33,028 nt of DNA, taken from contig JAISCD010000117.1 in NCBI GenBank assembly GCA_031265825.1, positions 1 through 33,028 of the forward strand, written 5' to 3'. This document shows, piece by piece, positions 1-33,028 of the stretch; within the stretch, counting starts at the first letter, position 1; each line of letters starts with the position of its first letter. The translations under genes and the position numbers were made by a program. This stretch comes from Treponema sp. Lineage in GTDB: Bacteria > Spirochaetota > Spirochaetia > Treponematales > Breznakiellaceae. The notes under the pieces were generated by a model. That model had not been told where the DNA came from. It worked only from the letters and a program-made list of their open reading frames with translations, and made no database searches.

Positions 1-275
1 TGCATTATTTGCGATAAATTACCGTCCTTACCCGGTTTTATCGATAAATGGACGTGATTTCCCATGATACAGAAATCCAATAGCTGAAAATTGAACTTCA
101 GCTTCGCCTTTTTGATGAACGAAAGTAAGAGCTTCTTGAATCGGGGATCAAGAAGAATCATGTCATCATGGTCAATTTTCGACGTAACATGGTACGTCGC
201 TCCGTATTGGAGTCTTCGTAAGCTTCTCATACCTATACTATGGTCTTGTCGTGGAAATTGCTTTGTGTTTGACAT
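1..275 (-). CDS. IS200-like/REP-associated (RAYT-type) HUH transposase, partial
   Basis: Translating the minus strand from an ATG at 275 gives 91 codons that run off the left edge with no stop. The frame reads YGATYHVTSK near residues 24-33 and MGNHVHLSIKPG near 71-82. The latter holds the His-x-His (HUH) pair at residues 74 and 76 that coordinates the metal ion in Y1 (IS200/RAYT) single-strand transposases. The catalytic tyrosine would lie further on, outside the window. An in-frame stop lies seven bases upstream of the ATG, so this start or Met16 is likely; no clear ribosome site is visible. RAYTs are single-copy, domesticated relatives of IS200 that act on palindromic REP sequences. Three copies of a palindromic GGTGCCAGACACC-type repeat lie just upstream of the gene. 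Family assignment is firm; RAYT rather than a true IS200 element is inference. Confidence 0.85.
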   Translation of the reverse strand, partial: MSNTKQFPRQDHSIGMRSLRRLQYGATYHVTSKIDHDDMILLDPRFKKLLLSFIKKAKLKFNFQLLDFCIMGNHVHLSIKPGKDGNLSQIM

Positions 276-302
276 CGTTTTTTATGAATTTGTTAGACGA
301 CT

Positions 303-415
303 TTCTGGGTGTCTGGCACCAACGTCCCAAACTAGTCAGTCCTTCTGGGTGTCTGGCACCACGTCCCAAACTAGTCAGCCCTTCTGGGTGTCTGGCACCA
401 AACGTCCCACTATTC
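303..415. repeat. 40-bp tandem repeat, three copies, upstream of the transposase
   Basis: Three successive copies begin at 303, 343 and 382 (39-40 bp period). Each holds the palindrome-like core GTGTCTGGCACC followed by a CGTCCCA segment. The core is a variant of the GTGTCTGACACC repeat found throughout the window. The position, between the transposase start and the M23 gene end, is where REP sequences usually flank RAYT genes. A degenerate further copy (GTGCCAGACATC) lies at about 461-472. Confidence 0.85.
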
Positions 416-474
416 AGCCGCCCGTTCTACGAGTCCCGCCTTCACCGGATTCTCACAAAAGTGCCAGACATCAT

Positions 475-1584
475 TTAATCGCGCAGGCGTTGTAACAAGG
501 AGTCTTTATCAAAGATGGGTTTGAGGATACACACGTCAGGGTCTACGTTTTCGCCCGCGATGCGGACTTCCCAGTGAAGATGCGGACCCGTAGCAAGCCC
601 CGTCATGCCAGACTCGCCCAGCATACCGCCCCGCGTAACAAAAGCGCCTTCCTCAACATCGCGGCGGCTCAAGTGGTAGTAGAGAGAATATACGCCGGGG
701 AGATGTTCCACGACGATGGATTCGCCGGTCGCCTCGCGGAACGCGGACAAAACCACCCTACCGGGCGCACAGGCGTAAACCGGCGTTCCTGTAGGGACTC
801 CGTAATCAACACCCGCGTGGATCGCCGTATCGGAGCCGCCGCCGCTGTACCGATAGACGCGGCGATCCCCAAAGAAACTCGTGCGCCGCGTAGACGCTAC
901 GGGCCGCGAAAAACTCATCCCCTCCGCATAAAAAGAGTCGTCGGTACGTGCCAGAATAGCCCATAGCCACTGCGCCTCTTCGGTCTTCTTCCGAGATGGC
1001 ACGCTACGGATTTCCGTGTTGCGCTCGTCAAGAAAGATAACTTCCGAGACAAAATCCCGTTCCATGATGGTAACCGCGACTTCTCCCAGAAGTCCGTGGT
1101 CGTTCTCGATTCTAATCGTGGCGGTTCCGCTCTTCATCGTGCTCGGCGCGGCTAAAATCGCGGCTTTAACAAGGTTGCCCTGTGCAAACTCCCGCGGCTG
1201 TATATCAAAAAGCCGCGCCTCGCCGACGATCCCTTGAGCGGCGGTCGCTAGCTTGGCGACAAGCCCCTGCCCGTTCGCTCCCTCAACCGCGATGCTCAAG
1301 GGATAACCCGGCTTGAGAGTGTCAGGCATGACGACTATACGCAGGGAATACGCCGGAATGGAGAGAGATAACAGAAAAAGTAAAAGACAAGATCGCTGAA
1401 TAAGCCGCGCCCCCTTCTTAATGTTGAACAGGCTCCGCCTGTCTCTTGAAACAACGCCCCTTGGGAAGTTTTTGAACAGGCTTGCTTGCAAGCGTAGCCC
1501 GCGCCGCCATAAGGCGGTTGCGTAAACAATCCTGTTATACGCCGTTTTTTTTAGCCAATTTAACCATGTTTTAAGCCAATTCAA
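475..1584 (-). CDS. M23-family metalloendopeptidase (LytM/NlpD-like), exported
   Basis: Cleaves peptidoglycan cross-links, or regulates such cleavage, in the periplasm. The C-terminal domain carries the zinc-site signatures of family M23: HAGVD (His256, Asp260), a YYHLS motif with His304, and TGPHLHWEVR (His335-x-His337). A hydrophobic secretion signal (about residues 61-80, ending IPAYS) is followed by a probable Ig-like or beta-rich domain (about 81-175). The upstream 60 residues are odd. The TTG at 1584 lies inside a 21-bp tandem array, and residues about 28-58 are encoded by a copy of the window's dispersed repeat. A signal peptide starting at residue 60 suggests the native start was near there, but no ATG, GTG or TTG is seen at that point. 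An ATT codon (residue 62) preceded by AAGAAGGGGG is one possible non-standard start. The function call is firm; the true start is unresolved. Confidence 0.88.
   Translation of the reverse strand: MNWLKTWLNWLKKTAYNRIVYATALWRRGLRLQASLFKNFPRGVVSRDRRSLFNIKKGARLIQRSCLLLFLLSLSIPAYSLRIVVMPDTLKPGYPLSIAVEGANGQGLVAKLATAAQGIVGEARLFDIQPREFAQGNLVKAAILAAPSTMKSGTATIRIENDHGLLGEVAVTIMERDFVSEVIFLDERNTEIRSVPSRKKTEEAQWLWAILARTDDSFYAEGMSFSRPVASTRRTSFFGDRRVYRYSGGGSDTAIHAGVDYGVPTGTPVYACAPGRVVLSAFREATGESIVVEHLPGVYSLYYHLSRRDVEEGAFVTRGGMLGESGMTGLATGPHLHWEVRIAGENVDPDVCILKPIFDKDSLLQRLRD
1423..1503. repeat. Dispersed repeat copy inside the 5' end of the M23 gene
   Basis: This stretch contains the pieces AACAGGCTCCGCCTG, CAACGCCCCTTGGGAAGTTT and GCTTGCAAGCGTAG. 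They recur in the same order in intergenic regions around 2000-2175, 6830-7000, 20510-20615, 28090-28290 and 29460-29605. It overlaps codons upstream of the signal peptide of the M23 protein, so it has invaded or replaced the original leader and start. Confidence 0.7.
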
Positions 1585-1721
1585 TTATGTATTTAGGTAA
1601 TTTAATTATGTTTAAAGCCAATTCAATTATGTTTAAAGCCAATTTAATTATGTCTGGAGCCAATTCAACTATGTTTAAAGCCAATTCAATTATGTCTGGA
1701 GCCAATTCAATTACCTAAATA
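1554..1721. repeat. 21-bp minisatellite A (8 units)
   Basis: Eight head-to-tail units of exactly 21 bp, consensus GCCAATTCAATTATGTTTAAA, with units starting at 1554, 1575, 1596, 1617, 1638, 1659, 1680 and 1701. AT-rich, unlike its GC-rich surroundings. The annotated TTG start of the M23 gene falls within the second unit. The array carries stops in the minus-strand reading frames beyond the M23 start, so it is not itself coding. Confidence 0.95.
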
Positions 1722-2178
1722 GGTAATTAAGTGTATGAAAAAGTAGACATATTTGGCTTCATTCCTTCGTAAACGTAACCCGCGCCTGATTGTTACTTGT
1801 ACTCGTGGGCTTGGCAGTATATTAACGACGTATTGCCTTCGCCCGATTGAATACTGTCGTCCTCCTTTAACCGCAAGGTGCCAGACACCGCCTTTATCCA
1901 AACTTGTTTGGGTGCCAGACACCGCCTTCTGACAGTAAACAGGTTCTTTTCGTACAGCGCCCATTGTGAAGTCGTCTAACACGCCTCGCGTACGGACAAC
2001 TCGCAGGCTCCGCTTGTTTACAAGCGTAGCCGTCAAGACGGGGTCAGCGGCGCTCCCTTTCAGACACCGCCCCGTGTGAAGTCGTCTAACACCCGAAGGG
2101 TGTGCAAGCGTAACCGTCAAGACGGGGTCAGCGGGTCCCCCTTTCGTACAACACCCATTGCGAAGTATTTAAACAGGC
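1722..2178. repeat. Intergenic composite of dispersed repeats (M23 to recJ)
   Basis: No credible gene. The stretch holds GGTGCCAGACACC palindromes at about 1878 and 1910. It also holds two partial copies of the long dispersed repeat (about 1967-2060 and 2075-2178), with elements such as TTTACAAGCGTAGCCGTCAA, GACGGGGTCAGCGG, CACCCGAAGGGTG and AAGTATTTAAACAGGCTG. The 137-codon frame on the minus strand (1707-2120) is only the translation of these repeats. The right end overlaps the last codons of recJ and supplies its stop. Confidence 0.75.
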
Positions 2179-4316
2179 TGCGCCTGACGCAAATCCCGAA
2201 TCTCTAGTTGAGGAATCTCTACGCCCTTGTAGAAATTCCTGATCACCTTGAATACAAGGTCAACTTTGTCGCGGCGGTCGAAATCCTTCTGCACACGGCT
2301 CGCCGCGTTCCAAAAAAGAGCAGTCCACCTGTTCTTGCCCGTGTCTATCGTGAGCTTCACATGATTCGCCCCGTTTTTACCCATGAAGACAATATCTCGG
2401 ACAGTCGCGCCCCGCGCCAGAAAGGTTAATTGGTCGTTTTGCGAGCCATAGGGACCTCCGTAAGGCTCGAATAGATCGACGACTTTCATAATATCAGGAT
2501 TCAAGTACGACAAGGGAAGTTCCGCGTCAATAGCGATAGTTTCTTCAACCTTTTCCGCGACATCTATCAACGGGACGATTTTTTGCTTGAGCCTTTCCAA
2601 GAAAGGTTCCCAATTCTCGACACGCATACTGAAACCCGCCGCATAATCATGCCCGCCCTTGTCAATGAATAGTTCAGCGCACTCCTCCAGAATCGGCGTG
2701 AGAATGAAGTCAGGATTGTCCCGCATATTCGAGCGGAGAGAACCCGTAACGATGTCGTTTGCAAATGAGGCGACAAGCGCCGGCGTCTTGAAGTAGTCCG
2801 CAATACGGTTCGCCATGATGCCGGTAACGCCCCGATAGATGTTTTCATCGCCCACAACCGCAAACTTACGATCAAAACTCAAGAGACTCTTCTCCGCGAT
2901 AGGCTTGATACGCACCCAAGTCTCCTCGCCTTTCTCCTTGCGCTTCTTGTTCATGTCCACAAGTTCCAGCGCAAGTTTGTACTTGTCCTCCTCAAGAAGG
3001 AGCATACACACCGCCCTTTCCGGACAGCCCATACGTCCAGCCGCATTTATGGTTGGACATAGAGTCCACCCTAAGTCGTTGGAAAGGATACGTCTGCCCG
3101 CAAGATCAATCTTAGACAGAAGAGCGTCCAATCCGGGACGAGGATTCTTCTGCATCGAGTCAAGCCCGGCTTTCACGATGATACGGTTCTCGTCCCTCAA
3201 CGGCATGATGTCCGCTATAGTGCCAAGGCACACGAGCTGTAAATCTTGCCTGTCGTCTTCGGTGAAGTGCTTTTCCTTTTTCTGGGTGAACGAAATGAAA
3301 AGATTGACAAATACGTCTATCTCCCCGAATTCCTCGTCCGAATAACGGGCGAAACTCGACTCTTCTCTGAGGCGGAAGAGACTTTTCCCGGCTGTCGAAG
3401 GCAACTCCTTGGCGATTTCCGGAGCGACGTCCCACATCTGTATACCAACGTCTTTACCGAAAATCTTGGCTATGGCCGTTTTCTGCATACGAGCGTCCCA
3501 TACGAAAATCTGTTGCGCCTCGAGGAATGTGGGCAGGCGTGTCTGGGCGACATCTACCACGCCCGGCACAACGGTTTCGGTCAGGCGATCAATGACAGAC
3601 AAGTTACGGAGCTTGACCATCTCAATGATATACGCATCGTTTGCAGGGCGGATATTAAACAAACAAATAGGTTGATTGAATAAAGAGCTTTTCAACGCGA
3701 ACCGTAGGGCGGATACGAGCTTGTAAGCGACCCCGCATCCAGCCAAGTCGCGGAACGGGTAATGGGACTCCGCCAACTTGGGATTCACGATGGCAAAGGC
3801 AGACGGCGTTTCATCTTGCGGGTTGTGGTGATCGGTAATAATCACGTCAACGTTCAATTCCGCGGCTCGCTTGACTTCGCCGAAGTTAGAAATGCCACAG
3901 TCAACGGTAATGATAAGGGTTCCACCGTCCGCCGCAAACTCCTCCACCGCCGCTATAGACAACCCATAAGGTTCGTCTTCCACCGGAATACGCCATTGCA
4001 CGTTAATTCTTAACTGACGCAAGTAGTTCGTCAGCAGAGCGGTGCTTGTCATGCCGTCAACGTCCCGATCCCCGAATACTAATACCTTTTCGCCTTCATC
4101 CTTCGCCGCGATGATTCGCTCAACCGCATCTTCCATGTTCGGCATATCAAAAGGATTATGCAGGAATCGGAGCGCGTCTTCGAGAAAATATTTGATTTCT
4201 TCTCCGTTTATTATACCTTTACGCGCCAGAATCGAGGCGCTTATCGGGTCGCATTTGTACTTCGCCGTAATTTCCTTCACCAATTCTTGCGGTATGTCTT
4301 TCTTTTCCCATTTCAT
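2169..4316 (-). CDS. recJ: Single-stranded-DNA-specific 5'-3' exonuclease RecJ
   Basis: Degrades single-stranded DNA 5' to 3' in recombinational and mismatch repair. DHH-family motifs are clear: GDRDVDGMTS (83-88 core; the usual DYDxDG tyrosine is arginine), VDCGISN (138-144), TDHHN (DHH at 162-164), GCGVAYK (193-199), GTIADIMPL (365-373), INAAGRMG (423-430), and the DHHA1 signature GGHDYAAG (554-561). A C-terminal OB-like part follows. At 715 residues it exceeds E. coli RecJ (577). Much of the difference is a segment of roughly 145 residues (about 212-357) between the GCGVAYK and GTIAD motifs. The ATG has a plausible AAAGGAA site about ten bases upstream. The last residues (QAQPV) and the stop come from a dispersed repeat. 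Divergent from the 4465 operon. Confidence 0.95.
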   Translation of the reverse strand: MKWEKKDIPQELVKEITAKYKCDPISASILARKGIINGEEIKYFLEDALRFLHNPFDMPNMEDAVERIIAAKDEGEKVLVFGDRDVDGMTSTALLTNYLRQLRINVQWRIPVEDEPYGLSIAAVEEFAADGGTLIITVDCGISNFGEVKRAAELNVDVIITDHHNPQDETPSAFAIVNPKLAESHYPFRDLAGCGVAYKLVSALRFALKSSLFNQPICLFNIRPANDAYIIEMVKLRNLSVIDRLTETVVPGVVDVAQTRLPTFLEAQQIFVWDARMQKTAIAKIFGKDVGIQMWDVAPEIAKELPSTAGKSLFRLREESSFARYSDEEFGEIDVFVNLFISFTQKKEKHFTEDDRQDLQLVCLGTIADIMPLRDENRIIVKAGLDSMQKNPRPGLDALLSKIDLAGRRILSNDLGWTLCPTINAAGRMGCPERAVCMLLLEEDKYKLALELVDMNKKRKEKGEETWVRIKPIAEKSLLSFDRKFAVVGDENIYRGVTGIMANRIADYFKTPALVASFANDIVTGSLRSNMRDNPDFILTPILEECAELFIDKGGHDYAAGFSMRVENWEPFLERLKQKIVPLIDVAEKVEETIAIDAELPLSYLNPDIMKVVDLFEPYGGPYGSQNDQLTFLARGATVRDIVFMGKNGANHVKLTIDTGKNRWTALFWNAASRVQKDFDRRDKVDLVFKVIRNFYKGVEIPQLEIRDLRQAQPV

Positions 4317-4429
4317 CTTAATATGTTCCTTTTATTGGTTTATTTCACCAAAAGTATAACAGATAACTTTAGAAGGGACTAGGGCGTATTCTGTAAATAA
4401 GACTTTGTGTCTGACACCCGTTAAACCCC

Positions 4430-4464
4430 TTGACTGTTAAGTCTGTGATAGGTAAACTACAAGT
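4430..4464 (+). promoter_or_regulatory. Promoter of the 4465 operon, leaderless architecture
   Basis: TTGACT (4430-4435), a 17-bp spacer, TAAACT (4453-4458), then exactly six bases before the ATG at 4465. Since the first transcribed base normally lies seven bases after the -10 hexamer, it should be the A of the ATG. No Shine-Dalgarno sequence precedes the gene, which agrees with a leaderless mRNA. A GTGTCTGACACCC palindrome lies just upstream, at about 4408-4420. Confidence 0.7.
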
Positions 4465-4848
4465 ATGAATATTTACAAACCGTTACGGATAGCGCTTTTT
4501 TTCTATGAGATTCTTCGTTTTACCATGTTTGTTATGGAGGGAAACGCTGTTTTTACAACTATACAAGTATGGCAATGGATGACCCCTAATGCTCTTTTCC
4601 TATTGATGGCGTTGTTCTTGCTGATTGATCTGGATAGATATGCGGCGTTTCTGCCGCTGTCCGTAGCGGGAAAGAGCATTGCGGTTGTTCTGGCGATCTG
4701 GAGCGTTTTTAGTAGTCTGACGCAAGCAGATACAGAGACGTTTTTCCCCTTAGACGCGGTTATAGCAATAGGCGATATTTTTTCCATTTTTGTATACGTT
4801 CATATTATGAGAGGTGTAAATAAACAAGGTGAAGGAGTCGAAGAATGA
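4465..4848 (+). CDS. Small four-helix membrane protein of unknown function
   Basis: 127 residues with about four hydrophobic segments (around 5-25, 42-54, 60-80 and 92-114) and a short charged C-terminus ending GEGVEE. I do not recognise a family. It is the first gene of a two-gene operon. Its TGA stop overlaps the ATG of the MinD-like ATPase (ATGA), and the ribosome site of that gene (GAAGGAG) lies inside its last codons, so translation is probably coupled. This suggests a membrane partner or anchor for the ATPase, which is inference. The start is set by the leaderless promoter, which places the ATG at the expected first transcribed base. Confidence 0.75.
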   Translation: MNIYKPLRIALFFYEILRFTMFVMEGNAVFTTIQVWQWMTPNALFLLMALFLLIDLDRYAAFLPLSVAGKSIAVVLAIWSVFSSLTQADTETFFPLDAVIAIGDIFSIFVYVHIMRGVNKQGEGVEE

Positions 4849-5993
4849 GGATAATCCCTGTAGCCAGCGGTAAGGGCGGAGTCGGTAAATCCCTGATAGC
4901 CGCCAATCTAGGAGTGGCTTTCGCTCAGGCGGGTAAAAGAGTCGTGCTTGTAGACCTTGATTTGGGCGCGTCGAACTTACATCTCGTCATTGGTCATCAA
5001 GCGCCTAAAATGGGAATAGGCACATTCTTACACAACACAAAGATGAACTTCTTCAACGTTATCGCGGAAACAGATGTGCCGAATCTCCGTTTCATCCCCG
5101 GAGATACCGAAATACCTGGTCTCGCGAACCTGAAGGCGAGCCAGCGGAACACCCTCGTCAGAAAGTTGCTCTCGCTTCAAGATAGTACAGATATTCTCAT
5201 CATAGACCTGGGCGCCGGAACCCACCAGTCCATCCTCGACTTATTCCTCCTGTCAGGACAAGGCATAGTGGTAACCGCGCCAGCTGTTACCGCGGTGCTT
5301 AACGCGTATGTCTTCCTCAAGAATGCGGTCTTCAGGATGATGTATACCATTTTCGCGCCAGGAACTCAAGCCCGTGATTACCTCGAAAAAATGAAAAAAG
5401 AGGGAAGTAGTAGATACCAGCGACTCTATATCCCCAAAATCCTCCCAGAAATAAAGCAGGTAGACAAGGTTTCCTACGAGTCTTTCGTAGACCACCTTAA
5501 TCGTCTTCATCCTCGTCTTATTACCAATATGATTGAAAACCCCAAGGACGTAGAGGTCGCTATGAAGATACGGCGCTCGTGCGAGGAATACCTCGACATA
5601 AAGATAGAACATCTGGGCATTGTCTACCGTGATGCCTTACAGGACGTCAGTCTCGCGTCCCGTCTCCCTATTACCCTTTACAAGCCGGGTTCCGTGCTTT
5701 CCCAAGCCATCTACCGCATCGCGGATAAAATTCTCCAATCGGATGAAGATCGCTTCTCTGTCACCGACAAGGAAATCAACGCAAGCTTTCTGGAAGCGGG
5801 AGCGGAAGCGGAAGTTGATTTTGAGAGTAAAATGGAATACATTGAAGACCTACTCCATTCCGGGGTGCTGTCCCACGGCGACCTCATCGAGACGGTCAAA
5901 ACACAGCAACTTGAAATCAACAAGCTCAAAAAAGAAAACAATTTCCTGAAAACCAAACTGTCAAAGGCGCTTACGCAAGGATTCAAGGTTTAG
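4845..5993 (+). CDS. MinD/FlhG/ParA-family P-loop ATPase with C-terminal coiled coil
   Basis: A deviant Walker A ATPase of the kind that positions division sites, flagella or DNA by cycling on and off a surface. Residues 8-16 read SGKGGVGKS with the family's signature lysine (Lys10). VVLVDLDLGASNLH near 33-46 is the switch/Walker A' region, and ILIIDLGAG near 115-123 is Walker B. The last 50 or so residues are charged and end in a leucine/lysine-rich coiled coil (QLEINKLKKENNFLKTKL), longer than plain MinD. No amphipathic membrane-targeting helix of the MinD type is obvious at the C-terminus, so the membrane partner encoded upstream may provide anchoring. ATGA overlap with that gene; GAAGGAG eight bases before the start. 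FlhG would also fit, but no flagellar neighbour is present. Confidence 0.88.
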   Translation: MRIIPVASGKGGVGKSLIAANLGVAFAQAGKRVVLVDLDLGASNLHLVIGHQAPKMGIGTFLHNTKMNFFNVIAETDVPNLRFIPGDTEIPGLANLKASQRNTLVRKLLSLQDSTDILIIDLGAGTHQSILDLFLLSGQGIVVTAPAVTAVLNAYVFLKNAVFRMMYTIFAPGTQARDYLEKMKKEGSSRYQRLYIPKILPEIKQVDKVSYESFVDHLNRLHPRLITNMIENPKDVEVAMKIRRSCEEYLDIKIEHLGIVYRDALQDVSLASRLPITLYKPGSVLSQAIYRIADKILQSDEDRFSVTDKEINASFLEAGAEAEVDFESKMEYIEDLLHSGVLSHGDLIETVKTQQLEINKLKKENNFLKTKLSKALTQGFKV

Positions 5994-5995
5994 GT

Positions 5996-6790
5996 AAAGC
6001 CTGTTTAACGACTTCCCAACGATAAGTCGGTATCTGATACCGCCCGCCCCGTCTCCGCTGTGTCTCTGACACCGCCCCGTAAGCCGCCGCCGCGTCCACC
6101 TGCGCCGCCTCAGACACCGCCGCCTCGCCTTCGTGTCTGACACCGACCCGTGAGCCGCCTTCGCAACGCGCCTCTGACACCAGCCTGTGAGCCGCCGCTC
6201 CGCCTTCGTATCTGACACCGCCCGCCGTGTCTCTGACACCGCCCCGCGCCGCCGCCTTCGCAATATGTCTGACACCGCCGTCCTGCCTTCATGTCTGACA
6301 CCGCTCGCCGTGTCTCTGACACCGCCGCTCCGCCCCCGTGTCCGCCGCCGTCCGCCACCGCCTTCGTGTCTGACATCGACCCGTGAGCCACCTTCGCAAC
6401 ACGTCTAACGCCTCTGACACCACGCCGCCGCCCTGCTTTCGTGTCTGACACCGACCCGTGATCCTTCGCAACGTAACACGTCTGACACCGCCGCCGTCCT
6501 GCCTTCGTGTCTGACACCACCGCCTCGCCTTCGTGTCAGACACCGCCCTATGAGCCGCCCGTGTCTCATCCGCGGTGTCTGACACCACGCCCACGCTGCG
6601 CCCCGCCTTCGATGCCTGACACCGCCGCGCCGATACCGTGTCTCCGTCCGCTGTGTCTGACATCGCCCCCGCACATCTGACACCGCCGCGCCGCCACACG
6701 TCAGTGTCTCTGACACCGCCGCGCCGATACCGTGTCTCTGTCCGTTGTGTCTGACACCGCGCCCTGCCGCCCCACGCCCTCGTGCCTGAC
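5996..6790. repeat. Dense array of GTGTCTGACACC palindromic repeats
   Basis: About two dozen copies of a TCTGACACC core (often GTGTCTGACACCGCC, sometimes reversed as TCAGACACC) lie in about 780 bp. They are separated by 10-50 bp of GC-rich, partly repeated filler such as GCCTTCGTGTC and GTGAGCCGCC. The core is an odd-centred palindrome: GGTGT and ACACC can pair around CTG. Several long minus-strand frames (Ser-Asp-Thr and Arg/Gly-rich) result only from the repeat. The left end begins with AAGCCTGTTTAACGACTTC, a piece of the long dispersed repeat, five bases after the ATPase stop. No gene seen. Confidence 0.9.
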
Positions 6791-6825
6791 CCTCTCGCCT
6801 GTCTTTCATCCTTACTCTTTGCTTA

Positions 6826-7005
6826 CATTGAACAGGTTCCGCTTGTTTACAAGCGTAACCGTCAAGACGGGGTCAGCGGTACACCCTTTCGGACAACACC
6901 CGTTGTGAAGTATTTAAACACCCGAAGGGTGCGGGGACAGCGGCGCTCCCCTTTCGGACAACACCCCGTGTGAAGTATTTAAACACCCGAAGGGTGCGAA
7001 GGGTG
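6826..7005. repeat. Long dispersed repeat, two overlapping copies
   Basis: Contains GAACAGGTTCCGCTTGTTTA, CAAGCGTAACCGTCAAGACG, GGGTCAGCGG, ACCCTTTCGGACAACACCCG, TTGTGAAGTATTTAAACACC and the mini-hairpin CACCCGAAGGGTG (twice, at about 6919 and 6985). The second half repeats the block from CGCTCCCCTTTCGGACAACA onward. Same order of pieces as the copies near 2000, 20510, 28090 and 29460. Confidence 0.85.
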
Positions 7006-7036
7006 TTGACAATTTTTGTTTTTTGAGTAATTATAT
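7006..7036 (+). promoter_or_regulatory. Possible promoter at the right edge of the dispersed repeat
   Basis: TTGACA (7006-7011) is followed after 16 bases by TAATTA (7028-7033), overlapping TTATAT. It begins where the dispersed repeat ends and points toward the gene at 7480, 440 bases away. The consensus -35 is good, the -10 is weak. Confidence 0.35.
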
Positions 7037-7130
7037 CTTTATGCAGAAAAAATGTGTTAGCAAAACAAGAATCCCGCAGACTGCGGCACACCGCTTGCGG
7101 AGCCGTCCACTGGACGAGCAATTCTGGCTA

Positions 7131-7141
7131 CCCCCCCCCCC
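7131..7141. repeat. Run of eleven C residues
   Basis: Homopolymer C tract in the unannotated leader of the gene at 7480. Such tracts slip during replication. Downstream sequence (TAGGAT at about 7143-7148) is only weakly promoter-like. A second tract of ten (G on plus, C on minus) lies upstream of the beta-helix protein gene at 32987-32996. Confidence 0.9.
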
Positions 7142-7248
7142 GTAGGATCAGTACTATACCAATACAGACAAACCCGCAAACGCGCGGGCGTTCTCATTCC
7201 AGCAAGGGCGCGGAAGGCTTCTCGTCCAGACGCTTTATGCGCGGGATT

Positions 7249-7458
7249 CAGGCTTTAAATTCATGGAGTCAGGTTTTGAATTCATTGAGTCAGCTTTTAA
7301 ATTCATAGAGTCAAACTTTGAATTCATAGAGTCAAGTTTTGAATTCATAGAGTCAAGTTTTGAATTCATGGAGTCAAGTTTTGAATTCATGGAGTCAGGT
7401 TTTAAATTCATAGAGTCAGGTTTTAAATTCATAGAGTCAGACTTTGAATTCATAGAGT
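7249..7458. repeat. 21-bp minisatellite B (10 units)
   Basis: Ten uninterrupted units of exactly 21 bp, consensus CAAGTTTTGAATTCATAGAGT. The array is open in a frame on both strands (heptads like SSFEFIE on plus, MNSKLDS on minus) but has no ribosome site or plausible start. It ends 13 bp before the Shine-Dalgarno sequence of the gene at 7480, so it forms that gene's 5' leader. Confidence 0.95.
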
Positions 7459-7479
7459 ATTTTTAGAGGAGGGATGAAC

Positions 7480-8118
7480 ATGGGTTTCATGCCATTTGGA
7501 GAAAAAGGATTTTCGGATTTCGCCGAAGTTTTTACGGAAACGACGGAGGATCTCGCCGCGGCGCTGGGCATCTCAGCGGAGGCGGCGACGAAGCTAAAGG
7601 CGCTGTTCACCGCGTACAAGGCGGCGTATACGGCGTGCGAGGCGCCCAACGCGGGACCTATTGACCGCGAAGATCGCAAGGAGAAGCGGGTCGCGTTGGA
7701 AGCCGAGATACGGAGGATCAAGAACGCGTACATCGACGGAGACCCCAAGGGGGTGGTAACCAACGAGGTGCGGATGCAGTTCGGACTGCCGCCGCGGGAC
7801 GTGATCCACACGCCGATTGAGCCGCCGCGAGAGATACCGGCGTTCACGCTGGAGTCGGGCGGGTACTTGCAGGTAACCGTGACGCATCCTGCGAGGCCCG
7901 CGAGTTACAATGGCGCGGTGTTGTTCTATAGGGTAAGTGATGAACCGATCACGAGCCATGAGGAATTGACGTCGTCGAAGTTGCTCACGCGGGTGAAGGA
8001 GACGCTGGTATTCAAGGACACGGAGCGGCTGAAGACGCTGTCAGCGGCGCTGTGCTGGGAGAACGAGAAGGGACAACTCGGTCCCGTGTCGCCGATACAG
8101 GTGATAATCATCGTTTAA
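7480..8118 (+). CDS. Two-part hypothetical protein, paralogue of the protein at 28772
   Basis: 212 residues; function unknown. The N-terminal half (about 1-105) looks helical and charged. The C-terminal half (about 110-212) looks like a beta-sandwich, ending in a strand pattern ALCWENEKGQLGPVSP. The protein encoded at 28772-29434 matches in order: an AxAL-I-A-EAT helix, a KA..EA.. segment with a PI motif, R-Q-GL...D..HTP near the junction, P-FTL, and a final A-x-W-x-N-x-KGQ-x-GP-x-S. I chose the ATG at 7480 because GAGGAGGG is six bases before it; the ATG at 7474 abuts that site. No signal peptide is seen. The 21-bp array B forms the leader, and the lipoprotein gene follows after a twin hairpin element. 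The gene is real; the role is unknown. Confidence 0.85.
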   Translation: MGFMPFGEKGFSDFAEVFTETTEDLAAALGISAEAATKLKALFTAYKAAYTACEAPNAGPIDREDRKEKRVALEAEIRRIKNAYIDGDPKGVVTNEVRMQFGLPPRDVIHTPIEPPREIPAFTLESGGYLQVTVTHPARPASYNGAVLFYRVSDEPITSHEELTSSKLLTRVKETLVFKDTERLKTLSAALCWENEKGQLGPVSPIQVIIIV

Positions 8119-8132
8119 GAGGAGAAATATCC

Positions 8133-8291
8133 CGGCGGTGCGCCGCCGAGGATAGAGCGGTTGTGGTACGCGCAGTATTGCGTACAAAAGTGTATTTTTT
8201 AGCGTTTGTTGTGCAGAAACTTCTGACACTAACGTCCACGGCGGTGCGCCGCCGTGAATAGCGGCTGTAGTACGCGCAGGATTGCGTACAA
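8133..8291. repeat. Twin two-hairpin element (direct repeat of about 55 bp)
   Basis: Copy 1 is 8133-8187 and copy 2 is 8239-8291. Each has a perfect GC hairpin (CGGCGGTGCGCCGCCG; extended to CACGGCGGTGCGCCGCCGTG in copy 2) followed about 17 bp later by a second stem, GTACGC...GCGTAC. The two copies lie between the hypothetical gene and the lipoprotein gene. Copy 2 ends 11 bases before the lipoprotein's ribosome site, so it could affect mRNA stability or translation. Confidence 0.85.
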
Positions 8292-8314
8292 TATTAAGAA
8301 TGGAGGAAAAGAGA

Positions 8315-9247
8315 ATGAAAAAGATAAATAACAAAGTTAGGGAGGGGATTATGGTAAAGAAGGCGGCGTTGAAGAAGGCGTTAGGCGTGGCGGTGGTAGT
8401 GTTGGGAACGCTTGTTACCGCGTGCAGTGAATCGGAATCCGAGCCGAAACCACAGCCACAGCCAGATCCCAACCCCTGCGAATGTCTGCCGGGACAGGAA
8501 CATTGGGACGCGTGCGAATGTGGCGCGGACGAGGGGGAGTGCGATTGCACGGTTATAGATTACAAGACATTGACGAATGGCATCCGCGTTTATCGCGGCG
8601 ATGGCGTGATGGGTGAGCAAATGGACGCGGCGGTTGTGAATGTACAGAATGGCTGGGACGGATTGGACGCGGGCGATGCGGCATTGATGGATGACAAGGT
8701 AGAAAGAATTATCATTGTGTCCGGGGCGAATGGCTTGGATGCGGTGGACGCGAAATGGGTTGTGAAATTGGGCGCGACCCAGGACGCGGCGGCGGTAACA
8801 ACGGCGTTGAAGAACTATCTGGATACGCAAATCGACCCACTCTGCGTATGTGTCGAGAAAAACCATCTGGGTATCGGCGAAACCTGCGAATGTGACGGGT
8901 TGCGCGACTGCGAGTGTGGGTTGCAGGTTTACGGCACATTGGGCGATGCCGCCAATACGCCGATTTATCGCAGTGGCGATGTTTCCGACACCGATATGGC
9001 AACGGCGGTTGCCAATGCGCAAAGCGCATATCAGCTGTTGGACAGCATTGATAAATTAGAATTAAATGGAAAAATACATGAAATGCGGATTATGTCGGGG
9101 GGTGGGTATACCTATGTGGATGATGGGAAATTAATACTTAGTATCGTTTATAATATGAGTGTTGGTGCCATAAAAACTCGTTTTACAAGAATTGGTGATG
9201 GAACGACACAACCAACCATTGCCCAAGTTCAGACAAATAGCAAATAA
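8315..9247 (+). CDS. Cysteine-rich lipoprotein with duplicated domain
   Basis: A lysine-rich N-terminus, a hydrophobic stretch (GVAVVVLGTLVTAC) and the lipobox VTAC indicate export and lipid attachment at Cys. A short Glu/Pro/Gln linker follows. Then come two Cys-rich strings (CECLPGQEHWDACECG with GECDC, and CVCV...CECDGLRDCECG). Each precedes a similar domain of about 80 residues that begins I-Y-R-x-G-D, continues AxxVANxQ, I-x-I-x-SG, and ends in a KxxxxRIGD-like stretch. The start at 8315 has TGGAGGA eight bases upstream. A second ATG at 8351 with GGAGGGG very close is the alternative, and the TTG at 8282 lies within a hairpin. Function not recognised. A strong terminator follows at 9266. 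Confidence 0.85.
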   Translation: MKKINNKVREGIMVKKAALKKALGVAVVVLGTLVTACSESESEPKPQPQPDPNPCECLPGQEHWDACECGADEGECDCTVIDYKTLTNGIRVYRGDGVMGEQMDAAVVNVQNGWDGLDAGDAALMDDKVERIIIVSGANGLDAVDAKWVVKLGATQDAAAVTTALKNYLDTQIDPLCVCVEKNHLGIGETCECDGLRDCECGLQVYGTLGDAANTPIYRSGDVSDTDMATAVANAQSAYQLLDSIDKLELNGKIHEMRIMSGGGYTYVDDGKLILSIVYNMSVGAIKTRFTRIGDGTTQPTIAQVQTNSK

Positions 9248-9265
9248 TAAATAAAGAGCAAAGGA

Positions 9266-9306
9266 AGAAGAAGCCGTCCGGGGGTAAGCCGGGCGGCTCT
9301 TCTTTT
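9266..9306 (+). terminator. Rho-independent terminator of the lipoprotein gene
   Basis: AGAAGAAGCCGTCCGG pairs with CCGGGCGGCTCTTCT around a GGGTAAG loop, followed by TTTT. Near-identical hairpins preceded by the same GAGCAAAGGAAG lead-in stand downstream of the genes at 28772 and 30493. Confidence 0.9.
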
Positions 9307-9789
9307 AGCGCAAGGGTGTCAGACAAATAGCAATGAGCAAAGAGCAATTAGTAATGAGCAAAGGAAGACCAGCGGCAGATTTCGCACGCGAGGCGGGGTG
9401 CAGGCGCGGTGTCTGACACCGTAACAAGGGGCGGAGTTAGAGTCGGTGTCTGACAAAGTCGCAGAAGTTAAAAAAGGTTTTTAATGGTAGCCAATAGAAC
9501 TTGCAGAGCAAGCTTTCCTGCACATCCAACAATATAGCTTTCAGAGCTGGAATAATATCCATGATTCTTTATTTGCTTTACTTCTTTTACTTCGCGGTCT
9601 CATAATATTTTTGATAATATTTTAAATATACCTTGTTTATATTTTATTTTTATTATAAAATATAATAAATGGTTGGAAAAAGACGGCGTAACATTTAGCC
9701 GCGAAGACGATGGGAGAAGCCGAGATATTTACGATTTAATTTAATCGCCCGCTTTTTGAAAACCTTTATAATTTATTTTTGGAGGCTTT
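9307..9789. other. Intergenic region with repeats and an AT-rich segment
   Basis: 9316-9450 holds several TCTGACA or TCAGACA cores, including the perfect CGGTGTCTGACACCG at about 9406, and AGCAAAGAGCAAT-like short repeats. From about 9480 the sequence is AT-rich. A stop-free plus-strand frame 9565-9744 ends in a protein-like stretch (WLEKDGVTFSREDDG...) but has no start or ribosome site, so a gene remnant is possible but unproven. No clear promoter for ppdK is seen; TATAAT lies at about 9765. Confidence 0.5.
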
Positions 9790-12700
9790 ATGCTTAAACA
9801 AAAAAACATTTATTTCTTCGGCGATAAAAACGCGAATGGAGAAATATATGCCGAAGGTACCGCCGATATGAAGGATATTCTCGGCGGTAAAGGCGCTAAT
9901 TTGGCGGAAATGACGAATCTCGGTATTCCTGTTCCGCCCGGTTTCACTATTTCTATAGAGGTGTGCGACGCTTTTTATAAACTCAGAAAGAAATACCCTG
10001 AGGGTTTCGACAAAGATGTTCAGAAGAGTTTAAAAAGACTAGAGCGGGCGCAGGGGAAAAGATTGGGCGATCCAAAAGACCCGCTTCTTGTTTCGGTACG
10101 CTCAGGCGCTCCTGTTTCTATGCCCGGCATGATGGACACTATTCTGAACCTCGGCATAAACGACAGGGCGGTTAATGGATTATCGGAAAAAACAAAAAAT
10201 CCCCGCTTCGCCTGGGACGCTTACCGCCGCTTTATTCAAATGTACGGAAACGTCGTTTTAGGAATCGACCACGCGAAATTTGAGGAAGCAATAAAGGCGA
10301 TAAAAGCCGAGAAAAATATCGTCTATGACAAGGATTTAACAGCGGAAGATTTAGAGTGCTTAGTCGACGATTATAAGGAAATTGTACTCGAAAATACAGG
10401 AAGAGATTTTCCTCAAAATCCAATCGATCAATTATGGGGTGCCATTGGCGCGGTATTCGGTTCGTGGAATAATGAGCGCGCTATAAAATACCGCGAAATT
10501 GAAAACATCAAAAATATAAAAGGTACCGCGGTAAATGTACAGTCAATGGTATTCGGTAATATGGGCGAAGCTTCCGGTACCGGCGTGTGTTTTAGCAGAA
10601 ACGCCTCAACCGGCGAAAAGATTTTTGACGGCGAATATTTGATGAACGCTCAAGGCGAAGATGTTGTCGCAGGTATCCGCACTCCAGAAAAAATCGCCAC
10701 GCTGGAAGAAAGAAACAAAAAGATTTATAAACAATTAGTAAAAATTAAAAATGATTTGGAAAAACATTTCCACGATATGCAAGATATTGAATTCACCGTT
10801 CAAGAGGGGAAATTGTTCTTATTGCAGACCCGCAACGGTAAACGCTCAGGCGCAGCTGCGGTCAAAATCGCGGTTGATATGGTCAAGGAAAAGCTCATCG
10901 ACAAAGAAACCGCAATCAAGCGCATAACCGCGGAACTTCTCGACCAAGTCCTGCATCCTATCATTAAGGCGGATGCTCTCAAAAAGGCTGTTCTGTTGAC
11001 ACATGGTATCGACGCATCTCCGGGCGCGGGGCGCGGACGTATTGTCTTCTCCGCTTACGAAGCCGAAGAATGGAACGAGCGCGGCGAAAGAGTCTTGCTC
11101 GTGCGGCAGGATACTAGTCCTGAAGACATCGGCGGTATGGTCGCATCACAGGGTATTCTTACCTCTACCGGTGGACGTACAAGCCACGCGGCAGTTGTCG
11201 CCCGTCAGCTCGGAACGCCGTGTATCTGCGGCGCAAAAGACATCGCCATCACCGATAAACAGGTAGTCATTGGCGAAAAGACTTTCAACGAGGGCGACTG
11301 GATAACCATCGACGGCTCAACCGGCAACGTCTACGAAGGACAGCTCGAATTAGTCGCGCCGGAAATTACAGGAGAAGTACAGACATTCATGAGTTGGTGC
11401 GACGACGTCCGCTCTAAATCTGTCCGTAATACCCCGACAGGCTCTATCAGAGGCTTTGATGTGCGGGCAAACGCGGACTTACCCGACCAAGCTAAACGCG
11501 CCTTTGACTTCGGCGCTCAAGGAGTTGGTCTTTGCAGGACCGAACATATGTTCTTCGACAAGGCTAAACTGATTCACTTCCGCGCCATGATCGCCGCAGA
11601 TTCCGAAGAAGAACGCAAAACAGCTCTGCAAAAGATTCTTCCACTACAGAAGAGTGACTTCTATGGCATATTCAAGGCTATGGAAGGACGACCTGTTATC
11701 ATCCGTCTGCTCGACCCGCCCCTCCACGAATTCGTTCCGCATACACCAGAGGAAGTTCAGGAACTTGCTGAGTATATGGGCGTTCCGGTCGAGACGCTTC
11801 AGCCTAAACTCGACAAACTCAAAGAGCAAAACCCTATGCTTGGGCATCGCGGTTGCCGCCTCGCGGTAACGTATCCAGAAATCTATGATATGCAAGTAGA
11901 AGCTATTGCTCTTGCCGCGGTTGAGTGTATTAAAGAAAAGATTCAGGTGAATCCAGAGATCATGATTCCCATCGTAATAACGGCAAGGGAACTGCGGCTC
12001 TTAAAGCCTCATGCACAAATGGTATTGCAGCGCGTTTTTAGCGAGGCTGGTATCAAGAAACCGCCAAAAGTGAAAATTGGTACCATGATTGAAGTACCAA
12101 GAGCCGCCATTCGCGCTGGACATATCGCCCAATACGCGGATTTCTTCAGTTTTGGTACCAATGACCTTACCCAAATGACGTTTGCCTTTAGCCGCGATGA
12201 CGTGGCTTCATTCCTGCCGTCCTATCTGAAAACACAGGAAGTCGTGGACTCAAGGGGTAATGTAAAAAAACAACCTGTGCTTGACGTTGATCCGTTCAAA
12301 TCTATCGACGAGGAAGGCGTAGGTTTTCTCATTGACTATGCAACCAAAGCAGGACATGGACAAAATCCAGACCTCAAGGTCGGTATCTGTGGTGAACATG
12401 GAGGTGATCCCAAAACCATTGATTTCTGCTATCGTGTCGGATTGAATTATGTGTCCTGCTCCCCATTCCGTGTGCCGCTTGCGCGTCTCGCGGGCGCTCA
12501 GGCAGTCATTAAAAACAGAACGGTAGTGGAGGAGTTTCCCAAAACGCCGGCTTCAAAGCCTGAACGCAAACGTAAAGCTACCCAAATTACGCAACCCGTA
12601 ACCTCAGCAAGGAAAAGAGGACGCCCTAGAATTAACGCGGTCAAAGTAAGCCAGAACGAAGTGGACTTTGTGGAGAAAAATACAGCGGTGGTTGCTGGAG

Positions 12701-12879
12701 TCGTTAAGAAACGCGGTCGTCCTGCGAAAGCCGTAAACGTCAATGCGAGCCTCGTAGCCGCCGTCGCCGAAAATGTCAAGAAGCGCGGACGCAAAAAATC
12801 GGAAGCCATTCAGGAAACTGTTGTCGAAACCCCTATTCCAATCAAGAGAAAAAGAGGCAGACCGGCAAAAAACAAATAA
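9790..12879 (+). CDS. ppdK: Pyruvate, phosphate dikinase with AT-hook-like C-terminal tail
   Basis: Interconverts pyruvate, ATP and Pi with PEP, AMP and PPi in the cytoplasm; in many anaerobes it serves glycolysis or gluconeogenesis. The N-terminal nucleotide-binding part begins GGKGANLAEMTNLGIPVPPG (about 34-53). The phosphohistidine swivel motif GGRTSHAAVVARQLGTPC contains His466, and the PEP-binding TIM barrel ends with GICGEHGGDP (Cys867). The enzyme body ends near residue 905, the usual PPDK size. Then comes an extra tail of about 124 residues with four KRGRP-type AT-hook motifs: RKRGRPR (941-947), KKRGRPAK (973-980), KKRGRKK (997-1003) and KRKRGRPAK (1019-1027). These are separated by Val/Ala/Asn/Glu-rich linkers. 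GGAGG lies five bases before the ATG. The enzyme call is firm; DNA binding by the tail is inference. Confidence 0.97.
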   Translation: MLKQKNIYFFGDKNANGEIYAEGTADMKDILGGKGANLAEMTNLGIPVPPGFTISIEVCDAFYKLRKKYPEGFDKDVQKSLKRLERAQGKRLGDPKDPLLVSVRSGAPVSMPGMMDTILNLGINDRAVNGLSEKTKNPRFAWDAYRRFIQMYGNVVLGIDHAKFEEAIKAIKAEKNIVYDKDLTAEDLECLVDDYKEIVLENTGRDFPQNPIDQLWGAIGAVFGSWNNERAIKYREIENIKNIKGTAVNVQSMVFGNMGEASGTGVCFSRNASTGEKIFDGEYLMNAQGEDVVAGIRTPEKIATLEERNKKIYKQLVKIKNDLEKHFHDMQDIEFTVQEGKLFLLQTRNGKRSGAAAVKIAVDMVKEKLIDKETAIKRITAELLDQVLHPIIKADALKKAVLLTHGIDASPGAGRGRIVFSAYEAEEWNERGERVLLVRQDTSPEDIGGMVASQGILTSTGGRTSHAAVVARQLGTPCICGAKDIAITDKQVVIGEKTFNEGDWITIDGSTGNVYEGQLELVAPEITGEVQTFMSWCDDVRSKSVRNTPTGSIRGFDVRANADLPDQAKRAFDFGAQGVGLCRTEHMFFDKAKLIHFRAMIAADSEEERKTALQKILPLQKSDFYGIFKAMEGRPVIIRLLDPPLHEFVPHTPEEVQELAEYMGVPVETLQPKLDKLKEQNPMLGHRGCRLAVTYPEIYDMQVEAIALAAVECIKEKIQVNPEIMIPIVITARELRLLKPHAQMVLQRVFSEAGIKKPPKVKIGTMIEVPRAAIRAGHIAQYADFFSFGTNDLTQMTFAFSRDDVASFLPSYLKTQEVVDSRGNVKKQPVLDVDPFKSIDEEGVGFLIDYATKAGHGQNPDLKVGICGEHGGDPKTIDFCYRVGLNYVSCSPFRVPLARLAGAQAVIKNRTVVEEFPKTPASKPERKRKATQITQPVTSARKRGRPRINAVKVSQNEVDFVEKNTAVVAGVVKKRGRPAKAVNVNASLVAAVAENVKKRGRKKSEAIQETVVETPIPIKRKRGRPAKNK

Positions 12880-12886
12880 CGCTAAT

Positions 12887-12937
12887 ATTTTCACAAGAAA
12901 TACGAATTCCTTTATAATTCATGTTTCTTGTGAAAAT
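12887..12937 (+). terminator. Inverted repeat after ppdK, possible terminator
   Basis: A perfect 14-bp inverted repeat, ATTTTCACAAGAAA (12887-12900) with TTTCTTGTGAAAAT (12924-12937), begins eight bases after the ppdK stop. It lacks an immediate U run, so it may terminate transcription weakly or protect the 3' end. It could also be the end of an inserted element. Confidence 0.5.
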
Positions 12938-13254
12938 GGCGATGTTTCTTTTTTCTTGATAATTTTTGTAAGCGTTGTAATATACAATATATCGGGAATA
13001 AAAAATGGTCAAATATTTCATTTAAAAACTTCGATGATTATAGAAAATCTTTCTTTTCCAACATTAACGATCGAGCTTAATGGAGTTATTCAAACCGCTC
13101 TGAAAAACTGTTTGAGGATATATTTAATGTACAGGAAAAAATAAAGTTTATTATTTTTATTCACGTTGTCGCAGAGACAAAAACGGAATCCATATCCAAG
13201 ATGATAAACATAACGCTTTCATGTAAAACAGACTCTCAAGCATATTACCAATAA
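12934..13254 (+). pseudogene. Possible broken gene with an in-frame stop
   Basis: One plus-strand frame is open from 12934 to 13254 except for a single TAA at 13078. It reads like protein on both sides: FCKRCNIQYIGNKKWSNI before the stop, and RSEKLFEDIFNVQEKIKF then HVVAETKTESISK after it. It has no start codon with a ribosome site and sits between ppdK and the tRNA terminator. The competing frame ending at 13144 is less protein-like. The family is not recognised; the AT-rich composition suggests foreign origin. Chance openness in AT-rich DNA cannot be excluded. Confidence 0.3.
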
Positions 13255-13305
13255 AAAAGCTGGCATTTACTGCACTCGTAAAAAGTGCGATAAACACCAG
13301 CTTTT
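13255..13305 (-). terminator. Terminator of tRNA-Phe
   Basis: A long, slightly interrupted hairpin with outer stem AAAAGCTGG/CCAGCTTTT and inner stem GCACT/AGTGC. Read on the minus strand it ends in a run of T, ten bases after the tRNA 3' end. The symmetrical A and T runs make it potentially bidirectional. Confidence 0.85.
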
Positions 13306-13314
13306 CATTGTAAT

Positions 13315-13387
13315 TGCCGCCAAAGGGAATTGAACCCTTGACACAAGGATTTTCAGTCCTTTGCTCTACCGACTGAGCTACAGCGGC
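13315..13387 (-). tRNA. tRNA-Phe (GAA anticodon)
   Basis: The minus strand gives a 73-base cloverleaf. The acceptor stem GCCGCTG pairs with TGGCGGC-type ends (one G-T pair), followed by a D-arm GCTCAGTCGGTAGAGC. The anticodon arm AAGGACTGAAAATCCTT has GAA in the loop, and the T-arm AAGGGTTCAATTCCCTT holds the conserved TTCAA. The 3' CCA is not encoded. A near-perfect promoter and a terminator flank it, so it is an independent unit. Confidence 0.97.
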
Positions 13388-13404
13388 TTTTTAATCAATA
13401 AGGA

Positions 13405-13433
13405 AATATATAACAATTCAAAAAAAATGTCAA
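13405..13433 (-). promoter_or_regulatory. Promoter of tRNA-Phe
   Basis: On the minus strand TTGACA (13433-13428), a 17-bp T-rich spacer and TATATT (13410-13405) lie 17 bases before the tRNA. Confidence 0.85.
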
Positions 13434-13601
13434 GCAGGTAAAGGAGAAAACGCAGAAAATAATGGAGTCGACTCATAAAGCGTGATAGAAAGTAAAGTTC
13501 GGACTGTATAGTTTGCAAGTATTACATTCTGTTTGTAGGCAATCCTGAATTTCACTTGACTGACTTATTGCAACATCATACATTCCACATCGACTCGTCA
13601 A

Positions 13602-15560
13602 TTATTCCTTAGGCTTTGTGTATGTAAGATAATCACATTCAGGGTAATTGGAACAGCCATAGAATTCGCGTCCTTTACCACGCGCCCTGCGTAGTACAAG
13701 CTTGCCGCCGCATTTGGGACATTTACCTACAGGAATAGGTTTAGCGTTGCGGCAAGCAGGGAAGCCGGAGCAGGCTATGAAATAGCCGAACCTGCCTAAC
13801 TTCTTTACCAGAGGCTTACCGCATTTCTCGCAAAACTCGCCCGTCGGTTCGTCAAGCGAGCCTTTGCATGATTCTAGCGTCTTCCCCACCTCATCAACCC
13901 TTTTCTCAAAGGGAAACCAAAAGTCTCGAATTACATAAGTCCAGTGCAGCTTGTTTTCCTCGACCGTATCAAGCTTGCTTTCCATCTCTGCTGTGAATTC
14001 TGTATTCACCACATTGAAAAAATACTCCACCAACATATCATTGATGAGCCGCCCTAGCACAGTTGGCACGAGCTGTTTGTTGACACGTGTTACATAGTAA
14101 CGGTCGAGTAAGACAGAAATGATAGGCGCATAGGTCGAAGGTCTACCTATGCCTTTCTCTTCAAGGGTCTTAACAATTGAAGCGTCCGTATAGCGAGATG
14201 GTCCTTGCGTCCAGTGCTGTTCCTCGTGGAAGTCAATAAACACCACCGCATCTCCGATCTTTAGATATGGATAAGAAGTGCCTTTTTCTTCGGTTGACGC
14301 AAGGAATTTCAGTACTTTCAAAAAACCTTTCTGGATGATCTTTACACCTGACACACGGAAGAGCGCCTCTCCCACCTGAATATCTATACTCACGGTCTTT
14401 GTCTTGGCGTTGTTCATCTGACTCGAAACGAAGCGTTCCCAAATGATTGAATAAAGCTTGAATTGGTCGCGGGTCAGATAATCCTTCACGTCATCCGGTG
14501 TATAAGCCGTGTAGGTTGGGCGGATGGCTTCGTGCGCGTCTTGTGCCTTAGCGCCCACCGCGTATACAATGGGCTGGAGCGGCAGGTCTTCAGGGTAATG
14601 CTTGTCGATCCATTCACGCGCCTCGTCCAGCGCAGATTTGGCGATACGCACCGAGTCGGTTCTCATGTAGGTGATAAGCCCAACGCGGGATGAGGCGATA
14701 TTGGCGCCTTCGTAGAGTGTCTGCGCTATTTGCATAGTCTTTTTGCTGGTAAAGCCGAGCCTATTCGCCGCGGTTTGTTGAAGTTGAGATGTAGTGAAAG
14801 GCGGCTTTGGTCTCACGGTCTTCTCTATTTCACGGATGTTTATTACCTGTCCGTCAGTGCCTTTAATTGTGTCTATGATTGCTTGGACGTCCGTTTCTTT
14901 CTTGAGGTTAGGTTTTTCGCCTTTCCATTGGGCGAGTTGCGCGGAGAACATGGTTTTCCCGTCTTTGCAATCCGCGCTCAGCGACCAATATTCTTCCGAG
15001 ACAAAAACTTCGACCTCTTTTTCCCGCTCGCAGATAAGGCGCAACGCCACAGATTGCACTCTGCCAGCAGAAAGCCCATTTTTCACCTTCTTCCAGAGAA
15101 GCGGAGATAGGTTATAGCCTACAAGTCTATCAAGCACACGCCGGGCTTTTTGGGCATTGACCTTTGCCTCGTCAATAGCGCCGGGATTGGCAACGGCGGT
15201 TTTAATCGCCTGCGGAGTGATTTCATTGAAGCTGATGCGCTGTATCTGCGCTTTGGTCTTAGGCGCAATAGCGTTGGACAGGTGCCAAGCTATAGCTTCG
15301 CCTTCGCGGTCGTTATCACTTGCCAACAGAACACGTTCCGCTTTTTTTGCCTCTGACTGTAATTCTTTCAAAAGTTTCGCTTTGCCACGAACCGTGATAT
15401 ATTCAGGCGCAAAGTCGTGTTCTATATCTATAGCGACCCGCGATTTGGGCAAATCAATGAGATGTCCCATCGATGCCCGAACTTTAAAGTTCGGTCCAAG
15501 ATATTTTTCTATAGTTTTTGCCTTTGCAGGTGATTCTACAATAATTAATATTTTTTCCAT
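13602..15560 (-). CDS. topA: DNA topoisomerase I (type IA)
   Basis: Relaxes negative supercoils. From the chosen start the N-terminus reads MEKILIIVESPAKAKTI, with the TOPRIM glutamate at residue 9 and the DxDxE motif in SDNDREGE (Asp82, Asp84, Glu86). The active-site tyrosine is Tyr298 in GLITYMRTDS. Two C-terminal four-cysteine zinc ribbons are visible (CEKCGKPL...CSGFPAC and CPKCGGKL...CSNYPEC). The 652-residue length is shorter than E. coli TopA (865), in line with fewer C-terminal repeats. The ATG at 15560 is preferred over the upstream in-frame start at 15629: it begins the conserved domain, follows GGAAAAAGAGA, and leaves a leader of about 30 bases after the promoter. Convergent with tRNA-free sequence to the left; no terminator recognised. 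Confidence 0.97.
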   Translation of the reverse strand: MEKILIIVESPAKAKTIEKYLGPNFKVRASMGHLIDLPKSRVAIDIEHDFAPEYITVRGKAKLLKELQSEAKKAERVLLASDNDREGEAIAWHLSNAIAPKTKAQIQRISFNEITPQAIKTAVANPGAIDEAKVNAQKARRVLDRLVGYNLSPLLWKKVKNGLSAGRVQSVALRLICEREKEVEVFVSEEYWSLSADCKDGKTMFSAQLAQWKGEKPNLKKETDVQAIIDTIKGTDGQVINIREIEKTVRPKPPFTTSQLQQTAANRLGFTSKKTMQIAQTLYEGANIASSRVGLITYMRTDSVRIAKSALDEAREWIDKHYPEDLPLQPIVYAVGAKAQDAHEAIRPTYTAYTPDDVKDYLTRDQFKLYSIIWERFVSSQMNNAKTKTVSIDIQVGEALFRVSGVKIIQKGFLKVLKFLASTEEKGTSYPYLKIGDAVVFIDFHEEQHWTQGPSRYTDASIVKTLEEKGIGRPSTYAPIISVLLDRYYVTRVNKQLVPTVLGRLINDMLVEYFFNVVNTEFTAEMESKLDTVEENKLHWTYVIRDFWFPFEKRVDEVGKTLESCKGSLDEPTGEFCEKCGKPLVKKLGRFGYFIACSGFPACRNAKPIPVGKCPKCGGKLVLRRARGKGREFYGCSNYPECDYLTYTKPKE

Positions 15561-15593
15561 TCTCTTTTTCCTATGTATGCTAAGTTTTGAAAA

Positions 15594-15622
15594 AGTATGT
15601 CTTTTTTGAGAAGTTTTGTCAA
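15594..15622 (-). promoter_or_regulatory. Promoter of topA
   Basis: On the minus strand TTGACA (15622-15617), a 17-bp spacer and CATACT (15599-15594). It lies inside the longer open frame, which supports the start at 15560 rather than 15629. Confidence 0.75.
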
Positions 15623-15771
15623 TGGACAAAGTGGGAAATACTCATAAAGTATAGAGAAAAGACGGCGTATAAAGTATTTATATGCCTGTACGGGCTAAAT
15701 TTGTCCTAAATATTTCAGAATTATGTTCTGGGATATTGAATAATTTTCATAAATAGTATAGAAAGTAAACA

Positions 15772-16527
15772 ATGAACTCAATAAAGACTATTAAATTAAT
15801 ATCACTCATTATTATTTTACTATCATGTAGCAATAGAAACAATGATAAAAATATTAATCAAGAAGACACGATTGAAAATAGTGGTTTTCATGAATCTTTT
15901 CAACAAAATATAAGTCAAGTTGAAATGATATATTCTATGGAATACTATAAAAATGAGATTATCAAATACGAAGATAATTATTATGGATTTAAGGATTTAT
16001 CAATGGAGGTAAATCAATTGATGAATATATCGTCAATTGAAAAAGTAGATAAGTTAGTTCCAGACTTATTAACATTTCTAGTATCTTGGTTTAATATGAA
16101 AGGATATATTTATTATTTGTATACTTTTGATGACGATCAAAATATTGTCGAGCATTATTATTGTGGACAATTTGTTCCATTTGAGAACCATAGAATATTA
16201 ATGGAAAAATTAGATGGAGAAATATTGGAATATGGTGATATTTCAGTAGGTGATTTTAATAATGATGGAGTTAATGAAATTCTATTATATTCACACTATC
16301 CGCATATTGGCAACGTACTTTGTGTTTATGGGTTTAACGTTATGGAAAACAAATTGGAAGAATTATGTTTAGTGCCTATATATATCAATTTTGAAAATCC
16401 GTTTCCCTCGGTAGAATATATAGGAAATGGATTTAAAATTCTTGAAGTTCTGGATGATGAACTAACAGAATTGGCTTGGAATAACTATATATGGAATAAT
16501 GAACAGAATAAATATATAAAACAATAA
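15772..16527 (+). CDS. AT-rich putative lipoprotein with an FG-GAP/VCBS-like segment
   Basis: 251 residues. A Lys-containing N-terminus and a hydrophobic stretch end in a lipobox-like LLSC with Cys19, so the protein is probably a lipid-anchored exported protein. The mature part is acidic and rich in Tyr, Ile and Asn. Residues around 160-178 read GDISVGDFNNDGVNEILLY, the calcium-loop pattern (DxNxDGxxE) of FG-GAP/VCBS-type repeats; only one such motif is seen. No strong ribosome site (GAAAG six bases upstream). Codon use is very AT-rich compared with topA and the aminotransferase. With the ABC genes that follow, it forms an island probably gained by transfer. Precise function unknown. Confidence 0.7.
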   Translation: MNSIKTIKLISLIIILLSCSNRNNDKNINQEDTIENSGFHESFQQNISQVEMIYSMEYYKNEIIKYEDNYYGFKDLSMEVNQLMNISSIEKVDKLVPDLLTFLVSWFNMKGYIYYLYTFDDDQNIVEHYYCGQFVPFENHRILMEKLDGEILEYGDISVGDFNNDGVNEILLYSHYPHIGNVLCVYGFNVMENKLEELCLVPIYINFENPFPSVEYIGNGFKILEVLDDELTELAWNNYIWNNEQNKYIKQ

Positions 16528-16660
16528 AATACGCTCGTACAATGGCTATGACGCAAATCTTTTGGAAACATTATGTCAGGTGGCTATACTGTTAAGGCTA
16601 TCACCACCGTATTGTTGTATTATTTTATATACATTTTTGGAGACAAAAATTTTAAAAGCA

Positions 16661-16827
16661 GTTCCTAGAGAATGGACATTGGGTCTCTGAGAGTGGACGT
16701 CGGGTCTCTGAGAGTAGATGTCGGGTCTTTGAGAGAGAAAATTGGCTCTCGGAGAGCCGAAATCGGGTCTTTTAGAGAGGACCTTGGTTCTCAGAGAATC
16801 GAAGTTGGGTCTCAAAGAACCGACATT
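16661..16827. repeat. 21-bp minisatellite C (about 8 units)
   Basis: Seven full 21-bp units start at 16681, 16702, 16723, 16744, 16765, 16786 and 16807, with a partial unit before. Consensus GGGTCTCTGAGAGTGGACGTC, diverged between units. The minus strand is open (heptads like RPDVHSQ) but lacks a ribosome site. The array sits between the lipoprotein and the permease genes; the rest of 16528-16958 shows no gene. Confidence 0.9.
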
Positions 16828-16958
16828 CTATAAGAAAGAATCAAATGGTGTTCCCTAAAAGAAGAAGTCGGGACTTTTTGAATAGATACTGACTATTCAA
16901 GAGTGGAAATTGTATCTGTTGGAAACAAAATTAAATAGGATAAAGTATAATAAATTGG

Positions 16959-16996
16959 TTGACAAGAATATTTATATAACGTATAATAAAATTATT
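16959..16996 (+). promoter_or_regulatory. Consensus promoter of the ABC operon, leaderless architecture
   Basis: Perfect TTGACA (16959-16964), a 17-bp spacer and perfect TATAAT (16982-16987), then nine bases before the ATG at 16997. The expected first transcribed base is about 16994, leaving a leader of some three bases. This excludes the upstream TTG at 16910 as start. Confidence 0.85.
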
Positions 16997-18052
16997 ATGA
17001 TCCTTCTATTATTTTGGATTAAAGTAATACTTAAACGAGTCGTAGAATTCATTAAAATCTCTCCAGTCATAACTATTGGCGCTATAATAATAGCAGCCGC
17101 CTTGATTTACACTAATACCAATATACAATTAACCCTAAATTTTAATAAACTTATAATCATTTTATCTATTTTAATAATTATACCTATTATCATATCCTTA
17201 AAAGAATATAATGTTTTAGGAAAGATAATATTTCATGCAAAAAGTAATTATTCAAATCAGTTATTACGGTATATCTTTTTTATAAAAAGGTCTTTACTGA
17301 ATAATATTGTTATGATATTATTTTTTATACTCATATTTTTAAACAGAATAACTTTTGATTTTTCTTTTACTGTATGGAAAATATTATGTATATTCCCATT
17401 ATCTGTCTTCTTATCACTAATAGTTACCGTTTTAAGAAATAATGAAAGAAAAATAATCAGAAAAAGAAATAAAGTACATATAAACCCAGTTATTAAAAGC
17501 ACTTTATATGATTATATAGATTCGGTGCTAGGGGCTGTTATAGTTATTGCATTATCACTATTTATAGCTATAGAACTATTCAAGGATAAAACCATATTAA
17601 ATGAAATGGTGGAACCTGTTTTTATCCCTTTGATATTATTCGTGCTATTATACATAGGTTCTATCGGGTTATCTGATTCTGTAGTAAATACAAATTGGTT
17701 GTTTTATGCCATAATTTCATTGAATTTTAAATATCATTTTAAAAGAATGTTGATATTTATACTTGCATTTTATAGTATTGTCTTATTACAATATGTAATT
17801 ATCATAATGTATATTGACATTGCATTATTGTTAATATATCTATTCGCCATTATTTTGACAATGTTATTCTCAATATGTATTGCCTATTTAAAAGAAAATA
17901 TGATAAAGAAAATAATGGTATATGGAGTTTATATTGGGATAACCGTACCTATATTATATTTTAATCCGTATATTATATTAGCAGGTGTTTTCCTGGGCAT
18001 TATCGTATTTTTTATGGCAAGAAATGATTTTATCGAATGGGGATATTTATGA
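16997..18052 (+). CDS. ABC-2-type transporter permease (polytopic membrane protein)
   Basis: 351 residues from the ATG chosen by the leaderless promoter, with about ten hydrophobic membrane segments and very high Ile/Leu content. It is followed with a four-base overlap (ATGA) by an ABC ATPase gene, so it is almost certainly the membrane half of that exporter. Sequence motifs that would tell the substrate are not visible; ABC-2 exporters of peptides, lantibiotics or drugs are the nearest analogy. No Shine-Dalgarno sequence is present. A longer frame begins at a TTG at 16910, but the promoter lies within it. AT-rich, as for the whole island. Confidence 0.8.
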   Translation: MILLLFWIKVILKRVVEFIKISPVITIGAIIIAAALIYTNTNIQLTLNFNKLIIILSILIIIPIIISLKEYNVLGKIIFHAKSNYSNQLLRYIFFIKRSLLNNIVMILFFILIFLNRITFDFSFTVWKILCIFPLSVFLSLIVTVLRNNERKIIRKRNKVHINPVIKSTLYDYIDSVLGAVIVIALSLFIAIELFKDKTILNEMVEPVFIPLILFVLLYIGSIGLSDSVVNTNWLFYAIISLNFKYHFKRMLIFILAFYSIVLLQYVIIIMYIDIALLLIYLFAIILTMLFSICIAYLKENMIKKIMVYGVYIGITVPILYFNPYIILAGVFLGIIVFFMARNDFIEWGYL

Positions 18053-18783
18053 TAAGATGTGAAAATCTTACCAAAGTTTTTGATGAGAAAGCTGGTATAT
18101 ATGATATTAATTTACAATTTTTGCCCGGAGTATTGTATGGCATAATCGGCTATAACGGCGCGGGGAAAACTACGCTTTTGCGCTGTATCGAAGGTTTATA
18201 CCTTCCAACAACAGGTCATGTTTATCATAATGATACAAGTACGAAAAAAGAAAAGGAATTTTTGCATATTAGGAAAAAGATAGCTTATTTACCTACCGAT
18301 GAATATTTATATAAAAAATTAACTTGTATAGAAAATATTGAATTAGCAACGATTTTGAGAACGGGAAAGAATAAATTAACCGATGAGACACGAGAATTAA
18401 TAAAATATTTTGAGGCACAGGGCTTTTTAGGCAAGCGTTTTTGTGATTGTTCGACCGGTATGAAGAAAAAGATACAAATTATTATCAGTCTGATAGGAGA
18501 AATTGATACCATAATATGGGATGAACCGAATGATGGACTTGATATTATTTCAAATTTAAGAATAAAAAGGTTGCTAAATTATTATAAGAGTAAAAATGTA
18601 ACTGTTCTGTTGTCGTGTCATGTTATAGAATTTTTGGACAATTTTATTGACTATTGTGTTATAATACAGGATGGTAAAATCATCGAAAAACAAGAAGCAA
18701 GAAATATAAAATCATTAGAAGAATTATATATAAGACATATTGAAGAAGACAAAATACTATATCCATTTAATGGAAATAAATAA
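18049..18783 (+). CDS. ABC transporter ATP-binding protein
   Basis: 244 residues. Walker A GYNGAGKTT (34-42), ABC signature CSTGMKKK (134-141, diverged from LSGGQ as is common in ABC-2 exporters), Walker B TIIWDEP (154-160), D-loop GLD, and switch His191. The Q-loop position reads YLPTDE, with Thr83 where glutamine is usual. It overlaps the permease gene by four bases, and GGGG seven bases upstream makes 18049 a better start than 18037. It energises the permease; the substrate is unknown. The AT-rich composition, with a more GC-rich Walker A block, matches its neighbours rather than the chromosome backbone. Confidence 0.93.
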   Translation: MIRCENLTKVFDEKAGIYDINLQFLPGVLYGIIGYNGAGKTTLLRCIEGLYLPTTGHVYHNDTSTKKEKEFLHIRKKIAYLPTDEYLYKKLTCIENIELATILRTGKNKLTDETRELIKYFEAQGFLGKRFCDCSTGMKKKIQIIISLIGEIDTIIWDEPNDGLDIISNLRIKRLLNYYKSKNVTVLLSCHVIEFLDNFIDYCVIIQDGKIIEKQEARNIKSLEELYIRHIEEDKILYPFNGNK

Positions 18784-18931
18784 AATCGGAAACTGCGCAT
18801 AATAGGACTGTTTACACTTCTGCCTTGTTGGGTATTTGCTATGTTATTCTGCTACGCTTCATTCACATCGCAAGCCTCCGCTAAAACGTCATATAGACGG
18901 AACGATATAAAGGACTAATGCTTTATACGCA

Positions 18932-18966
18932 TTGACACAATATTGTAATATCACTATCTTATTGGC
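18932..18966 (+). promoter_or_regulatory. Promoter of the aminotransferase gene, leaderless architecture
   Basis: TTGACA (18932-18937), a 17-bp spacer and TATCTT (18955-18960), then exactly six bases before the ATG at 18967. The predicted first transcribed base is the A of the start codon; no ribosome site is present. Confidence 0.75.
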
Positions 18967-20268
18967 ATGAATGTTTTAGCTGAAGAACTTAACAACGCGC
19001 TGGAAGGCACGATAGCCGGGCGGATGCTCTCGAAAGTGGGGCGGCGGATATATTTTCCCAAAGGCATCATCGCGCAATCCGCGGAAGCAAAAAAGGCGGC
19101 GTCCAAAGCAAACGCCACCATCGGTATGGCTTTTAGCCATGGTTCGCCCCTACTCATGTCGGTTATCAAAGACGCTATGCCCGTCTTCAAACCATCTGAA
19201 ATAGTCGCCTATGCGCCCACTGCGGGCGTAGAAGAAGCGCGTCTCGCATGGAAAAATCTTTTGTCTCAAAAGAACCCTTCCATAACGGAACACACATCGC
19301 TCCCCGTAGTTGTATCGGGACTCACGGCGGGTATTTCCCTTACCGCCTCGCTTTTCCTTGACGAAGAGCAAACGATATTGGCAAGCGCCCCCTGCTGGGA
19401 CAATTACGAACTCATCTTTCAAGAGAGATACGGCGCATCTTTAAAAGAAATCCCGTTCTTTAACGGCGGCGCGGGGCTTGACATGGATTCCATTGAGAAA
19501 GGTGTAAGAGAGCAGGCGGAAACAGGCGTCGTCCGCATCATCTTGAACTTCCCCAACAACCCTTCAGGCTATTCTCCCACCATTGAGGAAGCGGAAAAGC
19601 TCATTGGGCTGTTCAAAGATGTTGCGGACAAAGGCACGGATATGCTTATCATCTGCGACGATGCGTATTTTGGGCTTTTTTATGAAGACCATATCATACA
19701 AGAGTCGATATTTTGTCAACTCTCAACCTTACACGAAAGGATTCTCGCGGTAAAAATTGACGGTCCTACGAAAGAAGATTATGCGTGGGGGTTGAGAATG
19801 GGCTTTATGACATTTGGATCGAGAAATCTGACGGCGGTTCATTACGATGCTTTGGTAAAGAAACTTACCGGCGCCATAAGATCGACGGTTTCTTGTGCAA
19901 ACACGCCCGCTCAGTACCTCATGTTAAAGACGATGAACGACCCACGCACGCCTGTAGAGAAAGACAAATATTTCAATATCTTAAAGAATCGTTACCTTGC
20001 GGTGAAGAAATTCGTATCCGCGCACGCTGAAGACAAGAATCTTCACGCGCTTCCCTTCAATTCTGGTTATTTTATGAGTTTCCGTTGCATGGGCGTCAAA
20101 GCCGAAACCCTGCGGCAACGGCTCCTTGCAAAAGGCGTCGGCGTTGTTGCGCTAGGCGACGCCTACATCCGAGTAGCTTTCTCCAGCATTGAAGAGGAAG
20201 ACATCCCCGCTATATACCATTTAATATACGAAGAAGCCGCCGTTTTAGGAGAGAGTCAGACACCGTAG
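18967..20268 (+). CDS. PLP-dependent aminotransferase, class I/II fold
   Basis: 433 residues. Fold-type I aminotransferase motifs are visible: FPNNPSGY (195-202), the cofactor aspartate and tyrosine in CDDAYFG (Asp231, Tyr234), and the probable Schiff-base lysine Lys269 in DGPTKEDYAWGLRMGF. Near the C-terminus, YIRVAFSS supplies the substrate-carboxylate arginine. Such enzymes transfer amino groups between amino acids and 2-oxo acids; the specific substrate cannot be read from sequence. The start is fixed by the leaderless promoter. The last residues (ESQTP) and the TAG stop are encoded by a TCAGACACC repeat, so the native C-terminus appears to have been replaced or extended. Base composition returns to that of the chromosome backbone here. 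Confidence 0.92.
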   Translation: MNVLAEELNNALEGTIAGRMLSKVGRRIYFPKGIIAQSAEAKKAASKANATIGMAFSHGSPLLMSVIKDAMPVFKPSEIVAYAPTAGVEEARLAWKNLLSQKNPSITEHTSLPVVVSGLTAGISLTASLFLDEEQTILASAPCWDNYELIFQERYGASLKEIPFFNGGAGLDMDSIEKGVREQAETGVVRIILNFPNNPSGYSPTIEEAEKLIGLFKDVADKGTDMLIICDDAYFGLFYEDHIIQESIFCQLSTLHERILAVKIDGPTKEDYAWGLRMGFMTFGSRNLTAVHYDALVKKLTGAIRSTVSCANTPAQYLMLKTMNDPRTPVEKDKYFNILKNRYLAVKKFVSAHAEDKNLHALPFNSGYFMSFRCMGVKAETLRQRLLAKGVGVVALGDAYIRVAFSSIEEEDIPAIYHLIYEEAAVLGESQTP

Positions 20269-20786
20269 GTACGCCTCTGCGCCCAGATGTCTGACACCAC
20301 CCGCTCGTAACGGGCGTTGCCTAAAAGGTGCGCCATTATCCTCGTCATAATAAGTAAGAAGGGGGGCGCTATTTCCGAAACGTGATTGCGTGCGCCCGCC
20401 CTTGTGTCGCGCCCCCCTCCGCTCCAGCCCCGCCCCGCACGGGTGGGTTAAAGGGCGGGTGTTCCGCTACCCGCAAAGACAAAAGGCGGGGCGGAGCAAG
20501 TCGCTTTAGAACACCCGAAGGGTGTTTGAATACTTCCCAACGGTTGTTGTCTGAAAGGAAGCGCCGCTGATCCCGACCTGGCGGAACCACGCTTGCACGC
20601 AAGCGGAGCCTGCTCGGTGTCTGACACTGCCCGTACGCCGCCACGCTACGCCGCCCGTCGCCGATCCCCCTCCGCTCCAGCCCCGCCCCGCACGGGTGGG
20701 TTTAAAGGGCGGGTCTTACGCTACCCCCCAAAACAAAAGGCGAGGCGGAGCAAGTTGCTTTAGCACACCCGAAGGGTGTTTCCAAC
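20269..20786. repeat. Intergenic repeat mosaic (GC-rich duplicated block, palindromes, dispersed repeat)
   Basis: No gene. Contents: TCTGACACC palindromes at about 20257, 20288 and 20617; and a GC stem GGGGGGCGC (20361-20369) pairing with GCGCCCCCC (20409-20417). A block of about 115 bp occurs twice (about 20413-20535 and 20665-20783), sharing CCTCCGCTCCAGCCCCGCCC, GCACGGGTGGG, AAAGGGCGGG and GGCGGAGCAAG. A long dispersed-repeat copy lies at about 20508-20616 (CACCCGAAGGGTGTTTGAAT, GCGCCGCTGATCCCGACC). Together they form a nested repeat island. Confidence 0.85.
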
Positions 20787-21608
20787 CTAGTCTTTCTTGT
20801 TATCGTCATGGAAGAAGTACATTTTATGCGGAAGATGTTCCATTGTCTGCATAAATTCGTGGATTTCCCGCTCTTTAATACGCCAAAATTTGTAGAAAGC
20901 CTGTCTTGAAAAATATATGGAGGCGAATCTTTGGAATATATTAGGGAAGTGTTCCCTGATAACGTTGAACACATCGGCTTTGAAGCCGCCGCGCAGGTTC
21001 AGGTTTTCAAATCCGACGTAAGAGGCGTATTTTTCAACGGATTTAACGATAGTTTGATAATCCGAGAAGAAGGGAATAATCGGGGAGATAAAGGCGAAGA
21101 CCGTAATCCCCGCCGCATGAAGGGCGCGCATGGCTTCTATCCGCTCCGAAGGAGGGGGGGCGAAAGGCTCGGTAAGGCGGGCGAGTTCGTCGTCCACGGA
21201 CAGAGAAAATCCTACCTTTATATCTTTTATCTGCGATAAGACGTCAATGTCGCGTAAAACGAGGGGCGACTTAGTAAGTATTTCAATATGAGCGAGACTG
21301 TCCGTCAAATTCCACAAGAGAGCGCGAGTTTTCTCAAATTGCTTTTCAAAGTGATTATAAGGGTCGGTCGCGGAGCCTATCAAGATGTTCTTATCTTGAA
21401 ATTTATTGTCTGGAAAAGTGTAATTCTCTTTCACGTCGAGAAAAGTACACCATTTTTCGTTTTTATGTCCTGTGAAACGCGCCATATATTCCGCATAACA
21501 GTACACGCATCCGTGCGTACAGCCGATATAAGGGTTTATTGTAAAATCCGCGTTCTTTAGTTTTGTTATAGTAATGATGCTGTGTGCATTCACGTGGTTT
21601 ACGTTCAT
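20787..21608 (-). CDS. Radical SAM protein, spore-photoproduct-lyase-like (SplB/Rv2578c type)
   Basis: 273 residues. The radical SAM iron-sulfur motif is CTHGCVYC (Cys30, Cys34, Cys37), preceded by INPYIGC and followed by YAEYMARF, as in the SPL-like 'DNA repair photolyase' group. Later segments ILIGSATDPYNHFEK, IEILTKSPLVLRD and FSLSVDDELARLTEP match the barrel strands typical of this group. These enzymes use a 5'-deoxyadenosyl radical; their substrate outside true spore formers is generally not established. AAGGAG six bases before the ATG supports this start. It stands alone between repeats. Confidence 0.88.
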   Translation of the reverse strand: MNVNHVNAHSIITITKLKNADFTINPYIGCTHGCVYCYAEYMARFTGHKNEKWCTFLDVKENYTFPDNKFQDKNILIGSATDPYNHFEKQFEKTRALLWNLTDSLAHIEILTKSPLVLRDIDVLSQIKDIKVGFSLSVDDELARLTEPFAPPPSERIEAMRALHAAGITVFAFISPIIPFFSDYQTIVKSVEKYASYVGFENLNLRGGFKADVFNVIREHFPNIFQRFASIYFSRQAFYKFWRIKEREIHEFMQTMEHLPHKMYFFHDDNKKD

Positions 21609-21993
21609 CTGATTCTCCTTGGGGAAATAATCGTCACGCAGGCGCGCGCCGATTTGATTAAACGCTGTGAGAGGGAAGACGGCTTTAGCGCCGACGGGAA
21701 AGTAAAAGAATATAAGGGAAACGCTTGATCAGACCGAAAAAACTTTTACTTTGGTGTTATAAACGAAAATCAAAACAGCGATAAGGATAAGAGAGGCGGT
21801 AGTCTTGACGTTCCACGTAGGCGATTTGACAACAAAAGGGCGGCGTTCATAAGACGTTTAGCTACAACGTCCTATTCGACTTGGGTTTCTTTCTTCGTTC
21901 TATTTTACAAGAACGGCGGAACGACCTAAATCGTCTTTATATTAGGCTCTTCTTCTATAGTTGGAATCCTTTAACCTGCTCAAACAGCTTTGC
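21609..21993. other. Intergenic region with short protein-like fragments, no intact gene
   Basis: A plus-strand frame ending at 21728 reads ADLIKRCEREDGFSADGKVK. A minus-strand frame 21857-21729 reads PFVVKSPTWNVKTTASLILI, a hydrophobic, membrane-like tail. Both are short and lack start codons with ribosome sites. TTGACG and TTGACA hexamers at about 21804-21835 have no good -10 partner. Because a plus-strand terminator follows at 21994, a small RNA is also possible, but I see no recognisable RNA family. Confidence 0.35.
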
Positions 21994-22035
21994 AAGGACG
22001 GTTTTAAGCAATTATCTTCAGAAACCGTCCTTTTT
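21994..22035 (+). terminator. Rho-independent terminator
   Basis: AAGGACGGTTT (21994-22004) pairs with AAACCGTCCTT (22022-22032), followed by TTT. No coding gene ends upstream on this strand, so it points to an unrecognised transcript or a remnant. Confidence 0.75.
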
Positions 22036-22142
22036 GGACTTATTTTAACCACTGAAACATTTCTGTACATGATTACAAAATTAGTCCGTTTTTATAAAGT
22101 ATAACGTTTTTAGAATAAATTGCAAGGGGGGATAATAATAAA

Positions 22143-22170
22143 ACCAGCGATCCATCACTGGATCGCTGGT
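22143..22170 (-). terminator. Probable terminator of the HU-HIG gene
   Basis: A perfect 11-bp stem, ACCAGCGATCC/GGATCGCTGGT, with a six-base loop. On the minus strand it is followed by TTTATTATTAT. It lies 73 bp after the HU-HIG stop. A second stem (CGTCCGCC/GGCGGACG) stands between, at about 22199-22231. Confidence 0.75.
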
Positions 22171-22242
22171 ATGCGTAACATCTTTCACTACGCGCCGCTC
22201 GTCCGCCCGCGCCAGAAATGACGGCGGACGGACGATTCTTAC

Positions 22243-22620
22243 CTAGACGATTTCAAAAGATACATCTCCAATGTTTCTTTTGAGTTCCGTACTCGGCAAG
22301 AAGATAATTTTTACGCCTTTCACTAGGCGCGTTGAAAGATCGTCAGCCGCCACAAGTCCTTCGCTCGTTACCGAAATACGGAACGTGCCAAATCCTTCTA
22401 GTTTGACTGACTGTCCCAACTTGAGGAACATGGGTAAAACCTCAACCATGTTACTCAAGACACTTTGGACATCTCCTAACGAGAGCGCGGACCGCTGTTC
22501 AATTTCCTTGGCAATGTCATGAAACCCTACGCTCCCCACAGTTTCCTGGGTGAGATACCACTTCACATCTGCGACATCCTGCGGATTTTTCCGCTGGATC
22601 TTCTTTAATTTGATAGCCAT
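22243..22620 (-). CDS. HU-HIG-family (HU-related) DNA-binding protein
   Basis: 125 residues, longer than classical HU (about 90) and of the HU-related type common in Bacteroidetes and spirochaetes. The N-terminus reads MAIKLKKIQRKNPQD. A helical dimer core follows (DIAKEIEQRSALSLGDVQSV). Then comes the beta-arm start VKLEGFGTFRISVTSEG, which corresponds to the HU L-x-G-F-G-x-F signature, and a C-terminal GVKIIFLPSTELK block. Probably a nucleoid-associated, DNA-bending protein. AGGAGG lies five bases before the ATG, and a good promoter lies 28 bases upstream. The leader side is followed by the large 21-bp array D. Confidence 0.9.
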   Translation of the reverse strand: MAIKLKKIQRKNPQDVADVKWYLTQETVGSVGFHDIAKEIEQRSALSLGDVQSVLSNMVEVLPMFLKLGQSVKLEGFGTFRISVTSEGLVAADDLSTRLVKGVKIIFLPSTELKRNIGDVSFEIV

Positions 22621-22647
22621 TATATCCTCCTGACTTATATATAGTAC

Positions 22648-22676
22648 AGTATCACGGTGGAATTTGATTCTGTCAA
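22648..22676 (-). promoter_or_regulatory. Promoter of the HU-HIG gene
   Basis: On the minus strand TTGACA (22676-22671), a 17-bp spacer and GATACT (22653-22648), then a leader with AGGAGG. Confidence 0.8.
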
Positions 22677-22738
22677 GAGCAAATTTTTTTCAAATTATCA
22701 AGAATTTTAGAAAAAAGTTAGTAAGAGCCTCCGAAGTC

Positions 22739-23345
22739 CCGTCAGGAGTTTTTGAAAATCGTCAGGAGACTTCTAAAAACCTTCAAGAGTTTTCAAAAAA
22801 CCAGCAAGAGCCTTCAGAAAGCCGTCAAGAGCCTTCCAAAAATCATCAAGAGTTTTTCTAAAATCGTCAAGAGATTTTTAAAAATCATGCGGGAGATTTT
22901 CCAAAATGATCAAGAGTTTTTTAAAAATCATACGGCGTTTTCTGAAAATCGTCAGGAGACTTCAGAAAGCCATCAAGAGTTTTCCGAAAGCCAGCAAGAG
23001 CCTTCTGGAAGTAGTCAAGAGCCTTCCAAAAATCATCAAGAGATTTTCTAAAATCGTCAAGAGATTTTTAAAAATCATACGGGAGATTTTATAAAATGAT
23101 CAAGAGTTTTTTAAAAATCATACGGCGTTTTTTAAAAATGATACGGAGATTTCAGAAAGCTATCAAGAGCCTTCAGAAAGCCGTCAAGAGTTTTCCAAAA
23201 GCCAGCAAGAGCCTTCTGAAAGCCGTCAAGAGTTTTTCTAAAATCGTCAAGAGATTTTTAAAAATCATGCGGGAGATTTTATAAAATGATAAAGAGATTT
23301 TTAAAAATCATACGGCGTTTTTTAAAAATGATACGGAGATTTTGA
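22739..23345. repeat. 21-bp minisatellite D (about 29 units) with a nine-unit higher-order repeat
   Basis: About 28 full units and a partial one, mostly 21 bp with three of 22 bp, consensus near CGTCAAGAGTTTTCCGAAAAT. A five-unit series recurs every nine units (about 189-192 bp; near 22857, 23049 and 23238), showing block duplication. The plus strand is open over stretches (heptads like SKNHQEF), but the frame shifts at 22-bp units and no ribosome site is seen. AT-rich, between the HU-HIG promoter and the gltB terminator. Confidence 0.95.
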
Positions 23346-23348
23346 CAT

Positions 23349-23382
23349 AAAAAAAGGGTTATAACTTATTAAGCTATAACCC
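23349..23382 (-). terminator. Rho-independent terminator of gltB
   Basis: GGGTTATA (23356-23363) pairs with TATAACCC (23375-23382). On the minus strand the stem is followed by seven T residues. It lies 66 bp after the gltB stop. Confidence 0.92.
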
Positions 23383-23447
23383 CCGCGAATTCTTTCTAGG
23401 TCATTCGCCAAGCGCGCCCAAAGAGCAGACCAGATGTCTTGCTGTCC

Positions 23448-26400
23448 CTACTCACTCTCCTCTAGTTCTTGTTTTTCGCGGATGTCGTAAAGCTTGCGGT
23501 CAAGTTCAGCCAGCTTCATCTGTTGCAAGGCGCGCTTGTATTCAATCGGCGTAATCTTCACAAACCGCCGACGGTTCTCTTCCCACTTGTCAAGAATGGA
23601 ACGAGCGTAGTCCGAATGAGTCCAAAAAACGTGCTTTTCAATGAACGATTTGACGAAAGCCTCATCGTCTTCGGACTCAAACCTCGTTTTTTCGACCATT
23701 CCCTGATTTAGAAAGAAGTCAAAGCCGCCGTCAGCGTCGAAAATATACGCTATGCCGCCGGACATACCAGCCGCAAAGTTGCGCCCGACTTCTCCCAAGA
23801 CGATAAGATTACCGCCCGTCATGTATTCAGCCGCGTGGTCGCCTACGCCTTCTACAACGGCGGTCGCGCCCGAATTGCGGACGCAGAAACGCTCGCCCGC
23901 AACGCCCGCGATGAAAACTTCGCCCGAAGTCGCCCCGTAAAGCGCCGTGTTGCCGACAATGATGTTCTTCTCGCTTTGGAAAACCGAGCCGTGCGGCGGC
24001 GCGGCGACAAGGCGTCCGCCTGAAAGTCCCTTGCCGATGTAGTCGTTGGCGTCTCCCGCTAACCGAAACGTAATTCCTTTCGCCAAAAACGCGCCGAAAC
24101 TCTGCCCAGCCGAGCCTGTAAAGTCAATCGTTATAAAATTATCAGGTAGCCCCGCCCCGCCGAAACGCCGACTCACTTCATAAGAAAGCGATGCGCCCAC
24201 AGCGCGATCCGTGTTTCTCACGTCGTATTTCAGAGAAATCGGGTTTCGTCCGTCAAGCGCCTCAACACATTGGGTAATAAGCGCCCTGTCAAGCGTCTTG
24301 TCGATCTTGTGAATCTGATTTTGGACGCAATAGGTCGCCTTGCCTCCCGCTATGTTTGCGGGTCCTTCCTGCTTAAAAAGGATACGCGAAAGGTCAATTG
24401 ACGCGGATTTCCTCTTGCCGCTTGTCCGCTGAACCAATAAATCCGTCCTGCCGATAAGGTCGTTGAACCGCCGCACGCCTAGTTCAGCCATGATTTCACG
24501 GACTTCTTGAGCTAGAAACCTAAAGAAAGTAATGAGATGCTCTGGTTTGCCCGCAAAACGCCGCCGTAATTCCGGGTCCTGAGTTGCCACGCCCATCGGA
24601 CAGGTGTTCTCATGGCACTTCCTCATCATCACGCATCCCAAAACAATAAGCGTTGACGTCCCGAAGCCGAATTCTTCCGCGCCCAGAACGCCCGCAATCA
24701 CAATGTCGCGCCCCGTCTTGATCTGCCCGTCCGTTTGCAGTCGCACCCGCCCGCGTAACCCGTTCATCATCAAGACTTGATGCGTCTCCGCAAGCCCAAT
24801 CTCCCAGGGGAGTCCCGCGTGCCGTATGCTGGATTGGGGGCTTGCGCCGGTGCCGCCGTCATAGCCAGAGATTAAGATGTTGTCCGCGTGCGCCTTCGCA
24901 ACGCCCGCCGCAACCGTGCCGACCCCGCTTTCGGAAACGAGCTTGACGCTGATGCGCGCTTGGGGGTTCGCGTTCTTCAGATCAAAAATCAATTCCGCCA
25001 AATCTTCAATAGAATAGATGTCGTGGTGGGGCGGCGGGCTTATGAGCGTAACCCCCGGCGTCGCATGGCGGGTCTTGGCGATGCTCACATCAACTTTATG
25101 ACCGGGCAACTGCCCGCCTTCACCCGGCTTCGCCCCTTGCGCGATCTTGATCTGCAACTCTTCGGCGTTTGCTAAATACTCACTCGTAACGCCGAAGCGT
25201 CCTGACGCTACTTGTTTAATGGCGCTTCGCGCCCACGTCCCATCTGGACGCGGCTTGAAGCGTGCCGGATTCTCGCCGCCTTCGCCGGAATTCGACCGCC
25301 CGTGAATTGAGTTAAGCGCGGTCGCTATGGTTTCGTGCGCTTCTTTGGAAATAGAACCAAAAGACATAGCCCCGGTGGTGAATCGCCGCATGATCTCCTC
25401 AATCGGCTCGACTTCTTCAAGGGGTATCGCCTGCGTTTTCGCAAAATCAAGCAGTCCGCGGATGACGTGAGGGCTTTGGTTGAGCGCGTTTACGGATTGG
25501 GAGAATCGTTTGAACGTGGCGTAATCCGCGGAACGGCACGCCCATTGGAGGAGATGTATGGTTTCAGGGTTCCATGCGTGCTGTTCGCCGCTCTTGCGCC
25601 ATTGGTATTGCCCCAGCTCGTCAAGGAGGTTGTTCCCGGTAATGTGCAAATTCTCCACATGATCAAGCGCGGTTTGAAAAACTTCGGACGTTTCTTTCTC
25701 CAAGACGGCGAAATCGACGCCCCCAATGCGGCTGGTCGTGCCTTTGAAGCATTTCTCGATGACCGCGTCTCCCAACCCTACCGCCTCGAATATTTCCGCG
25801 CCGCGGTAAGAGCGCAGGACGCTCGTCCCCATCTTGGACATGACCTTAAGCATCGCCTTTTGCAGTCCTTTGAGGTAACGTTTCTTTGCGTTGTGCGCGT
25901 CTCTGACACGGGCGCCTTCACGGGCGAGTCGCTCAAGCGCCGCCAGCGACCCGTAAGGTACGACTAAATCAGCGCCATAGCCGAAGAGGAGGGCGAAGTG
26001 CATTATCTCCCGCGGCTCAGCCGAGTCTATTATAATAGAAGCTTTGACGCGCAGACCCGCGCGGATAAGTCCGTGGTGAACCGCCCCGGTGGATAAAAGC
26101 GCGGGTATGGGAATTTTGCCGCTGTCAGCGTGCAGGCTTTCCCGGTCGGACAAGACGAGGAGCGAAACGCCGTCTTGAACCGCGGACACGGCTTGCGAAA
26201 CAAGCGTGTCAAGCGCATCTTCCAGCGCGCACGCCGCCCCTTCGTTCCGCAAAGAAAACGTCGCCGATAGGGTTTTAGCCGAGAAGCCGGGAAGCGCCCG
26301 TAATCTCTCCAACTCCGTCGGGGTGAGAATCGGATTCTTCACCTTGACGCGGCGGCAATGCTCTGGCGTTTCGTCAAGCAGGTTCGCCTGCGGACCAACG

Positions 26401-28031
26401 AAACTTGTTATGGTCATCACCAAGTCTTCGCGGATGGAATCAATAGGCGGGTTGGTAACCTGCGCGAAAACTTGTTTGAAGTAATTGTAGACCCGTTGGT
26501 TCTTGTCAGAAAAGACCGCGAGGGGCGTGTCCGTTCCCATAGAACTGATCGGTTCTTGACCTGTCTCCACCATAGGGATCAAAAGGCGCTCGACATCCTC
26601 TCGCGTATACCCAAAGGCTTTCTCAAGAAAAAACGTCTGCTCAGGCGCGACGCCCGAAGCGTCCGCCCCGTCTTGTTTAAGCAGGGTAACTTGTTTCACC
26701 CATTCGGAGTAGGGTTGTTTGCTGTTTACCTGTTGCTTAACCTCTTTATCCGGGATGATGCGCCCTTCTTTTAGATCAACCAAGAGCAATTTACCCGGCA
26801 AGAGCCGTCCTTTGTAGGCGACTTCTTCAGGCGCAAAGTCTTGTACGCCTGTTTCAGAGCCCATGACAATCAATCCGTCGCGGGTGATGGTGTAACGGGA
26901 TGGGCGCAGACCGTTGCGATCAAGCGTGCCGCCCACATACCGTCCGTCGCAGAACACAATGGACGCAGGACCGTCCCAAGGTTCCATGATACAGGCGTGA
27001 TATTCGTAAAAGTCTTTTAACTCTTGGTGAATCGGGTTTTTTTCGTTCCACGCTTCGGGGATTAACATCATGATGGCGTGGGGTAGGCTTCGTCCGTTCA
27101 AAACGAGGAACTCAAGCGCGTTGTCAAAGCTGGCGGAATCGCTCTTGCCCGGCTCTATTACCGGCAGGATTTCTTGGAGTAACGCGCCAAAGCGAGGGTG
27201 TGCGAAGAGCGCCTCCCGCGCTTCCATCCAGAAGCGGTTGCCTTTGATGGTGTTGATTTCGCCGTTGTGCGCCACGATGCGGAAGGGCTGGGCAAGGGAC
27301 CACGCGGGGAATGTATTGGTTGAGAAACGGGAGTGCACTAAGGCGACCGCAGTCTCGACGCTTTCCTCGCTCAAGTCCGGATAAAACTCGCGGAGTTGCC
27401 CCGGCGTCAGCATCCCCTTGTAAACGATCACCTTTGAGGACAACGAGGGGAAGTACAATTCGCCGTTTGGCAATTTTTTTTCCAATTTCTTGCGGAAGAT
27501 AAACAGGGCAATATCCAAATCGGAAGCGCCGTCTTCTTCTCCATTCGGCGCATCGTCCGTTTTTCCGTGTTCTTCTTTAAGCATAAGGAAGATCTGCTTG
27601 ACAATCGGCTCGGCGCTTGCCGCAATGTCGCCCAATATGCCGCGATTTACCGGTACGTCCCTCCACGCCAGCACAGAAAGTCCTGCTTCAAGAGCGGTTT
27701 CCTCGATAAGACCGATGATGTTCACGGCATCGCCTTGTATGAACGCCAAACCTGTCCCGTAATTGCCCGGCTCTGGTAGGTTTTTTATCTGTCTTTTGTA
27801 AAATTCATGCGGAATCTGCAACAGAACGCCTGATCCATCGCCTGTCTTGTTGTCCGCGCTCTCGGCGCCGCGGTGTTCCATGCGCTCAAGGACTTCCAAG
27901 CCGCGCCGTAATATGCTATGCGACTGCTTCCCTTTGACATCCGCGACAAATCCTATGCCGCAGGAATCGTGTTCATATTCTTCATTGTAAAGACCGTGTC
28001 GGTCTATAGAAAAGACCGTATTCTGCCTCAT
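23448..28031 (-). CDS. gltB: Glutamate synthase, large subunit
   Basis: Forms glutamate from glutamine and 2-oxoglutarate. 1527 residues, the usual size. The N-terminal class II glutaminase begins after a 23-residue propeptide with the catalytic cysteine Cys24 in HDSCGIGFVADV, followed by RRGLEVLERMEHRGAESADN. The FMN/synthase domain is visible through GAMSFGSISKEAHETIA, NSGEGGENPARF and SGYDGGTGASP. The [3Fe-4S] cluster cysteines are in GCVMMRKCHENTCPMG (about residues 1130-1145). The C-terminal GXGXG beta-helix domain contains GANDYIGKGLSGG-like repeats (DANDYIGKGLSGG). A short acidic insert lies near residue 160 (DDAPNGEEDGASD). AAGGAG precedes the ATG. No gltD-like small subunit is next to it, so its electron donor is encoded elsewhere or is ferredoxin. 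Confidence 0.97.
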   Translation of the reverse strand: MRQNTVFSIDRHGLYNEEYEHDSCGIGFVADVKGKQSHSILRRGLEVLERMEHRGAESADNKTGDGSGVLLQIPHEFYKRQIKNLPEPGNYGTGLAFIQGDAVNIIGLIEETALEAGLSVLAWRDVPVNRGILGDIAASAEPIVKQIFLMLKEEHGKTDDAPNGEEDGASDLDIALFIFRKKLEKKLPNGELYFPSLSSKVIVYKGMLTPGQLREFYPDLSEESVETAVALVHSRFSTNTFPAWSLAQPFRIVAHNGEINTIKGNRFWMEAREALFAHPRFGALLQEILPVIEPGKSDSASFDNALEFLVLNGRSLPHAIMMLIPEAWNEKNPIHQELKDFYEYHACIMEPWDGPASIVFCDGRYVGGTLDRNGLRPSRYTITRDGLIVMGSETGVQDFAPEEVAYKGRLLPGKLLLVDLKEGRIIPDKEVKQQVNSKQPYSEWVKQVTLLKQDGADASGVAPEQTFFLEKAFGYTREDVERLLIPMVETGQEPISSMGTDTPLAVFSDKNQRVYNYFKQVFAQVTNPPIDSIREDLVMTITSFVGPQANLLDETPEHCRRVKVKNPILTPTELERLRALPGFSAKTLSATFSLRNEGAACALEDALDTLVSQAVSAVQDGVSLLVLSDRESLHADSGKIPIPALLSTGAVHHGLIRAGLRVKASIIIDSAEPREIMHFALLFGYGADLVVPYGSLAALERLAREGARVRDAHNAKKRYLKGLQKAMLKVMSKMGTSVLRSYRGAEIFEAVGLGDAVIEKCFKGTTSRIGGVDFAVLEKETSEVFQTALDHVENLHITGNNLLDELGQYQWRKSGEQHAWNPETIHLLQWACRSADYATFKRFSQSVNALNQSPHVIRGLLDFAKTQAIPLEEVEPIEEIMRRFTTGAMSFGSISKEAHETIATALNSIHGRSNSGEGGENPARFKPRPDGTWARSAIKQVASGRFGVTSEYLANAEELQIKIAQGAKPGEGGQLPGHKVDVSIAKTRHATPGVTLISPPPHHDIYSIEDLAELIFDLKNANPQARISVKLVSESGVGTVAAGVAKAHADNILISGYDGGTGASPQSSIRHAGLPWEIGLAETHQVLMMNGLRGRVRLQTDGQIKTGRDIVIAGVLGAEEFGFGTSTLIVLGCVMMRKCHENTCPMGVATQDPELRRRFAGKPEHLITFFRFLAQEVREIMAELGVRRFNDLIGRTDLLVQRTSGKRKSASIDLSRILFKQEGPANIAGGKATYCVQNQIHKIDKTLDRALITQCVEALDGRNPISLKYDVRNTDRAVGASLSYEVSRRFGGAGLPDNFITIDFTGSAGQSFGAFLAKGITFRLAGDANDYIGKGLSGGRLVAAPPHGSVFQSEKNIIVGNTALYGATSGEVFIAGVAGERFCVRNSGATAVVEGVGDHAAEYMTGGNLIVLGEVGRNFAAGMSGGIAYIFDADGGFDFFLNQGMVEKTRFESEDDEAFVKSFIEKHVFWTHSDYARSILDKWEENRRRFVKITPIEYKRALQQMKLAELDRKLYDIREKQELEESE

Positions 28032-28062
28032 AATGGCTCCTTATAATATGGAAATTGCATTT

Positions 28063-28091
28063 ATTCTATTAGATAACCCCCTTTTATGCAA
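28063..28091 (-). promoter_or_regulatory. Promoter of gltB
   Basis: On the minus strand TTGCAT (28091-28086), a 17-bp spacer and TAGAAT (28068-28063), giving a leader of about 25-30 bases that contains AAGGAG. Confidence 0.6.
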
Positions 28092-28288
28092 CCCAGCCGA
28101 AGGCTGTTTAAATACTTCACAACGGGATGTTGTTTGAAAGGAGGCGCCGCTGTCCCCGCACCCTTCGGGTGTTTAAATACTTCTTAATGGGTGTTGTTTG
28201 AAAGGGGGCGCCGCTGTCCCCGACAGGGACGGTTACGCTTGCAAGCAAGCGGAACCTCTGCGTTGTCCGAAAGGAAGCGCCACCGCAA
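28092..28288. repeat. Long dispersed repeat, two copies
   Basis: Two successive blocks of GTTTAAATACTTC, GGGTGTTGTTTGAAAG, GGGCGCCGCTGTCCCCG, with the CACCCTTCGGGTG mini-hairpin between. GGTTACGCTTGCAAGCAAGC and GGAACCTCTG follow. The element is inverted relative to the copies near 2000 and 6830. It begins one base upstream of the gltB promoter -35 element. Confidence 0.85.
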
Positions 28289-28307
28289 GGCAGGCATCAT
28301 AAGTAGG

Positions 28308-28370
28308 AGGGGGGCGCGTCTTTCCCTAAACGGAGGGCGGCACACAGAGGTCCTTGTGGTGCGCCCCCCT
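28308..28370. repeat. GC-rich stem-loop element, second copy of the one at 20361
   Basis: AGGGGGGCGC (28308-28317) pairs with GCGCCCCCCT (28361-28370). The approach CATCATAAGTAGGAG and the follow-on CTCCAGCCC resemble CGTCATAATAAGTAAGAAG and CTCCAGCCC around 20343-20430. A 63-bp mobile-looking hairpin unit; no gene inside. Confidence 0.7.
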
Positions 28371-28409
28371 GTCTCCAGCCCGCAGAGCGGTCTTCCGCCA
28401 CCCCCGCCC

Positions 28410-28675
28410 CGCGTGTCTGACCCCGCGCCGCCGCCCCGCGCGTCTGACCCCGGCGGGCGTGCCTGACCCCGGCGGGCGTGCCTGACACCAGCGGGCGTGC
28501 CTGACACCAGCGTGCCTGACACCAGCGTGCCTGACACTAGCGCGTCTGACACTAGCGCGTCTGACACCGGCGGGCGTGCCGACCAGCGTGTCTGACATCT
28601 GCGTGCCTGACCCCAGCGTGTCTGAAGCGGTGTGTCTGACACCGTGCCGTCGCCCCGTGTGCCTGACCCCGACTT
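28410..28675. repeat. Second dense array of the palindromic repeat, GTGCCTGACACC/TCTGACCCC variants
   Basis: About fourteen cores, CCTGACACC, TCTGACACC, TCTGACACT or CTGACCCC, joined by short AGCGTG or GGCGGGCGTG linkers, so the spacing is much tighter than in the 5996-6790 array. Minus-strand open frames (Val-Arg-His-Ala repeats) are repeat translations only. Confidence 0.88.
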
Positions 28676-28701
28676 ATCCCTTAAAACACCCGAAGGGTGA
28701 A

Positions 28702-28740
28702 AGAAAAGCCGCCCGGCTTGCACCCGGACGGCCTTTTCTT
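28702..28740 (-). terminator. Terminator of the 28772 gene, shared 3' module
   Basis: AAAAGCCGCCCGG pairs with CCGGACGGCCTTTT around a short loop. Read on the minus strand it follows the lead-in GTAATGAGCAAAGGAAG and ends in TTTTC. Nearly the same as the hairpins at 9266 and 30378. Confidence 0.88.
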
Positions 28741-28771
28741 CCTTTGCTCATTACTATCTGCTATTTGCTCT

Positions 28772-29434
28772 TTAGGAAACAATCGCCCACAAGATTTCGC
28801 TCCAGGGTCCTTTCTGCCCTTTGTTGTTCTGCCATTGGAGGGCGACGTAGACCGTCTTGCCGCGTTCCTCTTCGGTGAACTCCAGCGTATGCGGGGTTCG
28901 TGTTGCCAAGAGCGCTTTGGTCAATTCGCCCGCGTCTGCCGGGGGATGGTCAAGCACGCCCCATGAAATAACCGCACCGCTTATGCCATAGGGTTTCGCC
29001 TTACCGCTCGCCCCTTGATCGTGGAAATCCACGTTCACGAGGCGGAAGTCCTTGTTTGACAGCGTGAAATCCGGGCGGCTGGTGGGTGCACCCTGAGGCG
29101 TGTGGGTGGGGTCTTTGACGTGAAGCCCGTACTGCACGCGCATCGCGTCTGTGATGATAGGATTAGCGAAACGGAATTTGACCATCTCTCTAACCAACCG
29201 AATGAATTCCTTCTTTGCCGCGTTTTTCTCCGCGATAACGATGGGATTCCTTGCGGGGCTTTTAGCCTCCGAGTGCAAAGCCTTGAAAGTGCTGAACGCA
29301 GTCTGCACGTCCGTGGCTTCTTGCGCTGGTATTTGCAACGCCGCCGCATTAGTTACTACTTGGGAGGTGAAATTCTCCCCGAAATCCACTAGTTCATCCT
29401 CGCTTTTGCGCAAAGGATCACTATGTTCTTCCAT
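28772..29434 (-). CDS. Two-part hypothetical protein, paralogue of the protein at 7480
   Basis: 220 residues, no signal peptide. The helical N-terminal half (about 1-115) includes LQIPAQEATDVQTAFSTFKA. The beta-rich C-terminal half ends VYVALQWQNNKGQKGPWSEI, matching the end of the 7480 protein. The shared junction reads MRVQYGLHVKDPTHTP here, against VRMQFGLPPRDVIHTP there. AAGGAG lies five bases before the ATG. The flanks are repeats on both sides: dispersed repeat and 21-bp array E upstream, terminator module and palindrome array downstream. The C-terminal half may be a fibronectin-III-like sandwich, which is inference. Function unknown; clearly a real, conserved pair. Confidence 0.87.
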   Translation of the reverse strand: MEEHSDPLRKSEDELVDFGENFTSQVVTNAAALQIPAQEATDVQTAFSTFKALHSEAKSPARNPIVIAEKNAAKKEFIRLVREMVKFRFANPIITDAMRVQYGLHVKDPTHTPQGAPTSRPDFTLSNKDFRLVNVDFHDQGASGKAKPYGISGAVISWGVLDHPPADAGELTKALLATRTPHTLEFTEEERGKTVYVALQWQNNKGQKGPWSEILWAIVS

Positions 29435-29458
29435 AAAAACTCCTTACATTATTGATTT

Positions 29459-29605
29459 ACAGGCAAAGCCTGTTTAAAAACTTCCCAACGGGCGCACCCA
29501 ACGGGTGTTTAACAACTTCACATGGGACGCTGTTTGAAAGGAAGCGCCGCTGTCCCCGTCATGACGGCTACGCTTGTAAACAAGCGGAGCCTATTCGTGG
29601 TGTCA
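29459..29605. repeat. Long dispersed repeat copy
   Basis: AAGCCTGTTTAAAAACTTCC, CAACGGGTGTTTAACAACTT, GCTGTTTGAAAGGAAGCGCC, GCTGTCCCCGTCATGACGGC, TACGCTTGTAAACAAGCGGA, followed by a GGTGTCAGACACC palindrome at about 29599. Confidence 0.85.
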
Positions 29606-29647
29606 GACACCTGCGTAACAGGCGGTGTTTGAAGTGCCGCTGTCGTA

Positions 29648-29962
29648 ACGCCGATAAGATCAGCCGCTACGCCGATAAGATCAGCCGCTACGCCTGTAAG
29701 ATCAGACACAACGCCTGTAAGATCAGCGGCAACGCCTGTAAGATCAGCGGCAACGCCGATAAGATCAGACACAACGCCGATAAGATCAGCGGCAACACCG
29801 ATAAGATCAGACACAACGCCGATAAGATCAGCGGCAACGCCTGTAAGATCAGCGGCAACACCGATAAGATCAGGCGCAACGCCGATAAGATCAGACACAA
29901 CGCCAACAAGATCAGCGGCTACGCCAATAAGATCAGCGGCAACGCCGATAAGATCAGCGGCA
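29648..29962. repeat. 21-bp minisatellite E (15 units)
   Basis: Fifteen uninterrupted 21-bp units, consensus ACGCCGATAAGATCAGCGGCA. Variants CTGT for CGAT and GACACA for GCGGCA are shuffled between units. The frames are open on both strands (heptads NADKISG on plus, GVAADLI on minus) but have no plausible start. Four units contain TCAGACAC, a piece of the palindromic repeat. Confidence 0.95.
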
Positions 29963-29989
29963 ACGCCGTGAGCGGGATGGGCTTATTCG

Positions 29990-30290
29990 GCGTGGTGTCA
30001 GACATCCGCCCCCGCACGCCGCCTTATTCCCAGCCGCCCGCTCGCCCATTTTTGACTGATACCGCCGATGTCTGACACCGCTGCGACTGACACTGCCGCT
30101 AACCTCGCCCGTTGCCTGTGGTGTCAGACACCGCCCCCGAACCTCGCCCCGTGCCTGTGGTGTCTGACACCAACCGCCCGTAAGCCTCGCGCCTCTGACC
30201 CCGACACCGCCGCCCTTGCTCTTTGCTCTCTACGAAGGAAGCCTTTGATGTCTGACACCGCCGCCCGTCTGACACCAGCGTGCGCCAAGA
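29990..30290. repeat. Third cluster of palindromic repeats
   Basis: About nine cores (GGTGTCAGACA, TGTCTGACACC, GGTGTCAGACACC and so on) within 300 bp, interleaved with GC-rich sequence such as CCTCGCCCCGTGCCTGTG (twice). No gene seen in 29963-30377. Confidence 0.8.
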
Positions 30291-30377
30291 GCAGGAGGCT
30301 CGCACTTCGATACCTCTTTCTGCTCTTCGCCCGCCCGTCTTCCTTTGCTCACTGCTCTCTGCTCATTACTCATTAGG

Positions 30378-30416
30378 AAAGCACCGCCCGGCTTGCACCC
30401 CCGGACGGCCTTTTCT
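30378..30416 (-). terminator. Copy of the shared terminator module downstream of the beta-helix gene
   Basis: AAAGCACCGCCCGG pairs imperfectly with CCGGACGGCCTTTT around GCTTGCACCC. Minus-strand reading order is the same as for the modules at 9266 and 28702, with GTAAAGGAAGA lead-in and GAGCAGTGAGCAAAGGAAG after it. Confidence 0.7.
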
Positions 30417-30455
30417 TGTCTTCCTTTACTAATTACTACCTGCTACCTGCTACCT

Positions 30456-30480
30456 GCAAAAGGCGCAGGGCGCCTTTTGC
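30456..30480 (-). terminator. Perfect hairpin after the beta-helix gene
   Basis: GCAAAAGGCGC-AGG-GCGCCTTTTGC, an 11-bp stem with a three-base loop, starting 12 bp after the stop codon. A half copy (GCCTTTTGCCT) repeats next to it. Likely 3' end formation or mRNA protection. Confidence 0.7.
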
Positions 30481-30492
30481 CTAGCCTTTTGC

Positions 30493-32838
30493 CTATTCCC
30501 ATCCGCCTGCGGAGCCGCTTACCTTGCTGTCCAGCCTAACGCCGGACCCCGCCGTGCTATTGCGCTTCTTGGCAGGCGAATTAGCGACATAGACCGCGTA
30601 TCCGTAATCGTTGCCGTTAATCGCGGTATTCCTCAGCGTACTACTTGCGTCTGACCCGTAAATGATCCCGCCCGCCTGCTTGGTAAACGTCCCGCTACCG
30701 ACCACAACCACCCCGCCGCCGACGTTAGAAGCTGAATTACCACTGATCGTCCCGCCGCTCAGCGTAAACGTAGCATTATTGTTCACATTCACCCCGCCGC
30801 CCTCTTTGGCGGAATTACCGCTGATCGTCCCATTTTCCATCCTAAACGTCCCGCCGAGCACGAGCACCCCGCCGCCGTTGGAGGATGTCTTATTGCCGCT
30901 GATCGTCCCGCCGTTCTGCGTAAACGTAGCGTTAGTATTCACAAACACCCCGCCACCGACGTTAGATGCGGAATTGCCGCTGATTTCACCGCCGCTCTGC
31001 GTAAACGTAGCGTTAGTGCCCACATTCACCCCGCCACCACTACCGCTGGTGGAATTGCCACTGATCGTCCCATTTTCCATCCTAAATATCCCGCCGACCA
31101 CAATCACCCCGCCGCCGTTGACGGATGCCTTATTACCGCTGATTTCCCCGCTGGTCATCGTAAACGTAGCGTTAGTGTACACATACACCCCGCCACCAGC
31201 TTGAGAAGCGGAATTGCCGCTGATAATCCCGCTGGTCATCGTAAACGTAGCGTTAGTGTGCACAAGCACCCCGCCGCCGCTACCGGTGGCGTTATTGCCG
31301 CTGATCGTCCCGTTTTCTATCCTAAATATCCCGCCGACCACATGCACCCCGCCGCCATCTTGAGAAGCTGAATTGCCACTGATCGTCCCGCCGCTTAGCG
31401 TAAACGTAGCGTTAGTGTTCACATTCACCCCACCGCCATTTTTGGTGGCGTTATTGCCGCTGATCGTCCCGTTTTCCATCCTAAATATCCCACCGACCAC
31501 AATCACCCCGCCGCCGTTGACGGATGCCTTATTGCCGCTGATTTCCCCGCCGCTCTGCGTAAACGTAGCGTTAGTGTTCAAATACACCCCGCCGCCGCTA
31601 CCGGTGGTGGAATTGCCACTGATCTTCGAGCCGCTTTCCATCACCAGCGCGCCGCCTCCATTCACCCGTATCAACGAAGCCGTATTGCTACTCCGTCCTT
31701 GCAAGGTAACATTGTTTCCCAGAGTCAGTGTTACACCATTTCCTACAGTAAAGAGCGAACCGTCCGAACTCAAGCTAACCCTCCGCTCCGCGGCTCCTCC
31801 GTCAAGGGTTACGCTCACCTTCTTTCCACCGTACAAAAGCGTCTGCGGCGCGAGGTTCTCGTTGTTCTTTAAAGTAACCGTATACACGTCGCCTTCTCCC
31901 GCGTTGTTTGCGATCCACGTCAACGCTTGGGCAAGCGATAAATCGGCAGGGATGCTCATACTTATCGCTACCCCGGTCAATTCTTGCGTAAGAAGCCGCA
32001 TCGCCGTTATACCGCTGTCCAACGTTTGATAATCAACTGACCCGCCTACTACCTGCGCCCCGGATTCGAGGTTGATGATCGCCGCATTGAACATATTCTG
32101 GTCGCCCAACCGCCGCGCCGCAATCGACAGCACGAGCCGCGGATTATCCCCTTTGCCTATGTCTACCATGTTTTCGTCCGCGGTGATCCCGCTCCCCTGG
32201 TTGTCGTATTCCGTCTGTACCTGTTCCAGCGTCGCAGTGCGCGGATACACAGCGTACTTCCGACTCCTGATGAGATTGATGGACAAGATTTGCGCCAGCG
32301 TATCCGCGACCCGCGCGTCTATATCCCTGCCCAACTGCACAGGCGTTACCGCCAACTTTTCCAACCGCGAAACGTCTATCTTTGTCGCCTCAATGATCTT
32401 CTGTACCATGTCAGGCAGTTTGTTTTGTATCTCCCGTATATTCACGTAGGTCTGAACGTCCCCCGCGACCTGACGCAGATCGTCTATCTTCAAGATCGCA
32501 ATAGTCAGAAGGTTTTGATTGCCCAACTTGCCGATGTTGCCCGCGACTATGTAGTTCGCGCCGAGTTGCTTCCCGATAGCCATGATGGTATCGGGGTCCG
32601 TCATGCCCGCGTCTGCTTGGAACTTCCACTCGCTCCCGATAGCCCGCGTGATGCTCGTGCGTGGAATGGGCGTGAATACCGCGTTTAATTCACGGTTGAA
32701 CGAGAACAACTCCGCTATGGTCTCGCCTTCCTCCTCCGTGCCGCCGGTAAACGGCAACACAGCGAGGTTGTCTTTTGCAAACACCGCGCCCGCAACCGCA
32801 AGCGCCAATAATACAACCGCCAATTTCCTAAAAATCAT
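30493..32838 (-). CDS. Exported protein: CsgG/LpoB-like N-terminal region fused to beta-helix repeats
   Basis: 781 residues from the ATG at 32838, chosen because GGAGG lies five bases before it and MIFRKLAVVLLALAVAGAVFA is a clean signal peptide. The longer open frame to 33021 has none of these. Residues about 22-320 contain NLAVLPF and two related alpha/beta parts (GKQLGANYIVAGNIGK; LVLSIAARRLGDQNMF), reminiscent of CsgG/LpoB-type periplasmic domains (inference). Residues about 380-440 form a first beta-helix rung set (VTLTLGNNVTLQG). Then about twelve repeats of 26-27 residues follow the pattern G-x-ISGN-xA-xx-GGGV-x-V-x-NATFT-x-SG, alternating with VVGGIFRMENG-type rungs. This is the parallel beta-helix pattern of surface adhesins. 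The repeats are almost identical in DNA sequence. The C-terminus (KVSGSAGGWE) has no membrane anchor. Confidence 0.88.
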   Translation of the reverse strand: MIFRKLAVVLLALAVAGAVFAKDNLAVLPFTGGTEEEGETIAELFSFNRELNAVFTPIPRTSITRAIGSEWKFQADAGMTDPDTIMAIGKQLGANYIVAGNIGKLGNQNLLTIAILKIDDLRQVAGDVQTYVNIREIQNKLPDMVQKIIEATKIDVSRLEKLAVTPVQLGRDIDARVADTLAQILSINLIRSRKYAVYPRTATLEQVQTEYDNQGSGITADENMVDIGKGDNPRLVLSIAARRLGDQNMFNAAIINLESGAQVVGGSVDYQTLDSGITAMRLLTQELTGVAISMSIPADLSLAQALTWIANNAGEGDVYTVTLKNNENLAPQTLLYGGKKVSVTLDGGAAERRVSLSSDGSLFTVGNGVTLTLGNNVTLQGRSSNTASLIRVNGGGALVMESGSKISGNSTTGSGGGVYLNTNATFTQSGGEISGNKASVNGGGVIVVGGIFRMENGTISGNNATKNGGGVNVNTNATFTLSGGTISGNSASQDGGGVHVVGGIFRIENGTISGNNATGSGGGVLVHTNATFTMTSGIISGNSASQAGGGVYVYTNATFTMTSGEISGNKASVNGGGVIVVGGIFRMENGTISGNSTSGSGGGVNVGTNATFTQSGGEISGNSASNVGGGVFVNTNATFTQNGGTISGNKTSSNGGGVLVLGGTFRMENGTISGNSAKEGGGVNVNNNATFTLSGGTISGNSASNVGGGVVVVGSGTFTKQAGGIIYGSDASSTLRNTAINGNDYGYAVYVANSPAKKRNSTAGSGVRLDSKVSGSAGGWE

Positions 32839-33028
32839 ATAAACCTCCATAATTAAAGAAATCAAAAACGCGCCCGTGCCCGCGTGAGAATACCGCCGCG
32901 TGGGTCGAGGAACTCGGCGCAAGTCGGAGAATAGCGCGGCGCGTGCCGCAGATATTTTGTTTCGTTTATATATAAGATTACACAGCGGGGGGGGGGCCAA
33001 AGCAGTCGCAACAACTTTCATGTGGGGC
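32839..33028 (-). promoter_or_regulatory. 5' region of the beta-helix gene with a ten-C tract
   Basis: On the minus strand a TTTGG is followed by ten C (32996-32987), then GCTGTG and an AT-rich TAATCTTATATATAAACG that could act as a -10 region. The C run would then lie in the promoter spacer. Spacing from TTTGGC to TAATCT is 15 bp in this copy. The promoter call is tentative; the homopolymer is clear. Confidence 0.4.

Follow-up and report, generated by a model that had tools for sequence, protein, structure and literature searches.

An AT-hook or H1-like polycationic tail on treponemal PPDK that probably ties the enzyme to DNA or another polyanion

The window, i.e. the whole stretch of 33,028 nt of Treponema sp. 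DNA analysed here, derives from a genome of 1.8 Mb that is 57 % complete, and harbours a plus-strand open reading frame for pyruvate phosphate dikinase (PPDK), a sugar-metabolism enzyme, at positions 9790–12879 that translates to 1029 aa. The enzyme body comprises residues 1–910 (9790–12519, plus strand), as delimited by Pfam domains, alignment to solved chains, invariant residues and the predicted fold. It displays the three-domain architecture of a PPDK, with a swivelling His, containing PPDK_N, PEP-utilizers and PEP-utilizers_C in Pfam (ATP-grasp, phosphohistidine and PEP-binding), the last of these domains spanning residues 547–904. Both the catalytic His region, GGRTSHAAVVARQ, and the Cys region, GICGEHGGDP, are present, and H466 and C867 are invariant amongst the 32 sequences compared. 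Solved PPDK chains from Clostridium symbiosum (9pzl and 1kbl) share this same body, aligning to residues 20–910, with the final residue of the C. symbiosum chain (874 of 874) falling at window residue 910, exactly where the tail of the window protein begins. AlphaFold similarly gives a confident body to residue 908, with a last helix at 892–908. Judged from its sequence, the window PPDK is a complete and presumably working enzyme up to residue 910, and the reading of an earlier note, that a full enzyme is followed in frame by a tail, is confirmed by the open reading frame, Pfam and the solved-chain alignment. Directly after the stop codon lies a hairpin with a U-rich run (12880–12955, plus strand; fold −25.1 kcal/mol, z −6.48), which is a probable intrinsic terminator and would make the tail the 3′ end of the ppdK transcript. 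A simple consensus terminator scan did not list this hairpin, although the fold shows it clearly.

The tail proper covers residues 911–1029 (12520–12876, plus strand), and is thus 119 aa long, or 124 aa when counting starts at residue 906. It lies past the end of solved PPDKs, carries a net charge of about +20 and has AlphaFold pLDDT values below 50 across residues 912–1029, so that it is predicted to be disordered. Within it, four motifs sit at exactly the residues given in the earlier note: RKRGRPR (residues 941–947, 12610–12630), KKRGRPAK (973–980, 12706–12729), the AT-hook-like KKRGRKK (997–1003, 12778–12798) and KRKRGRPAK (1019–1027, 12844–12870), all on the plus strand. Shuffling of the C-terminal 125 residues yielded three or more RGR[PK] motifs in none of 200,000 trials, compared with the four observed. 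The RGR[PK] units are written with four different codon spellings, AGAGGACGCCCT, CGCGGTCGTCCT, CGCGGACGCAAA and AGAGGCAGACCG, which points to selection at the protein level. Three stretches of the tail match the Pfam AT-hook family (PF02178), at 19.5 bits against a curated cut-off of 17.4; the tail matches AT_hook alone and not HC2 (PF07382), and G000 gave no HC2 match. AT-hooks are a minor-groove DNA motif; the view that PPDK here bears a genuine AT-hook-type tail is supported, and such a tail is absent from PPDKs of solved structure.

With regard to the distribution of such tails, the C-termini of window-type PPDKs were taken from the window's family, by inference termite-gut treponemes, and from two other families, the loci being mostly best-scoring hits rather than a random sample. 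A tail was scored where at least 15 residues extend past position 910; one locus whose tail state is unknown was left out of the count. On this basis, tails are found at 114 of 169 loci, made up of 94 of the 129 from the window's family, 20 of the 34 from the second and none of the 6 from the third. The occurrence of homologous tails in independent genomes also dispels the concern that the window tail is a misassembly. Whole clades of the window's family, amounting to 35 of its 129 loci, have lost or never had a tail, and it is therefore not essential. On a tree of 163 PPDK bodies, six changes suffice to explain tail presence and absence.

The tails themselves come in several forms. AT-hook arrays are found in the window genus (g1) and in g6, g13 and g15, mixed KKPGRPAAK arrays in g2 and g31, and pure H1-like PAKK or PKAKA arrays in g52, g54 and g68 of family f3. 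Across the 97 closed tails, K accounts for 29 % of residues, A for 27 % and P for 10 %, a composition that looks like that of an H1 C-terminal domain, with a median length of 104 residues and a median net charge of +30. A representative H1-like tail from g54 reaches 70.3 bits against HC2, above the cut-off of 40. By sequence comparison, the window tail belongs to a type of polycationic PPDK tail that extends across the order. When the tail alone was searched against 12 genomes of the window genus, matches were returned only at ppdK, the two exceptions being a contig-edge tail piece in G004 and a borderline match interrupted by stops in G010 (E 0.08). Within the reach of this search, a genome-wide fashion for such tails is disfavoured. 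A scan of the genome for RGRP-encoding DNA patterns was at chance (191 hits compared with 203 in the control) since Ser codons fit the pattern too, and is thus uninformative about other AT-hook proteins.

Tail length and repeat number vary widely between relatives, from 15 to over 290 aa, as might be expected were the tail a functionless read-through extension or a product of neutral repeat drift. This explanation is nevertheless scarcely credible. For 17 of 18 close pairs, tail dN/dS lies between 0.03 and 0.53, far below 1, with the corresponding bodies at 0.04–0.17; the window tail gives 0.27–0.41 against its near relatives. A single outlier pair, at 1.74, is short and has few changes. Whilst these values are rough, as repeats make the tail alignment uncertain, every one of the 97 closed tails is positively charged (+8 to +70), and tails recur on separate PPDK lineages. 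Patterns of substitution thus indicate that the tail is maintained by selection in many relatives.

Such recurrence is seen in a divergent PPDK lineage, 53–56 % identical, which sits on another branch in a second tree and bears K/A/P-rich tails at 13 of 14 loci, one of them with RGRGRP. In other phyla, the PPDK chain mostly stops shortly past the body; K-rich ends of approximately 14–40 residues do, however, occur on PPDKs of Ignavibacteria, Bacteroidota and one Phycisphaerales. Given tails in separate lineages and K-rich ends in other phyla, it is probable that a polycationic tail was gained more than once on this enzyme. No account of a PPDK tail was found in the open-licence papers searched. 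H1-like and AT-hook tails were already known from bacterial transcription factors and granule proteins; the polycationic tail described here sits instead on PPDK, a glycolytic enzyme, where it is widespread, under selection and was probably gained repeatedly, so that the finding reaches further than the earlier note had reported.

Amongst these known systems, CarD of the myxobacteria bears an AT-hook tail, or in some species an H1-like one (PMC4374960, PMC9304148). As in CarD of Myxococcus xanthus, the window protein joins a folded bacterial module to RGRP AT-hooks in a disordered C-terminal extension, and as in CarD orthologues an H1-like K/A/P-rich tail can take its place in relatives. CarD is a transcription factor whose chain includes an RNA polymerase-binding domain, whereas the folded part of PPDK is a metabolic enzyme. 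The H1-like KPAA tails of AlgP and PhaF from Pseudomonas bind DNA and position polyphosphate or PHA granules (PMC9239181). They resemble the H1-like tails on PPDKs of relatives, although AlgP and PhaF are granule-associated non-enzymes, and the window tail is composed of AT-hooks rather than KPAA repeats. A third parallel is chlamydial Hc2 (PF07382), the repeat number of which is reported to vary (PMC2848022). In relatives, both the H1-like tails and the free genes exceed the HC2 cut-off and are similarly variable in repeat number, but Hc2 is a stand-alone nucleoprotein and the window tail matches AT_hook instead.

The reading somewhat favoured here is that the PPDK tail is a selected, disordered, polyanion-binding module, most likely serving as a nucleoid tether. 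The interchange of AT-hook (KRGRP) and H1-like (PAKK) forms on one enzyme, as on myxobacterial CarD, would argue for bulk DNA or polyanion binding rather than site recognition. Four AT-hooks per chain, multiplied by the several chains of a PPDK oligomer, could provide multivalent DNA binding of low specificity. The tail itself, its motifs, predicted disorder, conservation, selection and phylogenetic spread, and the internal Shine–Dalgarno sites of relatives, are seen in the sequences; DNA binding, nucleoid localisation and a benefit are inferred. The earlier note had likewise suggested a tether to the nucleoid, and this is the best-supported function; its link to the AT-rich minisatellites of the window is without support. 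Because the tails of most relatives are H1-like and not of the AT-hook type, binding to specific AT-rich sites is unlikely as a common function.

Polycations have other binding partners as well, namely RNA, ribosomes, polyphosphate and membranes, and composition alone would permit any polyanion. Accordingly, the tail might bind RNA or ribosomes, or aid assembly or solubility, K-rich disordered tails being common on RNA-binding proteins. The RGRP core, flanked as it is by basic residues, nonetheless scores as an AT-hook, and its exchange for HC2-type tails has a counterpart in DNA-binding proteins, making this option quite improbable. Alternatively, the tail could bind polyphosphate rather than DNA and so bring a PPi-using enzyme to a phosphate store, in keeping with the association of H1-tailed AlgP with polyphosphate granules and with the presence of polyphosphate kinase in 149 of 200 family genomes. 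The kinase, however, occurs in tailed and tail-less lineages alike, and in just half of the window's genus (some genomes being incomplete), whilst AT-hooks are known for the minor groove of DNA. An association between the kinase and tail state was considered across the 200 family genomes and set aside, as no clear link emerged, and a polyphosphate-binding role is regarded as improbable.

One clade of relatives suggests a further role for the ppdK 3′ end. In this group of 42 rows (g2, g19, g28, g29, g31, g54 and kin), 35 have a tail in which an in-frame ATG is preceded by a strong Shine–Dalgarno (SD) sequence, defined as pairing with the anti-SD at a duplex energy of −8 or lower, compared with 2 of the 65 other tailed rows; the clade's rows are related, and so are not independent tests. 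The ATG lies 16–36 residues into the tail, as in AAAGGGGGACAAGAAG-ATGGCA, TAAGGAGGCTAAGAGA-ATGAGC and AAGGGAGGTACAGTCG-ATGAGT, with a predicted N-terminus of MAVTSAKKPAAKK or MSDAEKK. The mean duplex energy for 41 candidate tail ATGs is −9.7 kcal/mol, compared with −2.5 for 4,228 in-body ATGs, of which 2.1 % qualify as strong and only 0.2 % reach −10. Synonymous recodings average −5.7, and therefore part of the SD signal stems from the encoded peptide itself (KGDKKM); most observed sites are still amongst approximately the strongest 5 % of recodings. Two variants lend support, at the level of sequence, to a genuine internal start. In G153, GTG replaces ATG and the SD is retained. In G167 (locus L107), ppdK stops after a K-rich tail of its own, the linker persists as a relic in another frame, and an intact stand-alone HC2-like ORF (MAGKTTAKTAKKPAAKK...) with its own SD lies downstream, an arrangement that reads as a natural split of the fused gene. 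Initiation at the internal start could yield the tail as a separate HC2/H1-like protein, and a second product from ppdK is likely in this one clade.

Free HC2-like genes with an SD (MPEVKKSAAKKPAAKK...SSFPFF or similar) are also present in several tail-less genomes, that of G192 scoring 61.3 bits against HC2. In one tail-less clade, 10 of the 11 sampled genomes possess such a gene (G018, G077, G079, G083, G095, G096, G114, G120, G191 and G192), with the match in G079 containing stops and G115 having none. In another (G024–G029, G110 and others), a free HC2-like gene was not found. A rule by which the fused tail and a free HC2 gene strictly replace each other, whilst fitting the first of these clades, consequently fails in the second, and is also contradicted by tailed g54 genomes with further HC2-bearing proteins. 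In g54, H1-like arrays occur on several proteins: protein L334 of G150 (contig C4) joins an HC2-like N-terminal array to an uncharacterised domain (VDDSNVKFRNLFEAFSHG...), and frames of 287–336 aa with HC2 matches in other g54 genomes suggest a family like it.

One could propose from these data that the tail is chiefly a linker-histone-like nucleoid protein that happens to be encoded at the end of ppdK and is freed in the related clade through the internal start, with the fused copy being secondary. The concentration of strong-SD starts in one clade, their rank amongst recodings, the G153 and G167 variants and the free genes of tail-less genomes all favour this proposal. Set against it are the partial origin of the SD signal in the peptide, the relatedness of the rows and the tail-less clade that showed no free gene. 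In addition, no internal start is present in the window genus or in many further lineages with a tail, which thus keep the fusion without release. A start scan of the window tail that included non-ATG codons revealed no in-frame ATG, GTG or TTG with a strong SD, and neither an internal start nor a free HC2-like gene was found in the window genus; only the fused form is therefore expected in this lineage. On balance, a primarily stand-alone nucleoid protein is considered rather unlikely, and a tether for the enzyme itself is preferred.

As to why PPDK should be held at the nucleoid, a plausible reason is the consumption of PPi at polymerases. Family I soluble pyrophosphatase (PF00719) was found in none of the 200 family genomes, with controls positive in 9 of 14 cases. 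In organisms with PPi-based glycolysis, PPDK uses up PPi and yields ATP (PMC8863071). As these treponemes appear to be without the family I enzyme, and as PPDK can consume PPi, a nucleoid-held PPDK might act as a PPi sink and an ATP source where polymerases release PPi, and so could draw polymerisation forward and recover energy. The broader notion, that ppdK joins metabolism and chromosome packaging through nucleoid-held PPi recycling, plus a free H1-like product in one clade, is offered tentatively as a possibility. If true, it would tie PPi-based energy metabolism directly to the nucleoid in a way that can be tested. Across one bacterial order, ppdK occurs with and without a tail, with AT-hook or H1-like tails, with an internal start and as a split gene, a natural series that opens the function and evolution of linker-histone-like modules to experiment.

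Beyond ppdK, the window contains five tandem arrays, at 1553–1713, 7248–7458, 16668–16813, 22742–23343 and 29647–29968, which differ in unit sequence but whose periods are in every case 21 bp or a multiple of that length. Clusters of short interspersed GTCTGACACC-type repeats occur in GC-rich DNA at 6192–6740 and 28407–28643, with similar words near 303–409 and 9300–9460. A long imperfect repeat with periods of 81, 159, 240 and 399 bp is located at 30697–31624, within a minus-strand ORF of 842 aa that possibly encodes a repeat-rich surface protein.
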